Positions 1 through 64,000 of a DNA stretch of 64,000 bases are shown here, piece after piece; the stretch's first letter is position 1, and each line of letters opens with the position of its first letter. This DNA comes from Nitrosospira multiformis (lineage in GTDB: Bacteria > Pseudomonadota > Gammaproteobacteria > Burkholderiales > Nitrosomonadaceae): positions 248,001 through 312,000 of the forward strand of contig NZ_FOHI01000001.1 of the NCBI RefSeq assembly GCF_900111585.1, written 5' to 3'. A model generated the notes under the pieces. That model had not been told where the DNA came from, ran no database searches, and was given only the letters and a program-made list of their open reading frames with translations. A program made the position numbers and the translations under genes.

Positions 1-744
1 CAGGGGGCGGCCGCGGTGGAAGGCTTGCTGGCAAGTGTCAGCGAGCCGGAAAAGGGCGCGGCAGGCGCCGTGGTCGGAACAGTTTTACTCCTGATTGGTG
101 CAACCACTGTATTTGGCGAGCTGCAGAACGCATTCGACCGTATCTGGCGCGCACCCGGAAAAGACAAGAACGGCGGGATATGGGAACTCATCAGAACCAG
201 ATTGCTATCGTTTGGAATAATACTGGGAATAGGCTTTCTAATGATGGTATCCCTTGTTTTCAATGCCGCTGTGTCCGCATTGGGAAAGTGGTGGGGCGGA
301 TTTTTCTCGGGGCTTGAAATTCTGGTAACGAGCCTGAATTTCATATTCAGCTTTGTTTTTACCACCGCTGTTTTCGCGATGCTTTATAAATTTATGCCCA
401 AAGTGAAAATTCAGTGGAGGGACGTGTGGGCCGGAGCAGTTGTTACCGCGCTGCTTTTTACCATTGGTAAAACTCTGATCGGTCTTTACATTGGAAAAAG
501 CGCGATCAGCTCCGGATTCGGTGCAGCAGGATCGCTGGTTGTCGTGTTGGTATGGGTTTACTACTCAGCCCAGATTTTTTTACTCGGCGCTGAGTTTACC
601 TGGGTATATTCTCATGCTCGTGGATCGCGAAAAAACCAGGAGATTCCACCCAAAACCCCCTCTGCTATCCCGTCAGCGGCAGGCAAGGTTGGAGCAATGG
701 AAGACTCTCTCCCGAAGAACCCTCAGGAACGCGCTTTTCGATAG
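1..744 (+). CDS. YihY/BrkB family inner-membrane protein, 5' truncated by the window edge
   Basis: This is the C-terminal part of a multi-pass membrane protein of the YihY/virulence-factor BrkB family. The frame is open from base 1, so the true start lies upstream; the GTG at 16 is only an internal candidate. Hydrophobic segments are visible near VVGTVLLLIGATTVFG, LLSFGIILGIGFLMMVSLV, FIFSFVFTTAVFAML, VWAGAVVTALLFTIG and GSLVVVLVWVYYSAQIFLLG. The FGELQNAFDRIW and LGAEFTWVYSHA stretches are typical of the family. The cytoplasmic tail after about residue 200 is polar and not conserved. Substrate and function are not established for the family. Its 3' end overlaps the convergent glycosyltransferase gene by 22 bases. 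Confidence 0.85.
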   Translation, partial: QGAAAVEGLLASVSEPEKGAAGAVVGTVLLLIGATTVFGELQNAFDRIWRAPGKDKNGGIWELIRTRLLSFGIILGIGFLMMVSLVFNAAVSALGKWWGGFFSGLEILVTSLNFIFSFVFTTAVFAMLYKFMPKVKIQWRDVWAGAVVTALLFTIGKTLIGLYIGKSAISSGFGAAGSLVVVLVWVYYSAQIFLLGAEFTWVYSHARGSRKNQEIPPKTPSAIPSAAGKVGAMEDSLPKNPQERAFR

Positions 745-1886
745 CCTTTTGCCGTATCCGCATCGCTTCCTTTGATACCACTCTGGGGAAGCGACCGCAA
801 TAATTGCGCGGTTTGGGCGACGATGTCGTTCAGATCGAACTTCTCTTCGACTCGTTTTCGGGCTGCTTCCCCCATCCTGATACGGATCGAATTGCTCGTC
901 ATCAGGGTGACGACATCATTGGCCAGGCCTTCCGTATCTCCGGGTTTTTTCAGCAGACCGGTACCGCCTACCTCGACAATATCGACCACGCCCCCGACAT
1001 TCGTAGCCACCACCGGAAGGCCTGATGCCATCGCTTCCACAATCACTAGGGGCATTGCTTCAGAATACGAAGTTGACACAACGAGATCAAGGCAGGGGTA
1101 GATTTTTGTCATGTCCCGCTGGAGACCTGCCATATGAATGTGATCTGTCAGATCGTGCTCGTCGATTTCGTTCTGGAGCTCTCGCCGCATCGGCCCTTCG
1201 CCCACCAGTACGAAATGGCAGTTCTTGAGCCTCTTATGGGCTAGCTGCGCCATGCGAACGAACATTTCCGGTCCTTTCTCGGGCGAGAGGCGACCGATGA
1301 AGCCTACGAGGGGTGCTTCCGGAGGGATCTTGATCAAGGAATGAAGGTAATTGGACTTAGGAGCCGGATAGAAGATCTTTGTATCAATTCCGTTAGGAAT
1401 GAAGCGCAGTTTGGTGCTCGTTACGCCCAGGGTCAACGCTTGGAAGTAGGCGGTTTTTGCAACCACGCTGATATGGGTATTCATGAGCTTGTGCACTTCA
1501 AAATCACGCATGCTCAGGTAGCGTCCGTGGATAGTGGCTATTGCCGGAGTGTCGGTTAGCCTGCTCAGGATGCCTGCAAGCGAGTGCGCATTTGGAAGGT
1601 GTGCATGGATGACGTCGATCGCATCCGCCCGGATAAGGCTGGCGCCAAGCAGGATAGACTGCCAGTCAGGCTCATCGGTGATAGGGGTGATGTGAACACT
1701 GCAACCGATATCGCGTAATTGGGATGTCAGTTTACCTTCCGCCACACAGAGGCAGGTGACACGAAAAGTATCCTGCGGGAGCCGTTCGAGTAACCTCAAG
1801 ACGTAAGTTTCCATTCCACCGACGATGGAAGCCCCTATGATCTCAAGAAGATTGATAGGTCGTTCGGCGGTTGAAATGATTTTCAC
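723..1886 (-). CDS. GT4-family glycosyltransferase
   Basis: A 387-residue GT-B fold glycosyltransferase (family 4, glycosyl transferases group 1). The N-terminal acceptor domain has the glycine motif in IGASIVGGMETYVLRL. The C-terminal donor domain begins near GFIGRLSPEKGPEMFV and carries the EX7E nucleotide-sugar signature in SEAMPLVIVEAMASGLPVV, about residues 270-290. It probably transfers a sugar from a nucleotide donor during exopolysaccharide or cell-envelope glycan synthesis; donor and acceptor cannot be read from sequence. It starts one base after the amidohydrolase stop on the same strand, so the two are very likely co-transcribed with the fused glycosyltransferase upstream. The last codons overlap the convergent YihY gene. 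Confidence 0.9.
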   Translation of the reverse strand: MKIISTAERPINLLEIIGASIVGGMETYVLRLLERLPQDTFRVTCLCVAEGKLTSQLRDIGCSVHITPITDEPDWQSILLGASLIRADAIDVIHAHLPNAHSLAGILSRLTDTPAIATIHGRYLSMRDFEVHKLMNTHISVVAKTAYFQALTLGVTSTKLRFIPNGIDTKIFYPAPKSNYLHSLIKIPPEAPLVGFIGRLSPEKGPEMFVRMAQLAHKRLKNCHFVLVGEGPMRRELQNEIDEHDLTDHIHMAGLQRDMTKIYPCLDLVVSTSYSEAMPLVIVEAMASGLPVVATNVGGVVDIVEVGGTGLLKKPGDTEGLANDVVTLMTSNSIRIRMGEAARKRVEEKFDLNDIVAQTAQLLRSLPQSGIKGSDADTAKGYRKARS

Positions 1887-1887
1887 G

Positions 1888-2691
1888 TCAGCTTATCCCC
1901 AACCAGGCTGCGGCTGTCCCTCCCATGATCCGGTCGCGGCTGGATTTATCCACTTCGAGACGTTCCAGCAGCGTCAACACATCGTCAATTCGGCTTTTTA
2001 TCAAATCTGCGCTACAAGGTAAAAATACATCGCTGCCGAATTGCAATAAATCGGGTGTGAGGACGTCGATTGCTTTTCTCAGAACTTCAAGGCGGTAAAC
2101 AGGGGGCGCACCAAAGGAAATGTCGAAGCGAAACTGGCTATCATCGGGCGGCACTCCGTTGATAAGGTCTATGAGACCTACCGCATTCGCCTCATCGGAC
2201 CATGGCCACCCGAGGTGGGCAAGGGTAACGCGCAGCTCAGGATAATCGCGTATCGCTTCGTAAAAGCTGGGGCGGCAGAAACGCCCCGATTTTCCATCGA
2301 TGAAAATACCGCTGTGGAACAGGATTGGAATTTTCAGGCGGCCTGCTGTTTCATAAACGTTCCGTGCACAGTCGTCATAAGGGTACCATCCGGCTGGCAC
2401 CATTTTGAGACCAGGAAGTCCCAGCTCATGCGCGCTGACAAGATCTTCGCACGCACCCTCTAACGAAGGGTTGATTACCCCAAACCCGATCAGCCGATCG
2501 GTGTGATGGCTTATCAGCCGGGAAAGATACTGGTTGGCCGACCTTAACGACGCACTGTCGTGCATGGAATACGCGCCGCTCAAAAACGGCGCAAGCACAA
2601 CAGCCTTGTCCACCTGCGCCTGATCCAATGCCTGTAGAACGTCATCTACTTTTTCGTCTCCTGAGCAATGAATATGAGCATCTATTATCAT
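1888..2691 (-). CDS. Amidohydrolase-2 family metal-dependent hydrolase
   Basis: A 267-residue TIM-barrel hydrolase of the amidohydrolase-2 family. The first beta strand carries the metal-binding HxH (MIIDAHIHC). Later family landmarks are ILFHSGIF, LAHLGWPW and the terminal metal aspartate in LLQFGSDVF. Enzymes of this family hydrolyse or decarboxylate small cyclic or acyl substrates; the substrate here is unknown. The ATG at 2691 sits six bases after the stop of the glycosyltransferase/flavoprotein fusion, and its stop nearly abuts the GT4 gene. A role in processing a sugar or lipid intermediate of the same glycan pathway is therefore inferred from context only. Confidence 0.85.
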   Translation of the reverse strand: MIIDAHIHCSGDEKVDDVLQALDQAQVDKAVVLAPFLSGAYSMHDSASLRSANQYLSRLISHHTDRLIGFGVINPSLEGACEDLVSAHELGLPGLKMVPAGWYPYDDCARNVYETAGRLKIPILFHSGIFIDGKSGRFCRPSFYEAIRDYPELRVTLAHLGWPWSDEANAVGLIDLINGVPPDDSQFRFDISFGAPPVYRLEVLRKAIDVLTPDLLQFGSDVFLPCSADLIKSRIDDVLTLLERLEVDKSSRDRIMGGTAAAWLGIS

Positions 2692-2697
2692 GCTTGA

Positions 2698-5355
2698 TCA
2701 CACTGCGGTTTTGTCGGCAACACGTTCTTCGCTGTCAATGAGTTGACTGATAACTTCTGCTGCCTTTTTTCCTGCAAGGAAAGCATGATCGGAGTTGTAA
2801 TATTCCCACTCGCTGTAGCGCCCGGCCAGGATAATATCGCGCTCTGAAAGCCATTGTCGGATGGTTTCAACGCTCTGCTTTCTCGCATGGTCATATACTA
2901 CATAGGCGTACGGCATATCGACCAGATTGGCTGTAATCAATTTATCGTCCCGCGTAAACAAACCTACCTTGATGCAGTCTTCCACGCATCGGTCGATTAA
3001 CTCCTGGCCATCGAGTGGGAGAGGCTTGATCGGCGAGTAGGATATTTCGCAGGTGAGCCCAAATCCGCCGGGGGGGTTGCAGGCAGGGCTTGCATTTCCC
3101 TGGAGAAAAACCCGATGGAAGAGGGTGTCTTCCGGATAATAGATCCAGTGCTTGTCTGAAATATTTTCCCTACCGATACCCAGGTTGACGCAGCGTACCG
3201 AAACGTGGCGCAACGCAGCTGCCGCCTTTTTGATTGGCGGAGGCGCTTCATCGCCGATGCTGCGGATCAGCTCGGGTAGCGGTATCGTGCTGAGCAGGTA
3301 CTGGTACCGGTAGCGCCTTCCATCAGCCAATGTAATCAAGTGTTGGTCCGGTGAAATGCGGGCGACATCTGCATTCAATTCAATGGCACCTTTGATGTGG
3401 GGAACAAAGCCAGACATCATTGCCTGAAATCCTCCCCGAAGAGGGTAACCAAAGCGCGCATTGGGGCCCATGGGTTTGGCGACAGGCTGTAGTGCCCCTT
3501 CTATGATTTCCTCCAGATCAGGCAGGGGTACGCGGCCCCCAAGCCAGGAAGTTTCCATTTCTGTCAGTGGAACTGTCCAGAGCTTTCTGTTGTAAGGTAT
3601 CGCAAAATGTTTCGCGATGCCTGCCCCCCAAACCCGGTAGATGAAATCTTCGAAGTTTTCTGCTTTGCTTCTTTCAACCACGCCTTCGGCCCCTCGTACT
3701 TTGCCGGAGTCGGGCGCTATATTCCCGGTCCCATCCGCGCAGCAGTCGGATACAACGGCAGCGGCACCATCCGTACCCTGGCAGGTTCCTTCCATTAATT
3801 TTGCTTGAGGAGTCTTTAATGTGCCATAACGCGCTTCCATTGCACCGACGATGCATTCGCTGATGACATCGGCCGGTAGACCATAGAGGGCGCCCTGAAA
3901 TGGATAGCGGGTATGAATGCCTTTGCTGTAAATCCAGGCTTCGCGATCCTGCCAATGAACGTTATTGCCGAGCAGAATCTTGTAGAGCTGATGAACATAG
4001 GGGTCGTTTGAAAACATGATGTGACCGGCGTGATCAAAGGTGAAACCCTTGTCTTCAATCGAGCGGCACCACCCGCCGACAATCGAATTCTTGTCCAGCA
4101 GCAGCGTCTCTTCGTCAAGATGATAAGCAGCACTCAATCCGGTAGGTCCCGCTCCGATAATGACAGCCTTTCTGTTTTCGGCAGGAGTAGGCTCGGGGTT
4201 CCGATGGATGAGGGATTCAGGTTCCATGAACCGGTGTGTACCCCTCGTTGATCCTTCGTTTTGCAGGGCGGCGACCTGCATGAGTTCATGCATTTTTTCC
4301 GCAGTTGTATTCCAGGAGGTTGCCGATACCATTTCCCGCATTCTCATAATCGTTTGCGTATTGTCTTCGGGTGTGGTCAGCAACGCGTTCTCGCAGGCCC
4401 GTATGAAAGCCTGCGGGGTATCTGCAATCGATACGACTTCTCCATAAAGTTCCACTACATCTGCAACCGGTGTGCTGACTATGGGCAATTCGACAGCCAT
4501 ATACTCCAGCGTCTTGGTCGGGCTGATGAAACGTGTGGATTCGTTCAATGCAAAAGGCAGCAAACATACGTTCCAGCCAGCCAGAAAATGCGGAAGGGCC
4601 TTATAGGGCTGTTGACCCAGGTAGTGGATGTTATGCCGCCGTGGCAATGCACTTCGGCTGATCTTCGCGACGGGCCCCACCAGGACGATCTGCCATTGCG
4701 GATGCGCTTCTGCCAGACGATCGATGAGTTCCAGATCGATTCGCTCATCTATCACGCCATAATAACCGAGCCGGGGGCCGGGTATATCCTCGTGAGCCGG
4801 ATGGTGACTGCTTCGGTCCCTTGCTTGTTCAAAATGTACAATGTCTACACTACTCGGGAAGCAGTGGACGTTCGGGTGGCGGGCCCGCTTTGCTCGGTAG
4901 AGGCTTGGTCCGCCGGTAAAAACGAGGTCCGCAATTCTCAACAGTGCATTTTCCCGTTGAAGCATTTGCTTTGGCGGATTCTTGAAAGCAGCGAGTTCAT
5001 CCATGCAATCATAAATAACCAGGGAGGGTTGCAGCTCCTGCAGCAGCGGCAGCGCCATGGGCGTATAAAACCAGGCGATGTGCTCTTCTTCCAGAACAAC
5101 GAATTGCTGCATCAATTTGATCAGATGCGGCAGTTGCTCATCGTGAAAACCCGATGCAGCGACCGGCGTGTGAGGCTTGATTACAGTAATGTTCGGCGCG
5201 GGTTGGGAGTATTCGAGGAAGCTGTCGTGCTTATGCAGGGTCGGCTCTTCAATGAAAACAATTTTGTAGTTTTCAGCAAGCCGGGAGAGAAGATGTTGGG
5301 GCCGTTGATATACAAAGTCCCAGCGCAGATGGGAAAAAACAATGATCGTTGTCAT
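2698..5355 (-). CDS. Fusion: GT-B glycosyltransferase plus FAD-dependent amine-oxidase/UDP-galactopyranose-mutase-like flavoprotein
   Basis: An 885-residue two-domain protein. Residues 1 to about 375 form a glycosyltransferase starting IIVFSHLRWDFVYQRPQHLL, a typical start for these sugar transferases, with FISPTKTLEYMAVELPIVST in the donor domain. From about residue 394 a dinucleotide-binding motif (AVIIGAGPTGLSAAYHL) opens a flavoprotein domain resembling protoporphyrinogen-oxidase and UDP-galactopyranose-mutase-like proteins, ending with ILAGRYSEWEYYNSDHAF. A low-complexity Cys/Gly/Ala segment at about 515-555 interrupts the flavin domain. The ATG at 5355 is chosen because AAGGA lies just upstream and homology starts there; the frame stays open further upstream to 5439. 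It heads an operon with the amidohydrolase and the GT4 gene. The reaction is unknown; a sugar-modifying oxidoreductase coupled to transfer is a reasonable guess. Confidence 0.88.
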   Translation of the reverse strand: MTTIIVFSHLRWDFVYQRPQHLLSRLAENYKIVFIEEPTLHKHDSFLEYSQPAPNITVIKPHTPVAASGFHDEQLPHLIKLMQQFVVLEEEHIAWFYTPMALPLLQELQPSLVIYDCMDELAAFKNPPKQMLQRENALLRIADLVFTGGPSLYRAKRARHPNVHCFPSSVDIVHFEQARDRSSHHPAHEDIPGPRLGYYGVIDERIDLELIDRLAEAHPQWQIVLVGPVAKISRSALPRRHNIHYLGQQPYKALPHFLAGWNVCLLPFALNESTRFISPTKTLEYMAVELPIVSTPVADVVELYGEVVSIADTPQAFIRACENALLTTPEDNTQTIMRMREMVSATSWNTTAEKMHELMQVAALQNEGSTRGTHRFMEPESLIHRNPEPTPAENRKAVIIGAGPTGLSAAYHLDEETLLLDKNSIVGGWCRSIEDKGFTFDHAGHIMFSNDPYVHQLYKILLGNNVHWQDREAWIYSKGIHTRYPFQGALYGLPADVISECIVGAMEARYGTLKTPQAKLMEGTCQGTDGAAAVVSDCCADGTGNIAPDSGKVRGAEGVVERSKAENFEDFIYRVWGAGIAKHFAIPYNRKLWTVPLTEMETSWLGGRVPLPDLEEIIEGALQPVAKPMGPNARFGYPLRGGFQAMMSGFVPHIKGAIELNADVARISPDQHLITLADGRRYRYQYLLSTIPLPELIRSIGDEAPPPIKKAAAALRHVSVRCVNLGIGRENISDKHWIYYPEDTLFHRVFLQGNASPACNPPGGFGLTCEISYSPIKPLPLDGQELIDRCVEDCIKVGLFTRDDKLITANLVDMPYAYVVYDHARKQSVETIRQWLSERDIILAGRYSEWEYYNSDHAFLAGKKAAEVISQLIDSEERVADKTAV

Positions 5356-5570
5356 TGGGGTTCCTTGAGTATTGGGTGGGACGAACGTAGTTCGACCGAT
5401 GAAAAATCGAAGTGGCCGTCTTTTTCCGCTGATCGCCAACCCACACTTTCCCGGATGGGCCGGAACCTGAAATCCTCCAGCAGGAAGTAATCGTGATATG
5501 CCAGAACCATACGTCGGATCGCATGAATCATGGATAAAGGCAAGTCTGCACCATCAATCCGGACCTCCAT
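5352..5570 (-). CDS. Small hypothetical protein translationally coupled to the fused glycosyltransferase
   Basis: A 72-residue open frame whose TGA overlaps the ATG of the downstream glycosyltransferase fusion in an ATGA arrangement typical of coupled genes. The product is basic and mixed in composition (MEVRIDGADLPLSM at the start, HDYFLLEDFRF in the middle), with no signal peptide or membrane segment. I do not recognise a family. The upstream ribosome-binding site is weak. The overlap is the main support; it could equally be a chance frame within the leader of the operon. Confidence 0.35.
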   Translation of the reverse strand: MEVRIDGADLPLSMIHAIRRMVLAYHDYFLLEDFRFRPIRESVGWRSAEKDGHFDFSSVELRSSHPILKEPQ

Positions 5571-5974
5571 AGCCTGGCCACCAAAAAGAACGAAATATCT
5601 TGTTAATTATTATGCGCGGCCATCCCTGATATCAGAGAGCTGAACTACAGGAAGCTGCGCAGTCTTGCGTCAAGCGTGATGCTTCTAGCATCGTTTGACT
5701 ATTGGGTAGGGCGTATAGCCGTCGCTATCATCGGAGTTTTTATGGAAGACTACTGTGCGATAACGAACAGTTCGTGCATTACTCGTACAGCACTTCGGGT
5801 TTCATCGTCAGCCCATCCATTCGGCTCTTCGATCCTTCGGCAAGTTCAGGATCAGGCGAAGGAGAGGAAGGATTCAGATTTGGTAGGCCGGGTTAAGCGC
5901 AGGGAGCCGACGGTAAAGAACGGTGAGAAGGCTCAGGCCACGGGAGCGTGTGGCTCTTCGACGTGTGTGGAGCG
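5571..5974. other. Intergenic region with a possible dispersed-repeat fragment
   Basis: No convincing gene is visible. This is the presumed promoter region of the minus-strand glycan operon and the 3' flank of the alcohol dehydrogenase. Around 5827-5863 the sequence CTTCGATCCTTCGGCAAGTT followed by CAGGATCAGGCGAAGG resembles the intergenic element near 30773 (CTTCGACAAGCTCAGGGCGA), so both may be copies of a degenerate dispersed repeat. Confidence 0.4.
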
Positions 5975-7135
5975 TTAGGGCGTCAGGACAACCTTGCGGC
6001 AGTCGTCTTCTTTTTTTTCGAAGATTTTATATGCGGTAGCTGCTTCAGCAAGCGGCATCCGGTGACTGATGATGCCATCCGGTTGCAGCTTTCCGGATTC
6101 GATATGTTCCAGCAGTTCGGGGAGGAAGCGCTGGACATGAGTTTGCCCCATTCTGAAGGTCACGCCTTTCTCGAAAGCATCACCGAAAAGGAAGGCATGG
6201 ATAAAACCCGCATATACTCCCGGCACGCTGATCGTGCCGCCCCGCCTTACTGCTGCAATGCATTGGCGCAAGGCCACGCCACTGCTGCCTTCCAGTTTCA
6301 GGTTGGTCATGACGGTTTCCAGCGCGCTGCCTTTGGCCTCAAATCCTATTGCATCGATGGCCGCATCGACACCTCTATAAGAAGTTTTCTCGACAATGAC
6401 CTCGGCAGGATCGACCTCATCGAAATTTAGAGGGAGAACGTCATAGGTTTGGCGGGCAAATTCGAGTCGATACGGGTGATGGTCGATCATGAAAATCGTT
6501 TCCGCCCCAAGAAGCCGTGCGCAAGCCGCAGACATCAGTCCCACCGGGCCGGCGCCAAAAATCGCTACGCTGGAACCTGGGCCTATCTCTGCATTCACGA
6601 CAGCCTGATAGCCGGTAGGCAAAATATCACTGAGGAACAGGACTTTCTCATCCGGAAGCGTTTCGGGGATCTTGATGGGTCCCACGTTTGCCTTCGGCAC
6701 TCTTACATATTCAGCCTGGCCGCCCGGCATCCCACCATACAGGTGCGTATAGCCGAAGAATGCTGCGCCTGAACGCACGTTTTTTTTGTTCACGATTGCG
6801 CCCCGATCCGGATTGGTCGTTTCACAAGCGGCATACAATTGCCTCTCGCAGAAGAAGCATTGTCCGCAGGCGATGACGAAGGGGACCACCACCCGGTCGC
6901 CTTTTCGCAACGCTGTAACCCCCGAGCCCGCATCGACGACTGTTCCCATAAACTCATGACCGAGTATGTCGCCATTCTTGAGTTCCGGCATTTTGCCCCG
7001 ATACAGGTGCAAGTCAGAGCCACAGATCGCAGTAGCGGTAATTTTTAGAACAATATCGTCCGGTTCCTGAAGTATCGGGTCGGGTACGGTATCCACGCGA
7101 ACGTCGTAACTTCCATGATAAGTGACTGCGCGCAT
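5975..7135 (-). CDS. Zinc-dependent alcohol dehydrogenase, glutathione-independent formaldehyde dehydrogenase-like
   Basis: A 386-residue medium-chain dehydrogenase. Catalytic zinc ligands are visible as C38 (AICGSDLH) and H60-E61 (LGHEFMG). The structural zinc lobe is C90, C93, C96 and C104 ([15 protein letters not shown]). The Rossmann fold carries the GAGPVG signature ([14 protein letters not shown], about residue 190). The overall layout, including the DAIGFEAKG segment, fits the threonine-dehydrogenase/glutathione-independent formaldehyde dehydrogenase subgroup. It would oxidise an alcohol or aldehyde hydrate with NAD(P); the substrate is not deducible. It appears monocistronic, with about 100 bases to the upstream small protein gene. 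Confidence 0.9.
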
Positions 7136-7239
7136 TGGTTTCTCCTTTGAAGGGCGAGTGGCGGTTTACCAGACGTGCGGGACAGCGGTGGCTCGAGGAC
7201 CGGGATCATCCTCGAGCCAGATTTACCTTGCTATTTCGG

Positions 7240-7683
7240 CTAAGGGGAACTTTGCGGTATCGTGGTGGCTTCTTCCGGACTTATTATTCCGTTTCGATCC
7301 AGGTCCGCCCCTTCCCGATTTGCACGATTGAGTCTTTCCTTCATCGGGTCGCGTCCGCTCATCAAGCCGCTTGGTGGAGGACCGGACTGTACCGGACCGA
7401 TCTGGTTGGGGGCGAGCGGTGGCGTCGTGATATCGTTTTGTCTCACCGAGGGCTGTGCCGGCATGGGGGGGGGAGGTGGCTGCCCGATGATGTAGCGCCC
7501 CCCTTGGGTGTAGTCGCCCCCTTGGGGGTAGCCGCCTCCTTGAGGGTAGCCACCTTGGCTAGGGGGTTGCCCTACGATGGAGCCTCCCGGCCCCGGCGCG
7601 ACCTGGGCATGAATTGGTGTCGGCGCCAGGAAAACTGCGCCCGCCAAGAGCAAGGATTGAGTCGCAAATTTTGAAGGTTTCAT
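7240..7683 (-). CDS. Secreted proline/glycine-rich protein with a C-terminal EF-hand-like loop
   Basis: A 147-residue protein of unrecognised family. The chosen ATG gives a clean Sec signal (KPSKFATQSLLLAGAVFLA then PIHAQ as likely cleavage site); an upstream ATG at 7695 is possible. The mature part is disordered, with GGYPQGG-type repeats and a PPPPPMPAQP run. Near the C terminus DLDRNGIISPEEA matches a single calcium-binding EF-hand loop. This suggests an exported, possibly calcium-responsive protein, but no function can be assigned. It is read on the same strand as the downstream alcohol dehydrogenase, separated by about 100 bases. Confidence 0.6.
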   Translation of the reverse strand: MKPSKFATQSLLLAGAVFLAPTPIHAQVAPGPGGSIVGQPPSQGGYPQGGGYPQGGDYTQGGRYIIGQPPPPPMPAQPSVRQNDITTPPLAPNQIGPVQSGPPPSGLMSGRDPMKERLNRANREGADLDRNGIISPEEATTIPQSSP

Positions 7684-7790
7684 AGCTGCTCTCATAATGA
7701 TTTCAGGAAATGACCGGCCGATCAAAAACGGGATTCTATTTGGGGAAGACATGATTTTCGGTGCGGAATCGCACTAACAGCACGAGAGAA

Positions 7791-8597
7791 CTACCGGGTG
7801 ATGGAATCTGCCGAGAGCGAGCTGCGAAGCACCTCTATTGCCGCGTTCAACAGGGGTTCAGTGGAAGCGGCAATGATCCGGCCATCCGAATTCAAGGTGA
7901 GGGGTTTTCCTGTCCAGTCTGTAATCTGTCCGCCCGCGCCGTTAATTATCGGTATGAGTGGGAGGTAATCGCAAGGCTCCAGGTTGTCCTCGACTATCAG
8001 GTCACAATAGCCGGAGGCGAGCAAGCCGTATGCATAGCAGTCGCAAACAGGACGAGTGATGGCGGCGACGTGGTACAATGCCTCGATCCCTGCATATTTC
8101 TCATCAGAATCGGCTCCTGGCGGGGCTGCGATATAAAGCCGGGCTGCATCAATGGAGCGACAGCCACTGACATTCGCCTGGCCATTGCTGATCCCATCGG
8201 TGAATGTTGTCCTTCTGCCCGTTCCACCCCATCGCTCTCCCATTGCAGGAAGATCGACCAGTCCGGCGATAGGTTGGCCGTCATCCAGTAGTCCAATGAG
8301 TGTCCCGAACAGCGGGTTTCCCATTGTAAAGCTCTTCGTCCCGTCAATCGGGTCCAGGATCCAGCTATAGCGTCTGCCGGGAGTGCAGTTATATTCTTCC
8401 CCGATAATGCCATGATCCGGATATCGATTACGTATTAAGCTACGCAGCATACTTTCAATCTTGCAATCTGCAATCGTCACGGGACTCGAGTCTTCCTTCC
8501 AGCAGATATCCAGTGAAGTACGGAAATATCGTAGCGCAATGGACCGGGACACATCAGCCAGGTGTTGGGCAAACTCTAACGCTTCCTCTTGATCCAT
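7791..8597 (-). CDS. hisN: Inositol-monophosphatase family protein, probable histidinol-phosphatase
   Basis: A 268-residue member of the FIG/inositol monophosphatase superfamily. The magnesium site is clear: G-E-E at about residues 66-68, and DPIDGTKSF at 82-90 with its two aspartates. The second metal-binding segment is LEPCDYLPLIPIINGAGG. The length and the TLIGLLDDGQPIAGLVDLP segment resemble HisN-type histidinol phosphatases, which dephosphorylate histidinol phosphate in histidine synthesis. Other substrates such as inositol phosphate or 3'-phosphoadenosine phosphate remain possible. No other his genes lie nearby. Confidence 0.8.
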   Translation of the reverse strand: MDQEEALEFAQHLADVSRSIALRYFRTSLDICWKEDSSPVTIADCKIESMLRSLIRNRYPDHGIIGEEYNCTPGRRYSWILDPIDGTKSFTMGNPLFGTLIGLLDDGQPIAGLVDLPAMGERWGGTGRRTTFTDGISNGQANVSGCRSIDAARLYIAAPPGADSDEKYAGIEALYHVAAITRPVCDCYAYGLLASGYCDLIVEDNLEPCDYLPLIPIINGAGGQITDWTGKPLTLNSDGRIIAASTEPLLNAAIEVLRSSLSADSITR

Positions 8598-8624
8598 CAG
8601 GGTTCCTATATGGTTTTTTTATTT

Positions 8625-9140
8625 TTATGCTTGCCCGGTGGGAGTTCCGTTCCCCCTGCCATCGTGCAGCAACACGCTGATTTCGCCGTCTTCTTCAAGA
8701 TACGCAATTTTTACCTCCTTTAAATTCTCGATACCCTGTTCCCGTAATTTTGATTCCAGTTCTTCGACAGTGATCAACTCCCGGCGCATGGCTTTACGCT
8801 GGATTTTGCCATTTTGTACGAGAGCCAGTGGGGGCGGCTGAACGATGCGCCGGATGGCGGGAAAATGAAAGCTCAGCGAGTCCAGGAGATAATTCCAGCC
8901 CGCAAGGGTGGCAATAAGAAGACAACCATCCGTGATGGAGTCGTAATTCCCGGACATGCCGTTACTGGCTGCATCCGCGATCAGGACAAGCAGCATGACA
9001 TCGGCAATGGCAATAGCGCCTACATCGCGATGAAGTATCACCCGGAACAGCAAAAAGATGAACCAGTAGATGACAGTTCCCCGGAGAACGATCTCGGCAG
9101 GATTTACAGAAAAACCAAAAAGACGAGACCAATCAACCAT
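8625..9140 (-). CDS. DUF421/YetF-like membrane protein
   Basis: A 171-residue protein of the DUF421 (YetF/YdfR) family. The start at 9140 (MVDWSRLFGF) is preferred because GGGGAAGG lies nine bases upstream; the frame continues open to 9338 with non-conserved residues. Membrane segments cover VLRGTVIYWFIFLLFRVIL and AIADVMLLVLIADAASNGM. These are followed by the family's cytoplasmic domain with PPPLALVQNGKIQRKAMRRE and an ELESKLREQGIENLKEVK segment. The function of this family is not well established; members are often envelope or stress related in other bacteria. Confidence 0.85.
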   Translation of the reverse strand: MVDWSRLFGFSVNPAEIVLRGTVIYWFIFLLFRVILHRDVGAIAIADVMLLVLIADAASNGMSGNYDSITDGCLLIATLAGWNYLLDSLSFHFPAIRRIVQPPPLALVQNGKIQRKAMRRELITVEELESKLREQGIENLKEVKIAYLEEDGEISVLLHDGRGNGTPTGQA

Positions 9141-9380
9141 GTCTTTGCCTTCCCCAGGAAACTTCGGATGCGGGTCAGAGTTGAATGAATATGGCGGTGA
9201 GATGAGCCCGCTCTGCAACCCGGCGATGAGATGGATAGGAAATCTGCAATGAATATAGAGGGTTGCTTTGATCACCTCAGTGCGATAACGCACATTCCGA
9301 GCCTCTGCCATTGAGGTAGAGTGGCAACAGTCTGGCATGAAATACTGCTAATCTATTGCCGGGGATTGGGAAAACCGGCT

Positions 9381-9947
9381 TCAGTGTTTCCTGAATGCAG
9401 TGACGCCTGACTTTCCGGGGGCCGCGTTTATCGGCGAGGCGAACCTGCTTGCGGTACACCTCCGACGGGGAGGCTTCCGGGAGAGTAGGACAGTCACGGC
9501 TAATCCAAATGCGAAGGTTCCATAGACGATGAGCAGGGAGGGTTGGGAAAGCCGATGCTCAAACCCCGGCGTCAGCCGTTTCGGTGTGAAGTGAAAATCG
9601 ACGACGTAAGCCGCGGCGGTTGTTGCGACAGCCGGAGCAAGAATGCTCGCAGCGCTTTCGGCAGGCGGGAGTTGCTGACGAAGCTTTTCATACCAGATTG
9701 CCCAGAATACGGACGCGGCGTGATGTATCGCATAGCCGATAAGCGTGTATCGAAGGCTGAAGTGGTCCTGATAGGGAGCATGTCTTCCCCATATCCATTG
9801 ACTGGGCCCGTTGACAGGGGCGGCAAACTTGTCCAGTTCCGCCTTGCCCAGGATCGAAAGCGCAATGGTCGACACAACGCTTGCCACAGTGCCGGAAACG
9901 AGGCCGCTACGAATTGCGCTGCTCCAGATTTTTTCAGGGCGCATCAT
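9381..9947 (-). CDS. Hypothetical integral membrane protein
   Basis: A 188-residue protein with about four hydrophobic segments: SGLVSGTVASVVSTIALSIL, YAIHHAASVFWAIWYEKL, SILAPAVATTAAAYVVDFHF and LLIVYGTFAFGLAVTVLLS. The tail is very basic. I do not recognise a named family. Histidines sit at the membrane boundary in IGYAIHHAASVFW. It is divergent from the SDR gene at 10044, so the roughly 100 bases between them should hold promoters for both. Confidence 0.65.
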   Translation of the reverse strand: MMRPEKIWSSAIRSGLVSGTVASVVSTIALSILGKAELDKFAAPVNGPSQWIWGRHAPYQDHFSLRYTLIGYAIHHAASVFWAIWYEKLRQQLPPAESAASILAPAVATTAAAYVVDFHFTPKRLTPGFEHRLSQPSLLIVYGTFAFGLAVTVLLSRKPPRRRCTASRFASPINAAPGKSGVTAFRKH

Positions 9948-10043
9948 GGCTGAAACTATACTTTATTTCGATCTTAAAGATATGTATCCCGCACGAAAAT
10001 CCGTTGATCTGTCTGTGCGGGTTTTAATTCCAGTGTATACGAT

Positions 10044-11360
10044 ATGTCCACCATTTTGATTACCGGCGCCTCTGGCTTCATCGGCAGCCATCTGGTTGTG
10101 GCATTGGCTGCTGCGGGACACAGAATCGTATGTGCCACCCGGCGCGGTCAACCGGAGGATATAAGGGATATAAAGGATTTGAAGGGAACCCGGCTCACTT
10201 ATATCGCGGCAGATTTTACGCGCGATTTCGATATGGAGGTCTGGAAAAAACGCCTTGCCGGCATCGATGTGGTGATAAATGCGGTTGGAATATTGCGGGA
10301 GCACGGAAGGCAAACATTCCAGGCACTGCATGACCGTGCCCCAAGGGCGCTATTTGCGGCTTGCGAAGCAGCAAATGTGAAGGTCGTGCAGATATCCGCG
10401 CTCGGTGCGGACGAGAATGCGCGCAGCCGGTATCACCTCAGCAAGAAAGCCGCAGATGATGCATTGCTTGCCCCTCCGAACAAGAGGAACAAGAGCAACA
10501 GGAGCATGGTCGTACAGCCATCGCTCGTATATGGACCGGGAGGAACAAGCGCGCAATTGTTCAACCTCATTGCGAGCCTGCCGGTTATCCCGCTGCCCGG
10601 AGCGGGAGACCAACGGATACAACCGATTCATATTGACGACCTGACGCAAGCCGTGGTGGAGCTTCTCGAAACCGATCGATATCTTGGACAGCGTATCCCT
10701 CTGGTGGGGCCGGAACCCATCACTTTTCGAGACTATCTGGGTGAATTGCGGCATCTGATGGGATTGGGCCCTGCTACGTTTTTGCCGGTCCCTCTCGGAT
10801 TTGTCGAGTTCAGCGCGCGCGTGGGCCAGCGACTCGGGAAGGGTTTGCTGGACCTGGAAACGTGGCAGATGCTTCAGCGGGGGAACATCGCCGATCCTGC
10901 CATGACGTGCGCGCTGCTCGGTCGCAATCCCCGCCCTGTACGGGAATTTGCCTCAAAGTGGGAGGTGCAGGCCCTCCGCCTGTCGGCGCTCCTTGGCTGG
11001 TTGCAGATCATGCTGCGTGTTTCATTGTCAGCAGTGTGGTTTGTGGCAGGTGCGGTTTCGATGGGGATTTATCCGGTAGAAGAAAGCTATGTTTTGCTTA
11101 CCCGCGTGGGAATTACTGGCGGCCTTGCCCCAATAGCGCTTTACGGTGCCGCAGCTATGGATATTGCTTTTGGGTTCGGAACCCTTTTTCTCCGCGACCG
11201 TCGGTTACTCTGGATAGCTCAGGTTACCCTGATTGGCGTCTATATGGTTGCCATCACTCTTTTTCTCCCTGAGTTCTGGCTGCATCCCTTCGGTCCGTTG
11301 ATAAAAAATCTGCCCATCCTTGCAGTCATCCTGTTGCTGTACGAGTTGGAGAAACGGTGA
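10044..11360 (+). CDS. SDR family NAD(P)-binding protein with a C-terminal DoxX-like membrane domain
   Basis: A 438-residue fusion. The N-terminal 300 residues form an extended/atypical short-chain dehydrogenase: the nucleotide motif is ILITGASGFIGSHLV, with NAVGILREHG and VVQPSLVYGPGGTSAQLF later. The C-terminal roughly 130 residues contain four hydrophobic helices (from LLGWLQIMLRVSLSAVWFV to LPILAVILLLYEL) that match the DoxX-like family. The pair is known as a common fusion; it probably anchors a NADP-dependent reductase or epimerase at the inner membrane. The gene overlaps the next one by four bases (GTGA), so the two are coupled. Confidence 0.85.
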   Translation: MSTILITGASGFIGSHLVVALAAAGHRIVCATRRGQPEDIRDIKDLKGTRLTYIAADFTRDFDMEVWKKRLAGIDVVINAVGILREHGRQTFQALHDRAPRALFAACEAANVKVVQISALGADENARSRYHLSKKAADDALLAPPNKRNKSNRSMVVQPSLVYGPGGTSAQLFNLIASLPVIPLPGAGDQRIQPIHIDDLTQAVVELLETDRYLGQRIPLVGPEPITFRDYLGELRHLMGLGPATFLPVPLGFVEFSARVGQRLGKGLLDLETWQMLQRGNIADPAMTCALLGRNPRPVREFASKWEVQALRLSALLGWLQIMLRVSLSAVWFVAGAVSMGIYPVEESYVLLTRVGITGGLAPIALYGAAAMDIAFGFGTLFLRDRRLLWIAQVTLIGVYMVAITLFLPEFWLHPFGPLIKNLPILAVILLLYELEKR

Positions 11361-11824
11361 TCGACTACGTAGTGGTAAAGTGGCTGCATATCCTTTCATC
11401 GACATTGCTGTTCGGTACGGGCATAGGTACAGCCTTTTATATGTTTTCGGCGAGCCTGACGCGTGACTCCTCCATTGCTGCTGCAGTTACCAGAAATGTC
11501 GTTACCGCTGACTGGATATTCACGGCAACGACCATCGTCATCCAGCCGCTTACAGGTTTTTATCTCGTCTACCTGGCAGAAATTCCCGTGACCAGCAGGT
11601 GGGTAATGTGGTCGACAGTTTTATACCTGATTGCGGGAGCTTGCTGGCTTCCGGTGGTGTGGCTCCAGATACGGATGTACCAGCTCGCTGCTGATGCGAG
11701 CAACAGAAAGGACGAGTTGCCGCCCTTGTACTGGCAGTACTTCCGGTTCTGGATCGGATTGGGTGTTCCCGCGTTTGTTGCACTGGTTGTTGTGTTTTAT
11801 CTGATGGTGGCCAAGCCGATATGA
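11357..11824 (+). CDS. DUF2269 family integral membrane protein
   Basis: A 155-residue four-helix membrane protein that begins with a GTG overlapping the stop of the SDR-DoxX gene. The start IDYVVVKWLHILSSTLLFGT and the later WILTATTIV/QPLTGFYL-type segments fit the DUF2269 family, which usually accompanies SDR-DoxX proteins. Further helices include WSTVLYLIAGACWLPVVWLQ and IGLGVPAFVALVVVFYLMV. The histidine in WLHILS and the tight operon suggest a partner subunit in a membrane redox function, but this is inference. Confidence 0.85.
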   Translation: MIDYVVVKWLHILSSTLLFGTGIGTAFYMFSASLTRDSSIAAAVTRNVVTADWIFTATTIVIQPLTGFYLVYLAEIPVTSRWVMWSTVLYLIAGACWLPVVWLQIRMYQLAADASNRKDELPPLYWQYFRFWIGLGVPAFVALVVVFYLMVAKPI

Positions 11825-11839
11825 CGGCGGTTCTGAGCG

Positions 11840-12427
11840 ATGAACGATAGCTGTGTGCTTCATGAATGCTCCGTTGCGCTTCTTTTAATCGATGTCATCA
11901 ATGATCTGGAATTCGAGAGTGGACAACAGCTCGTTGAATATGCGATACCAATGGCGCGAAACATCTCGTCCCTTAAAGCCGAAGCCAAGAAGCTCGGCAT
12001 TCCCTGTTTGTACGTGAACGACAACTTCGGACAATGGCAGTCCGACTTCAAGCATCTCGTGTCGCGTTGTGTAAAAGATGGTGTCTGCGGCGCGTCGCTC
12101 GCCCGTGAGCTTGTTCCTCAGCAGGACGATTATTTTGTTCTCAAGCCGAGGCATTCGGCCTTTTTCCAGACGCCTCTGGATCTTCTGCTCCAGAGTCTGC
12201 ATGCGAGAAAGCTCATCCTTTGCGGCCTTACCACGGATTCCTGCGTGCTGTTTACTGCCAACGATGCATATTTGCGCGGCTTTGAGATCTACATTCCTTC
12301 CGACTGCTGTGCAGCGATAAACAAAAGCAGACATACTGACGCTCTGGGCCAGATGCGACGAACGTTAAAGGCTAACACGGCGGAATCAGCCCGCATCGAT
12401 CTGGAACAATTACTGGGCGATAAATAA
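11840..12427 (+). CDS. Isochorismatase-family cysteine hydrolase
   Basis: A 195-residue member of the isochorismatase-like hydrolases. The catalytic triad is visible as Asp in LLIDVINDL, Lys in FVLKPRHSAFF and Cys in CGLTTDSCVLFTA. Members hydrolyse amides such as nicotinamide, ureidoacrylate or N-carbamoyl compounds; the substrate cannot be told. It lies 15 bases downstream of the DUF2269 gene and probably belongs to the same transcript. Confidence 0.87.
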   Translation: MNDSCVLHECSVALLLIDVINDLEFESGQQLVEYAIPMARNISSLKAEAKKLGIPCLYVNDNFGQWQSDFKHLVSRCVKDGVCGASLARELVPQQDDYFVLKPRHSAFFQTPLDLLLQSLHARKLILCGLTTDSCVLFTANDAYLRGFEIYIPSDCCAAINKSRHTDALGQMRRTLKANTAESARIDLEQLLGDK

Positions 12428-12552
12428 GCTGGTATTGTCTCCGGGAAGAATCCCATTTCTTGCTGTCCACGCTCTCCCGTGTTGCTGCAATTCGGTGCTT
12501 CCCGTCCCCGTTTTTTCGGGCTCCTTCGAACTTCCGGAGGGCACATAATTTC

Positions 12553-12579
12553 TTGACTAACCGTTCGTTTAGCTATAAA
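12553..12579 (+). promoter_or_regulatory. Possible sigma-70 promoter of the acyl desaturase gene
   Basis: TTGACT and TATAAA are separated by 15 bases, slightly short of the ideal spacing, about 65 bases upstream of the desaturase ATG. The match to the hexamers is good and no other gene could use it. Confidence 0.4.
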
Positions 12580-12643
12580 TTTCCGTATCCCTTCTTTCCG
12601 GCAATTACCGCTTCTCCCGTACTTACTCTAAAGGTCGCAAACA

Positions 12644-13813
12644 ATGACTCTCGGTCTTATCGACTTGCCATGGTGGGGTTATATCGCCGTTACTCTCGGC
12701 CTTACTCACATAACCATAGCCAGTATCACAATCTTTCTGCATCGTCATCAAGCTCATCGCTCACTGGATCTTCATCCCTTGCCGAGTCATTTTTTCCGCT
12801 TCTGGCTGTGGCTCACGACTGGGATGGTTACCAAGGAGTGGACCGCCATACACCGGAAGCATCACGCCAAGTGTGAAACGGTCGATGATCCCCACAGTCC
12901 GCAAATAGTGGGGATCACCAAAGTGCTGAGGGAGGGATCGGAGCTCTATCGCGCAGAAGCCAAAAACATGGAAACCGTGGAAAGATACGGCCATGGTACG
13001 CCGGATGACTGGCTGGAGCGGAATGTCTATGACAAGCACAGCCGCAGGGGTGTGGCCCTGATGCTGATCATCGACGTCATCCTGTTCGGGCCGATCGGTC
13101 TTACCATCTGGGCCATTCAGATGGCATGGGCGCCCATCATGGCTGCGGGCGTGATCAACGGGATAGGACATTACTGGGGCTACCGTAATTTCCAGGCCGA
13201 AGACGCCAGCACCAATATCGTTCCCTGGGGAATTCTTATTGGCGGAGAGGAGTTGCACAATAACCACCACGCTTATGCCACTTCCGCGCGCTTATCCAAC
13301 AAGTGGTATGAATTCGACATCGGCTGGATGTATATTTGCATTCTCCAGTGGATGGGACTGGCGCAGGTGAAGAAGGTGGCGCCGAAGCTGCGCCTCGATG
13401 CCGCAAAGACAGAATGCGATGCAGATACGCTGCAAGCTGTCATTTCCCATCGCTACGAAGTCCTAGCAAAATATGCCCAATCTCTCAAGCAGACGCTGGC
13501 AAAGGAGGTTGATCATCTGAAAGAAGCGGCGACAAATCTTGGCGTTGATCGTTCCACACTCAAGCGTTGGGTGCTTGCGGACTCCAAGACCCTGCAGGAA
13601 GACGAGCGGGCAAAGCTCAATCTGGTGCTGAGCAAGACGAGTACGCTGGATAAGGTTTACAAAATGCGTGAGGAATTGATAACGGTATGGCAGCGCTCCA
13701 CTTCATCCAAGGATGAGCTGGTCAGGCAGCTGGAAGACTGGTGTCACCGCGCCGAGGAAAGCGGCATCGAAGTACTGCAAAATTTCTCCCGCAGGCTGCG
13801 CTGCTACGCTTAA
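12644..13813 (+). CDS. Acyl desaturase (delta-9 type) with a C-terminal helical extension
   Basis: A 389-residue membrane di-iron desaturase. The three histidine boxes are complete: H33RHQAH38, H70RKHH74 and H205NNHH209. Membrane helices lie in between, and the core ends around residue 245 (GLAQVKKVAPKLR). It introduces a double bond in acyl chains of lipids or acyl-CoA at the inner membrane, tuning fluidity. The last 120 residues are a soluble, strongly helical region with an HTH-like LGVDRSTLKRWV and the segment LDKVYKMREELITVW. This tail recalls the C-terminal part of ISL3-type transposases and is found in some related desaturases as far as I remember. Transcription ends at the strong hairpin downstream. 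Confidence 0.92.
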   Translation: MTLGLIDLPWWGYIAVTLGLTHITIASITIFLHRHQAHRSLDLHPLPSHFFRFWLWLTTGMVTKEWTAIHRKHHAKCETVDDPHSPQIVGITKVLREGSELYRAEAKNMETVERYGHGTPDDWLERNVYDKHSRRGVALMLIIDVILFGPIGLTIWAIQMAWAPIMAAGVINGIGHYWGYRNFQAEDASTNIVPWGILIGGEELHNNHHAYATSARLSNKWYEFDIGWMYICILQWMGLAQVKKVAPKLRLDAAKTECDADTLQAVISHRYEVLAKYAQSLKQTLAKEVDHLKEAATNLGVDRSTLKRWVLADSKTLQEDERAKLNLVLSKTSTLDKVYKMREELITVWQRSTSSKDELVRQLEDWCHRAEESGIEVLQNFSRRLRCYA

Positions 13814-13843
13814 GGATTTCTAAAGTTTAAGAAAAATTACATA

Positions 13844-13871
13844 GGGCTCAAAAACAAGGGCTCAAAAACAG
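13844..13871. repeat. Short tandem duplication of a terminator arm
   Basis: GGGCTCAAAAACAA at 13844-13857 is followed directly by GGGCTCAAAAACAG at 13858-13871. The second copy is the outer arm of the hairpin at 13858-13909, so the first is a spare copy of that arm. Confidence 0.8.
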
Positions 13872-13909
13872 GAAACCCGCCAAATGGCGGGTTTCCTGTT
13901 TTTGAGCCC
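13858..13909. terminator. Bidirectional terminator between the desaturase gene and rpmG
   Basis: A perfect 24-base-pair inverted repeat (left arm 13858-13881, right arm 13886-13909) with an AAAT loop. The outer half is CTCAAAAACAGG and the inner half is the GC-rich AACCCGCC. It sits between two converging genes. The A-rich and T-rich halves give a termination signal readable from both sides. Confidence 0.85.
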
Positions 13910-13976
13910 ATATTTTCTTGACTTATATTTTTACAATACTTATTCCAGAGCTTCCCTCATCCCGGTGCGAGGAAAT

Positions 13977-14132
13977 CTATTTGAGCTTGATTTCCTTGTA
14001 TTTGACGTGCTTGCGCGCAACCGGATCGAATTTGGTAATTTCGATTTTTTCCGGAGTAATGCGCTTGTTCTTGGTTGTGGTGTAGAAATGGCCCGTTCCC
14101 GCCGAGGATTCGAGCTTTATTTTTTCTCTCAT
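13977..14132 (-). CDS. rpmG: 50S ribosomal protein L33
   Basis: A 51-residue reading frame starting [20 protein letters not shown] and containing [20 protein letters not shown] and [11 protein letters not shown], a full-length match to bacterial L33 of the proteobacterial form. It lacks the zinc cysteines found in some L33 paralogues. It lies downstream of rpmB in the usual rpmB-rpmG order and ends before the strong bidirectional hairpin. Confidence 0.97.
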
Positions 14133-14218
14133 GGGTAATGTCCTTATCCTTACTTAGATTACCTTTTCGTTACCTTATCGATACAGGCCAAGTTGCCGAC
14201 TGAATGCGCTTTAAATTC

Positions 14219-14455
14219 TTAGATGCTGGCGCGACGTGCGCGCATTTCAGCCAGTACTGAATCGATGCCATTCTTGTCAATTGTACGGAGCGCTTCATTG
14301 GACACCCGCAGGCTGATCCAGCGACGCTCACTCTCAACCCAGAAGCGGCGGCGTTGCAGATTGGGCAAAAAACGCCGCTTTGTTTTATTGTTCGCGTGGG
14401 AAACGTGGTGGCCGGTCATGGGCTTCTTCCCCGTAACTTCACATACTCGTGCCAT
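14219..14455 (-). CDS. rpmB: 50S ribosomal protein L28
   Basis: A 78-residue protein matching L28 along its whole length: [20 protein letters not shown] at the start, then [18 protein letters not shown] and [19 protein letters not shown]. It is a component of the large ribosomal subunit. The gene precedes rpmG by about 85 bases on the same strand and follows radC, an arrangement common in proteobacteria. Confidence 0.98.
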
Positions 14456-14518
14456 GATTGATCCTATCCGAAAGCGGAAAAACGAATATTATATCCCGAT
14501 TTTCGGGATTTCCTCAAA

Positions 14519-15193
14519 TCAAATCAATCCCTGTTCGGCAAACGATAGGGTCGCGCCCCTTCCAATAATAAAATGATCCAGTACTCTCACACCGACGAGC
14601 AGAAGTGCCTGCTTCAGGGATTGCGTGAGAACCTCATCTGCCGGGCTTGGCTCAGCAGCACCCGAAGGATGATTATGTGCAAAAATCACAGCCGCGGCAT
14701 TATGATGAAGTGCCCGTTTTACTACTTCACGCGGGTAAACGCTGGTCTGTGTAAGGGTGCCTCGGAACAGTTCTTCAGTTGCAATGACCCGATTCCGTGC
14801 GTCAAGAAAGATGCTCACGAAGACCTCGTGCTCCTTCCCTTCGAGGCTGAGGCGCAGAAAGGCCCGGACAGGTCCCGGCGAATCCATCGCATCGCTGCTT
14901 TTCAATTCTTCTTCCAGTGCGCGGCGCGCCATTTCCAGCACTGCCTGCAACTGCGCGAACTTCGCCGGACCCATTCCCGGCACCTGGCAGAATGTGCTTT
15001 GGTCTGCGGCAAAGAGCCCGGTCAAACCTTTGAAACGTTTGAGCAGTTCTCTTGCCAGATCCACAGCGCTCTTGCCGGCGATGCCCGTACGCAGGAATAT
15101 CGCCAGCAGTTCCGCATCGGAAAGGTAGGCGGGCCCGTTCTTCAGGAGTTTTTCCCGCGGGCGCTCGGCTTCGGGCCAGTCTGAAATCGGCAT
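14519..15193 (-). CDS. radC: RadC family JAB/MPN-domain protein
   Basis: A 224-residue RadC homologue. The N-terminal half has the helix-hairpin-helix [13 protein letters not shown] (about 71-83). The C-terminal JAB domain carries the metalloprotease-like motif H173-N-H175-P-S-G followed by the aspartate in PSPADEVL. Family members were named for a radiation phenotype that was later reassigned; the biochemical role is unsettled, and related proteins occur near mobile elements. It lies directly upstream of rpmB and diverges from coaBC, with about 150 bases between. Confidence 0.93.
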
Positions 15194-15340
15194 AGTAAAT
15201 GTAGCAATGTAGCGAGGATTTGTTTAGAGATTCCTTCGCTTAAACGTCAGTTTGTGAAAAAACTGTAGTTGAAAAATATATCGCTCCGTAAAGCGGTGCG
15301 AGTTTTGGGAGTATTGAGTTAGACTCCTCTTTTTTGGGGA

Positions 15341-16567
15341 GTGATTCGGTTGGAGACGACTGGCAGGACGTCTGAGGCAAGACGCGTGCTTTTGGGACTC
15401 ACGGGGGGAGTTGCGGCATACAAGGCGGCAGAGTTGGCGCGCCTTTTGATAAGCGGTGGCGTGGAGGTGCAGGCAGTCATGACGGCGTCAGCCTGCCGTT
15501 TTGTCGGTACGGCAACGCTACAGGCCTTGACCGGTAAGCCCGTATTTACCGAGCTATGGGATGCCAGCGTAGCCAACAACATGGCTCATATCGACCTTTC
15601 ACGCAACATCGATGCAATTGTCATTGCGCCCGCCAGTGCTGACTTTATTGCCAAGGTTGCCCATGGCCTTGCGGATGACCTGCTCTCCACATTATGCCTT
15701 GCGCGCGCGTGCCCCTTGCTGATTGCTCCCGCAATGAATCGGCAGATGTGGGAAAATTCCGCTACCCGTCGCAATCTCGACACACTGCGCAGGGATGGTG
15801 TGACAGTGCTGGGTCCTGCCAGCGGCGTGCAGGCGTGTGGCGAAACCGGCATGGGACGCATGCTCGAAGCGCATGAACTCGCGGAAGCCGTACACGCTTT
15901 TTTTCAACCCAAACTGCTGCAGACCAGGCGCGTACTCATCACTGCCGGACCCACCTTCGAAGCAATCGATGCAGTTCGCGGAATAACCAATTCAAGTTCC
16001 GGCAAAATGGGGTATGCGGTGGCGCATGCCGCAGCCGAGGCAGGAGCGGAAGTAATCCTCGTATCCGGCCCGGTTTGCCTGGAAGCCCCACCGAGCGCCC
16101 GTCTCATCAAGGTGACAAGCGCGCAGGATATGCTGGTAGCCGTAAAAAGCGAAGTTCCACACGTCGATTTTTTTATAAGCGTCGCTGCCGTGGCTGACTA
16201 TCGTCCCAAAAGTGCCAGCGAACACAAAACGAAAAAGAACGACAGGAATATCATGCTGGAGCTTGTTCCCAATCCTGATATTCTTGAATACGTGGCAAAT
16301 CTGCCCGATCCGCCGTTTTGTATCGGTTTTGCTGCGGAGACTCAAAATCTGGAAGAGAATGCCGAAGCCAAGCGCCATCGGAAAAAGCTTCCACTTCTTG
16401 CTGCCAACCTCGCCCAGGAGGCGATAGGCGCGGAGGAAGTTGCGTTGACGCTCTTCGATGATTCCGGCAGGCATTCCTTGCCAAAATCGTCGAAAATCGA
16501 ACAGGCTCGCCACCTCATCGCTCACGCAGCATCGCTTTATGAAAAATGGCGGAATTTTAATTCATGA
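15341..16567 (+). CDS. coaBC: Bifunctional phosphopantothenoylcysteine decarboxylase/phosphopantothenate-cysteine ligase
   Basis: A 408-residue CoaBC (Dfp) of normal length. It catalyses two steps of coenzyme A synthesis: ligation of cysteine to phosphopantothenate and decarboxylation to phosphopantetheine. The flavin-dependent CoaC domain begins [20 protein letters not shown] and holds the active-site [16 protein letters not shown]. The CoaB domain begins [20 protein letters not shown] and includes [12 protein letters not shown]. The start is uncertain: GTG at 15341 is immediately preceded by GGGGA, which suits the TTG at 15350 better as a ribosome-binding site. The stop overlaps the dut start in an ATGA. 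Confidence 0.95.
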
Positions 16568-17013
16568 AAAAAATAGATATAAAAATTCTCGATTCGCGCT
16601 TGAAAGACCAGTTGCCCACCTATGCGACCCCTGGCTCCGCCGGCCTCGACTTGCGCGCCTGCATCGAGCATGTGATGACGATTCAGCCTGGAGAAGCTCA
16701 CCTTATCCCCACCGGAATCGCAATCCATTTGTCTGACCCCGGACTCGCCGCACTGGTGCTCCCTCGCTCCGGCCTCGGCCACAAGCACGGTATCGTGATG
16801 GGAAATCTGGTTGGGTTGATCGACTCGGATTACCAGGGGCAGATATTCGTATCGTGCTGGAATCGAGGGCAAGCACCTTTCCTGTTGAACCCGATGGAGC
16901 GCATTGCGCAACTCGTAGTGGTACCCGTCGTACAGGTTGGTTTTAACGTGGTGGATGATTTCGAGCAAAGCGGGCGGGGAGCGAATGGTTTTGGCAGTAC
17001 CGGGAAGCATTGA
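16564..17013 (+). CDS. dut: Deoxyuridine 5'-triphosphate nucleotidohydrolase
   Basis: A 149-residue trimeric-type dUTPase that hydrolyses dUTP to dUMP, keeping uracil out of DNA. All five family motifs are present: GSAGLDLRA (24-32), PRSGLG (67-72), GLIDSDYQG (84-92), ERIAQLVV (112-119) and the C-terminal GFGSTGKH. Its start overlaps the coaBC stop, the conserved coaBC-dut arrangement of proteobacteria, and its stop overlaps the next gene's ATG. Confidence 0.97.
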
Positions 17014-17444
17014 TGCGTATCTTCGCCTTTATTCTCGTTTTTCTTTTATCGGCGCCAGGCAAGGCAGAAATGCCGGTACGTCAGCTCAGCATATCCCACC
17101 ACACTTTTTCGGTTGAAGTGGCGCATACGGAATCTGCCCGGATCCAGGGATTGATGTTTCGACAATCCCTGGGTGAAAACGACGGAATGCTGTTCGTATT
17201 TTCTCACCCTGAACACTACAGCATGTGGATGATGAACACGGATATTCCATTGAGTGTTGCTTTCCTGGATGAAAAAGGGGTTATTCTTAACATTGCCGAC
17301 ATGATGCCTCGCACGACCACAGCGCATAGCTCAGCCGGCGCGGCAAAATATGCGCTCGAGATGAATCTTGGCTGGTTTGCCGCAAGAAACATCAAGCCGG
17401 GCCAGCGAATCGCCGGTCTCGAAAAAGTACCGCGGGCGGAATGA
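17013..17444 (+). CDS. DUF192 family exported protein
   Basis: A 143-residue protein starting at an ATG that overlaps the dut TGA (TGATG). A short Sec signal ([19 protein letters not shown]) precedes a DUF192 domain with the family landmarks ARIQGLMFRQSL, GMLFVFSHPEHYSMWMMNT and IPLSVAFLDEKGVI. The domain's role is unknown; members are periplasmic or extracytoplasmic. It is probably cotranscribed with coaBC and dut, and converges on ffh. Confidence 0.88.
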   Translation: MRIFAFILVFLLSAPGKAEMPVRQLSISHHTFSVEVAHTESARIQGLMFRQSLGENDGMLFVFSHPEHYSMWMMNTDIPLSVAFLDEKGVILNIADMMPRTTTAHSSAGAAKYALEMNLGWFAARNIKPGQRIAGLEKVPRAE

Positions 17445-17497
17445 CCTGAGGCGACGCGAGTATCTCTCGCAGCCCTTGCGCTTGTTAAGTGGTTCCT

Positions 17498-18847
17498 TTA
17501 GCGCATGCCGGGCAGTATTCCCTTCATGCTTCGCAGCATTTTTGTCATACCTCCCTTATTCATCATTTTCATCATTTTTTGCGCCTGCTCGAACTGCGCC
17601 AGCAGTCGATTCACTTCCTGTACCGTGACACCTGCGCCTGCAGCAATACGACGCTTGCGCGAGGCCTTGAGGATTTCCGGCTTGAGACGTTCCTGCGGAG
17701 TCATGGAATTGATGATGCCTTCGGTGCGGCCCATAACCTTATCATCGACTTTTACATTCTGAGCAGCCTGGCTCAATTGAGCGGGCAGTTTGTCCATCAG
17801 CGCGCCCATGCCACCCATGTTTCTCATTTGTTCAAACTGCATCTTGAAATCGTTCAGATCGAAGCTTTTGCCCGATTTCATCTTTTTGGCAAGCTTCTCG
17901 GCCTCCTGCTGATCCACGCCGCGCTGGGCTTCCTCGATCAATCCCAGTACATCGCCCATTCCCAGAATCCTTGAGGCCATGCGGTCGGGGTGGAACGGCT
18001 CCAATCCGGTCAGCTTTTCCGCTACACCGGCGAATTTGATCGGTTTCCCGGTTACGTGAAGCACGGAAAGCGCTGCTCCGCCTCGCGCATCTCCATCCAG
18101 TTTTGTCAGTATTACGCCGGTCAGGGGTAGGGCTTCAGAAAATGCCTTGGCGGTGTTGACGGCATCCTGTCCTTGCATGGCATCCACCACAAACAAGGTT
18201 TCGATGGGTTTCAGCAATGTTTCCAGCTCGCTGATTTCTGCCATCATTGCTTCGTCGATGGCGAGGCGTCCGGCCGTATCCACGATCATCACATCATGGA
18301 AGTGCCGGCGCGCGAAGTTGAGGGCAGCGGCCGCAATTTCTTTCGGCTGCTGTCCGGCTTGAACCGGAAAGAACTCGGCGGCCGTTTGTCGCGCCAGCAG
18401 TTCCAGTTGCTGAATTGCGGCTGGCCGATAGGTATCGCAGGAGACAAGCAATACTTTTTTCTTTTTTTGTTCCATCAGCCACTTCGCCAGCTTTCCGCTG
18501 CTCGTGGTTTTTCCGGCGCCCTGCAATCCCGCCATGAGAATCACTGCGGGGGGGACAGTGGCAAGGTTGATATCTGCTTTCTGGCCTCCCATGAGGGCGA
18601 TCAGTTCCTGGTGGACTACGCCCACCAATGCCTGTCCTGGCGTAAGACTGCCGATTACTTCCTGGCCAACTGCTTTTTCCTTCACCCGCGCAATAAATTC
18701 CTTGATCACCGGCAGCGCGACATCAGCTTCCAACAGCGCCATGCGCACTTCCCGCAGCGCTTCCTGTATATTGGTTTCAGTCAGCCGCGCTTCACCCCGC
18801 AAAGTCTTGATGACACCTGAAAGCCGGTTGGTAAGATTGTCAAACAT
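17498..18847 (-). CDS. ffh: Signal recognition particle protein Ffh
   Basis: A 449-residue SRP54 GTPase that binds 4.5S RNA and signal sequences and delivers nascent membrane proteins to FtsY. The N domain is followed by the G domain with GLQGAGKTT (P loop), DTAGRLAIDE and TKLDGDARGG. The C-terminal M domain is methionine-rich, with MQFEQMRNMGGMGALMDKLP and a MMKMMNKGG tail, as needed to bind signal peptides. The gene is divergent from ypjD, which begins about 60 bases away. Confidence 0.98.
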   Translation of the reverse strand: MFDNLTNRLSGVIKTLRGEARLTETNIQEALREVRMALLEADVALPVIKEFIARVKEKAVGQEVIGSLTPGQALVGVVHQELIALMGGQKADINLATVPPAVILMAGLQGAGKTTSSGKLAKWLMEQKKKKVLLVSCDTYRPAAIQQLELLARQTAAEFFPVQAGQQPKEIAAAALNFARRHFHDVMIVDTAGRLAIDEAMMAEISELETLLKPIETLFVVDAMQGQDAVNTAKAFSEALPLTGVILTKLDGDARGGAALSVLHVTGKPIKFAGVAEKLTGLEPFHPDRMASRILGMGDVLGLIEEAQRGVDQQEAEKLAKKMKSGKSFDLNDFKMQFEQMRNMGGMGALMDKLPAQLSQAAQNVKVDDKVMGRTEGIINSMTPQERLKPEILKASRKRRIAAGAGVTVQEVNRLLAQFEQAQKMMKMMNKGGMTKMLRSMKGILPGMR

Positions 18848-18906
18848 GCAAAATGCCTCTCCGGAAAAATTGGTGTAGACTAAATGAAGGTTTCATTTAA
18901 TCTGCA

Positions 18907-19740
18907 ATGTCAATGTCCGATATTTTAGCCTATCTCGTTGCCTTCCTGCTCTATGCACTGATCGGCTGGCACTTCTGGCGCACCCGGTGGAATGTTCCTG
19001 CGAGGTCAGGAGGAGGTGAGGTCGCCGTTGCGGGATGGGAACGGTATGCCATTGTCGCGCCCCTGGTATTGCACGGCTATACGCTGTATGAATCGGTGTT
19101 TGCAGGGGTAGGATTGAATTTCGGCGTGGGCAGCGCGGTTTCTTCCATCGTATGGCTCACCGCCATGATTTACTGGCTATCCGGATTTTTTTATCGGCTG
19201 GAGGGGTTGCAAACACTGGTCGCGCCAGTTGCAGCCGTGGCGGTACTGCTGCCGCTGGCATTTCCTTCCCTGCGCCCCCTGGCCAATACCGAATTTCCCG
19301 CCTTCAAGGCGCATATCTCGATTGCCATGCTGGCTTACAGCCTGCTGACCATTGCCGCACTGCATGCGTTGCTCATGGCAGTGGTGGAGCGGCGGTTACA
19401 TCACCCGACCTTGCCCTCGGTACTTACCAACATGCCGCCGTTGCTGACCATGGAAAACCTGCTGTTTCGCGTCATCTGGGTGGGGTTCATACTACTCACG
19501 CTCACACTCATCAGCGGTATCGTCTTTTCGGAAGAGGTCTTCGGGCAACCCCTCAAATTCACGCACAAAACCCTGTTCGGCATCATTTCATGGTGCGTGT
19601 TCGCAGCACTGCTGGCGGGCAGGCAGTTATACGGCTGGCGCGGCCGCATCGCCATTCGCTGGACACTGAGCGGATTCGTCATCCTCCTGCTGGCTTATCT
19701 CGGCAGCAAGTTTGTACTGGAAGTGATCCTGCATCGCTAG
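18907..19740 (+). CDS. ypjD: CcsA/HemX-like inner-membrane protein (YpjD)
   Basis: A 277-residue eight-helix membrane protein of the cytochrome c assembly (CcsA/CcmC/HemX) superfamily. It corresponds to YpjD, which is typically divergent from ffh exactly as here. Family features include VWLTAMIYWLSGFFYRLEGL, FKAHISIAMLAYSLLTIAAL with a conserved histidine and THKTLFGIISWCVFAALLAG. The WWD haem-handling motif of true c-type synthetases is not evident. The function of YpjD is not well established. Confidence 0.88.
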   Translation: MSMSDILAYLVAFLLYALIGWHFWRTRWNVPARSGGGEVAVAGWERYAIVAPLVLHGYTLYESVFAGVGLNFGVGSAVSSIVWLTAMIYWLSGFFYRLEGLQTLVAPVAAVAVLLPLAFPSLRPLANTEFPAFKAHISIAMLAYSLLTIAALHALLMAVVERRLHHPTLPSVLTNMPPLLTMENLLFRVIWVGFILLTLTLISGIVFSEEVFGQPLKFTHKTLFGIISWCVFAALLAGRQLYGWRGRIAIRWTLSGFVILLLAYLGSKFVLEVILHR

Positions 19741-19852
19741 CAGTACCTGTGTGTCAGAAAACAGGTATAGTTGGGGTGGAAAAAGTGCGAGGAAATTCGG
19801 GAATGAAATTTCCGGATATCCCGACTTCCTTCCGTCCTGAATTTTTGTCTAC

Positions 19853-21178
19853 TTGCAGAAAGGCCTTCTCTTGGAAGACATGCCGTGGTATGTGCTGCTC
19901 GCAGCACTGGCTGTTCTGTTGATTTTATCCGCTTTTTTTTCCCTTTCCGAAACCAGCATGATGGCGATCAACCGTTACCGGTTGAAGCATCTTGCAAAAG
20001 AAGGCCATCGCGGCGCCCATCTCACCAGTCAGCTGCTGCTGAATACCGACCGTCTTCTGGGGGTGATTCTCCTTGGCAATAACTTACTGAATGCGGCTGC
20101 AGCCACACTGGTTGCGGTGATTGTGTCCGTTTTCTTCGGCCACAGCGATATGGCTCTTCTTATTGGAACGGTAGGGGTGACCTTCGCTATTCTGGTATTC
20201 AGTGAAATCACCCCGAAAGTTGTCGCCGCTGCCTATCCCGAGCGTATCGCCCTGGCTTCAAGCTATGTATTGACGCCACTACTGAAAGTCTTCTCGCCGG
20301 TGGTATGGTTCATCAATCTGTTTGTAAAGGCGCTGCTTATCCTCCTGCGCTTGAAGCCCGGTACGGAGGAGTTAACCCAGAAAATCAGCCTTGAGGAACT
20401 CAAAACGCTCGTGCTGGAAGCAGGCCAGTTCATCCGGCAAAAACATCAGAGCATGCTGCTCAACCTGTTCGATCTGGAGAATGTCACGGTCGACGACGTC
20501 ATGGTGCCGCGCGGCCAGATCGAGGCGATAGACCTCGAAGACGACGATGAGAGCATCCGGGATCAACTGCTCACGTGTTATCACACGCGCCTGCCGCTAT
20601 ACTGCGGTACGATGGATAACGTCATTGGAATAATTCATGTGCGCAAGGTGCTCAACCAGATGAGAAGCGAGAAAATCACGGCTGCCACGCTGGAGAAAAT
20701 CATGCGCGAGCCTTACTTCATTCCCTCCGGAACACCCCTGTTTTCGCAACTGCAATTATTCCAGGAAAATCGCGAGCGCGTCGGCCTAATCGTGGACGAG
20801 TATGGAGAATGGATGGGTCTGGTGACACTGGAGGATATTGTCGAAGAAATCATCGGAGAATTCACCACTCATGCACCTTCGCAGGCCGGTAATTTCCTGA
20901 AGCAGGAAGACGGCAGTGTAATCGTGGAAGGCAGCAATCTGTTGCGCGATCTCAACCGCAAGCTTGGCTGGAACCTGCCTCTGGGGGGACCCAAGACATT
21001 GAATGGGCTTATTCTCGAACACTTCCAGGACATTCCTGAGGCCGGCACCAGCGTGAAGATTGCAGGTTATCCTATGGAAATCATCCAGACCCAGGACCGC
21101 GTGGTAAAAGTGGTGCGGATCTTTCCTCCGTTAGTGCCGATCGAGGAGAAACTCTCAGACTCCTATGCGGAATCCTGA
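19853..21178 (+). CDS. HlyC/CorC family protein (DUF21-CBS-CorC_HlyC)
   Basis: A 441-residue protein of the CNNM/CorB-like family. The DUF21 membrane domain covers roughly residues 10-200, with LLILSAFFSLSETSMMAINR and FAILVFSEITPKVVAA. Two CBS domains follow (VDDVMVPRGQIEAIDLE and then GLIVDEYGEWMGLVTLEDIV), then a C-terminal CorC_HlyC domain. Members are linked to magnesium or divalent cation extrusion. The start is uncertain: TTG at 19853, TTG at 19871 (better spaced from AAAGG) and ATG at 19880 are candidates. Confidence 0.9.
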   Translation: MQKGLLLEDMPWYVLLAALAVLLILSAFFSLSETSMMAINRYRLKHLAKEGHRGAHLTSQLLLNTDRLLGVILLGNNLLNAAAATLVAVIVSVFFGHSDMALLIGTVGVTFAILVFSEITPKVVAAAYPERIALASSYVLTPLLKVFSPVVWFINLFVKALLILLRLKPGTEELTQKISLEELKTLVLEAGQFIRQKHQSMLLNLFDLENVTVDDVMVPRGQIEAIDLEDDDESIRDQLLTCYHTRLPLYCGTMDNVIGIIHVRKVLNQMRSEKITAATLEKIMREPYFIPSGTPLFSQLQLFQENRERVGLIVDEYGEWMGLVTLEDIVEEIIGEFTTHAPSQAGNFLKQEDGSVIVEGSNLLRDLNRKLGWNLPLGGPKTLNGLILEHFQDIPEAGTSVKIAGYPMEIIQTQDRVVKVVRIFPPLVPIEEKLSDSYAES

Positions 21179-21198
21179 TCCCTGGGGATGTCTTTTAG

Positions 21199-22107
21199 AT
21201 GTCTTTTATCTCCGTGCTGCAATACTCTCCGGCGTTCTTTGTCTCGTTCTGCGCTCTCATTGGCCTGATTGTCGGCAGTTTTTTGAATGTAGTTATCTAC
21301 CGCCTGCCGAGAATGCTGGAGCGGGAATGGCGGCAACAGTGCGCCGAACTGCACGCGGAACTGTCCTCTGGAACAAACGGGACAGAGCCAGCACACGAAC
21401 CGCATGAAGCCCTTGCAGCGGGGCCGGCTTTCAATCTCATTACGCCGTCTTCCACTTGTCCCAATTGCGGGCACAGGATTACGGCGCTCGAAAATATTCC
21501 ACTCATCAGTTACGTCGCGTTGAGGGGACGCTGCTCGCAGTGCCGGACCGCCATTTCCATACGCTATCCCGTTGTGGAAGGGTTAACCGCAGCTCTGAGC
21601 GGCCTTGTCGCCTGGCATTTTGGTTATGGGGTTATCGTTTTTGCGGCGCTTGCGCTTGTATGGGCCATGATTGCGCTTGCTTTCATCGATCTGGATACTC
21701 AACTGCTGCCCAATGACATCACCATGCCCCTGTTATGGGGAGGGTTATTGATTAACCTGGGGGGTGGTTTTGCAGATATCCATTCTGCTGTGATTGGCGC
21801 CGTGATGGGATATCTGGCCCTGTGGTCGGTGTATTGGGGCTATAAACTCCTGACCGGCAGGGAGGGAATGGGTTATGGGGACTTCAAGTTGCTGGCTGCC
21901 ATTGGCGCCTGGCTGGGATGGCAAATGCTGCCCCTGGTGATTCTGTTTTCATCCCTCGTGGGAAGCATGGCAGGGCTTGGTCTGATGCTGGCAGCAAAGC
22001 ACGGGCGTCATGTCCCTATCCCGTTCGGACCTTATCTGGTGTGTGGGGGAATCGTGGCCCTGTTTTGGGGAAACGAGATCAATAGAGCTTACCTGGGGTC
22101 ATTTTAG
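21199..22107 (+). CDS. pilD: Type IV prepilin peptidase/N-methyltransferase
   Basis: A 302-residue bifunctional enzyme that cleaves the leader of type IV prepilin-like proteins and N-methylates the new N terminus. The cytoplasmic zinc-binding cysteines are present as CPNC (87, 90) and CSQC (112, 115). Aspartyl protease residues lie in FIDLDTQLLPND and GYGDFKLLAAIGAWLGW. The N-terminal helix carries GSFLNVVIYRLP. A 40-residue Glu/Ala-rich insert precedes the first cysteine pair. The order pilD-coaE-zapD is typical for proteobacteria; the rest of the pil genes lie outside this window. Confidence 0.95.
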   Translation: MSFISVLQYSPAFFVSFCALIGLIVGSFLNVVIYRLPRMLEREWRQQCAELHAELSSGTNGTEPAHEPHEALAAGPAFNLITPSSTCPNCGHRITALENIPLISYVALRGRCSQCRTAISIRYPVVEGLTAALSGLVAWHFGYGVIVFAALALVWAMIALAFIDLDTQLLPNDITMPLLWGGLLINLGGGFADIHSAVIGAVMGYLALWSVYWGYKLLTGREGMGYGDFKLLAAIGAWLGWQMLPLVILFSSLVGSMAGLGLMLAAKHGRHVPIPFGPYLVCGGIVALFWGNEINRAYLGSF

Positions 22108-22111
22108 CGCC

Positions 22112-22714
22112 ATGCTGGTAATCGGCCTGACCGGGGGCATTGGCAGCGGTAAAACCAGCGCTGCCAGTATTTTTTCCGCGCTCGGCGCCGGTGTGATCGA
22201 TACCGATGAGATTGCGCATGAGCTTACCCAGCCGGGAGGGCGCAGCCTGCTTTTCATCCGGCGAGCATTCGGGGAGAAATACATCACGTCGGAGGGGGCC
22301 CTGAACCGCAAGGAAATGCGTAACCTCGTGTTCAATGACACGGATGCGCGCCGCAAACTGGAGGCTATTCTTCACCCGCTCATCCGGGACGAAGTGTCGC
22401 GGAGAGTAGAACTTGCTCAGGCGCCTTACCTGATAGTCGTGGTTCCGCTGCTGCTTGAGACCGGCCACTACCGAGGAATAGTCCAGCGCGTTCTGGTGGT
22501 GGATTGCAGCGAAGGTGTGCAGATCAGCCGCGCCACTGCGCGCAGTGGAATGGATGAACAGGCAGTGCGGGCCATCATGGCTGCGCAGGTCTCGCGTGAC
22601 GAACGGTTGGGGCAGGCGGATGATGTAATTGTCAACGATGCCGACCTTCCCAATCTCGAGCGGCAGGTACGGGCTTTGCACAAGAAATATATGACCCTGG
22701 CCCAGGGAAGCTGA
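22112..22714 (+). CDS. coaE: Dephospho-CoA kinase
   Basis: A 200-residue kinase for the last step of coenzyme A synthesis. The P loop is IGLTGGIGSGKTSAA, followed by VIDTDEIAHELTQPGG, LHPLIRDEVSRRV and the lid region ATARSGMDEQAVRAIMAAQ. The ATG at 22112 is chosen because family homology begins there, five bases after the pilD stop. The frame stays open upstream inside pilD without homology. Confidence 0.96.
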   Translation: MLVIGLTGGIGSGKTSAASIFSALGAGVIDTDEIAHELTQPGGRSLLFIRRAFGEKYITSEGALNRKEMRNLVFNDTDARRKLEAILHPLIRDEVSRRVELAQAPYLIVVVPLLLETGHYRGIVQRVLVVDCSEGVQISRATARSGMDEQAVRAIMAAQVSRDERLGQADDVIVNDADLPNLERQVRALHKKYMTLAQGS

Positions 22715-22836
22715 TTTCAACGCCAAGCGGGCTTCCTGCAGGACTTCACATTTGTTGCCTACGGATTTGGCTGCTAAAATAAGAATTTGGAACAACGCCC
22801 ATCTGCAGTCGCGGTTCTCTGCTCTGGGCTTCTATC

Positions 22837-23592
22837 GTGATCCGTTACGAACATCCTCTCAACGAACGCGTCCGCACGCTCTTGCGCCTTGAGGACTTGT
22901 TTGACAAGTTAGCGTTCTTTTCTGCGCAGGAAGAGCCCTATGATCACCACGCTGCACTTGTCACCCTGTTCGAGATTCTCGACGTGACAGGCCGCGCCGA
23001 CATGAAGTCGGAACTGCTGCAGGAATTGGATCGGCAGAAGCAGGCGCTGGAACTGTTGCGTAAGAGCCCGCAGAACCCGGAAGGCGAGTTGGACGAGATG
23101 CTGGATGACATTCAGATCTCCTCTCAGGATCTGCGGACCGTTGCCGGAAAAATCGGAGAACCCATGCGCGACAATGAGTGGCTGATGGGCATCAAGCAGC
23201 GCGTCGGCATACCCGGAGGGGCATGCGAATTTGATTTGCCTTCATATCGCTACTGGCTGCATCTCGATCCGGAAGTGCGGCGAAGCGACCTCAATGAATG
23301 GATCGCGCCGCTGCTGCCAATCGAGAAAAGTTTCCGTATCCTTTTGCGTCTGCTGCGGGACAGCGGAAAAACCGACAACTACACCGCGAACAAGGGCATG
23401 TTCCAGCAGATGGGAGCGGGGAGGACAGTGCACCTGCTATCCATCAAGCTGGACGAGAGCCTGCCCTGCGTTCCTGAGATCAGTGCGCACAAATTTGCTC
23501 TGACCATTCGCTTCGTTGTTTCCAGCTCCACACAGAAAACCAGGCTATACGAAGAAGATGTGGAGTTCGAATTGACTTCCTGCACTCTTTAG
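22837..23592 (+). CDS. zapD: Cell division protein ZapD
   Basis: A 251-residue ZapD (formerly DUF1342), which bundles FtsZ filaments at the division ring. The start IRYEHPLNERVRTLLRLEDL is diagnostic, with HHAALVTLFEILDVTGRADM and YWLHLDPEVRRSDLNEW following. The start codon is GTG. The yacG gene that commonly follows zapD is not recognisable here. Confidence 0.95.
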   Translation: MIRYEHPLNERVRTLLRLEDLFDKLAFFSAQEEPYDHHAALVTLFEILDVTGRADMKSELLQELDRQKQALELLRKSPQNPEGELDEMLDDIQISSQDLRTVAGKIGEPMRDNEWLMGIKQRVGIPGGACEFDLPSYRYWLHLDPEVRRSDLNEWIAPLLPIEKSFRILLRLLRDSGKTDNYTANKGMFQQMGAGRTVHLLSIKLDESLPCVPEISAHKFALTIRFVVSSSTQKTRLYEEDVEFELTSCTL

Positions 23593-23932
23593 GAGAAACG
23601 GATTCTCTATCCATTTCTTCGTTTTTCCGGCGCGTTATTGTTCACGCTGCTTTCCTGCTAGGGCGCGCGTCCTTCTAGGCGAGCCTTCCGGTGTTTGTGC
23701 TCGCGCTGGCAATCAATCCCGCGTTTGGCGATCGGATAAGCCGACAACCGCTCGTATCGGATATCGCCCGGCAGTTTGTGACTCACCGTATGTTCCTGCC
23801 TTGGTTCGATCCCGCGCCGCGACAATATCGCGAACGTCCTGTAGGTTCTGTCGAATGAGTGCCTTGTCGACGGCAGACAGGGAATCGAGTGCTGGTGCGA
23901 AAATTTGGAGAGGGAATCTGAAGACGGGAGAA
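23593..23932. other. Intergenic region between zapD and the sigma-54 activator gene
   Basis: No recognised gene. It holds the weakly supported 42-codon frame at 23658-23786 on the minus strand. A second minus-strand frame overlaps it in another phase (reading LSAVDKALIRQNLQDVRDIV), without a start codon. The pattern could be a decayed gene. Confidence 0.4.
23658..23786 (-). CDS. Possible 42-residue hypothetical protein
   Basis: A short frame beginning with GTG and preceded by AGGAA at a plausible distance: it starts MSHKLPGDIRYERLSAYPIA and continues very basic (EHKHRKARLEGRAP). The composition looks protein-like but no family is recognised. It may be a fragment of a decayed gene, because a longer open stretch without a start overlaps it. 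Confidence 0.25.
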   Translation of the reverse strand: MSHKLPGDIRYERLSAYPIAKRGIDCQREHKHRKARLEGRAP

Positions 23933-24907
23933 TCAGTGTTCCAGAAAGAGATTGTTCTTGCTCATACTATGCTTTTTCAGCAATTTCCCGAATGCGCGGC
24001 GATCTTTTCCGACAAGGCTCGCAGCTCTTGTCACGTTACCTTGCGCTCTGACCATGGCTTCGGCAAGGTAATATTGTTCAAAAGCTGCTATGGCGCGGTT
24101 TTTGGCCTCGGTGAAGCTCAAGCCGTTCAACTCGGGGAGGCGGCGGTCAAACCCGGATCGCCGTTCGACCACTGTGGGCGCGAGCGATGCAATATTTATG
24201 ACAGGTTCGTCAGCGAGAAGATACTCGCGATAGATCAGATTTTCCAGTTCCCGTATATTTCCGGGCCAACTGTATTTGTCGAACCATGCGACAGTATTCG
24301 GATGTAAGGTTTTGTTGCCGCGATTAAAACGCGCGGAGCATTCGCGCAGGAAGTAATCTGCTAACAGAGCCGCGTCACCTTGGCGCTCACGGAGGGGCGG
24401 CAGGGTGAGATACATGATTTTAAGGCGAAACAGAAGATCAAGCCGGAATTCGCCTTTCTCGGCCAAATACCCCAAATTTCTGTTACTGGCAATAATTATT
24501 CTCACGTTTGCAGAGCGCGCTATGCCGCCTCCCAGCGGAAGGTACTCCTGCTCCTGGAAGAATCGCAGCAGAGTAACCTGCGCCTTAGGAGATAACGCAT
24601 CTACTTCATCCAGGAAGAGTGTGCCGGACTGCGCGTGGGCAATCAGATCCGGGCGTTTCAACTGGGCCTCGGTACAGGAGTCCCGTTCGTGTCCGAACAG
24701 TTCGTTTTCAATCAGGGTATCCGGGATGGCGCGGCAATTTATCGGCACAAACGGCCTGTCTCGCCTCGCGCTGCTGCCGTGAATTGCCCGTGCGGCCAGT
24801 TCTTTTCCTGTGCCTGTCTCGCCTTCGATAAGAACAGGTGCGTCGCAACCTGCAATTTTCTCAATGAACTGGGTAACCTTTGCGAAGGCAGGGGATTGTC
24901 CAATCAT
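23933..24907 (-). CDS. Sigma-54-dependent activator-like AAA+ protein with Fis-type HTH and a degenerate GAFTGA loop
   Basis: A 324-residue protein consisting of an AAA+ domain from its first residue and a C-terminal Fis-type helix-turn-helix, with no receiver or GAF sensor domain. Walker A is GETGTGKE, Walker B is GTLFLDEVD, and the sensor/arginine-finger region is EFRLDLLFRLKI. In normal activators ELFGHE is followed by the sigma-54-contacting GAFTGA loop; here the sequence reads ELFGHERDSCTEA, so the loop is replaced. The HTH is GNVTRAASLVGKDRRAFGKL. Activation of sigma-54 RNA polymerase through the usual contact is doubtful. It could be a repressor-like or altered regulator. Confidence 0.88.
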   Translation of the reverse strand: MIGQSPAFAKVTQFIEKIAGCDAPVLIEGETGTGKELAARAIHGSSARRDRPFVPINCRAIPDTLIENELFGHERDSCTEAQLKRPDLIAHAQSGTLFLDEVDALSPKAQVTLLRFFQEQEYLPLGGGIARSANVRIIIASNRNLGYLAEKGEFRLDLLFRLKIMYLTLPPLRERQGDAALLADYFLRECSARFNRGNKTLHPNTVAWFDKYSWPGNIRELENLIYREYLLADEPVINIASLAPTVVERRSGFDRRLPELNGLSFTEAKNRAIAAFEQYYLAEAMVRAQGNVTRAASLVGKDRRAFGKLLKKHSMSKNNLFLEH

Positions 24908-25191
24908 GTTCTCTGCACCTGGAAGCGGGAAAATTAATCAATTCTTACGTAAGAGATTCAAAAAAGCCGTGTAGAACTCATCTTTCTGCATGGCTCCGTG
25001 GTATAACTATTAAAGGACAAGATTAAATACGTCGGTAGCTGTAAAATCTTACAGGTTAAGGGTACCCAGTCAGCCCGGTGTTTCCTCGCAGTGTTTCCAT
25101 CGTATTTCCATTGCTAATTTTCACGGTCTAACAAATATTCACGTGCCTGCCTTCGTTTGACCCATCAATTCAGCTCCTTCCTGTAATACCC
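24908..25191. promoter_or_regulatory. Divergent regulatory region with two palindromes
   Basis: The region separates the sigma-54 activator-like gene from ispD. TCTTACGTAAGA at 24943-24954 is a perfect 12-base palindrome 36 bases upstream of the activator start, and could be an autoregulatory operator. CTGTAAAATCTTACAG at 25039-25054 is a second inverted repeat with 6-base arms. Neither matches a site I can name. Confidence 0.25.
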
Positions 25192-25887
25192 ATGCAAAAT
25201 TTCTTCGCACTCATTCCGGCGGCAGGTTCAGGCTCGCGCATGGGCGACCAGATGCCCAAACAATACTTGAGTCTGGCAGGAAAACCCATGATTCATCATG
25301 CGCTAGCAACGTTATGCAACTCGCCGCGGCTTTCCCGAGTCTTTGTTGTGCTGTCTCCGGGAGATGGAGAATGGGCGCGGCATGACTGGTCAGAATTCTC
25401 AAACAAGCTATCGATGCTCGAATGCGGAGGAGCTACACGGGCCGAGACCGTGCTGAATGGTTTAAAAGCAGCACAGGAAGGGACGGTGATCGAGGATGAT
25501 GACTGGGTGCTGGTCCATGATGCTGCACGGCCCTGTTTAGGAGGGAAGCTTCTGGATAAACTGATGGATGAACTGGAAGAGGACGAAGTGGGTGGATTGC
25601 TTGCGGTTCCGGTCGCAGACACCTTGAAGCGAAGCGATCCCGCTTGCCGGGTTGAACGTACAGAACCGAGGGAAGGTCTTTGGCAGGCCCAAACACCGCA
25701 GATGTTCCGATACCGAACGCTGGTGGACGCTCTGAGCAGGGCAGGAGGTGTAACCATGACGGACGATGCAGGCGCGATCGAAGCACTGGGCCTGCGCCCA
25801 AAACTGGTTGTGAGCGATGCGCGCAACCTGAAAGTTACTTATCCTCAGGATCTCGCGTTGGCGGAGTTGATACTGAAAAATCTGTAA
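25192..25887 (+). CDS. ispD: 2-C-methyl-D-erythritol 4-phosphate cytidylyltransferase
   Basis: A 231-residue enzyme of the MEP isoprenoid pathway, transferring CMP to methylerythritol phosphate. The nucleotide-binding start is [13 protein letters not shown] followed by [37 protein letters not shown] and [12 protein letters not shown] are the expected catalytic and substrate-binding segments. It lies just upstream of ispF, the next but one enzyme of the path. Confidence 0.97.
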
Positions 25888-26055
25888 GTAGTGTAATGAG
25901 GGTTGGCGGCTTATTAGCAGCTGAAAGCAGTAGTAGATCCAGGCGTCGGATGAACAAGATGTCGGGCAAAGCCCGAGAGTCGCGCAAAGCATCGATTACT
26001 AGCACGGATACTGTTTTCTCATGTTTTCTCGCTAATTAAACAAGAAGAGGTGATA

Positions 26056-26553
26056 GTGGGCGGGTTCAGAATCGGGCAGGGTTTTGATGTACACCAGTTG
26101 GTCGAGGGTCGCAAGCTTGTTATCGGCGGAGTGACTATTCCCTACGAGAAAGGTTTGCTGGGGCATTCCGATGCGGATGTGCTGCTGCATGCAATATGCG
26201 ACGCGGTACTGGGAGCTGCGGCACTCGGTGACATCGGCCGGCATTTTTCTGACACTGATCCGCGTTACAGGAATATTGACAGCCGCGTGCTACTGCAGAA
26301 TGTGGGTAACCTCCTCGCGGAGCGCGGCTATAGGGTGGTGAATGTCGATGCCACTATCATTGCGCAGGCACCCAGGATGGCTTCCCATATCCCCTCAATG
26401 ATCGCAAATATCGCACAGGACCTGTGCATGCAGCCCGGAGATGTCAACGTCAAGGCCAAGACGGCTGAACGTCTTGGCCCGGTGGGGCGGGGTGAGGGAA
26501 TAGAGGCGGAAGCGGTATGCCTGATTACCCGCATGAATCAAACGACTGACTGA
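26056..26553 (+). CDS. ispF: 2-C-methyl-D-erythritol 2,4-cyclodiphosphate synthase
   Basis: A 165-residue zinc enzyme that cyclises CDP-methylerythritol phosphate. The metal ligands lie in FDVHQL and HAICDAV, with [20 protein letters not shown] and [20 protein letters not shown] as family signatures. GTG at 26056 is preferred because GAGG sits at the right distance upstream; the GTG at 26050 overlaps that ribosome-binding site. It is separated from ispD by about 170 bases rather than fused to it. Confidence 0.96.
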
Positions 26554-26622
26554 GGATGGAAACGGAGCGGAAAGCAGTCGGCGAAGGGGCGGTAGATGAC
26601 TGGGGGATGAGCGGAAACCCGG

Positions 26623-27174
26623 ATGGCTGAAGAGACGAGGCAAAAAGCAGTACGCCTGTTTTTTGCGATATGGCCCGACAAGGAAACCCGCATGCAGCTG
26701 GGACGGCTGACCGGGCGATTGGCATCGGTTTGCGAGGGACGGAAAACAAAAGCGGAGAACATTCACCTTACATTGGTTTTTGTAGGGGAGGTGAATGCAA
26801 GCCAGGTAGATGCGCTGTGTCGGGCGGCGGATGAAATTGAAGGTCATGGCGTGAAAGCATTCGACCTTGTTATCGAAAGAATCTGCGTGTGGAAACGCAA
26901 GAATATCGTTTATGCGGAAATCAACGAGATTCCCCAGTCGCTCATCGATCTGGTCGAAGCTTTGCAGAGCAGACTTTCATTGGCAGGGTTTTCATTGGAG
27001 GAGCGGCCTTATTAGCCCCATATCACGCTCATGAGGAATGCATCCTGTAAAACGCTGCCTGAGCGAGCGGAACAAATGGTGTGGCGGGCGCGGGAGTGGG
27101 TACTGGTTAAATCGGACCAGACCAGCGACGGTCCGGTTTATACGCCGATCGGTCGCTGGTTCCTGAAAGGATGA
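26623..27174 (+). pseudogene. thpR: RNA 2',3'-cyclic phosphodiesterase (ThpR/LigT) interrupted by an amber codon
   Basis: The frame encodes a LigT/ThpR-like 2H phosphoesterase of 183 codons if one stop is ignored. The first HxT motif is intact (NIHLTLVFVG, about residue 47). At codon 131 (27013-27015) a TAG follows LEERPY, exactly where relatives have a residue before the second motif. The same frame then continues PHITLMRNA (second HxT motif) and PVYTPIGRWFLKG to a normal stop. Without the second histidine motif the 130-residue product should lack activity. Either a pseudogene, a sequencing error, or suppression. Confidence 0.85.
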
Positions 27175-27190
27175 TCAACTCTTTAAATCG

Positions 27191-27631
27191 TCAAAGATAA
27201 ATGCAGCTCTCCAGTTGCTTTACCAGGTTTCTTTCATTGGCCCTGGTGTAATCCTTTTCAAAAGTATCGCTTACGAGGTTGCGCACCTGGCTTCCCAGAT
27301 TGCTGTTGATGAGACCGATGAATGGGGCCGATACAACCAGGATCAGGCGTTGATAGCTGTTGGTTTTGCGCCCATTCTCCAGTTCCCGTGCTAGCTGGGA
27401 GGCGAAAGTCCATGCCTCATGCTGTTTTGGATCGGTGGCGGGTATGTAGGAGCCACGCCCATTCCCGTTACTTCTGTTATGTCCCGGACGATCGGTAACC
27501 AGGTCCACCCGTTTTTCCCTGCTGGCGTCATGCCGGAATTCCCTGAGCTTCTGTAATCCTTTTCTCGGTCCGTAGTTTGCATAAAGATATGCTGCGCTTG
27601 CATTTGCAACCAGAATCCACGTGATGCTCAT
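27191..27631 (-). CDS. Host-attachment-like protein
   Basis: A 146-residue protein matching the family named for attachment to host cells. The start SITWILVANASAAYLYANYG, the central HEAWTFASQLARELENGRK and YQRLILVVSAPFIGLINSNL are typical. The family name comes from Agrobacterium attachment work, but the domain is widespread in free-living bacteria and its biochemical role is unclear. It converges on the thpR remnant and diverges from tsaB. Confidence 0.82.
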   Translation of the reverse strand: MSITWILVANASAAYLYANYGPRKGLQKLREFRHDASREKRVDLVTDRPGHNRSNGNGRGSYIPATDPKQHEAWTFASQLARELENGRKTNSYQRLILVVSAPFIGLINSNLGSQVRNLVSDTFEKDYTRANERNLVKQLESCIYL

Positions 27632-27769
27632 GACTCCTCCGTGCGATTAGTGATAAAGTTAAACGAACTGGAGTGTTGCTCAACAATAGACAATGATTTT
27701 TCTGCCGAAGTTTCCATACGGCAGTTGTCATTGTACTGACATTATCCTCGATATTTATTCGACTTTGCC

Positions 27770-28441
27770 TTGAAAATTCTTGCTTTCGATACATCCAGCG
27801 AATACTGTTCCATTGCAATGTTGCTGGAGCGTGACATCCTCGGTGAGGAGGTTCTTGCGGGCCAGCGCCACTCCGAGCTGGTTTTGCCGATGGTGAGTCG
27901 AATGCTGGATGAAGCCGGGCTGACGCTGGCGCAACTGGATGGCATCGCTTTCGGCTCGGGTCCCGGATCCTTCACCGGGTTGCGTATCGCATGCGGAATA
28001 GCGCAGGGACTGGCTTTTGGGGCGGGACTGCCAGTGCTCGGAATAAGTACATTGGAAGCATTGGCACATCAAGCCGGCGGAACACAGGTCGTTGCAGCGC
28101 TGGATGCGCGCATGCATGAGATCTATCATGCCGCGTACAGGAAAGTGCTGGACGAATGGCAAGTCGTGAGCGAACCTACACTCTGTTTGCCGCAAAATGC
28201 GCCTTCCGTGCCGGAGCAGGGCTGGACAGGTTGCGGCAGCGGGTTCGATATGTATTCCGAAGTGTTGCGCACACGTTACGAAGGCTACCTCAATCACATC
28301 ATCAGCGGCGTTCGCCCGGACGCGCGTGCAATGGCGCAACTGGCCGCTCCCAGACTCGCGAGGGGACAGGGTGGCGATCCGGCGGATGCCGCTCCGCTCT
28401 ATATTCGAAACAAGGTGGCCTTGAAGGAAAAGGAGCGATGA
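27770..28441 (+). CDS. tsaB: tRNA threonylcarbamoyladenosine biosynthesis protein TsaB
   Basis: A 223-residue ASKHA-fold protein starting at TTG (KILAFDTSSEYCSIAMLLER) with the signature GFGSGPGSFTGLRIACGIAQ. It partners TsaD and TsaE in making t6A37 on ANN-decoding tRNAs. The stop overlaps the rimI ATG in an ATGA, reproducing the conserved tsaB-rimI pair. Confidence 0.96.
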   Translation: MKILAFDTSSEYCSIAMLLERDILGEEVLAGQRHSELVLPMVSRMLDEAGLTLAQLDGIAFGSGPGSFTGLRIACGIAQGLAFGAGLPVLGISTLEALAHQAGGTQVVAALDARMHEIYHAAYRKVLDEWQVVSEPTLCLPQNAPSVPEQGWTGCGSGFDMYSEVLRTRYEGYLNHIISGVRPDARAMAQLAAPRLARGQGGDPADAAPLYIRNKVALKEKER

Positions 28442-28899
28442 GTGCCCAACTGCAGGAATCGCCCCGAATAAGGCGAATGGTCCCGTCAGACCTCGACGCG
28501 GTGGTGACGATTGAAAGGGAAGTTTTTCTTTTCCCATGGACCCGGGGCAATTTCAGCGATTCGCTCGACGCAGGCTATCATTGCCTGGTATTGGAGCAGG
28601 ATGGATATATCTTTGGATATGGCGTAATGACAATCGGGGCAGAAGAAGCCCATTTGCTGACGCTCAGTATTGCGCCGGAATCGCAAGGGAAGGGCTGGGG
28701 TGAAAAATTGCTGCGCCACTTCATCGAGATTGCAAGGGAGCAGCTGGCACTCACCATGTTTCTGGATGTGCGCGTATCCAACCATGCTGCTGCCCGCCTG
28801 TATGAACGGCTTGGATTCAGGCAGATCGGGAAACGCAAGGATTATTATCCCGCGATGGGCGGGCGCGAAGACTCGTTGGTAATGGAACTGGTGTTGTGA
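28438..28899 (+). CDS. rimI: Ribosomal protein bS18 alanine N-acetyltransferase
   Basis: A 153-residue GNAT acetyltransferase. Acetyl-CoA binding is by SIAPESQGKGWGEKLLRH, followed by VRVSNHAAARLYERLGF and the C-terminal RKDYYPAMGGREDSLVMEL typical of RimI. The ATG at 28438 overlaps the tsaB stop. The frame is open further upstream inside tsaB, without homology. Its stop overlaps the GTG of the next gene, so the three genes form one coupled unit. Confidence 0.94.
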   Translation: MSAQLQESPRIRRMVPSDLDAVVTIEREVFLFPWTRGNFSDSLDAGYHCLVLEQDGYIFGYGVMTIGAEEAHLLTLSIAPESQGKGWGEKLLRHFIEIAREQLALTMFLDVRVSNHAAARLYERLGFRQIGKRKDYYPAMGGREDSLVMELVL

Positions 28900-29708
28900 T
28901 CAGCAACGATAGAAAACGGGTCAGACGCGGCAAGATACTCAAAGAGTTGGAGTTGACGCCGGTATGGCGCGTCAGGGAGCGTACCGAAGACGAAAGCCCC
29001 TCCAGGGTGCTGGAATCGGATCAGGTGATGGTAGCCCCGGTTGTTGCGCATCCCGAATTCGAAGAACAGGTAGAACAGGTTTGCGTGCCTTCTGCTGACA
29101 CGACGGAGGACGTAGCAGAGAAGCGCCGGGCGATGATTCTGCGGATGGAATGGGATCAGCTTAAAGAGAGTGTGGAAGGCTGTGTGGCCTGCCGGCTATG
29201 CAACTCGCGTACGCGCACCGTGTTTGGCGTGGGTGACCTGGAGGCGGATTGGCTTTACGTGGGCGAAGGACCGGGCGCGCAGGAGGATGCCCTTGGTGAA
29301 CCCTTCGTCGGGCAGGCAGGCAAGCTGCTGGATAACATGCTGATGGCCATTGGTTTGAAGCGAGGCCGCGATGTTTTTATAGCCAACATCGTAAAATGCC
29401 GCCCGCCTGGCAATCGCGAGCCTTCCGATGATGAAGCGCAATGTTGCGAACCGTACCTCGCACGGCAAATCGAGCTGATCAAGCCGAGGCTGATTGTCGC
29501 GCTCGGAAAAACCGCTGCCAGGAATCTGCTCAATACTGATGCAAGCATAGGCAGCCTTCGGGGCAAACTCCATCAGCACGAAGGTATTCCGGTTATCGTC
29601 ACCTATCACCCGGCTTATCTGTTACGCACGCTGGTTGCCAAAGCGAAGGCATGGGAGGATCTGTGCTTCGCCCAAAGCACCATGCAGGCCTTGAAGGCTC
29701 CTGAATAA
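28896..29708 (+). CDS. Type-4 uracil-DNA glycosylase (4Fe-4S)
   Basis: A 270-residue family-4 uracil-DNA glycosylase that removes uracil from DNA. The N-terminal 80 residues are variable. Core motifs are LYVGEGPGAQEDALGEPFVG, ANIVKCRPPGNREPSDDEAQ and the catalytic loop VTYHPAYLLR. Cysteines for a 4Fe-4S cluster occur in CVACRLC, KCRPP and AQCCEPYL. The GTG start overlaps the rimI stop, the common tsaB-rimI-udg order in betaproteobacteria. Confidence 0.93.
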   Translation: MISNDRKRVRRGKILKELELTPVWRVRERTEDESPSRVLESDQVMVAPVVAHPEFEEQVEQVCVPSADTTEDVAEKRRAMILRMEWDQLKESVEGCVACRLCNSRTRTVFGVGDLEADWLYVGEGPGAQEDALGEPFVGQAGKLLDNMLMAIGLKRGRDVFIANIVKCRPPGNREPSDDEAQCCEPYLARQIELIKPRLIVALGKTAARNLLNTDASIGSLRGKLHQHEGIPVIVTYHPAYLLRTLVAKAKAWEDLCFAQSTMQALKAPE

Positions 29709-30048
29709 ATCGCAGGTTTTGGAATAGGAGGTTGGAGTGAATGCAAATCATGGATTACATCCTCGACTCTTCATCCACGAATGGTAAAGTGATGAATTCT
29801 TGCGCGCAGCTATCAAGACATCGTCATGCCTGCGAAAGCAGGTATTTATTTTTTATGAAATAGGATTATAAATCATATGGTTACGTTCGAGAAAATGACT
29901 TTTGGCCGAGAATGATAAGGTTTCCAGGCACTTGACCTCATTCAGCCAGCCTCTCTTGAAATCCGCTCGCTCGTCCTTATTTCTATCCTTGTCCAGCAGT
30001 TCACCTATACTTATTCATATATCGGCAATTTTTCCCGGGAAGATTTTC
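29709..30048. other. Intergenic region upstream of lemA
   Basis: No gene is visible. It contains the short hairpin at 29829-29842 and, presumably, the lemA promoter; the lemA frame happens to stay open back to 29902 but without homology or a good ribosome-binding site. Confidence 0.5.
29829..29856 (+). terminator. Possible terminator downstream of the tsaB-rimI-udg unit
   Basis: CCTGC-GAAA-GCAGG forms a short stem with a GAAA tetraloop, followed by TATTTATTTTTTA. The stem is only five base pairs, and its flanks resemble common dispersed repeats, so the terminator role is tentative. Confidence 0.35.
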
Positions 30049-30642
30049 ATGAACAACCTGCTGCGTTCTCTGATATTGCTTCTGGCAATGAGTTTGAGTG
30101 GCTGTGGATACAATACCTTGCAGTCTACGGATGAGCAGATCAAGGCAAGCTGGGGTGAAGTGCTGAACCAGTATCAACGCCGTGCTGATCTCATCCCCAA
30201 TCTGGTAAACGTTGTAAAAGGTTTTGCTGCCCAGGAGAAAGAGGTATTGCTGGGTGTAACCAATGCACGCTCCAGGGTGGGCAGCATCCAGGCCACGCCG
30301 GAGCTTTTCAATGACCCGGAGGCATTTGCGAAGTTTCAAAGTGCCCAGGGGGAACTGTCGAGCGCTCTGTCACGTTTGCTGGTCGTAGTGGAGAAGTATC
30401 CGGAACTGAAATCAAATGCCAACTTCCGGGAATTGCAGGCGCAACTGGAAGGCACGGAGAATCGTATTGCCGTGGCCCGCAACCGTTACATCAAGGCGGT
30501 TCAGGAATACAACATCGTAGTACGTTCCTTCCCCACCAATCTTACCGCGATGCTATTTGGCTACAAGGTGAAGCCCAGCCTCACGGTTGATGACGAGAAA
30601 GCGATTTCAACCGCACCCAAGGTGGAATTCGGCAAGCCCTAA
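30049..30642 (+). CDS. lemA: LemA family lipoprotein
   Basis: A 197-residue LemA protein. The N terminus LRSLILLLAMSLSGCGYNTL carries a lipobox (LSGC), so it is probably a lipoprotein. The domain has the typical KASWGEVLNQYQRRADLIPN and NRYIKAVQEYNIVVRSFPTN. The ATG at 30049 is the start that gives the signal sequence. LemA proteins are commonly encoded beside TPM-domain proteins, as here; function is poorly known, with links to envelope stress. Confidence 0.93.
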   Translation: MNNLLRSLILLLAMSLSGCGYNTLQSTDEQIKASWGEVLNQYQRRADLIPNLVNVVKGFAAQEKEVLLGVTNARSRVGSIQATPELFNDPEAFAKFQSAQGELSSALSRLLVVVEKYPELKSNANFRELQAQLEGTENRIAVARNRYIKAVQEYNIVVRSFPTNLTAMLFGYKVKPSLTVDDEKAISTAPKVEFGKP

Positions 30643-30772
30643 CCGGTAGAGACGTTTGCTGACCCGGGAATTTGAAATTGGCTTCAATTTTCATTTGCAT
30701 GTATTTTGATTAGCATTTATCAGATTGAATTCTTCCTTCCATTCGTTCTGAATCCCTGGCGCTTGTTCGCTT

Positions 30773-30796
30773 CTTCGACAAGCTCAGGGCGAACGG
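30773..30796. repeat. Candidate dispersed intergenic repeat
   Basis: CTTCGACAAGCTCAGGGCGA followed by ACGG lies in the 290-base gap between lemA and the TPM gene. A degenerate relative appears near 5827. Sequences of this type recur in many environmental proteobacterial genomes as far as I remember. Copy number cannot be judged from this window. Confidence 0.35.
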
Positions 30797-30929
30797 AGCT
30801 TGGGGCCGGCCGGTCGAAAGGGTGAAGGGGATCAGGGTAAGTTTGTCAGGAATGAACGAGGAAAAATAAGGGAGCGCAAGGATCATATCCTTCTGGGGTT
30901 ATCCCAGACAGTCCAACAGGAAATGTGAA

Positions 30930-31853
30930 ATGACAAAGGGCTTACATATGATTCATGCCGGGGGAAAGATCCTCGTATTCATTGCTTTGCTTGTTTCTGC
31001 CTCCCTGTCGATGGCGGATGCCCCGATTCCGCCCCTCAAAGCGCGCGTTACCGATCTCACCGGGACACTTTCTGCAAACGAAGCTACCCAACTGGAGCAG
31101 AAGCTCACCGCATTTGAAGCCAGGAAAGGCAGTCAGATCGCGGTACTGATCGTCTCCACCACCCAGCCTGAAACCATCGAGCAGTACTCAATTCGGGTAG
31201 TGGACGCCTGGAAGCTGGGACGCAAGGGTATTGATGACGGCGTTCTGCTGTTGGTTGCAAAGCAGGATAGAACCGTGCGTGTGGAAGTGGGATATGGTCT
31301 GGAGGGGGTGCTTCCGGACGCCGTGGCGAAGCGCATAACCCACGAGATCATCGTGCCGGAATTCAGACAGGGACGATTTGCGGCAGGCATAAATGCCGGT
31401 ATCGACCGAATAATAGGGGTACTCGAAGGAGAGCCCTTACCGCCACCTCCCGCTCGTTCCGCACGTGGCGGCGATTCTTCCGCTGCCGCCGATATCCTGG
31501 TGAATAATATTATTTTTGTCTTTATCCTGCTCTTCATTGCCGCCAAGGTATTTCAGTCCATTTTCGGCCGCTTTCTCGGAGCGACCCTGTTGAGCACAGC
31601 GGCAGCCATTATCGTCTGGCTGGTATTCGCTTCGATATTCCTGGCCTTGATCGCTGCTGCCTTTGCGTTTTTCATCAGCCTGTTCGGTCACGCCGGCAGT
31701 GGAATTTACAGAGGAGGGCGCGGCTGGCCGGGTGGCTTTGGTGGTTATGGAGGATGGGGTGGCAGGGGCGGTCCCGGCGGCTTCGGGGGTGGCGGGGGTT
31801 TCGGCGGAGGCGGGGGCGGCTTCGGTGGCGGCGGCGCCTCAGGGAGATGGTAG
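30930..31853 (+). CDS. TPM-domain (YgcG-like) membrane protein with a glycine-rich tail
   Basis: A 307-residue protein. A Sec signal (ILVFIALLVSASLSMADA) is followed by a TPM domain: VTDLTGTLSANEATQLEQKL, GSQIAVLIVSTTQP and GLEGVLPDAVAKRI. Two hydrophobic segments around residues 190-250 anchor it. The tail after them is a long glycine run of GGFGGYGG and GGFGGGGG repeats, typical of YgcG. The TPM domain has been linked to thylakoid repair in plants; the bacterial role is unclear. It lies between lemA and a second TPM gene. Confidence 0.9.
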   Translation: MTKGLHMIHAGGKILVFIALLVSASLSMADAPIPPLKARVTDLTGTLSANEATQLEQKLTAFEARKGSQIAVLIVSTTQPETIEQYSIRVVDAWKLGRKGIDDGVLLLVAKQDRTVRVEVGYGLEGVLPDAVAKRITHEIIVPEFRQGRFAAGINAGIDRIIGVLEGEPLPPPPARSARGGDSSAAADILVNNIIFVFILLFIAAKVFQSIFGRFLGATLLSTAAAIIVWLVFASIFLALIAAAFAFFISLFGHAGSGIYRGGRGWPGGFGGYGGWGGRGGPGGFGGGGGFGGGGGGFGGGGASGRW

Positions 31854-32354
31854 ATGGATTTCACGCGAGTACTGCGGCATCTTTTTACGGGGCCCCTGGC
31901 GGTACGCAAGGCATTTCCCGCTACGGCCCTTACCGCTATCGAATATGCGATCGCACAGTCGGAATTCAGTCATCGGGGAGAAATCCGCTTTGCAGTGGAG
32001 GCAGCACTGGATATGCGGCCTCTGGTGAGAGCAACATCGGCACGCGAGCGGGCTGTCGAAGTATTTTCGCAGCTGCGCGTGTGGGATACCGAGCATAACA
32101 ATGGCGTCCTGATTTACCTGCTTCTGGCCGATCACAATGTCGAGATCGTCGCTGACCGGGGCATTGACGCGAAAGTCGGTCATGAAAAATGGGAAACCAT
32201 CTGCCGCGAAATGGAAACCCATTTCAGGCAGGGGCAGTTTGAATCAGGGGTCATTGAGGGAATCCGGGCTATCGGCGATCATTTAAAAGAGCATTTTCCG
32301 TCCGAACGGGGAGGCGGACAAAATGAACTGCCCGATCAGCCGGTTATCCTGTAA
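31854..32354 (+). CDS. Second, membrane-anchor-free TPM-domain protein
   Basis: A 166-residue protein starting directly at the base after the upstream stop, so it is translationally linked. It contains the C-terminal-type TPM module: AIEYAIAQSEFSHRGEIRFA, VWDTEHNNGVLIYLLLADH and VEIVADRGIDAKVG. No signal peptide or membrane helix is evident. LemA, YgcG-type TPM and this short TPM protein form a recurrent trio in betaproteobacteria. Confidence 0.88.
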   Translation: MDFTRVLRHLFTGPLAVRKAFPATALTAIEYAIAQSEFSHRGEIRFAVEAALDMRPLVRATSARERAVEVFSQLRVWDTEHNNGVLIYLLLADHNVEIVADRGIDAKVGHEKWETICREMETHFRQGQFESGVIEGIRAIGDHLKEHFPSERGGGQNELPDQPVIL

Positions 32355-32395
32355 TCACTGCTTACCCAAATGAGATGCGGTGAATCTTCTATCGG

Positions 32396-32426
32396 AGCCA
32401 CAAGGGTATCTACTCCTATTGTGGCT
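32396..32426. terminator. Possible terminator between the TPM genes and the PEP-CTERM remnant
   Basis: AGCCACAA and TTGTGGCT form an eight-base-pair stem around a 15-base loop between converging genes. The large loop and absence of a U-run make the call weak. Confidence 0.35.
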
Positions 32427-32442
32427 TTGAATCGGGCTATGC

Positions 32443-33137
32443 TCAGGAAATCTTGCGACGACGCGAAATAACGGTCATCAGCCCAAGGCCAGCCAGAAAC
32501 ATCACATAGGTTTCCGGTTCGGGAATGGGGGTTAGCAGGAAGGCATGGTTTTCACCTATTAGGCCAATCCGCGCCTCCCCAATAATCCACCCATTGTCGT
32601 TGATATCGTATGCTCGCTCCAGTACCCAGCCTGCATTTACCATGCTCGCATCGAGAAAACTGTTGAGGTCGGTTGCTATTCCATCATTTCACAGCGTGGC
32701 ATGGACCTCGGCTGCGGTACTGGCCCATCCGACCACCAAGCCAGCATCGTTGATTGCGTGAGCTTCGCTTCGACTCCCACCTAGAGTACCAAGGTCAGTT
32801 GCCATGCCGTCATCCCAAATGATGGCGTGGAAGGTGCTGTCGCCAGAGACATAAGAATATCCCACCACCTGGGCTGCATTGTTGATGTCGTTGGCCACGC
32901 TGCTACGTCCACCCAGGGTGCCTAAATCGGTTGCCGTGGTACCATTCCAGACAGTGGCGTGGTGTAATTGCCAGGAAGATAGGAATACCCGACAACCTGA
33001 CCAGCATTGTTTATGGCGCTGCCAAAACTTTGGCGGCCCAGGTCAGTAAAGATATAAGGTCGGGCGTTGGCCTGACTTGCACCAGCCAGCAGCGTGCCCG
33101 CGGTGACCAAAGCAAGACTCACTAATTTGGCATCCAT
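32443..33137 (-). pseudogene. HAF-repeat PEP-CTERM protein broken by a frameshift and a nonsense codon
   Basis: The reconstructed product has a signal peptide (LVSLALVTAGTLLAGASQAN), several HAF-type repeats (INNAAQVVGYS, TDLGTLGG, INDAGLVVGW) and a C-terminal PEP-CTERM sorting signal (PEPETYVMFLAGLGLM, then RRRK). Two lesions interrupt it. Near 32960 the reading frame shifts by one base inside GNYTT/HATVWNG. At 32689-32691 TGA stands where the repeats require a tryptophan (HATL*NDGIATDL against IIWDDGMATDL). An exosortase elsewhere in the genome would process the intact form, which would be exported to the cell surface. Confidence 0.9.
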
Positions 33138-33284
33138 TTGGTCTACGTTGATAGCGGTAAAAAATTACAATCAGAAAAGGCTCGAACCATATTTTGTGCC
33201 ACCTGCTCCAGCCATTCCTGGCGTTCAGAGCAGCGTTACACTTATTTGTTATAGCTCATTCTGGAGCATTTTTTTCCTGATGTG

Positions 33285-34559
33285 CTAATGTCCTTTATGG
33301 GCACCAATGAGATGAAGCGAATCTTCAATACTCTGATTGCGCAGATGCCATTGACGTATCACCGCCATGATCACGGCTACGAACAGGCCGAACAGAATAA
33401 TCACCGTATACACGTGTACGTCAAAGCTCACCAGTAATGCATACAGTCCCAGCATGGTGAGAATACTCAGATTCTCGTTGAAATTCTGTACAGCAATAGA
33501 GTGACCGGCGCCCATCAGGATGTGGCCGCGGTGTTGCAGCAGTGCATTCATTGGCACGACAAAAAATCCGGCAAACCCGCCAATCAGCATGAGAAGCGGA
33601 ATCGCAATCCACAACTCGCGGGCAAAAATCATTGCCATTACCACAATGCCCATGGCAATGCCCAGAGGGATCACCTTCACTGATTGCCGGAGTGACACTA
33701 TTCGTGCTGCAATGACTGCCCCTATGGCAATGCCGACGGCGACTACGCCCTGGAGTTGCGCGGCCTTGCTCAAGGGATAACCGAGGGCGGCATCTGCCCA
33801 TTTCAGCACGATGAATTGCAGTGTTGCCCCCGCCCCCCAGAAAAGGGTCGTCACTGCCAGTGAAATCTGTCCCAGCTTGTCTGCCCACAGCAGCCTCATG
33901 CAATGGCTGAACTCATGCACGAGAAACATTGGATTTTTCCTGAGAATGCGATGATCAACCCCTGTGTTGGGGATGTAAAGATTGAAGATGGCAGCAGCAG
34001 TATAAAATATGGCGATGAGCAGTATGCTTGCCTCCGGTACAGTGTCCACGCCGGTATCGATCAGGGGGAAATCGAACGACAGCAGGGCGGCGGAGATGGC
34101 TGGCGAGATCAGCAAGCCTCCCAGCACGGTGCCCAGTATGATGGAGGCCACAGTCAAGCCTTCGATCCAGCCATTGGCGATGACGAGTTTTTCGGGTGGC
34201 AGCAGCTCAGTCAGTATCCCGTATTTTGCGGGGGAATAGGCAGCTGCACCAAGCCCGACTACCGCGTAGGCAGCGAGTGCGAAGTACTGGTGCGTTGCCA
34301 GGAAAAGCAGGCTGCAGCCCAAAATCTTGATTGCATTGCTGATGAACATGACGCGGCCCTTGGCCATGGAATCCGCGAAGGCTCCGACGAAAGGCGCGAG
34401 GATCACGTAAAAGAGAACAAACACAAACTTGAGCATCGGGGTGAGATAAGCGGGCGCGTGCAGCTCCACCAAAAGGGCAATGGCAACGACCAATAGCGCA
34501 TTGTCGGCCAGCGAAGAAAAAAACTGGGCCGCCATAATGGTATAAAATCCGCGTTTCAA
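33285..34559 (-). CDS. lplT: Lysophospholipid transporter LplT
   Basis: A 424-residue major facilitator with about 12 helices. The start GFYTIMAAQFFSSLADNALL and the segments GAAAYSPAKYGILTELLPPE and NGWIEGLTVASIILGTVLGG are diagnostic for LplT, which flips lysophospholipids inward for reacylation. No acyltransferase partner (Aas) is encoded next to it here. It is divergent from the alanine racemase gene, with a 200-base shared upstream region. Confidence 0.93.
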   Translation of the reverse strand: MKRGFYTIMAAQFFSSLADNALLVVAIALLVELHAPAYLTPMLKFVFVLFYVILAPFVGAFADSMAKGRVMFISNAIKILGCSLLFLATHQYFALAAYAVVGLGAAAYSPAKYGILTELLPPEKLVIANGWIEGLTVASIILGTVLGGLLISPAISAALLSFDFPLIDTGVDTVPEASILLIAIFYTAAAIFNLYIPNTGVDHRILRKNPMFLVHEFSHCMRLLWADKLGQISLAVTTLFWGAGATLQFIVLKWADAALGYPLSKAAQLQGVVAVGIAIGAVIAARIVSLRQSVKVIPLGIAMGIVVMAMIFARELWIAIPLLMLIGGFAGFFVVPMNALLQHRGHILMGAGHSIAVQNFNENLSILTMLGLYALLVSFDVHVYTVIILFGLFVAVIMAVIRQWHLRNQSIEDSLHLIGAHKGH

Positions 34560-34764
34560 GCGTTTTCTCCTAGAACTTGACCTTCTTTTTTAACGATGAG
34601 GCGTGGCATTATACAACGGTCGTCGGCACCTCTCCTGATGGAAAATTTCAAGCCTTTGAGGCTGCCCACAAAACGACTTGATCCGGAGCATTCATAACTC
34701 TCGGTTCCCGCAAAATTCCTTCAAAGAAAATCTTCCGAAAAACTTCCGGATATCCTGAATTACC

Positions 34765-35838
34765 ATGTCGCGTCCCATTCAGGCGTTGATTGATCCCGCC
34801 GCGCTCGAGCACAACCTGTCTATCGTTCGCCGCCACGCGCCGCGTTCACGCGTGATGGCCGTCATCAAGGCGGATGCATATGGTCACGGATTGCTGCGTG
34901 CTGCCGAGGCCCTGGCGGAGGCAGAGGGATTTGCCCTGCTCGAACTGGATGCTGCCGTGCGCTTAAGAGAGGCGGGCTATCGCCAGACGATCCTGTTGCT
35001 AGAAGGTTTTTTCGACGTGGACGAACTGCGCTGGATCGAGCAATACCATTTAAGTACCGTGGTGCATCACCCCGAGCAACTTGCCATGCTGGAGGCGGTT
35101 CGACATCGTGCAACGCTGGATGTATTTCTGAAGCTCAATAGCGGCATGAACCGGCTCGGATTTACGGCCAAGGAATTTCCCGCTGCGCTGGAGCGCCTCA
35201 AGGCGAATCCGGCGGTGCGGCAGATAACCCTCATGACTCATTTTGCATGTGCCGATGAACCGGACAGAAACGACAGCATTGCAGCGCAACTGCAATGTTT
35301 CAACCTGGCAGCGGGAGGGAGATATATGCCCCGTTCGCTCGCGAATTCTGCTGCCATTCTTCGTTTTCCCGAAGCACATGCTGACTGGGTGCGTCCCGGC
35401 ATCATGCTTTATGGTTCCTCGCCGCTTGCTCACACAACCGCAGAGCAATTGGGTTTGCAACCCGCCATGACTGTATCGAGCAGGATTATCTCCGTGCAAA
35501 CGCTCAGGCCAAGCGACGGAGTGGGTTACGGGCATGCTTTTCGGGCTGACCGACCGATGCGAGTGGGCATTGTTGCAGGCGGCTATGCTGACGGCTATCC
35601 TCGCCATGCCCCTACCGGTGCCCCGGTGCTTGTAAAGGGAAGACGAACGCGGGTCGTGGGACGCATCTCCATGGACATGCTGCATGTGGACCTGAGCGAG
35701 ATGGAAGATGCAGGCGTAGGCAGTCCGGTAACGCTGTGGGGGAGGGGCATGCCGGTTGATGAGGTCGCGCGGGCCGCTGGCACACTGAGTTACGAACTGT
35801 TGTGCGCGATCGCGCCGAGAATGCAAAGGGTAACGTAA
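34765..35838 (+). CDS. alr: Alanine racemase
   Basis: A 357-residue PLP enzyme making D-alanine for peptidoglycan. The PLP lysine is K35 in VIKADAYGHGL and the second catalytic base is Y274 in GGYADGYPRHAP. LKLNSGMNRLGF and RPGIMLYGSSPL are family segments, and GRISMDMLHVDLSE lies in the C-terminal domain. A strong terminator follows the stop. Confidence 0.97.
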   Translation: MSRPIQALIDPAALEHNLSIVRRHAPRSRVMAVIKADAYGHGLLRAAEALAEAEGFALLELDAAVRLREAGYRQTILLLEGFFDVDELRWIEQYHLSTVVHHPEQLAMLEAVRHRATLDVFLKLNSGMNRLGFTAKEFPAALERLKANPAVRQITLMTHFACADEPDRNDSIAAQLQCFNLAAGGRYMPRSLANSAAILRFPEAHADWVRPGIMLYGSSPLAHTTAEQLGLQPAMTVSSRIISVQTLRPSDGVGYGHAFRADRPMRVGIVAGGYADGYPRHAPTGAPVLVKGRRTRVVGRISMDMLHVDLSEMEDAGVGSPVTLWGRGMPVDEVARAAGTLSYELLCAIAPRMQRVT

Positions 35839-35860
35839 GCTTCTTCTCTTTCACTGCAGA

Positions 35861-35892
35861 ACAAAAAAGGCAGCCCTCGCTGCCTTTTTTGT
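35861..35892. terminator. Bidirectional rho-independent terminator between alr and the PpiC gene
   Basis: A 14-base-pair perfect stem, ACAAAAAAGGCAGC against GCTGCCTTTTTTGT, closes a CCTC loop. With A and T tracts on both sides it can end transcription of alr (+) and of the convergent prolyl isomerase gene (-). Confidence 0.88.
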
Positions 35893-35950
35893 CTCGGAAT
35901 TGCGCTTCCGAGTAGAGGGAATAAGGAAATAAAGCTTGCGGGAAGAAAGC

Positions 35951-36748
35951 TTACTCGACTTTCGCTTTCGAGCGGAGATCGTTGACCGAGGCCGCGAATT
36001 GACGTTGCAACACACGCTGGGCCAGGTTTTGTTTTATTTCCTCGAACGGGGGAATTTTCAGGGGTCGCACATCATCCAGGCGGATCACGTGCCAGCCGAA
36101 AGGGGTTCTTACCGGCTGGTCGGTGAGCTGGCCCTTGTGCAGCTTGGTCAAGGCCTCGGCAAAAGGTTGAACATAGCTTGCGGCCGGACTCCAATCCAGT
36201 TCGCCACCCTTGCTCTTGCTGCCCGTGTCCAGGGATTTTTCCCCGGCAAGTTTGTCAAACTTTGTGCCTTTTTTTAACTTGGCGATAATATCTTTGGCTT
36301 CCTCTTCTGTAGCCACCAGAATATGGTGCGCCTTGTATTCCTTATCTCCCATCTGCGTTTTTACCGTTTCGTATTCCTTATGCAGCTCTTCGTCGCTTAC
36401 CGGATGGTTCTTTATGTAATCGATCTGGTATGCCCTGACCATCGCTGTCTGGCGCGCCATGTCGAGTTGGGTGACAAAGTCCGGATCCCTGTCCAGCCCC
36501 TTCTTCTTCGCTTCCTGGGCGATTACCTCTTCAGTGATGAGATCCTCGCGCAAAGCTTTCCTCGCCTCCGGCGTATCCGGCTGGCCCTGGCCAGCACGCG
36601 CCTTCATTATGAATTCGAGGCGCGATTGGGGAATCGGCGTACCATTCACTTTTGCCATGGTTGAGCCGGTTTGGGCCTGAACGGCCGTCGTGGCGATCAG
36701 TCCGGAGATACCCAGTGCCGCAAGTCGAGTAAATTTCATAAAATGCAT
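35951..36748 (-). CDS. Periplasmic parvulin-type peptidyl-prolyl isomerase
   Basis: A 265-residue PpiC/SurA-like foldase. A Sec signal (RLAALGISGLIATTAVQAQ) is followed by an N-terminal helical chaperone region (SRLEFIMKARAGQGQPDTPE). The parvulin domain has EYKAHHILVATEEEAKDIIA, KSKGGELDWSPAASYVQPFA and FGWHVIRLDDVRPL. It assists folding of exported proteins. The ATG at 36748 has AAGGA seven bases upstream. It lies at the end of a minus-strand group with bolA, yciI and yciB, an arrangement seen in related betaproteobacteria. Confidence 0.94.
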   Translation of the reverse strand: MHFMKFTRLAALGISGLIATTAVQAQTGSTMAKVNGTPIPQSRLEFIMKARAGQGQPDTPEARKALREDLITEEVIAQEAKKKGLDRDPDFVTQLDMARQTAMVRAYQIDYIKNHPVSDEELHKEYETVKTQMGDKEYKAHHILVATEEEAKDIIAKLKKGTKFDKLAGEKSLDTGSKSKGGELDWSPAASYVQPFAEALTKLHKGQLTDQPVRTPFGWHVIRLDDVRPLKIPPFEEIKQNLAQRVLQRQFAASVNDLRSKAKVE

Positions 36749-36760
36749 GAAGGTTCCTTC

Positions 36761-37036
36761 TCAGTGGATCGAATCAAATTCCTCGGGAGTATACGCTTTT
36801 ACACTTAAGGCGTGAATATTCTTGTGCATCATCTCGCGCAGGGTATCGTAAACCAGCCGATGCCGCGCCAGCGCCGACTTACTGATGAATTGATGTGAGA
36901 CGATGGTAAGTAAATAGTGACCACCTCCTGCTTTGGCGCCTTCATGTCCCGCATGGCGCGCGCTTTCGTCCGCAATCCGGATTACCACAGGCTCCAGAGC
37001 AGCGAGTTTTTGCTTCATCAGTTCTATAGTGTTCAT
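36761..37036 (-). CDS. BolA family protein
   Basis: A 91-residue BolA-like protein. It contains ESARHAGHEGAKAGGGHYLL and SKSALARHRLVYDTLREMMH, the conserved helix-turn region with the histidine used with monothiol glutaredoxins to hold iron-sulfur clusters. It lies between yciI and the prolyl isomerase gene on the same strand with short gaps. Confidence 0.92.
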   Translation of the reverse strand: MNTIELMKQKLAALEPVVIRIADESARHAGHEGAKAGGGHYLLTIVSHQFISKSALARHRLVYDTLREMMHKNIHALSVKAYTPEEFDSIH

Positions 37037-37052
37037 CCGGCCTCTGGTCAGG

Positions 37053-37358
37053 TTATGCCGGTAAAACCTTTTTGAACGGCTTCACCGTCACTTTTGCATA
37101 GACGCCCGAAGTGGCGTAGGGATCCGCTTCCGCCCAGGCCTGGGCTGCTTCGAATGACTCGAATTCGGCTACGATCAGACTTCCTGAAAATCCCGCCGGT
37201 CCGGGATCGGGACTGTCAATTGCGGGATATGGACCGGCTAAAACAAGGCGGCCGTCTTCCTGCAACGCTTTGATGCGTTCCAGGTGAGCAGGACGTGCCG
37301 CCATTCTTTTGTCAAGGCTGTCAGGCACATCCTCGCCACTTATAGCATATAGCATCAT
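37053..37358 (-). CDS. yciI: YciI family protein
   Basis: A 101-residue YciI-like protein: [40 protein letters not shown] and [20 protein letters not shown] match the family along the full length, including the conserved histidine and aspartate proposed as a catalytic pair. Its start overlaps the yciB stop in an ATGA. Confidence 0.93.
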
Positions 37359-37900
37359 GCCTCTTTATCCTCGTCGGTTACCATGTATTTCCCCAGCATC
37401 AATCCCTGTAATACGACAAAAACCAGCATCAAGCCCATAAAGCCGAACAGCTTGAAGTTAACCCAGGTTTCAGTAGAGTAATTGAAGGCGACATAGAGGT
37501 TGGCGGCGCCCATAAACGCAAAAAAAGCTGCCCAGCTCGCGTTCACCCGGGCCCAAACCGATTCCGGCAGGGTGAGCTGTTCTTTCATCATCGTCCGGAT
37601 AAAATTTTTCTTGAAAACTGCCTGCGCTATCAACAGCGCGGCCGCAAACAGCCAGTAGAGCACCGAGGGCTTCCATTTGATGAATGTTTCATCCTGCAGA
37701 ATAAGTGTTGCGCTGCCGAAGACGACTATGAGAACCAGGCTGACCCACAGCATGGTGTCGACTTTGCCATGGCGGAACCATACCCAGCCGATCTGCACAA
37801 AAGTGGCGCCAATCGCTACAGCAGTGGCGGCATAGATGCCATAAATCTTGAAAGTTATGAAAAACAGGATTACTGGAAAGAGATCAAAGAGAAATTTCAT
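37355..37900 (-). CDS. yciB: Septation protein A / intracellular septation membrane protein
   Basis: A 181-residue, five-helix inner-membrane protein of the YciB/IspZ family. It starts [20 protein letters not shown] and includes [20 protein letters not shown] and [20 protein letters not shown]. The family is involved in cell-envelope synthesis and septation. The ATG at 37900 is chosen because homology begins there; the frame extends upstream to 37987 with unrelated residues. It overlaps yciI by four bases. Confidence 0.95.
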
Positions 37901-38073
37901 CTGCGCAGTATATTGCCAGTTGCTAGAGTTTAGAGTTGATGGGCTAATCATTGCATCTACCCCCGAAAAATCTGATGAATTTTCCATGGAGTTTGAGCGG
38001 CACAGCTATTTGGGAGTGCAAGGCGCAATTGGCAAAGCGCATTGCGTCCCATTTAACTTCCCTTGCTGCCCGT

Positions 38074-38484
38074 TTATTCAGTCTTCGAAGAATCTCGATC
38101 GAGCTTGAGGGAAGCGGAATTGATGCAGTAGCGCAGCCCGGTCGGAGCAGGACCGTCCTCGAATACGTGACCGAGGTGCGCGTCGCAGCGGGCGCACAAC
38201 ACTTCTACCCGCCGCATGAAATGGCTGTTATCTTCCTGATTGACGACATTTTCCGACCGGGTAGGCTGCCAGAAAGAAGGCCATCCCGTACCGGAATCGA
38301 ATTTGGTATCCGAGTCAAACAAGGCGGCGCCGCAGCAAGCGCAACGATACACCCCCTGATCGTGGCAGTTCCAGTATTCCCCTGTGAATGCCCCTTCCGT
38401 CCCTTTTTCGCGGCATACACGATACTGCTGCGGGGTCAGCTGGTTTTTCCACTCCTGGTCGGATTTAACAAGCTTGCCGCTCAT
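38074..38484 (-). CDS. msrB: Peptide methionine (R)-S-oxide reductase
   Basis: A 136-residue MsrB that repairs oxidised methionine. Zinc cysteines are in YRCACCG (C48 and C51) and CARC (C97, C100). The catalytic cysteine is C120 in [20 protein letters not shown] and [16 protein letters not shown] are hallmark segments. It precedes yciB on the same strand but is separated by about 170 bases. Confidence 0.97.
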
Positions 38485-38535
38485 GATTCCCCTTCCGGAA
38501 AAAATTGATGCTCCTGAATAAGATGATGAACATTC

Positions 38536-39753
38536 TCAATGCAGGTGTATGGGCGCTACTTCACCTTCTTCCGGGAATTCTGCATGCACGATTTCACCAT
38601 TCGCGTTGGGAAACAGGGGTCCCCCGCATTCTTCGCAGTACTCCAGAAGAAAATGCTCTTGCAGCAGGATGGTTTGTGTCACTCCGCATTCCCGCAGCGC
38701 TGCCTCGATCTGAGCGACGCTATCCGTATTTTCATCCTCATCCCCTACCAGTCCCCAGATGATGCCGTAGAGCACGTTTTCCCGATCCTTGAGGGTGAAA
38801 CCAATGCGGTATTCCTCCAGCCACTGATCATAGAAAGGTGCGATCACTGCACGCAATCTGTCTGGGGAAATGCCCAGAGTGGTTTCCAGAAAATCAACCG
38901 TGGCACGTACCGAATAGGGACGGGCCAGGCGGTCCGCCGCGCGCCATGCTGAAAAAAAGCCATCCGGCATCAGCAGTTCAAACGCACAGCCCTGGAATAG
39001 CGGCAGCAGCACCGCAGTACCGTGAGTCTGCCATGCGTGCAGTATCTGCTCTTTGGAGAACTGGAGAGCGGAAACGTTGCTGCCCTTGTGTTCGCCCGTG
39101 TTGCCTTGCTGCCAGCGGAACATGGGTTTTCCCTGAGGTACCGCGATCCCGCCGAGGAGATAACGGGTATCAGAAAGAAATCGCCCCGTTTCAGCAAGCT
39201 GCCGTGGGTTCATATGCAAATCGCGTTGTCCTGTCACTGCTGTCGACCAGAGTTTGCGAGCCAGTTCATGTGTAAGATGATAGCCTCTTGGCAATTGATC
39301 GGGGCTGAAAAGACAATCCGCAAGCGCAAGCTGGGCATCGTCCGCCAACACCTGTACCTGCAACTGACCCCGGAGTTCGGAAAGCACGGATTCTGCTAGT
39401 GGTCCCGAGGGAATCGAAAAACGTGACCAGGTGAGCATCGGTACAGCAAACATTAAAACGTCGTAAGTGTGATCCCCTCGCGTGAATATGCTGCATTCTA
39501 TCGCGGCTTCGATGGCATACATGAATTCACTGTAGCCTCCAGGATCAGTGTCATAAAGCTGATCCAACGCAGATTCGAGATTCTGATCGTCCCCCGTACG
39601 CAGTTGGGCATGTATTTTTGCCGCAAGGCGATTCTCCCAGAAGGCGTCTTCTACGCGGCTGCCAGAGGCGGCAAGTCCCGCAGCCAGGCGAACAAGCTCC
39701 TGAACCACGCGCGCAGACTTGGTGCGATGAGGGACGCGAAGTTTTTTCATCAA
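38536..39753 (-). CDS. DUF2863 family protein
   Basis: A 405-residue protein matching DUF2863, a family largely confined to betaproteobacteria. It starts MKKLRVPHRTKSARVVQELV and includes SALDQLYDTDPGGYSEFMYA and VLMFAVPMLTWSRFSIPSGP. The C terminus has a CEECGGPLFPNANGE zinc-ribbon-like pair and ends with acidic and histidine residues (IHLH). No membrane segments are seen. Function is unknown. Confidence 0.87.
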   Translation of the reverse strand: MMKKLRVPHRTKSARVVQELVRLAAGLAASGSRVEDAFWENRLAAKIHAQLRTGDDQNLESALDQLYDTDPGGYSEFMYAIEAAIECSIFTRGDHTYDVLMFAVPMLTWSRFSIPSGPLAESVLSELRGQLQVQVLADDAQLALADCLFSPDQLPRGYHLTHELARKLWSTAVTGQRDLHMNPRQLAETGRFLSDTRYLLGGIAVPQGKPMFRWQQGNTGEHKGSNVSALQFSKEQILHAWQTHGTAVLLPLFQGCAFELLMPDGFFSAWRAADRLARPYSVRATVDFLETTLGISPDRLRAVIAPFYDQWLEEYRIGFTLKDRENVLYGIIWGLVGDEDENTDSVAQIEAALRECGVTQTILLQEHFLLEYCEECGGPLFPNANGEIVHAEFPEEGEVAPIHLH

Positions 39754-40050
39754 ATTGGCGTCCTGGATGGTTAAAGGATTATTTTAACCTAATTCCTGAA
39801 TTCCCTGATATTTTGAAGCACTTAGGATGAAAACATTTCATCCGTTATGGCACGGTGGGGAAGAAATCCTCTCGGCTCAAGCGGATCGGATGGTCGGCAG
39901 GCAGCAAGGCATGGCGTAAAGCGACTGCGAAGCATAGCCGGAGGCAGGCGGGTTCCTGCTATGTCCTATGTCTTCTGCAATCAACTCCGCCCAATTCAAA
40001 ATTGAAAAACCAGCAAGCCTCGCTCAAACCCCGCCTGGTTTTCAGTTTTT
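39754..40050. other. Intergenic region between DUF2863 and the RiPP-like cluster
   Basis: No gene is recognised. GGATGAAA-ACA-TTTCATCC at 39825-39843 forms an eight-base-pair hairpin about 70 bases upstream of the DUF2863 start and could be an operator or transcript structure. The remainder is the 3' end of the minus-strand peptide cluster; no clear terminator is seen. Confidence 0.35.
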
Positions 40051-40308
40051 TCATCCCCCCTGATAAGTGTCGTATCGACTCCTGCATCGCCGGATATAAC
40101 AGGGCGCGCCCACGCCGGGCGGCGGACAGCAGAATTGCTGGCCCCGTACGCATCGACTGCAACGAAAAAAACTTCGAGAGACAGAAGTTGCCCCCTGCTG
40201 TGGGGTTATTGCCTGTCGGCTTGTGCTTCCAATCGGGCTTGTAATCGAATGGTATTGCACGGTAGTCCGGGGGAGCGCATCCCCCGCAGTAAATCCTGGC
40301 ATACTCAT
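40051..40308 (-). CDS. Cys-rich RiPP precursor-like peptide C
   Basis: An 85-residue peptide starting MSMPGFTAGDALPRTT. The ATG at 40308 is selected because GGAGG lies six bases before CAGGAA-ATG and because the MxMPGFTA start is shared with the two neighbouring peptides; the frame is open further upstream without similarity. A second shared block, AITPQ, lies at residues 33-37. The C-terminal half carries six cysteines (50, 53, 60, 61, 70, 75), including CCPPPGVGAPC, and ends YDTYQGG. The layout is that of a leader followed by a Cys-rich core. It is the most diverged and most distal of the three peptides. Confidence 0.68.
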   Translation of the reverse strand: MSMPGFTAGDALPRTTVQYHSITSPIGSTSRQAITPQQGATSVSRSFFRCSRCVRGQQFCCPPPGVGAPCYIRRCRSRYDTYQGG

Positions 40309-40416
40309 TTCCTGCCTCCGGGATTCAACAGGTTCTAATAGGGTGACAGGCGAGTACAGCAGCATTCCCTCCCCGTCAGGGAATCGCCTCCTGTGCCCTT
40401 CTGCACCCTTTTCGGC

Positions 40417-40440
40417 CACCTCCGCACGGCTGCGGAGGTG
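40417..40440 (-). other. RNA hairpin between precursor genes B and C
   Basis: CACCTCCGCA and TGCGGAGGTG form a perfect ten-base-pair stem with a four-base loop, in the 163-base gap between two precursor-like genes. No U-run follows on the minus strand. An mRNA-stabilising or attenuating structure is more likely than a terminator. Confidence 0.5.
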
Positions 40441-40471
40441 ATCACTCATCACATCAGTTCTGATAGCTTCC

Positions 40472-40708
40472 TCAAAACCTTTCACGGACAGGTCCCCATG
40501 GAAGGAAGGGGCACAAGGTCGCGTCACAGCTACAAGCTCCGGATGCAGGATTGCAATCGCAAAACAGCGTACATCCGGGCCCGAGATCTATCGTTCGCAT
40601 CATTTGCGGAATCACCGCAGTGTTATTCACGGAGCCCTGCTTACTCTTGAAATAATTCCCGGTTGTTTTGTAAACCGATGACTCCGCGGTAAATCCTGGT
40701 ATGTTCAT
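40472..40708 (-). CDS. Cys-rich RiPP precursor-like peptide B
   Basis: A 78-residue peptide starting MNIPGFTAESSVYKTTGNYF. The ATG at 40708 is preceded by AAAGGAG at ideal distance. The second leader block is AVIPQ (residues 31-35). The core region has six cysteines at 46, 50, 52, 59, 61 and 66, with CDCNPASGACSCDATLC as its centre, and ends FLPWGPVRERF. Its CDC-x6-CSC pattern matches peptide A exactly in spacing. No signal peptide is visible, so export would need a dedicated transporter or the protein acts inside the cell. Confidence 0.75.
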   Translation of the reverse strand: MNIPGFTAESSVYKTTGNYFKSKQGSVNNTAVIPQMMRTIDLGPGCTLFCDCNPASGACSCDATLCPFLPWGPVRERF

Positions 40709-40745
40709 GATGTATCTCCTTTTCAATGAGTGCAGCGATACTTCC

Positions 40746-40967
40746 CTAAAGCTCGCCCAATACCGCATGAATTGCCCGTATGGCGCCATGTTCCGATCTA
40801 CAGATACAGATGTCGGTTGCAGCATCACAGTCGCATGTCCACTCCTGCAGCTTTATACGTTGAGGGATAACTGATCCCTCTGCCCGATGCATTGGCCCGG
40901 GCAACCGCCGAGCGATAGTATTTGTGCGACGAAGCGAGGCTTCAGCAGTAAATCCTGGCATATTCAT
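40746..40967 (-). CDS. Cys-rich RiPP precursor-like peptide A
   Basis: A 73-residue peptide beginning MNMPGFTAEASLRRTN. A near-perfect ribosome-binding site (AAGGAGG, eight bases upstream) fixes the start at 40967, and the gene follows the PatG-like gene by only 22 bases. SVIPQ at residues 32-36 is the second conserved leader block. The core is TCDCDAATDICICRSEHG with cysteines 45, 47, 54 and 56, followed by a hydrophobic tail (AIRAIHAVLGEL). I remember similar MPGFTAEASL-type peptides as hypothetical proteins in other proteobacteria, but could not check this. Confidence 0.78.
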   Translation of the reverse strand: MNMPGFTAEASLRRTNTIARRLPGPMHRAEGSVIPQRIKLQEWTCDCDAATDICICRSEHGAIRAIHAVLGEL

Positions 40968-40989
40968 TTTCACACCTCCTTCTTTAAAA

Positions 40990-41943
40990 TCAACGTTCAT
41001 AGTACGGAGAGATCTTGGTGACGAGGAAAGGAAACTCCTCAGTCACATCCACGCGCACGAAGTATTTCTCGGTAAAATCGGTATTGCGGTTGGTATAGGA
41101 GAAAATGACCTCGACGATGTTGCGCCCGCTGCTCAAGGCCGAGGGACGCACCTCCACGCCCGTCAGGGAATGATCTTCCGCGAACTCTTCCGCCGCCTTG
41201 GCATAAATGGCGGGATAGCGCATGGCAAGGTAGTTCAACGCCCGATGTTCATCCGTGGCGCCTGCGTTATCGGTCATGTGCATGATCCGGTCAAACAACT
41301 CCTCGGCAGCGGAGCCAAATCGCTCCTTGGCCATTTTCTCCGGTTTCGGGATTGCCCTGATCAATTCATCTCGTCCAAAGGAGTAGATCTGGTCGAATAC
41401 CACTACCGGCACCATCAGCCCGTTACACATCTCCGGCGGAGCAATGGGACCGCGCATTCCGATGACCACATCGATATCCTGGGGAGCAGGTGCAGGCCGG
41501 ATGGCATCGATCAACATATCGACGTCGGCAGGATCACGGGGAACCAGAAGGTAGGTTTCTAGTCCCTGTACCGTCAGCACCCAGCACAGTTGCCGCACCA
41601 GATACCGGTTCTGCCGCTGGGACAGGACTTCATGGAAGGCCTGCTGATCGGTTTTGCCAGCGGTTTCCGCACGCCCGGTCGCCTGCGCAAATTCTTTTTC
41701 CACACTCAGATTAGGAAAACGCGCTTCCACTCGTCCTATGGCATAAACAAAGCCATTCATGCCGCCATTCGCATTCATGCCTTCTGTGCCGCCCGGACTT
41801 TGACTCATGCGAGTTCCGTTACAACCGCAGCCTCCTCCCATCTGGGGAGAGATCATTGCGTTCGAGGCCGAATCAGGCCTTGCCTGGATCGGTTGGCCTG
41901 TTGTGCTTTCGACTGGCTCCGCCATCATAGTTTGTTCGCTCAT
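40990..41943 (-). CDS. PatG C-terminal-like protein (cyanobactin-maturation-associated domain)
   Basis: A 317-residue protein. After a low-complexity N-terminal tail, residues from about 62 (MNGFVYAIGRVEARFPNLSV) on resemble the non-protease C-terminal domains of cyanobactin PatG-type proteins. Further segments are QNRYLVRQLCWVLTVQGLET, DIDVVIGMRGPIAPPEMCNG and HRALNYLAMRYPAIYAKAAE. The tail contains ISPQ (31-34) followed by GGGCGC, echoing the xPQ-plus-cysteine layout of the precursor peptides. The function of the PatG-type C-terminal domain is not established. AAGGGAG lies upstream of the ATG. The gene sits between the CGGC protein and the precursors. Confidence 0.8.
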   Translation of the reverse strand: MSEQTMMAEPVESTTGQPIQARPDSASNAMISPQMGGGCGCNGTRMSQSPGGTEGMNANGGMNGFVYAIGRVEARFPNLSVEKEFAQATGRAETAGKTDQQAFHEVLSQRQNRYLVRQLCWVLTVQGLETYLLVPRDPADVDMLIDAIRPAPAPQDIDVVIGMRGPIAPPEMCNGLMVPVVVFDQIYSFGRDELIRAIPKPEKMAKERFGSAAEELFDRIMHMTDNAGATDEHRALNYLAMRYPAIYAKAAEEFAEDHSLTGVEVRPSALSSGRNIVEVIFSYTNRNTDFTEKYFVRVDVTEEFPFLVTKISPYYER

Positions 41944-42032
41944 ATTGCTTCTCCCTTAACTTGATAGTGCCAACAGCGTTAAAAAGCTGAAAATCTTCTC
42001 TAAAATGACCTTCTACTTCTCTTGCCATACTT

Positions 42033-42113
42033 TTACTTCCGGCCGCGGGGTGTAAAAGCGAGCCAGCGGTTGAGCGCAGCTGCCCGCCGTTCGCAGCCTC
42101 CGCAGGGTTTCAT
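42033..42113 (-). CDS. CGGC-motif C-terminal fragment, coupled by ATGA to the preceding frame
   Basis: A 26-residue frame, MKPCGGCERRAAALNRWLAF then TPRGRK, whose ATG overlaps the TGA of the previous frame. As I recall, related small proteins carry GLGDxIKRAT and KPCGGCxxRAxxLNRW in one continuous chain, so this is probably the displaced C terminus of the gene at 42110-42322. It may arise from a -1 shift at GAATGA, from reinitiation, or from a one-base deletion. Confidence 0.6.
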   Translation of the reverse strand: MKPCGGCERRAAALNRWLAFTPRGRK

Positions 42114-42322
42114 TCGAAATAAGTGGCGGCGTGCTTGATCGCATCACCGAGCCCGATCTCCTCATCGGTAATGAAACCGGGCAGGCGCACGCGGTGAGCG
42201 GCTTGCTTGCTTGTATCTGCAACGCTTTCACGTTTAACCGGGTTTTTATCGCTTCCGTCATTTGCATTCCTTTCGCTTGCGTTCCCGCGACCCGGATTTA
42301 CGTTGATATCATTTCCAGTCAC
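42110..42322 (-). CDS. Small RiPP-cluster protein, N-terminal part (LPGF...GLGDAIK)
   Basis: A 70-residue frame starting with GTG that overlaps the protease stop (GTGA). The first 45 residues are polar and disordered. The end reads VRLPGFITDEEIGLGDAIKH, then AATYFE and stop. The LPGF segment recalls the PGF block of the precursor leaders. The continuation expected after AATYF is found in the -1 frame (42033-42113) with the KPCGGC motif. The role is unknown; a chaperone, scaffold or further substrate in the maturation of the Cys-rich peptides is conceivable. Confidence 0.68.
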   Translation of the reverse strand: MTGNDINVNPGRGNASERNANDGSDKNPVKRESVADTSKQAAHRVRLPGFITDEEIGLGDAIKHAATYFE

Positions 42323-43263
42323 GCTGTTTGCCTCCTTGTATTTACTGTGGACAGTATTTGCCAGGCCGACTCGGCATCCAGCAGGGGTGGAACCACCGAA
42401 CCCCGACGTGGGAGATGGAGCTGCATGCGGTCGCCTCCGGTTTGCCTCGTGGTTGCTTGCCGAAAGTTTTGAGGTTGGGACATGAGGGCGAGCTTGATCT
42501 GGGCTGCCGTGGCGTCAGGAAACTGCGACCACAACAGCGCAATGGCGCCGGTGACAAAAGGCACAGCGACACTTGTACCGCCCATAGTGAGGATTTGTCC
42601 CTCAGCGCCGAGGCCGGTGATGTTGTCGCCCGGCGCGCTCAAGCCGCGTGTTCCAATCGTGCTGCCGAGATTGGACTCGTTGATCGGATAGCCGCGCAAA
42701 TCGCAAGCCACAACCGGAATAACCCACGGATGGCGAGTAATGACGGAACTGCCCAGTATGCCCTGATTGCCTGCTGCAGCAGTAATCAATACACCCCGGC
42801 TGAGTGCCCGATTGAATGCTTCATCCAGCAGCTTCTCTTCCCTCGTCGAGGGCTGTGCCAGGGCCAGACTCAGGTTGATAACGCGCGCTCCCGCATTGAT
42901 GCAGTCAAAGATTGCCCCTGCCAGCTCCTGTGGAGTGGCACTAGGCATGTGCTCGCGTCCGGAGGTGCTTTCGCTGAAAATCGGGCGAATAAGGAGCGTA
43001 CAATCGGGACAAATGGCAGGCGCGGGCGAAGTGCGCCTGGCCGCGAGGATACCGGCGATGAAGGTTCCGTGCAGGCAGGCATTGCTATTGTTCCTGGTAC
43101 AGCTCGCCCCGTTATTTCCGGATATCTCCTGAAGACGTCCGTTTGTCAGATCTGCATGACTGATGGCGACAGGTCCGTCGATGAGCCCGATCCTGATATC
43201 GGAACTGCCGTGGGTACGCTCCATCAATCTGGTGAGCTTGACGAGTTCGGTAGGTTGCAACAC
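42319..43263 (-). CDS. PatA-like subtilisin (S8) maturation protease
   Basis: A 314-residue cytoplasmic S8 serine protease with no signal peptide or propeptide. The catalytic residues are Asp29 (IGLIDGPVA), His65 (LHGTFIAGILA), oxyanion Asn166 (TAAAGNQG) and Ser231 (GGTSVAVPF). The compact form and the start LQPTELVKLTRLMERTHGSS fit the PatA/PatG-type cyanobactin maturation proteases, which remove leaders from precursor peptides. It is the first gene of the minus-strand cluster and overlaps the next by GTGA. The start codon is GTG at 43263, with GGAG four to eight bases upstream. Confidence 0.88.
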   Translation of the reverse strand: MLQPTELVKLTRLMERTHGSSDIRIGLIDGPVAISHADLTNGRLQEISGNNGASCTRNNSNACLHGTFIAGILAARRTSPAPAICPDCTLLIRPIFSESTSGREHMPSATPQELAGAIFDCINAGARVINLSLALAQPSTREEKLLDEAFNRALSRGVLITAAAGNQGILGSSVITRHPWVIPVVACDLRGYPINESNLGSTIGTRGLSAPGDNITGLGAEGQILTMGGTSVAVPFVTGAIALLWSQFPDATAAQIKLALMSQPQNFRQATTRQTGGDRMQLHLPRRGSVVPPLLDAESAWQILSTVNTRRQTA

Positions 43264-43970
43264 TTTCTCCTGAATCTAAAGTTATAACCTTCCATGCAGC
43301 CCGAAGCAGCTTGAGCCAGGAAAGTACTCACCAACCCTCGCCTTTTTTATGTTTAGCACACCCCATCCCGCAAGCAAGCTCAACCAAATCCTTGAACGGG
43401 CAGGTTTAGCGGGAATAAAAACCGGGGAAATTTTTATCCGGAAGTGGAAGTGGAAGCGGGAAGGAGACTGTCACCCTAAAAACAGCAGCAGCAAAAGGCC
43501 CGACAGGTGACAGGAGCTGGATGTTCACGCACCGTTGCAATTTGACCCATACCAAAATGGGGAAGGGAAATTGATAAGGAGGAAGAAAGGAGCGGGTGTA
43601 GAGCCGGTGATGCTCGCTATTAACCCGGATATTTCACCGGATCACGGGATAATGACGAGGTGTTTTGGAGTAGATTTGTATATCCCGCTCCAAACCAATA
43701 GCCGAGTCTATCGGCGCGACGCGGGAGGGCAAAGATGCCGTAAAACACCTGCCAGCGCCCGTGAAGGGTGATGAGACAAACTGGGCTCACTTGGTTGATC
43801 AAATACTCATGTTCATGCGGCTTTCTACAATTCTCAGGCCGGTTTGGTGAAATATCCGGGTCGATGTTCACTCACATGATTGATCCGTTTGAAATCACGA
43901 ACGTGTGGTAGGTCATTTTTAGGAATGGAGCCGCGACAGTTGGACCAAAAATAGGGAAACCGACGTTATT
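43264..43970. other. Intergenic region upstream of the RiPP-like cluster
   Basis: Seven hundred bases without a recognisable gene. Near the cluster it should hold the promoter of the protease operon, which I could not place with confidence. It also contains the inverted-repeat-bounded segment at 43623-43861. Short open frames on both strands inside that segment (for example MNIDPDISPNRPENCRKPHE) look like no family I know. Confidence 0.5.
43623..43861. repeat. Inverted-repeat-bounded segment, possible MITE or IS remnant
   Basis: ACCCGGATATTTCACC at 43623-43638 is repeated in perfect inverse orientation as GGTGAAATATCCGGGT at 43846-43861, enclosing about 239 bases without a convincing gene. 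This is the geometry of a small non-autonomous element. No clear target duplication was seen at the borders. Confidence 0.5.
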
Positions 43971-46900
43971 TCAACTTGTCCCGGCGGGATAGAGCGCGTC
44001 TCTTCCATGGACGAGATGGTACAGCACCGGTAGTACCAGCAGTGTCAGCGCCGTGGATGAGAGAATTCCTCCAATGACCACCGTTGCCAGTGGCCGCTGC
44101 ACTTCTGCCCCTATACTTGTAGCCAGGGCCATGGGAACAAACCCGAGGGCAGCCACCAGGGCTGTCATCAATACCGGCCGCAATCTCGCGAGTGCTCCTT
44201 CCTTGATGGCATCTTCCAGCGACCGGCCTTGCGCACGCAAATCCCGTATGAACGACAGCATCACGAGGCCGTTCAGCACGGCGACACCAGACAGAGCAAT
44301 GAACCCGACCGCAGCGGAAATGGACAAGGGGATGTCCCGCAACCACAATGCCACTAAACCGCCACTGAGGGCAAAGGGAACACCGGTGAACATCAACAGC
44401 CCGTCCCGAAAATTACCGAACATGGTGTAAAGCAGCATCAGGATCAGCCCAAGCGCCAGGGGAATTGCTATTTGTAACCGCTTCGCCGCGGAAACCAGTT
44501 GCTCGAACTGCCCACCCCAGGTAAGCCAGTATCCGGAAGGAATTGGCACTTGCTTCACCACCAATGCTTCCGCTTCTTCGACAAAGGAACCAAGATCCCT
44601 CCCTCGTACATTTGCCGTAACGACAGCCCGGCGCTTGCCGTTTTCCCGGCTCACCTGGTTGGGTCCCTGGAGAACTTCGACAGTGGCAACTTCGCCGAGG
44701 GTAACGTAGGTGGTCATGCCGACAGGTGCCTGGCTTTGCGGGCCTCCGGTTGATGCCTGGCTTTGGGGGCTCCCGGTGGCTGTCTGGCTTTGCGGATTTC
44801 CGGTTGACGGTCCCTGCAGGGGAATACCGATGGGCAATCGCCTGAGTGCGTCAGGATCGGCGCGCAACTGTTCCGGGAGCCGCACCTGCAACTCGAAGCG
44901 GCGGTCGCCCTCGAAAATGGTCCCGGCGTTTTTTCCACCAATGGCAACCGCTACTGCATCCTGTATATCCGCAACATTCAATCCATAACGGGCAAGCTTT
45001 ACACGGTCAGGCTGAACGGTCAGCACCGGCAGGCCGGTAAGTTGCTCGATTTTTACATCCGCCGCGCCCGGAACAGTCTCGAGCAGATGCTCGATCTGGT
45101 CTGCCACCCGGAATAGGGTGTCCATGTCATCACCGAATACCTTTACCGCGACGTCCGCTCGCACACCGGACAGCAACTCATTGAATCGCATTTGGATGGG
45201 CTGGGTAAATTCATAATTGTTGCCCGGTACCTGGCCTACTGCCTGCTCCAGTGCAACAATAAGATCTGCCTTCGTGGAATATTGTTTCCGCCATTGTGAC
45301 TGGGGTTTCAGTATGACGAAGATGTCCGCCACGTTCGGCGGCATGGGGTCGGTTGCAATCTCGGCAGTTCCGATCTTGGTGAAAACACGCTCCACCTCGG
45401 GAAATGCCTTGATCGTCTCCTCCACTTCATGCTGCATCTCGATCGCCGTGGTCAGGCTGGTACCGGGAATGCGGATCGCGTGCAGCGCGATATCTCCCTC
45501 ATTGAGGCTGGGTACGAACTCTGTACCCATTTTTGTGGTCAGCAGGCCGCTCAATGCAACAATCACAACGGAGGTCGTGACGGTGAGGCCCTGGTTTCTC
45601 ATTACGGCGTTGAGAACCGGCAGATAGGCTTTCTTTGCCCACGCAACCACCGCATTTTCCTTTTCTCTCACCTTTCCAGTCAGGAAGAGTGCAATCGCCG
45701 CCGGGATAAACGTTATGGAAAGAATCATCGCCCCTAGCAGGGCGGTTAATACCGTATAGGCCATTGGGTGGAACATTTTCCCTTCCACTCCTGAAAGGGT
45801 GAAGACGGGAAGATAAACCACCATGATGATGAGCTCGCCATAAATGAGCACACGCCGCGCTTCCCTGGTCGCGTCGAATACCACCGCGAGACGCTCGTTC
45901 AATGAGAGTTCCCGCCCCAGCCGCCCCTGCTCATGAGCCAGCCGGCGCATGCTGTTTTCCACGATGACGATGGCGCCGTCCACGATGAGGCCGAAATCGA
46001 GTGCCCCCAGGCTCATCAGATTGGCGCTGACGCCATTGGCGACCATTCCGGTAAAAGTGAACAGCATCGAGAGGGGAATCACGAGCGAAGTGATGACGGC
46101 CGCACGCAGATTGCCAAGGAAAAGGAACAGCACGACGATGACCAGTATCGCGCCTTCAAACAGGTTGGTGGCAACCGTCCTGATCGTCTTGTCCACGAGC
46201 GTCGTCCGATCATAGACAGCAATCGCTTCGACACCTCTCGGTAGATTCCGGTTGATTTCGGCAAGTTTTTTTGCGACCGCCTGGGAAACGACACGACTGT
46301 TTTCCCCGATCAGCATGTGGGCGGTGCCGATCACAGTCTCTTGCCCATTCTGGGTCGCGGCACCCGTGCGCAATTCCCGTCCTATCAGCACATCGGCCAC
46401 GTCCTTGATGCGTATGGGTATCCCCAAGCGGGACCCAAGGGTAATATTGCCGATCTCTTCCAGGTTTGCCACCTGTCCCGGCACTCGCACCAGGTACTGT
46501 TCGCCGCTTTTCTCGATATATCCGGCGCCGACATTGAGATTATTGAGGCGCAGTGCGACGATGACGTCATTCAGTGTCAATCCGAAAGAGATCAGCTTTT
46601 GGGGGTAGGGCGCGACATGGAATTGCTTGACGAAACCTCCGACAGCGTTTATTTCCGTGACACCCGGTACCATGCGCAGCTGCGGCCGGATGATCCAATC
46701 CTGGATTTCCCGCAGGTCGGTGATGCTGTATGGCGACCCGTCAGGCTTTCGCGCATCCTTTTTTGCATTGACAGACCACATGAAAATCTCGCCCAGGCCG
46801 GTCGAGATCGGTCCCATGGTCGTTTCCACATCAATCGGTAAACGCTCTTTGGCTTCCTGCAGCCTCTGGTCGATCAACTGGCGAGCGAGGTAGATATCCG

Positions 46901-47201
46901 TGCCGTCCTCAAAAATAACCGTAACCTGCGAGAGGCCGTAGCGGGAAAGCGAGCGGGTGTACGCGAGATTGGGGAGTCCCGCCATGATCATCTCGATCGG
47001 GAACGTGACGCGTTGTTCAACCTCGATCGGGGTATACCCGGTTGCCCGTGTATTGATCTGTACCTGCACGTTGGTTATGTCGGGCACGGCGTCGATTGGG
47101 AGCTTCTGGTAACTATGGATTCCCACGGCGCCCATCGTCAGCACGGCCATCAGAACCAGGACGCGCCGCTGAATGGAGAGTTCGAGGATGCGCTCAATCA
47201 T
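43971..47201 (-). CDS. czcA: CzcA/CusA-type heavy-metal efflux RND transporter
   Basis: A 1076-residue inner-membrane proton-driven pump exporting divalent or monovalent heavy metals. It starts IERILELSIQRRVLVLMAVL and has the HAE/HME signatures AVPDITNVQVQINTRA and ALDFGLIVDGAIVIVENSMR (proton-relay aspartate). The periplasmic domain carries an unusual insert of three 9-residue repeats at about residues 798-825. The metal cannot be assigned with certainty; the LDFGLIVDGAIVIVEN segment fits the divalent-metal HME class better than the Cu/Ag class. It is the last gene of the czcI-like/czcC/czcB/czcA operon. Confidence 0.93.
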   Translation of the reverse strand: MIERILELSIQRRVLVLMAVLTMGAVGIHSYQKLPIDAVPDITNVQVQINTRATGYTPIEVEQRVTFPIEMIMAGLPNLAYTRSLSRYGLSQVTVIFEDGTDIYLARQLIDQRLQEAKERLPIDVETTMGPISTGLGEIFMWSVNAKKDARKPDGSPYSITDLREIQDWIIRPQLRMVPGVTEINAVGGFVKQFHVAPYPQKLISFGLTLNDVIVALRLNNLNVGAGYIEKSGEQYLVRVPGQVANLEEIGNITLGSRLGIPIRIKDVADVLIGRELRTGAATQNGQETVIGTAHMLIGENSRVVSQAVAKKLAEINRNLPRGVEAIAVYDRTTLVDKTIRTVATNLFEGAILVIVVLFLFLGNLRAAVITSLVIPLSMLFTFTGMVANGVSANLMSLGALDFGLIVDGAIVIVENSMRRLAHEQGRLGRELSLNERLAVVFDATREARRVLIYGELIIMVVYLPVFTLSGVEGKMFHPMAYTVLTALLGAMILSITFIPAAIALFLTGKVREKENAVVAWAKKAYLPVLNAVMRNQGLTVTTSVVIVALSGLLTTKMGTEFVPSLNEGDIALHAIRIPGTSLTTAIEMQHEVEETIKAFPEVERVFTKIGTAEIATDPMPPNVADIFVILKPQSQWRKQYSTKADLIVALEQAVGQVPGNNYEFTQPIQMRFNELLSGVRADVAVKVFGDDMDTLFRVADQIEHLLETVPGAADVKIEQLTGLPVLTVQPDRVKLARYGLNVADIQDAVAVAIGGKNAGTIFEGDRRFELQVRLPEQLRADPDALRRLPIGIPLQGPSTGNPQSQTATGSPQSQASTGGPQSQAPVGMTTYVTLGEVATVEVLQGPNQVSRENGKRRAVVTANVRGRDLGSFVEEAEALVVKQVPIPSGYWLTWGGQFEQLVSAAKRLQIAIPLALGLILMLLYTMFGNFRDGLLMFTGVPFALSGGLVALWLRDIPLSISAAVGFIALSGVAVLNGLVMLSFIRDLRAQGRSLEDAIKEGALARLRPVLMTALVAALGFVPMALATSIGAEVQRPLATVVIGGILSSTALTLLVLPVLYHLVHGRDALYPAGTS
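44728..44808 (-). repeat. Three 27-base tandem repeats inside czcA
   Basis: Three consecutive 27-base units (44728-44754, 44755-44781, 44782-44808) share the core CTGGCTTTG. On the coding strand they give three copies of a nine-residue motif of the form (S/A)TG(N/S/G)PQSQ(T/A), in frame within the periplasmic part of the pump. Confidence 0.9.
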
Positions 47202-47269
47202 GATGCCGGTGAAACTGATCTATTTGATCAAGAGGGATGGAGCCCTTACTTGACCTGCCTGACCCGGAT

Positions 47270-48799
47270 CTAGTGCTCATGGGTAGCCCCCGATTTACCC
47301 AGCTCGGCTTTGATCGCAAAGCTGTTGCCTGCCGCGTATTGCTCTCCTGCCTCCAAGCCCCGGAGAACCTCGATCGTCTTGCCGTCGCTACGTCCCAGTT
47401 CCAGCGGCCGCGCTTCGAAATATTCACCATAACGCCCGAATACTACAGTCGAGTCATGAAGTGTCTGGAGCGCATCGGCAGATACGGCAACCGGTACGGG
47501 AATTTCTGCGGCCACCATTTCGGCAGTTACAAACATCCCGGGGCGCCATTTTCCCTCCCTGTTTTGCAGGGCGAGCCGCGCCGTGGCGGTACGGGTCTGG
47601 CCGCCGATCAGAGTAGTGATGTAGATAACAACGCCTTCTCCCTCCAGATTCGACGCCGTTGCCCTGACGGTTGCTTTTTGCCCGACCTTGACTACATCCA
47701 GATCTTTTGGATAAATCGTGATGCCGGCCCATACTGTCGAAACATCGGCAATAACAAAAATATGTTCATCTTCCTTCAGCGTCTGGCCGAGGGCGACAGT
47801 CTTGTCAATGATGAGCCCGGATATCGGCGCACGGACTTCATAGCTGGCCAGATTGCCGGAAGAAGCCGGCGCTTCCGGCTGCACTCCAAGCGACTGCAGC
47901 TTGACTGCAGCCAGGTCCAATGCAATCTCGGCCTCATTCAGCAGTTCCTGGGCCACGAGGTAGTCCTGCTTGGCAGAGATTTTTTCTTCCCACAGCTGCC
48001 GTTCGCGCTCATAGGTCGTTTGTGCCAGACCGAGCCGCTTCTTGGCTACCCGGTACTGGCTACGCAGTTCAGCCAGCATCTGGCTCTCTATCACCACAAG
48101 AATCTCTCCTTTCTGCACCTGCTGGCCGTGATGACGCTTCACCGCGGTGACTATTCCCGGGAGGCGGGGTACCACCTGCACGATGGTATGCTCATTGAAG
48201 ATGATCTCCCCAGGCAGCTTGAGCAGGGGTTTGATGATTGCCGGGCCGGCCGTGCGTATTTCGATGCCGGCGCCTTTCAGCATCTCGTCCGGCATTTCCA
48301 CCCTGGCCTCGACCTGACTGTATTCCCAGTGGATTGTCTTGCCTTTCCATTGAGCAGTAATCACGGCATCAAACGAATGCGGTTCCTCTACTATCTGATC
48401 GCTCACCAGATAATCAGCCTCAGGCGTGAATTTGAATACCTGCACGGGTGCCCCAAGGCGTGACAATGTCATGATGACCTTGGCAGCGGCGGGTGGAAGG
48501 GGCTTGCTCTTTTCATATAGATAGAGCCTGAAGCGTGGCGGTACGTTGGCCTCAAAAATAGTCACCTCCAGGCCAAAGCCGTCTGTTCCACCTTCGGTAA
48601 AAAGCTTTCCGCCTTTGGGTCCCTCCCGATAGTTCGATGATGCCTTGCCTTCGACCGCCGGTGCTTCATGAGCGGGATGAGCTGCGGAATCTCCGGAGAT
48701 GGATTGCGAAGTCTTGTCGGAGCTGAGTATCAACCCGCCGAGTGCAATTCCTACGGCGATTACGGAAAGGATCGGAATCAGTTTCTTCCTGTTATTCAC
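47270..48799 (-). CDS. czcB: CzcB-type RND periplasmic adaptor (membrane fusion protein)
   Basis: A 509-residue membrane fusion protein linking the CzcA pump to the outer-membrane channel. A single N-terminal membrane anchor (ILSVIAVGIALGGLILSSDK) is followed by a histidine-bearing linker (HPAHEAPAV). Then comes a roughly 150-residue N-terminal metal-resistance domain, the lipoyl half-motif around VVPRLPGIVTAVKRHHGQQV, a coiled-coil hairpin and beta-barrel (EVRAPISGLIIDKTVALGQT). The C terminus ends HEH. It lies 70 bases upstream of czcA. Confidence 0.92.
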   Translation of the reverse strand: MNNRKKLIPILSVIAVGIALGGLILSSDKTSQSISGDSAAHPAHEAPAVEGKASSNYREGPKGGKLFTEGGTDGFGLEVTIFEANVPPRFRLYLYEKSKPLPPAAAKVIMTLSRLGAPVQVFKFTPEADYLVSDQIVEEPHSFDAVITAQWKGKTIHWEYSQVEARVEMPDEMLKGAGIEIRTAGPAIIKPLLKLPGEIIFNEHTIVQVVPRLPGIVTAVKRHHGQQVQKGEILVVIESQMLAELRSQYRVAKKRLGLAQTTYERERQLWEEKISAKQDYLVAQELLNEAEIALDLAAVKLQSLGVQPEAPASSGNLASYEVRAPISGLIIDKTVALGQTLKEDEHIFVIADVSTVWAGITIYPKDLDVVKVGQKATVRATASNLEGEGVVIYITTLIGGQTRTATARLALQNREGKWRPGMFVTAEMVAAEIPVPVAVSADALQTLHDSTVVFGRYGEYFEARPLELGRSDGKTIEVLRGLEAGEQYAAGNSFAIKAELGKSGATHEH

Positions 48800-48801
48800 T
48801 T

Positions 48802-50217
48802 CTACTCCTTATCATCCGTAAAATCGGAATAGGCCGGTTCATCGGTATCCTGCCTGGCAACACCATCGAGGGGGGCCGCAATCAAACGTTCGATTTCATT
48901 GACAAGGCGCTGGTAGTTGGCGAGCGCCCGCACATACAGAATCTGGTTCTGAAACAAGGTGCGCTGTGCGTCGAGCACTTCAAGAAAGCCGAATTTGCCG
49001 AACTCATAACCCTTGTTCGTCACATCGAAAGCACTTCGGGCCGCAGGCAATATCTCCCCGCGCAATATTGATATCTCGTTTTCGACTGCTGTCAACGATT
49101 CGTAGGCTTGTACCAGCTCTGCCTTGAGGCGCAGGTCTGTCGCGGCTTGCTCATCCTGTGCCTTATCCAGGCGTTGATAGGCTTCCCGCAGGTTTCCCTG
49201 GTTCCGGTCGAATAATTGCAGCGGCATGGAGATACCTACGATTGCAGTCGTTCCCCCTGATTCCCAATGCTTGATCATGCCGCCCGCAAGGGTGATATCG
49301 GGAATGCGACGGGATTGCTCCACTTCGAGCAACGCTTTGCGATGTTCAATGCCTTTTCTGGCGCGATCCGCTATGGGGTTCGATAAGACTCGCTCGGTCA
49401 ATGTGGCTAAATCAGGCAGGACGACCATCGATTCCAGAGCTCCTAGCGCTTCCCCAAACTGAGGCGAATTGTCACCCCATAGCAGCGCAAGGCGTTTGCG
49501 CGCGGCGGCCAGTTCGCGTTGTGCCTGTCCCAGAGCAATTCGCGTCGTGGAAAATGCCACCCCCGCTTTAGTCTCTTCTATCGGCGGTACTTTTCCCGCC
49601 TGCACCCGGTGCCTGACAGTATCCACCACCTGCTGTGCCAGCCTCTGGCTCTCCTCGGCCAGCCGCAACTGCTCCTGCCCCGCCAGCACCTCTGTAAATA
49701 CGTTCGCTACCCGTGCGACGAGTTCGAGCCGTTTGGTTTCGAAGTCCTTGCCCGCCAGTGCTTGCCCGAGCGACGCAGCATTTACCCGCGCTGCACGTTT
49801 TCCTCCCAGCTCGATCAATTGGCTGATGCGAATGATCAAATCCTGCTGCTCGACATTTTGCTTGATGGCTCTTTGTCCGTTTTCGTTCCCCATGTTTCCG
49901 GCATTGTCGACGTCCACCGACAACTGAGGGTTGCGCAACAATCCGGCCTGTAACGTAACACCCTCCAGGGCGCGCATCTCCTTATCGAAGGAGGCCAGTT
50001 CGGGGTTGTGTTGAAGTGTGAGCCGCACCGCATCCCGCAGGGTGAGATTGCTCTTGACTCCAGGACCAGCAGCATTGGGAAAGCGCGTGCCCTCAATCGC
50101 ACGAATGCCCGTAAAAGAGCTGTCAGCACCTGCTGACGGCAAGCAAGTCATCGCAAGGACAAGCATGGCTCCCACACGCACACACTGCCTGATGATGAGC
50201 AACACATGAAAATTCAT
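48802..50217 (-). CDS. czcC: CzcC-type outer-membrane efflux channel (TolC family)
   Basis: A 471-residue TolC-family protein with a Sec signal (VGAMLVLAMTCLPSAGA) and two repeated outer-membrane efflux domains: SNLTLRDAVRLTLQHNPELA and, in the second half, DLRLKAELVQAYESLTAVEN with NKGYEFGKFGFLEVLDAQRT. The start at 50217 is chosen because GGAGA lies seven bases upstream; a TTG at 50241 also opens the frame. It abuts czcB with a two-base gap. Confidence 0.93.
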   Translation of the reverse strand: MNFHVLLIIRQCVRVGAMLVLAMTCLPSAGADSSFTGIRAIEGTRFPNAAGPGVKSNLTLRDAVRLTLQHNPELASFDKEMRALEGVTLQAGLLRNPQLSVDVDNAGNMGNENGQRAIKQNVEQQDLIIRISQLIELGGKRAARVNAASLGQALAGKDFETKRLELVARVANVFTEVLAGQEQLRLAEESQRLAQQVVDTVRHRVQAGKVPPIEETKAGVAFSTTRIALGQAQRELAAARKRLALLWGDNSPQFGEALGALESMVVLPDLATLTERVLSNPIADRARKGIEHRKALLEVEQSRRIPDITLAGGMIKHWESGGTTAIVGISMPLQLFDRNQGNLREAYQRLDKAQDEQAATDLRLKAELVQAYESLTAVENEISILRGEILPAARSAFDVTNKGYEFGKFGFLEVLDAQRTLFQNQILYVRALANYQRLVNEIERLIAAPLDGVARQDTDEPAYSDFTDDKE

Positions 50218-50622
50218 GGAGATTTCTCCGCGAGTAATCAAGGGAAACGCCTAACCTGTAGCTGATTACATAAATAGCGGTTTCGCCCTGGGTCCTTAGC
50301 CTCCTGTTCGCCCCCGAACCCTCTAACAGGCTCAGGACATCCTGGCCAAGATCGAAAGGTCGAATTTGTTCAGGACTCGCTTCAAGGGCCGAGCAGGGGC
50401 CAAACGGATGCAACGGATGCTCAAGACAGCCTTATCGGGGATCGACCGTTCTCGGGTTAAACAAGTACCGGAACAGGTATGCCCGAGGGTTCAGGGTGCA
50501 ATATAGAAACCATTTACCCTGCGAAAAGCTGGCCAGATAAACCAGAAGGCGTCCGGCGTTAATTCAGGGCTAACAGGTTTCGAGTTTGGACCATGTCACG
50601 CTTGGCTACCCGGCGACTTGGC
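50218..50622. other. Intergenic leader between the czcI-like gene and czcC
   Basis: Four hundred bases without a recognisable gene. An imperfect stem (CCTGTT ... AACAGG around 50305-50330) may form in the transcript. No clear promoter or metal-regulator palindrome was identified. Confidence 0.4.
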
Positions 50623-51003
50623 TTAAGAGATTCTGCGGGGGGGGTGAAGAGGTGAATCTGGGATGGATTCGGGAATAGTGACAATGACGAATCCTGTTAT
50701 GACTTCCTCAGCAGTGGAAGCTGCCACCATGAGGGGTGCTGTCAGGAAAAAGGGCTGATATTGCCCGGCTGCGTGCAGGCACAGATGTGTCGCGGCATCC
50801 AGATGACCTTTGTCGTCACGCAGGGCATGCTGATGGGCTTCGAGGTGAGCCGTCGGATCCAGGGACAGAACGTGATGCGCATGATCAAGCTCATGCGCAA
50901 AGACTTCCCCATTAAATGCCCAGCTCAAGGCGTTTGTCATCATGCTGACGAACAGCATGAGCATGACGAAATGGATACGGTGCCTGGGCATGATTCTGTT
51001 CAT
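50623..51003 (-). CDS. CzcI-like small histidine-rich exported protein
   Basis: A 126-residue protein with an N-terminal signal-like segment (IHFVMLMLFVSMMTNALSWA) and a histidine-rich stretch (HELDHAHH, HLEAHQHALRDDKGHLDA). The layout resembles CzcI-type periplasmic proteins encoded in front of czcCBA, which modulate the efflux response. Histidines probably bind the exported metal. It is on the same strand as czcCBA but 400 bases upstream of czcC. Confidence 0.62.
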   Translation of the reverse strand: MNRIMPRHRIHFVMLMLFVSMMTNALSWAFNGEVFAHELDHAHHVLSLDPTAHLEAHQHALRDDKGHLDAATHLCLHAAGQYQPFFLTAPLMVAASTAEEVITGFVIVTIPESIPDSPLHPPRRIS

Positions 51004-51385
51004 GGCATAAGAAAAACGGGAAAAGGAATTCTATACCCTTGAAGCCGGTAGTGCCAATGTTTGTTCGTTTCGCGCACCTGGACCGACTGGGGTCCCCATA
51101 CTGCTTCTTCCAGCAATAAAACTTCTGCTCCACAATCCAATCTTTCTTCTCATTGTGCTCATACCTTTCCTTGACATTCGCTGCTCATAAACTAGTTTTA
51201 ATAACACAAAATAAAATGATGGTGTCGAACACAGCTATGCATTGGATGATAAAAAAACAAACAGCGACCAGGATATCGTTGAGCGGAGATCAGAACTAGA
51301 ACTGTATGGCGCCCTGTTCGATAGAACTAAAAAAATTCTACGAATATCAAAATTCTATGCATATCAAATATAGGAGCAAACCGCC
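51004..51385. other. Divergent promoter region between the czc-type operon and the GMC oxidoreductase
   Basis: No gene is seen. The 150 bases before the GMC start are AT-rich (TTTTAATAACACAAAATAAA) and should contain its promoter. No operator could be named. Confidence 0.5.
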
Positions 51386-54067
51386 ATGCCACTTATCGCC
51401 CCCGACTACAACACCGCCTTTACCTGCGATGTTCTCGGACGTTACGACTGCAATACCTTTGACGAAGCGCTCGTTACTATAGATCCAAACGCCCGTGCCG
51501 CTGCCGGCCTGTATGCTCGAAGCGATCTTCGGCCGTTTGATTTCATCATAATTGGTGGCGGCACATTTGGCGCGGCTATTGCTGAACATCTGTGGTTCCG
51601 AAGCACTCAGCGCAGTGAGCGTATTCTCGTGCTCGAGGCGGGCCCCTTCCTCCTACCGGAACACGTGCAGAATCTACCAATGCTCGGCCTCGATACTGCG
51701 GGCGCGCGCAAGGATCATTCGCTGCAAGGCGAAGTCTGGGGCCTTGCCTGGAATTCAAGTGATCCTTTCGGTTTTCCTGGGCTTGCTTACTGTCTGGGCG
51801 GACGCTCGATTTACTGGGGTGGTTGGTCGCCCCGATTGCTCGACGCAGAAATGCCAAAAGACGTTTGGCCAAAAGAGGTGCTCGACGATTTAACGGCAAA
51901 AGCTCTGTCAGACGGCCGAAAGGGTTATTTCCGGCAATCAAGCGATCAGATCGGCGTCACAGAGACGAATGATTTCATTTTTGGCGATTTGCACCGGGCG
52001 ATGCGGCAGCAGCTGTTCGGGGGTCTCTCCTCGATCCCTGAGGTATATGATCTTGCGTTGCTGCCCGACCATCCCGCAGTCTATTATGGCAACACTCCAG
52101 TAACAATCGACGATCTGGCCAAGCTGCTTGGCATCGATAAATTGCCGAGCCCGCCGCCTTCTATCCAGAAACTCCGTGATGAGGCAAAACTTGAAGCACC
52201 GTTGGCCGTGCAGGGACAAGTGGGCCACGCCGGATTTTTTCCGTTTAACAAATTCAGCGCTGTTCCGCTACTCATGAAAGCAGCCCGCGAGGCGGCAAGC
52301 CAAACCCCGTTCGATGGAGTAATAAATCGGCTTGATGACGTAAAAAAACGGCTAATGGTCGTGGAACGCTGCCACGTTACCCAGCTCAACACTGTCAATA
52401 CCGAAGGGGGTAGACGCGTGAGCGAGATCGTTACCGAGCGGGGAGTGCTGCCGGTTTCCCCGGACAGCAAAGTCATCATTGCTCTCGGCACGATCGAGAG
52501 CGCTCGCCTTGCGCTAACCTCCTTTGGGACGGATGGAAAAATCGGCAGGAATCTGATAGCCCATTTACGCTCGAATGTCGATTTTCGAGTTCCCCGCGCC
52601 GCACTGGCAGCGCTGCCAACGGCGGTCAAAGCCCTCGAAGCGTCGGCACTTTTTGTAAAAGGCCGACATGAGTTCAAGAAGGCCGATGGTTCCTCAGATG
52701 GCTTTGCACACTTCCATTTCCAGATTACTGCGTCAGGTCTGGGCACCAACGGGACCAATTCTGAAGCTGAACTGTTTAAGAAAATCCCGGACATTGACTT
52801 GTTCGATGCACACAAGAATGCGACTGACACACACGTCGTCATTACAATTCGCGGCATCGGTGAGATGGGACCCAAGAACGACAATGACTTCAGCAACTCG
52901 GTTACGCTCGATCTTGATCCACAACAAAAAGACGAGTTTCAGGCACGGCGAGCATTTGTGAACCTCCAGCCAAGCTCTCGCGACTACGAACTGTGGGATG
53001 CGATGGATAAGGCGTCGGACGAGGTCGTGAAAATCTTTGCCAATGGGCACAAAATCGATGTCATCAAGGGCAAGAACGTGATTAAGGACGTTGACCCGAG
53101 CTCACTCGCAACGGTTCTGCCATATAAATTCTCTGATCAGGCCGGTCCGGGCCGCCGCGATGGCTTGGGCACGACACATCATGAAGCTGGAACATTGCGA
53201 ATGGGAGAGGACGCGAAAAAATCGGTGACCGATCCCGATTGCCGTTTTCATAATGTGACAAACACTTATGTCGCTGGACCCGCACTCTTTCCTACCATCG
53301 GTTCACCAAACCCGATGCTCACAGGCATTGCCCTGGTCCGCCGGCTAGGAGATCACTTGATGCCGGAGCCGCCACTCGTGGTATCGGAACCAGGTTTCAC
53401 GTATCTATTCGACGGGAGCGATGTGCAGTTCGCGAATTGGGAGATGGCTGGGGGAGGCTCGTTCTCCCGATTTGGTCGCACGATAATTGCCCAGCAGAAT
53501 GAAAAAGGCATGGGTTTGCTCTTCTACAAGCCAAAACCCTTTGAGGATTTCACACTGCGCCTCGATTTTCTTCTTCCTCATCCCCGAGGCAATAACAGCG
53601 ATAACTCAGGTGTCTTCATTCGGTTCCGCGATCCACGGCTGCCTGATCCTGCCCCCGATCCGGTCGATCCTGCAGGCAATGCCGCTTTCGTTGCGGTTCA
53701 TACTGGATTTGAAATCCAGATCGATGAAGAAGCGCGTGGTGATACGCGTTTTGGCGAGCCCGACGGTTCATTTTTTGCGAGAACCGGGGCAATTTATAAA
53801 ATCAAGTCATTGGGGACCGGCGTAGGACAGCAGAATTACCAAAACAACATCTCTCTTGCGGCACGGCAGTGGCATCGCTACGAAATCGAGGTAAAAAAGC
53901 AGGATTACGTGGTTCGGCTCAACGGTCAGGAGGTAACCCGGTTTAAGCGTAGCCCTTCCGATACTGCTAGAGGGAATCCGCCCAGCGTTGATCCCAATTC
54001 AGGTTATGTTGGGCTGCAAACGCATACAGGCCAAGTAGCTTTCGCAAATGTTCGGATCAATGCATAG
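51386..54067 (+). CDS. GMC-type FAD oxidoreductase fused to a C-terminal DUF1080 (LamG-like) domain
   Basis: An 893-residue two-domain protein. The GMC part has the dinucleotide motif FIIIGGGTFGAAIAEHL at about 52-68, YCLGGRSIYWGGWSPRLL in the flavin site, and the C-terminal signature GTTHHEAGTLRMG (about 594) with FPTIGSPNPMLTGIAL. From about residue 670 a DUF1080-like beta-sandwich begins, with FTYLFDGSDVQFANWEMAGG, DNSGVFIRFRDPRLP and GYVGLQTHTGQVAFANVRI. It probably oxidises an alcohol or sugar, the extra domain binding carbohydrate or acting as a hydrolase-like module. No signal peptide is evident. AGGAG precedes the ATG. Confidence 0.87.
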   Translation: MPLIAPDYNTAFTCDVLGRYDCNTFDEALVTIDPNARAAAGLYARSDLRPFDFIIIGGGTFGAAIAEHLWFRSTQRSERILVLEAGPFLLPEHVQNLPMLGLDTAGARKDHSLQGEVWGLAWNSSDPFGFPGLAYCLGGRSIYWGGWSPRLLDAEMPKDVWPKEVLDDLTAKALSDGRKGYFRQSSDQIGVTETNDFIFGDLHRAMRQQLFGGLSSIPEVYDLALLPDHPAVYYGNTPVTIDDLAKLLGIDKLPSPPPSIQKLRDEAKLEAPLAVQGQVGHAGFFPFNKFSAVPLLMKAAREAASQTPFDGVINRLDDVKKRLMVVERCHVTQLNTVNTEGGRRVSEIVTERGVLPVSPDSKVIIALGTIESARLALTSFGTDGKIGRNLIAHLRSNVDFRVPRAALAALPTAVKALEASALFVKGRHEFKKADGSSDGFAHFHFQITASGLGTNGTNSEAELFKKIPDIDLFDAHKNATDTHVVITIRGIGEMGPKNDNDFSNSVTLDLDPQQKDEFQARRAFVNLQPSSRDYELWDAMDKASDEVVKIFANGHKIDVIKGKNVIKDVDPSSLATVLPYKFSDQAGPGRRDGLGTTHHEAGTLRMGEDAKKSVTDPDCRFHNVTNTYVAGPALFPTIGSPNPMLTGIALVRRLGDHLMPEPPLVVSEPGFTYLFDGSDVQFANWEMAGGGSFSRFGRTIIAQQNEKGMGLLFYKPKPFEDFTLRLDFLLPHPRGNNSDNSGVFIRFRDPRLPDPAPDPVDPAGNAAFVAVHTGFEIQIDEEARGDTRFGEPDGSFFARTGAIYKIKSLGTGVGQQNYQNNISLAARQWHRYEIEVKKQDYVVRLNGQEVTRFKRSPSDTARGNPPSVDPNSGYVGLQTHTGQVAFANVRINA

Positions 54068-54337
54068 AGTGGAGAACCCTATCATTTCGAAGGTTTAAAA
54101 GTTCTGCCGATTGGTTCGGTTGCTGGGGGCAAGCCGAAAAAGCGAAAAAAGAGATTTGCTCCAGTTTATGAAAGATTTGGCCGTTCAAAAAGCTGCGCAA
54201 TCGGCGTGGGGAATAAGGTATTCCTGCTGCCTCAGTCAGCAGCTTTTGAGGTTGGACAATAGACCTTTATATTGATACTCCCGCTGTATCGGTGTAGTCG
54301 ATCAAACGTTGGCCAGACGTTCGGTCAGGAAAGTTCT

Positions 54338-54697
54338 TCAGGGGAGGTCAACACCTTTCTCTCCTCCTTTGGGTCCCCAGAATACTACCCAGGTTCCGAA
54401 ATCGCTTGAGAAATTCTCGAACCGGTGCTCAACGTTGGCGGGTACAAAAAGACAGTCGCCCTCTTTGAATGGATAACGCTCCCCTTCAATCATCAGTTCA
54501 CCCGTTCCCCGATGGACGAAATAGACTTCATCCTGCTCGTGCGGTGTTTGCGGATCATGCCCGACGGGAGCGTAATATTCGACGGACATGGTGCCATGTG
54601 CCAGCGCAACGGCAAAACGTTCTCCCATTGGCCATTCCACGGTTACCGGACCGGGAATGCGGGACAATACTTCTTCAACGGTAGCTTTGATTTTCAA
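54338..54697 (-). CDS. Cupin-domain protein
   Basis: A 119-residue single cupin. Motif 1 is EQDEVYFVHRGTGELMIEGE, with the metal-binding histidine replaced in part. Motif 2 is PFKEGDCLFVPANVEHRFEN with its histidine. FGTWVVFWGPKGGEKG ends the fold. Small cupins bind a metal and act on sugars or small acids; the substrate is unknown. It is monocistronic, convergent to the GMC gene. Confidence 0.85.
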   Translation of the reverse strand: MKIKATVEEVLSRIPGPVTVEWPMGERFAVALAHGTMSVEYYAPVGHDPQTPHEQDEVYFVHRGTGELMIEGERYPFKEGDCLFVPANVEHRFENFSSDFGTWVVFWGPKGGEKGVDLP

Positions 54698-54811
54698 TGA
54701 AGACTCCTATTGGAAAAGATCGTATGGTTTATATTTCGATGTGGAATATCATCTGCCCTCATCCCCCTAACGCTGTAAAAGGCAGAACGCATGCGAGGAA
54801 TGTTGTAAACG

Positions 54812-55123
54812 CTATTTGTCAGGAAGAGATTCCTCCGGAGTCTCGTCCGATATTTCCTGAAATCTGCCTGACAAAGCAGCCAGAAACTCGCTACGGGAGG
54901 TCAGAAACCGGTAAAGTGGATATGCAAGAATACCAAAGACTGCCCCCAGAAGCAGGCCGGCGAACGGAGCTAAAAAGAGAGCGAGCAGCGCTCTACCGAT
55001 CCCGCTGCTTTCAAAAGTGAAAAGTGCGTTGAAAGGAGAAAACAGCGTATTGGCGCAACAGAACGACAACGAGTTGAATTTTATAAAGGAGATGAAGTCT
55101 AGCTGGACTAAGTATCTGTTCAT
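54812..55123 (-). CDS. Hypothetical membrane protein
   Basis: A 103-residue frame from an internal ATG (NRYLVQLDFISFIKFNSLSF). It includes one strong membrane segment (ALLALFLAPFAGLLLGAVFG then ILAYPLYRFL) and an acidic C terminus (EISDETPEESLPDK). The frame extends upstream to 55357 with residues that do not look coding. No family recognised; the start is uncertain. Confidence 0.45.
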   Translation of the reverse strand: MNRYLVQLDFISFIKFNSLSFCCANTLFSPFNALFTFESSGIGRALLALFLAPFAGLLLGAVFGILAYPLYRFLTSRSEFLAALSGRFQEISDETPEESLPDK

Positions 55124-55516
55124 TTGATTGTCCCAGCAGCAATGTGGGTTATCGGTTGAGAAAAGGTAATACATCGGAACATCTCCCGATGCTCCTGCAG
55201 TGATTCTATCTTGCCAGGCGTTCTTCCCGTCAATGTTTGAGTGATCTGTTCCAGTATATTTGCCTCCTGAAAGCCGCTCACAATTCCCCCGCTTTTTCCC
55301 CCACCTGACAGGAAACTTGCTGGATGAAGATACCGACGCCAGTCCATCAACGGGCATAAGAAGTTGACCCTCAGCCGTCCGGTGCTAGACTAAAGAGAAT
55401 AGGTGGCCTTGCTGTGGTATTGCAGCCAGATTGCCAAAGCTATTGAGCGCGTATGAGCCGGAGAACTATACGGATTGCTCAGCCGATTCCTCGAATGTTT
55501 CTACAGAGAGACCGCT
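55124..55516. other. Region upstream of lon
   Basis: No supported gene. The open frame of the preceding membrane protein continues through part of it, without signs of coding. The promoter candidate for lon lies at 55364-55391. Confidence 0.4.
55364..55391 (+). promoter_or_regulatory. Candidate sigma-70 promoter of lon
   Basis: TTGACC and TAGACT stand 16 bases apart, about 125 bases upstream of the lon ATG. The hexamers are each one or two bases from consensus. A heat-shock promoter (sigma-32) was not recognised. Confidence 0.4.
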
Positions 55517-57889
55517 ATGGGAGAGCTTATTGTAGCCAAGCCGGAATTGCCTCAGGATGTGATTGCTCTCATACCCATGCGCAATATAGTGCTATTCCCG
55601 CATGTTCTGACTGCAATCACCGTGGGTCGTGCCAAATCCATTGCTGCACTGGAGCATGTGCTCGATCCTAAACGGCCCCTGGGCATCATCCTGCAGAAAG
55701 ATCCTGCCGTGGATGAGCCGGGGCAGGATGCGCTGTTTAATGTAGGTACCGTGGTGAACGTTGTGCGGCATCTTGCCTCGTCCGATGGGCTGCGGCATGC
55801 CGTCTGTCAGGGATTGGGCCGCTTTTCCATCGAGGAAATAATCGAGGACCATCCTTTTCTCGCTGCCCGTGTGCGACTTATTGCGGAACCCGATGAGGTA
55901 TCGACGGAGGCTGAGGCCCTGGCGATGCAATTGCGGGAGCGCACGGTGGAGATTCTTTCTCTGCTGCCGGGTGTACCGGCAGAGCTGGCGCATGCGTTAC
56001 AAGCTACCCGTGCCCCTTCGCATCTGGCTGATATCGCGGCAAGCCTGCTCGATACCGAAGTTGCGGAGAAGCAGATGCTGCTTGAAACGGTCAGTACCGA
56101 GGAGCGGCTGCGCAAGGTGCTCCAGATTTTGTCGCGCCGCATCGAGGTGCTGAGATTATCCCAGGAGATTGGTGAGCGTACCAAGGAGCATCTGGAAGAC
56201 CGCGAACGCAAGTTTCTGTTGCGGGAGCAATTGAAGACGATCCAGAAGGAACTCGGCGAGACGGAGGGGGACGACCAGGAAATAGAGAAGCTGGATGAAG
56301 CGGTCGCCAAGGCTGGCATGCCGGAAGAGATCGAGGCGCAGGCCAGAAAGGAATTGCAGCGCTTAAAGCGCATGCCTCCGGCTTCAAGCGAGTATTCGAT
56401 GCTGCACACTTACCTTGAATGGATGACAGAGCTGCCCTGGAAGCTTCCGGAAGATGCACCCATCGACCTCGATGCCGCACGCCGGATTCTCGAACACGAT
56501 CATTTCGGGCTGGAGCGCGTCAAGCAGCGCATTATTGAATTCCTGGCCGTTCAGAAGTTGAAGCCGCAAGGGCGTGCTCCTATCTTGTGTTTTGTCGGGC
56601 CACCCGGGGTAGGCAAGACTTCGCTCGGTCAGAGCATCGCACGGGCACTGCAGCGGCCCTTCGTGCGGGTGTCGTTGGGAGGCGTGCATGACGAGGCGGA
56701 AATGCGAGGTCATCGCCGCACCTACATTGGCGCCATGCCGGGCAACATTGTGCAGAGCCTGCGCAAGGCTGCCGCACGAAACTGCGTGATGATGCTCGAT
56801 GAGGTGGATAAGATGTCAGCCAGCCTCCATGGCGACCCATCGGCGGCTCTGCTAGAGGTGCTGGATCCCGAGCAGAATTCCACGTTCCGGGACAATTACC
56901 TGGGAGTGCCCTTCGATTTGAGTCGTGTTGTTTTCATCGCCACGGCGAATGTTATTGACAACGTGCCGCCTCCGGTGCGCGACCGGATGGAGATTATTGA
57001 TCTCCCGGGCTACACCCGGGAGGAGAAGCTTCAGATCGCGCAGCGTTATCTCGTAAGCCGTCAACGTGAGGCCAATGGCCTGAACGAGGATCAGTGCGAG
57101 ATAATGGTGGAAGCGCTCGATGGTATCATCGCCAATTACACCCGTGAGGCGGGAGTACGGCAACTCGAACGGGAGATCGGGCGGGTCATGCGGCATGCAG
57201 CCATGCGGGTTGCCTCGGATGCGCAGGTCAAGGTGCGGGTGGAGGCCGCAGACCTGGATGCTATTCTCGGGCCTGCCAAATTCGAGCATGAGACCGGGCT
57301 GCGTACCAGTCTGCCCGGGGTTGCGACGGGACTTGCCTGGACGCCCGTAGGCGGCGACATTCTTTTTATTGAAGCAACACGGGTGAGCGGACGCGGACAG
57401 CTTATTTTGACCGGGCAGCTTGGCGGTGTGATGAAGGAAAGCGCCCAGGCGGCGCTTACGTTGTTGAAAGGCCGGGCAGACAGTCTTCACATTTCCGCAT
57501 CTTTGTTTGAAGGCATCGACGTGCACGTGCACGTGCCGGCCGGTGCTATCCCTAAAGATGGCCCCAGTGCGGGCGTGGCGATGTTTATAGCGCTTGCTTC
57601 GCTATTTACCAACCGGCCGGTACACCACGATGTGGCGATGACGGGAGAGATCAGCCTGCGAGGGATGGTACTGCCGGTGGGAGGTATCAAGGAGAAGGTG
57701 CTTGCCGCCCAGCGGGCGGGCCTGCGCAGGGTGCTGCTGCCTGCGCGTAATGAGAAAGACCTGCGTGAGGTGCCTGAAACAGCGCGTTCCACATTGGAGT
57801 TCGTTTTTCTGGAAACAGTGGACGATGCGATTCAGGCATCGCTGGGTCAGCGGGCGCGCCGTCAGGAATCGGAGTTCAAGCTGGTCTGA
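55517..57889 (+). CDS. lon: ATP-dependent Lon protease
   Basis: A 790-residue LonA. The N-terminal substrate-recognition domain begins IALIPMRNIVLFPHVLTAIT; a coiled region follows; the AAA+ module has Walker A GPPGVGKTS at about 362-370 and the GGVHDEAEMRGHRRTYIGAM loop. The protease domain contains the catalytic dyad Ser684 (KDGPSAG) and Lys725 (GGIKEKVLAA). It degrades misfolded and regulatory proteins in the cytoplasm. ATG at 55517 is favoured by homology (MGELIVAKPELPQ); the frame is open from a TTG at 55475. Confidence 0.97.
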   Translation: MGELIVAKPELPQDVIALIPMRNIVLFPHVLTAITVGRAKSIAALEHVLDPKRPLGIILQKDPAVDEPGQDALFNVGTVVNVVRHLASSDGLRHAVCQGLGRFSIEEIIEDHPFLAARVRLIAEPDEVSTEAEALAMQLRERTVEILSLLPGVPAELAHALQATRAPSHLADIAASLLDTEVAEKQMLLETVSTEERLRKVLQILSRRIEVLRLSQEIGERTKEHLEDRERKFLLREQLKTIQKELGETEGDDQEIEKLDEAVAKAGMPEEIEAQARKELQRLKRMPPASSEYSMLHTYLEWMTELPWKLPEDAPIDLDAARRILEHDHFGLERVKQRIIEFLAVQKLKPQGRAPILCFVGPPGVGKTSLGQSIARALQRPFVRVSLGGVHDEAEMRGHRRTYIGAMPGNIVQSLRKAAARNCVMMLDEVDKMSASLHGDPSAALLEVLDPEQNSTFRDNYLGVPFDLSRVVFIATANVIDNVPPPVRDRMEIIDLPGYTREEKLQIAQRYLVSRQREANGLNEDQCEIMVEALDGIIANYTREAGVRQLEREIGRVMRHAAMRVASDAQVKVRVEAADLDAILGPAKFEHETGLRTSLPGVATGLAWTPVGGDILFIEATRVSGRGQLILTGQLGGVMKESAQAALTLLKGRADSLHISASLFEGIDVHVHVPAGAIPKDGPSAGVAMFIALASLFTNRPVHHDVAMTGEISLRGMVLPVGGIKEKVLAAQRAGLRRVLLPARNEKDLREVPETARSTLEFVFLETVDDAIQASLGQRARRQESEFKLV

Positions 57890-57935
57890 GCGTAGGCTTC
57901 CCTCTCCCACAAGGGTATAGGGTCCTGTGCCTTCT

Positions 57936-58673
57936 TCAATCTCTTTTCTCCGCTTCCAGCCCCACATCGAATGCAGTCGCATAGCCTGTCTCTGCTTCGG
58001 CAAGCTTGAGCATCAGCTGCCTTCCACCCTTGAGATAAATGCTGTCATCTTCATTCCTGGTTCTCTGCTGATATGAACCCTTTCTCGCATGTTCCGCATA
58101 AGGGGGTTGCGCGTGCACCTTATCGGTAATCGCATCATCGAAGTAGAGTTGCGATGTAAATTCGCGGCCGCGCGTATAACCGGAATCGGTACGTATCTTG
58201 AAATGAATATGAACAGTTCTGCCAGGATACCACCCTGGATAAATGGTGATAAAACGCACGCTGCCGTTCCTGTCCGTTACCTGATAGCCGCGCAGGAACT
58301 TCTTTCCTACTGTATTGAAATTCCTGTCCTCGACATCAGAATAGATTCCCTGCGCATCGCAATGCCAGATGTCGACTATGGCATTGGCAAGCGGCAGGCA
58401 CCTGCCCGTACCCTCGTTGCCCACCGTGAAAACGCGCATTTCGAGTGCAAGCGGAAAGCCGTCCTTTACCGAGCCATCGGAAGGATCGGATCGAATGTCT
58501 GAACGGTGCAGGCGCTCATCGACGAAATAAGGACCTTCCGTTTGTTGGGGTGTTACCACGCATGAAATCATTTTACGGGCTACCTCCTCACTTCCGGCAT
58601 GGACGGATGAATGTCGTCCTGCCATGCCGATTCCGGTTATCCCAAGCAATCCCAGCAGTTTTCGTCGATTCAT
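57936..58673 (-). CDS. Intradiol ring-cleavage dioxygenase-like protein
   Basis: A 245-residue protein with a possible Tat or Sec signal (MNRRKLLGLLGITGIGMAGR). Its domain matches intradiol dioxygenases: TEGPYFVDERLHRSDIRSDP, IVDIWHCDAQGIYSDV, and the iron ligand region YPGWYPGRTVHIHFKIR with tyrosine and two histidines. Exported members of this group are poorly characterised; they may act on catechol-type or other aromatic compounds, or be non-degradative. It is on the opposite strand to lon, converging on its end. Confidence 0.82.
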   Translation of the reverse strand: MNRRKLLGLLGITGIGMAGRHSSVHAGSEEVARKMISCVVTPQQTEGPYFVDERLHRSDIRSDPSDGSVKDGFPLALEMRVFTVGNEGTGRCLPLANAIVDIWHCDAQGIYSDVEDRNFNTVGKKFLRGYQVTDRNGSVRFITIYPGWYPGRTVHIHFKIRTDSGYTRGREFTSQLYFDDAITDKVHAQPPYAEHARKGSYQQRTRNEDDSIYLKGGRQLMLKLAEAETGYATAFDVGLEAEKRD

Positions 58674-58816
58674 GCCTGCTCCCCATTTTGTATTCCTTGA
58701 TGGTGATGGCGACTGATATACGATTGAGCCGCCCTAAGCTTGGAGGGTTTGCCCGCTTTTGAAGTTCCTGCTGGAAGGACTGGAGCCTGCGATATATCTA
58801 ATAATAATGCAATATA

Positions 58817-59425
58817 TTATTCGGGCGGGGGATTCCCCTGATCAGACGAGAGTTTGTTCAGCAGGTTGTTCTTCACTGACGGCCATTCATGGTGGAGGAT
58901 CGAATAAACGACAGTATCGCGGATGGAGCCATCACGCATGATCTGGTGGTTGCGCAATATCCCATCCTGTTTCGCACCCAGGCGTTCAATTGCGGTCCTC
59001 GAGACCTGGTTGAAAAAATGTGTTCTGAACTCTACCGCTATCGCTTTCTTTTTCTCAAAGACATGCTGGAGCAATAACAGCTTGCTTTCGGTGTTCACCC
59101 CTGTTTTACAGACTGATTTCGCATACCAGGTGTAGCCGAGCATGGGACGCCTGTTCGCTTCATCCACGTTATAGAAACGGGTCGTACCCACTATTCCATC
59201 TGTCGCATTCAGTCTCACTGCAAACGCGATGTTTCCTTTTTCAGCATTTTCAATGGCAGCGATCACATAGTTTTCCATCTGCGCGGGCGAAGGCACGTTT
59301 GCAAACCAGAGCTTCCAGAACTCTCCATCCCTGACCGCACATCGCAAAGGCTCGATGTGATCAGGTACAAGCGGTTCCAGGGTGACAATCTCACCCTTCA
59401 ATACGATACGTTCGAGCCAACTCAT
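58817..59425 (-). CDS. GNAT family N-acetyltransferase
   Basis: A 202-residue RimJ/RimL-type acetyltransferase. It starts WLERIVLKGEIVTLEPLVPD, has IAFAVRLNATDGIVGTTRFY, and the acetyl-CoA/acceptor region IAVEFRTHFFNQVSRTAIER. The substrate is unknown. It lies between the intradiol gene and ppa on the same strand with gaps of over 60 bases. Confidence 0.88.
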   Translation of the reverse strand: MSWLERIVLKGEIVTLEPLVPDHIEPLRCAVRDGEFWKLWFANVPSPAQMENYVIAAIENAEKGNIAFAVRLNATDGIVGTTRFYNVDEANRRPMLGYTWYAKSVCKTGVNTESKLLLLQHVFEKKKAIAVEFRTHFFNQVSRTAIERLGAKQDGILRNHQIMRDGSIRDTVVYSILHHEWPSVKNNLLNKLSSDQGNPPPE

Positions 59426-59487
59426 TTTTTCATGCTGCCCGCTATTTGCCGGTACTCTGCCAAGCTTTGAAACATTGACATTGGCCT

Positions 59488-60036
59488 TTAAAACATTGGC
59501 TTTTTCGCAGCCGCGTTATAGCGGTTCACTCCACTCGTAATTTCCACTTCGGCTTCCGTTACCCCTGTCCATCCGGTTATCTTCACCCATTTGCCGGGTT
59601 CCAGGTCCTTGTAGTGTTCGAAAAAATGGGCAATCTGTGAGCGTGTCAGTTCAGACAAGTCGGCGTGAGATTTCACCGCACGATAGAGAGCGCACAGTTT
59701 GTCGATTGGCACTGCCAGAACCTTCGCATCTCCGCCTGCCTCATCGGTCATTTGAAGCATACCCAGCGGCCGACACCGTACCACCACTCCTGAGATGAGT
59801 GGAACCGGTGAAATCACCAGAACATCCACCGGATCCCCATCTTCCGAGAGGGTGTGCGGGATATAACCGTAATTACAGGGATAGTGCATGCATGTCGACA
59901 TGAAGCGATCAACGAACATTGCGCCCGTTTCCTTATCCACCTCGTATTTGATGGGGTCGGCATTCATGGGTATTTCTATGATGACATTGAAATCGTTCGG
60001 CACGTCACGGCCGGAGTTGACTCTGTCAAGATTCAT
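59488..60036 (-). CDS. ppa: Inorganic pyrophosphatase
   Basis: A 182-residue family I pyrophosphatase that hydrolyses pyrophosphate to drive biosynthetic reactions. The metal-binding [16 protein letters not shown] signature is complete, and [20 protein letters not shown] and [14 protein letters not shown] contain further active-site residues. It is cytoplasmic. The gene diverges from the alpha/beta hydrolase gene, with 79 bases between. Confidence 0.97.
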
Positions 60037-60115
60037 TCTTGTTCCTGTTACTGTTGACTGAAAAATCGCTATTATAGCTGTCGGCTTCGGGGATTAACTG
60101 CGGATTAAACGATCC

Positions 60116-60943
60116 ATGCGCATGCTGCTCAGCTTGGCCATCATGGCTGCACTCATCTATGTCGTTTTCGCGGCGGTGATATTCTTCGCCCAGCCCAGCC
60201 TTATTTACTATCCTGAAATCGGACGTGGCATCACCGGGACTCCAGATGAGTCAGGCCTTGCGTATGAGTCTGTCGAACTGGAGACTGCAGATGGGGAAAG
60301 GCTGCATGGCTGGTTTGTCCCGGCATCTCATGCGAAAGCGACTGTCCTGTTTTTTCACGGGAATGCCGGGAACATTTCCCAACGGATCGACTATTTGTCG
60401 ATGTTTTACCGCCTTGGATATAACACCTTCATTTTCGATTATCGGGGCTACGGCGAAAGTAGCGGCAAACCGACAGAGCAGGGGACGTACCGGGATGCTG
60501 TTGCTGCATGGCGGTACATAACCGAAAAGAAGGCTATTCCTCCTGCCGATGTTGTGTTATTCGGAGAATCTTTAGGCGGTGCAATCGCTTCCTGGCTGGC
60601 GGCCCGCGAAATACCCGGCGTCTTGGTTCTGGCTTCCGCGTTTACCTCGGTCCCTGACATGGGAGCGCAACTGTATCCCTATCTTCCCATCCGGCGGCTT
60701 TCCCGTTTCAAATACAACACTCTTGAGCATTTGAAGGATGTGAGCTGTCCCGTATTCGTCGCCCACAGTCCTCAGGATGAAATTGTGCCGTTCAAGCAAG
60801 GGCAGGCCCTGTACGAGGCAGCACGCAATCCCAAGCGATTCATCGAGCTGCAGGGCGGTCACAATGAGGGCTTCATTTACACGAGGGAAGACTGGGCCAA
60901 GGCTTTGGGTAAATTCATAGATGCGAGCCTGGGAAGACATTGA
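60116..60943 (+). CDS. Alpha/beta hydrolase with N-terminal membrane anchor
   Basis: A 275-residue serine hydrolase (BEM46/YfhR-like). The N-terminal helix MLLSLAIMAALIYVVFAAVI is a likely anchor. The oxyanion HG is in VLFFHGNAGNISQRIDYL. The nucleophile serine lies in LFGESLGGAIASWLA, and the acid and histidine in SPQDEIVPF and GGHNEGFIYT. The substrate is unknown. The glycerophosphodiesterase gene begins three bases after its stop. Confidence 0.88.
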   Translation: MRMLLSLAIMAALIYVVFAAVIFFAQPSLIYYPEIGRGITGTPDESGLAYESVELETADGERLHGWFVPASHAKATVLFFHGNAGNISQRIDYLSMFYRLGYNTFIFDYRGYGESSGKPTEQGTYRDAVAAWRYITEKKAIPPADVVLFGESLGGAIASWLAAREIPGVLVLASAFTSVPDMGAQLYPYLPIRRLSRFKYNTLEHLKDVSCPVFVAHSPQDEIVPFKQGQALYEAARNPKRFIELQGGHNEGFIYTREDWAKALGKFIDASLGRH

Positions 60944-60945
60944 AT

Positions 60946-61608
60946 ATGCTGATACTGGCGCATCGTGGTTATCACGCGACAGCTGCGGAAAATACGCTCG
61001 AAGCTTTTGAAGCAGCGATAATGGCAGGGGTAAACGGTATCGAGACGGATGTGCGCATGAGCCGGGACGGTGTGCCGGTGCTGGTTCATGATCGGGTAAT
61101 GGCTACCGGACAGGCAGTGTCTGATCTTGCCCATCGCGAAATCGAAGGTGTGTTGGGGCATAAAATACCTACCCTGGATGAGGCGCTCGCGCATTTTCCC
61201 GACATACTCTGGAATGTCGAACTCAAAACCCCGCATCACTTGTCAACGGTATTCGGTGTTCTGGAAAAGTATCAAGCCCCCCATCGTATTATCGTCAGCT
61301 CCTTCCGGCATGATCTGATTGCAACCTGCGCGTCCTCATTGAAGCTCGATTGCGGTCTGCTGGTCGCGCACCGGCCGCAAACCCTCGATTCCCTGTTGAC
61401 TGGTTTCGATTGTGATGGCAACGCCAGGATCAACCATCTGGTTTGGGATTACAATGTGCTGGATCAAGCCTTGTTGGCCCAGGCGGCCGTGACTGGCTTT
61501 CGCAACTTCGTTTACGGTCCGATAACCCGGGCTGAGCATGAGGAATGTCGGCAACTGAGTGTGGATGGGGTAATTACGGATTATCCATTGCTTATGCAGG
61601 GTTTATAA
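60946..61608 (+). CDS. Glycerophosphodiester phosphodiesterase
   Basis: A 220-residue GDPD-family enzyme that hydrolyses glycerophosphodiesters to glycerol 3-phosphate and an alcohol. Signature motifs: LAHRGYHATAAENTLEAF with the catalytic histidine and arginine, IETDVRMSRDGVPVLVHD with the metal-binding glutamate and aspartate, and NVELKTPHHLSTVFGVLEKY. The ATG at 60946 is better spaced from GGGAAG than the TTG at 60940. Probably cotranscribed with the hydrolase upstream. Confidence 0.92.
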   Translation: MLILAHRGYHATAAENTLEAFEAAIMAGVNGIETDVRMSRDGVPVLVHDRVMATGQAVSDLAHREIEGVLGHKIPTLDEALAHFPDILWNVELKTPHHLSTVFGVLEKYQAPHRIIVSSFRHDLIATCASSLKLDCGLLVAHRPQTLDSLLTGFDCDGNARINHLVWDYNVLDQALLAQAAVTGFRNFVYGPITRAEHEECRQLSVDGVITDYPLLMQGL

Positions 61609-61658
61609 ACAGCGGCCGCCAACGCGCAGTTGTTCTCTTGTCACACGAAAATTGAGTG

Positions 61659-62390
61659 ATGCGCCGACGTTTTCTGCAAGCCCTTATGGTCGGAGCCGCG
61701 GCCATGACATTGAGTAGAACGATTTCAGCGAAGAACAAGGTACTCACCGTCTTCACATTTGGGGATTCGATTCTCGACTGCGGGCGTTACAACGAATATG
61801 GTGTCCATCCGGGGCAGTTGATCGTTCGCAACAATGATTTCCTGTTTCCAGAGTTCAAGGGGCGCGATCTCATGTCTCAGTCATCCTCGATGACTGCACT
61901 GCTGAACCACCGTGCGCGTGATGGCAGCGTGGTTGACAATCTCTCCTGGCAGGCGCGAGGTATCAAGGCAACCGATCCCGCTGTCGCCCTGGTTACAGTA
62001 GGTGGCAACGATCTTCTCACTGGTCTTGCTGCGGACCGAGGGGAGGGCATCGCGTGCTTTCAACAGCAGTTAGATGCTTTTCTGCAAGCGCTTCCGGTAC
62101 GGCCAGTTCTGCTGGGCACAATTTACGATCCGACTTTCGGCGATGACTCCCGCAATTTTCTTGCCACCGATGCGCGCATTGCCCGATCCAACTTCAACCG
62201 CATTAATGCCGCTATTCGGCAGCTCGCTCCGCGTTATGGAGAGCTCGTCGATGTGCACCGCCATTTCCTCGCGGGTGACGCGTCCTGGTTTACAGGTACT
62301 ATCGAGCCAAGCTTGCGCGGGACATCAGAGGTGCGTACTGTATTTTTGCCTGCAGTGCTAAGAGCATTCCATGCCGCGCAAAATGCTTAG
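61659..62390 (+). CDS. SGNH/GDSL-type hydrolase with a signal peptide
   Basis: A 243-residue hydrolase. A twin-arginine-like or Sec signal (MRRRFLQALMVGAAAMTLSR) precedes FTFGDSILDCGRYNEYG, the GDSL serine block. The glycine and asparagine blocks are in LVTVGGNDLLTGLAA, and the Asp/His pair is near YGELVDVHRHFLAGDA. It is probably an exported lipase, esterase or O-acetyl esterase. It has a 50-base gap to the upstream glycerophosphodiesterase gene. Confidence 0.85.
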   Translation: MRRRFLQALMVGAAAMTLSRTISAKNKVLTVFTFGDSILDCGRYNEYGVHPGQLIVRNNDFLFPEFKGRDLMSQSSSMTALLNHRARDGSVVDNLSWQARGIKATDPAVALVTVGGNDLLTGLAADRGEGIACFQQQLDAFLQALPVRPVLLGTIYDPTFGDDSRNFLATDARIARSNFNRINAAIRQLAPRYGELVDVHRHFLAGDASWFTGTIEPSLRGTSEVRTVFLPAVLRAFHAAQNA

Positions 62391-62516
62391 ACTGGAAGGG
62401 GATATCAAAAACGATACAACATGGCATGAAAAAGCAAAAAGAAAATGATAGGCCTAAAATAGACAAGACAAGTAACGATTCCTGCAGCAGAAAGTGTATC
62501 AATCAGGAGGAAACAG

Positions 62517-62963
62517 ATGAGCGAGAAGATAAAACCGCAGATGGTCGGCATCAATCATATCGCGCTGGAGGTGGGCGATATCGAAGAAGCGCTGGCTTTT
62601 TATGGCCGCATCTTCACCTTTAAATTACGAGGACGAAGCCAGGGTGCTGCCTTTATCGATATGGGAGACCAGTTCATTGCATTGATGGAAGGGCGGTCGC
62701 AAAGCCCGGACGACGACAGGCATTTCGGCCTTGTGGTCGATGACCGCTCAAATGTGCGCGAACTCGCTGAAGCAGCGGGAGCGACAATGCTCGAAGGAGG
62801 CTTCCTCGACTTCCTCGATCCTTGGGGTAATCGCGTTCAGGTAGTCGAGTATCGCGATATACAGTTTACGAAAATCCCCGAAGTGTTGAAGTACATGGAA
62901 CTGGATCTGGAGAAGAGCCAGGATGCGAAGGCGGAGCTGCAAAAAAAAGGAATTGAGACGTAA
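62517..62963 (+). CDS. VOC-family (glyoxalase/dioxygenase fold) protein
   Basis: A 148-residue vicinal-oxygen-chelate protein: INHIALEVGDIEEALAFYGR and DFLDPWGNRVQVVEYRDIQF mark the two beta-alpha-beta-beta-beta modules. The expected metal-binding residues (His in INHIAL, Glu in VVEYR) are present. The substrate is unknown. AGGAGG lies ten bases upstream of the ATG. Confidence 0.88.
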   Translation: MSEKIKPQMVGINHIALEVGDIEEALAFYGRIFTFKLRGRSQGAAFIDMGDQFIALMEGRSQSPDDDRHFGLVVDDRSNVRELAEAAGATMLEGGFLDFLDPWGNRVQVVEYRDIQFTKIPEVLKYMELDLEKSQDAKAELQKKGIET

Positions 62964-63061
62964 ACTTCGGCAGCATAGGAGTTCATAGCCGGATGTGCAG
63001 ATTCAGTTTATTCCACAGTTCCTCATGAAGATCCTCGAAAAGGGCTGGAAAAAAGCGGGAG

Positions 63062-63289
63062 CTAGAGGATGAAGACGATAAGCTGCCAGCGAGGTGGTCC
63101 GAGTTCGAAACCGTGGATATGTTCTTCGTACTCCGGCAGTAACTGTCCTTTCTTTACAACAATTTCCTGGCCGCAGCCTATGCACCGATAGATACCACTT
63201 ACCGATGCGCTGGTACCAGGTGCACGCTTAACGTTGAAATCAAAATGGTCGCAGCGGATAAGATAGCTGCTGTCTTGGTAAACGGCCAT
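63062..63289 (-). CDS. Small zinc-ribbon-like conserved hypothetical protein
   Basis: A 75-residue protein beginning MAVYQDSSYLIRCDHFDFNV. It has KRAPGTSASVSGIYRCIGCG with a CxxC pair and ends PPRWQLIVFIL. I remember similar small proteins called protein L in Burkholderiales, with the GIYRCxGCG segment, but could not verify this. Zinc or iron binding is plausible. Function unknown. Confidence 0.68.
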   Translation of the reverse strand: MAVYQDSSYLIRCDHFDFNVKRAPGTSASVSGIYRCIGCGQEIVVKKGQLLPEYEEHIHGFELGPPRWQLIVFIL

Positions 63290-63538
63290 AGTGAAATTCG
63301 TTAAAAGAGTAATGATATCATGCACATAGTGGATGAACTTTCAGCTCTACATTAATTTTATTACTTGTCGCTCACCTAATTCTGTTCGCTTTAGCACAAA
63401 TACGCTTAACACAGCATAAAGTATCAAAAGTCCGATTTTCGTTGAGGCGGTCTCTGCCAATAAACAAAAACTGCCGAAGCGGGACAAACCAGTTCAGGGG
63501 AGGAATAGGGGAAGGCGCGGCTTGAAGGCATATTGCCT

Positions 63539-63912
63539 TTAAAAGTGGGTGACGATCGACGTAGTGAAAAAGGTGGCGCTATCTCTGGAAGTACCGTTTT
63601 TACCAGCAAAAATATCGTCATTGCTGCGCAGCATTCTGGCCTCAAGCCTCCATAGTAGATTGTCAGTGATGTTGTAATCGAAATTGGCTGAAAAGCCCCA
63701 TGCCCGGGAACCATGAGGCGTTGCGAATGTAATGATTACGCCTTGTTTGTCATTGTAATATTCTGCTCTCACTGCAACGGCTGTTCTGGGCGTTTGCACA
63801 ATATCTCAGAATGACTGTAGGGTTGAGCCACATATTCAGGCTGCCCGAATGTTGCTTTTTTGTTCGATGCCGATATCGAATCCAACGGCTGCAAGCGCCT
63901 CATTCAGTTTGA
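63539..63912 (-). pseudogene. Remnant of a beta-barrel outer-membrane porin
   Basis: The last 86 codons read as the C-terminal strands of an outer-membrane beta-barrel protein: AVRAEYYNDKQGVIITFATP, SANFDYNITDNLLWRLEARM, and a terminal aromatic (ATFFTTSIVTHF). Upstream, the expected continuation appears in other frames and is broken by stops: MWLNPTVILRY in one frame and GFDIGIEQKSNIRA in another. The fragment is therefore decayed by at least two frameshifts or stops. Confidence 0.7.
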
Positions 63913-64000
63913 AAATTCCGGCTATCCTGTCGCAAGCAGGTACAGTCGAGCATGGCAGCGAATTTAAAAATGAGCCTTATAAAGCTCATTTAATCCACCG

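Follow-up and report, generated by a model that had tools for sequence, protein, structure and literature searches.

A split PatA-like protease module and its probable dispersed cysteine-rich precursors in a Nitrosospira multiformis-like genome

PatA, the N-terminal leader protease of cyanobactin maturation (NCBIfam TIGR03895), is reported to have the cleavage-site consensus G(L/V)E(A/P)S (PMC10885120). The C-terminal DUF of PatG and PatA, which is fused to the protease in those proteins, is described in its structural report as conserved and of novel fold, with no role assigned when the structure was solved (PMC4259220). In this study, a locus that encodes a PatA-like protease and a free DUF protein was analysed in the Nitrosospira multiformis-like genome of a soil ammonia-oxidising bacterium and compared with these systems.

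Layout of the locus

Within the window, that is, the whole analysed stretch of 64,000 nucleotides, the minus strand carries a compact set of genes for an S8 protease of PatA-like type, a small LPGF/CGGC protein, a PatG_D/PatG_C protein that stands alone, and three peptides with PGFTA starts. The original prediction had proposed a minus-strand set of an S8 protease, a small protein, a PatG-C-like protein and peptides, and this set proved to be real. Its features are as follows.

42319..43263, minus strand: PatA-like S8 (subtilisin-family) protease, 314 aa (Pfam PF00082, E 4.6e-24; PDB neighbours)
42110..42322, minus strand: LPGF half of the LPGF/CGGC small protein, its GTG start overlapping the S8 stop (intact homologues in L012/L031 and others)
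42033..42113, minus strand: CGGC half (PCGGCERRAAALNRW), in a different frame, its ATG overlapping the stop of the LPGF half (profile match)
40990..41943, minus strand: PatG_D + PatG_C (cyanobactin DUF) protein, 317 aa, unfused (PF18047, 131 bits; PF18065, 126 bits)
40746..40967, minus strand: precursor peptide 1, 73 aa, with PGFTAE leader, VIPQ site and CDC..CIC core (leader profile, pN/pS)
40472..40708, minus strand: precursor peptide 2, 78 aa, with PGFTAE leader, VIPQ site and GCTLFCDC..CSC core (leader profile, pN/pS)
40051..40308, minus strand: possible precursor peptide 3, 85 aa, with PGFTAG leader, ITPQ site and six Cys (leader profile, 19.8 bits)

The RND-type efflux gene located upstream (43971-47201) was rejected as a member of the set, its cluster among 19 loci containing only the close sisters L031 and L033.

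The small protein had been predicted to overlap the protease gene, and the overlap of its GTG start with the S8 stop was confirmed, but its frame is broken here, as the LPGF half stops at 42110 ahead of the CGGC half, and profile A1 hit the two halves separately with 54 and 53 bits, respectively. Among the sisters, the frame is unbroken in L012 and broken also in L011/L033. Because the gene is broken, the copy of the window may be partly inactive. The LPGF segment is related to the peptide leader through a common PGF motif. An identity with PatB or PatC was rejected for the CGGC protein, which gave zero NCBIfam matches, while PatB and PatC of Gloeothece do match TIGR04220 and TIGR04447.

Kinship of the protease and the DUF protein with cyanobactin enzymes

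The predicted catalytic triad of the S8 protease (Asp29/His65/Ser231) is intact and aligned with those of cyanobactin-type proteases in the PDB. The four closest sequences there, 4h6v, 3zxx, 3zxy and 4h6w, had E values of 4.8e-29 to 7.8e-27, and the next one followed at 3.3e-19; 4h6w is named N-terminal cyanobactin protease, and the other three we take to be PatA. Against the PatA model TIGR03895, the protease scored 107 bits (cut-off 421), lower than the 128 bits obtained with the NCBIfam mycosin model, whose cut-off of 279 was also missed. It further matched the model of QhpE, a subtilisin-like protease involved in assembling quinohaemoprotein amine dehydrogenase, with 59 bits, but this was well below the cut-off of 165. 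In the S8 and the DUF trees, a long, fully supported branch separated both proteins from the sampled cyanobactin-type proteases. The S8 tree was built without StreptXan, in whose locus no S8 was found, and without Gloeothece PatG; the PatG_D/C tree was built without Acaryo_single and f51_G454 by the score threshold, and H5 and H6, two weak matches on plasmids (25-26% identity), were kept out of the trees. BLASTP of the S8 protease against Gloeothece PatG gave no S8 match. The cyanobactin-type PDB neighbours, the score below the PatA cut-off and the long branch fit the original proposal of a system related to but distinct from PatA/PatG maturation. PatA itself, which has the closest S8 domain in the PDB sequence searches, differs in its leader and in that the DUF has its own gene here. 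The macrocyclisation insert of PatG presumably sits between the catalytic Asp and His; this spacing is 36 residues in the S8 protease vs. 35 in 4h6v, so there is no insert at that point.

The resemblance of the second large protein to the PatG C terminus was well supported, since both Pfam domains exceeded their cut-offs (27 bits for PF18047 and 25.9 bits for PF18065), and 4uvq, which derives from PatG, was its sole PDB match at E<0.001 (6e-4). Unlike the fused cyanobactin DUF, it is a stand-alone protein; it scored 23 bits against the PatA model (cut-off 421) and carries a GCGC stretch near its N terminus. An AlphaFold2 model computed from four sequences had a pLDDT of 36, and no fold search was based on it. 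A single PatG_C match was found in the whole genome of the window and a single S8 gene in the set, so that a second protease of the PatG type, with macrocyclisation insert, was not found. Phage origin, judged by the DUF gene only, was rejected, as no relative was found in viral_contigs (six peptide patterns) and none in phages.

Precursor peptides and their distribution

Three peptides with good ribosome-binding sites had been predicted. All three start with PGFTA and have, by eye, a purine-rich stretch upstream, but peptide 3 is weak on the leader profile (19.8 bits), and sister L033 uses another frame for the DNA past the leader; peptide 3 may be decaying. Homologues with conserved starts are present, and among them the pN/pS was 0.23-0.42 for peptide 1 and 0.20-0.37 for peptide 2, with synonymous sites near saturation in several pairs. 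On the grounds of purifying selection and leader specificity, a chance origin was rejected for the reading frames of peptides 1 and 2. The number of three precursors was too low, as the genome contains eight leader matches, five of them outside the set.

The leader has the consensus MN[MI]PGFTAEASLY.T...Y and is Cys-poor; it is usually followed by a [VILM]-x-[PA]-[QS] site and then by a variable Cys-rich core. Cys made up 4 of 682 leader residues vs. 239 of 2237 residues beyond the leader. After two of the 70 leader ORFs (L064 and L040:5747) had been omitted as too short, the site, whose regular expression was written after viewing the sequences, was present in 25 of 31 core families, compared with a mean of 4.4 and a maximum of 12 in shuffles (n=5000); it was missing in the other six, including the Streptomyces peptide. 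The site logic resembles that of PatA ([LV]-x-[AP]-S there vs. [VI]-x-P-[QS] here), the final residue being mostly Gln where the PatA site has Ser. With one leader profile covering 31 core families, the peptides combine a conserved leader with a hypervariable core, as is typical of RiPPs. One core type carries CxC pairs, and no common C-terminal follower was seen by eye. None of the scanned PGFTA peptides matched an NCBIfam or Pfam model above cut-off, that is, no known cyanobactin precursor family.

The co-occurrence expected by the original prediction was observed: the S8 protease, the DUF protein and an adjoining PGFTAE peptide occurred together, with order and strand kept, in all 15 other Nitrosomonadaceae loci, so the protease and DUF genes are not without peptides in all relatives; the CGGC protein was present in 12 of these loci. 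Among 125 family genomes, the leader profile matched 17 and PatG_C 16, all of the latter inside the 17; G095 yielded a leader peptide but no PatG_C. In a 398-genome phylum sample (E<=0.001), the leader profile hit the genome of the window and none of the 397 others. Outside the family, all four components were found on plasmids of Mesorhizobium, Sinorhizobium and one Streptomyces (NBC_01568); CGGC matches (E<=0.1) occurred in just four of 72,556 plasmid records, the same four that gave the top DUF matches. The locus of S. xanthophaeus (L061) contains the CGGC and DUF genes without S8 or leader peptide. About half of the leader matches lie far from the set; the genes around these unlinked precursors vary between families, which means that the set must work in trans. 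Comparing the neighbours of the loci with each other revealed no further common gene, and this comparison pointed to no transporter.

Proposed mechanism, alternatives and wider meaning

The most probable reading is a split PatA-like module that removes the leaders from dispersed Cys-rich precursors, whose products are probably disulfide-rich. The analysis itself shows how the genes are ordered and conserved, how specific the leader is, the motif at the site, the distribution of Cys and the kinship with PatA and the PatG DUF; from these we infer cleavage and where it occurs, the form of the products, what the DUF and CGGC proteins do and what the module is for. The S8 protease would cut the N-terminal leader off small precursors after the [VI]-x-P-Q-type site, roughly 30 residues from the N terminus, which looks like the counterpart of the PatA site. 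The freed cores would probably become disulfide-rich or otherwise Cys-dependent peptides, a macrocycle or azole not being expected in them. The PatG_D/C protein would represent the cyanobactin DUF as a separate subunit, probably acting in trans by docking or holding protease and precursor, although the PatG DUF is reported not to bind linear precursors in vitro (PMC4259220), which argues against a simple docking role. The CGGC protein may dock where the leader docks, given the common PGF motif, and the target of its CxxC could be thiols or a metal. A single module would in this way serve precursors throughout the genome. No description of such a system was found in the titles and abstract beginnings of the open-access literature among the matches listed.

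The PGFTAE segment might instead be a protease-docking or inhibitory element on peptides that keep it attached and act as regulators, decoys or metal carriers, the S8 protease not being their leader peptidase. The related LPGF segment in the CGGC protein, the CxC pairs of one core type and the lack of a further common gene are consistent with this, but leader and site are kept while the cores vary widely, the leader is nearly Cys-free and the closest PDB relatives of the protease are leader peptidases, which makes the explanation unlikely.

We consider it similarly improbable that an unlinked further enzyme modifies the cores as in a conventional RiPP pathway and that the set performs the final cleavage only. 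As the set acts in trans anyway, another enzyme could do so too; however, YcaO and LanC-like proteins, the two classes searched, were both missing from all 16 cassette genomes, while 5 of 14 control genomes matched YcaO and 1 of 14 matched LanC-like, and YcaO heterocyclisation and LanC lanthionine formation were rejected accordingly. True cyanobactin-type maturation, in which the module would also macrocyclise or heterocyclise the cores to cyclic modified peptides, shares the hallmark pair of PatA-like protease and PatG DUF, and up to ten precursor genes are reported per cyanobactin cluster (PMC4663559), but it is very improbable in view of the missing YcaO (the heterocyclase type of heterocyclised cyanobactins), the single PatG_C match and single S8, the insert-free Asp-His spacing, the peptides without common follower and a CGGC protein that is neither PatB nor PatC.

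The preferred reading of leader removal by a split module has a parallel in another proteobacterial family. Its fused PatA-type loci (f51: G454, G904, G950 and G956) likewise combine protease and DUF with adjoining short-leader, Cys-rich small ORFs, present in all four, and seven of nine hand-picked small ORFs have a [VILM].[PA]S site directly before the core. They differ in having one fused gene, the one scanned scoring 667 bits to TIGR03895, and in leaders of the type M.[LF]P.Q..PV.R vs. PGFTAE here. The prochlorosins, picocyanobacterial lanthipeptides, are described as products of one promiscuous enzyme acting on many precursors (PMC10783134) and resemble the present system in that a single enzyme serves many precursors, but use a Nif11-type leader and a lanthionine synthetase, whereas no LanC-like protein was found here.

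More tentatively, and with the balance somewhat against it, the locus may represent a new trans-acting class, in which the protease-DUF-CGGC module matures a disulfide-rich library dispersed over the genome, its cores being exchangeable, and the DUF serves Cys-rich precursors as a subunit of its own for folding or docking. If true, cyanobactins would be a specialised branch of a broader PatA-DUF maturation superfamily that is also present in Proteobacteria and Actinomycetota. Because the DUF occurs here unfused, next to a PatA-like protease and in genomes without YcaO, its contribution is testable by addition in trans. Many of the peptides lie far from the set and are likely to be missed by cluster-based mining, and the leader together with the site offers a handle on many Cys-rich peptides of ammonia-oxidising, rhizobial and Streptomyces bacteria.

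Gene set in the window and its kinship to cyanobactin proteins

The gene set, carried by a genome of 3.2 Mb, was delimited as follows.

43263 down to 40051, minus strand: cassette, in the order S8 protease, LPGF/CGGC stretch, PatG_D/PatG_C protein, three ORFs
Cassette's 3′ part, minus strand: three peptide ORFs with N-termini M-x-[MI]-PGFTA

The S8 protease, described earlier as catalytically intact, indeed possesses Asp29, His65 and Ser231, and the PatG_D/PatG_C protein (DUF protein hereafter) exceeded both Pfam cut-offs and was 97–98% identical in named Nitrosospira multiformis records. As predicted, the LPGF/CGGC gene and the S8 stop overlap, but in the window that gene is broken and has no single frame: the stop terminating the LPGF half shares bases with an ATG that is in frame with the CGGC half, while the sister-strain locus L012 encodes both in one frame. 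Of the three proposed precursors, peptides 1 and 2 were upheld by homologues at low pN/pS (0.23–0.42 and 0.20–0.37, respectively), while peptide 3 proved a weak member. About 700 bases separate the set from a large RND-type efflux gene upstream (named by eye; 43971–47201), whose cluster comprised sister strains L031 and L033 only among the 19 loci compared.

The best four PDB sequences for S8 were 4h6v, 3zxx, 3zxy and 4h6w, ahead of all other subtilisins. The last is named an N-terminal cyanobactin protease in PDB, and the other three we take to be PatA; the Asp–His distance is 36 residues in S8 vs. 35 in 4h6v. Set against this nearness to the 4h6w group, NCBIfam ranked the mycosin model (128 bits) over PatA (107 bits), both below cut-off, and likewise for the Mesorhizobium S8. 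For the DUF protein, the only PDB match at E <0.001 was the PatG DUF, to which PMC4259220 ascribes a novel fold, no assigned role and no binding of the linear substrates tested.

In the unrooted trees of both S8 and the DUF protein, cassette members stood together on one side of a branch that had full support and was too long for its length to be trusted. Gloeothece PatA and the PatA-type proteases of f51, another proteobacterial family, stood on the other side, joined by Gloeothece PatG in the DUF tree only and by the Acaryochloris fused protease in the S8 tree only. Together with the PDB ranking of S8, this branch bears out the original prediction of a system related to yet distinct from cyanobactin maturation. 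In the alignment of five cassette S8 proteins (L042, L058–L060 and window 42319–43263), four Cys close to the catalytic His are common to all five. Of these four, only the last is present in Gloeothece PatA and in the fused protease of Acaryochloris. Judged from the alignment, the four Cys would fit a thiol control.

Distribution of the cassette

PatG_C was detected in 16 of the 125 family genomes (13 of the same genus, three of another), in 2/398 phylum-sample genomes (the window's own and G454) and in 1/399 order-sample genomes, the window's own. The surroundings of full-length PatG_C matches in the 15 other family genomes were then compared, and the proposed co-occurrence held throughout, as S8, the DUF gene and a PGFTAE peptide stood together with order and strand kept in 15/15 loci. 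Of these 15 loci, 12 yielded the CGGC protein, in L033 as two pieces, and no CGGC protein was found in L041–L043. A second, fragmentary PatG_C match of G105 (L046; G105:C1:739351-739539), without S8 or peptide, is probably a relic. When the neighbours of 19 loci were compared with each other, no flanking cluster exceeded six loci, leaving aside S8, DUF, CGGC, the peptides and reading frames antisense to any of these; the clusters of 5–6 loci were Nitrosospira neighbours, which looks like a shared genomic site.

The DUF protein had six matches in plasmids, and the CGGC protein matched four of these six records and no other plasmid record at E ≤0.1. Three of the four (Mesorhizobium, Sinorhizobium and Streptomyces NBC_01568) carry S8, CGGC, DUF and PGFTAE peptides in order. 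The fourth, of S. xanthophaeus, has the CGGC and DUF genes (L061:5421-7172), and neither S8 nor a leader peptide was found at that locus; a 46-aa Cys-rich ORF without PGFTAE leader follows. An omptin-family outer membrane protease is annotated after the precursors in Sinorhizobium mexicanum (L059:9304-10455). No relatives of the DUF protein were found in phages or viral contigs. A hypothetical protein of Nonlabens phages P12024S/L (H22–H25) matches the GLGD..CGGC part of the CGGC protein (38% over 34 aa), and phrog_32048, of unknown function, matches as well.

In f51, PatG_C occurred in 4/121 genomes, within open frames of 670–688 aa, and all four loci have Cys-rich small ORFs downstream with leaders like M.[LF]P.Q..PV.R.

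L047:6277-7264: small ORFs at f51 fused PatA-type locus
L097:5168-5675: the same
L098:4436-4947: the same
L099:4660-5637: the same

This leader presumably resembles those of cyanobactin precursors, and its NCBIfam match was weak (E 0.09). Seven of nine hand-picked f51 small ORFs have a [VILM].[PA]S site directly before the core, e.g., the PatA-like GVEPS. The fused protease with Cys-rich ORFs is possibly a second non-cyanobacterial PatA system.

Leader family, cores and candidate cleavage site

A leader profile (16 rows, 22 residues) gave 58 matches in 17/125 family genomes, namely all 16 with PatG_C plus G095, and in the 398-genome phylum sample matched the window's own genome only; the leader family carried no name in any library scanned. 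Counted from coordinates, the 58 matches divide into 28 at the cassette and 30 at other places. The window's genome has eight, three at the cassette and five elsewhere, one of the latter (L064) without a core.

A local profile over 50 sources (49 loci and an 8-kb window stretch) yielded 70 ORFs, 68 of which were grouped via shared 4-mers into 31 core families. Cys made up 4/682 residues within the 22 positions that begin with the motif Pro vs. 239/2237 thereafter. The expression [VILM].[PA][QS] occurred in 25/31 families vs. a mean of 4.4 and a maximum of 12 in 5000 shuffles, a figure that is descriptive since the expression was composed after the sequences had been read; [VILM].PQ occurred in 18 families vs. 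1.15 in shuffles. The site starts 27–35 residues past the Pro in 24 of the 25 families. The PatA consensus is given as G(L/V)E(A/P)S in PMC10885120, and some precursors hold outright PatA-like sites (LEPS in L038, VQPS in L035, VTPS in L041).

Neighbours of unlinked precursors mostly differed between core families, except for two sites each common to two families (F25/F18 and F14/F15) and two single genes in common. Because two sites each hold precursors of two families, these data suggest that cores were replaced behind a kept leader. Different core families at the same genomic site were seen in L065, L089 and L090 vs. L085, and in L079 vs. L077 and L078.

Proposed maturation

By the tests made, the set is no cyanobactin cluster, but its action probably resembles the PatA step in such a cluster. 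Removal of the leader by S8 would be the best-supported step, owing to kinship and site motif. The heterocyclase family YcaO was found in 0/16 family cassette genomes (5/14 controls) and LanC-like proteins in 0/16 (1/14 controls), and PatG_C had one match in the window's genome; linear, probably disulfide-linked cores would thus be expected as products. The DUF, which every cassette encodes as a separate protein, and the CGGC protein, which has PGF in common with the leader, might speculatively be partners holding precursor or thiols.

These results indicated that a hypothetical operon of ordinary look is a split relative of the cyanobactin maturation system, conserved and scattered across taxa, with precursors that are Cys-rich and dispersed. 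Its peptides may serve purposes such as antibacterial action, signalling or metal handling.
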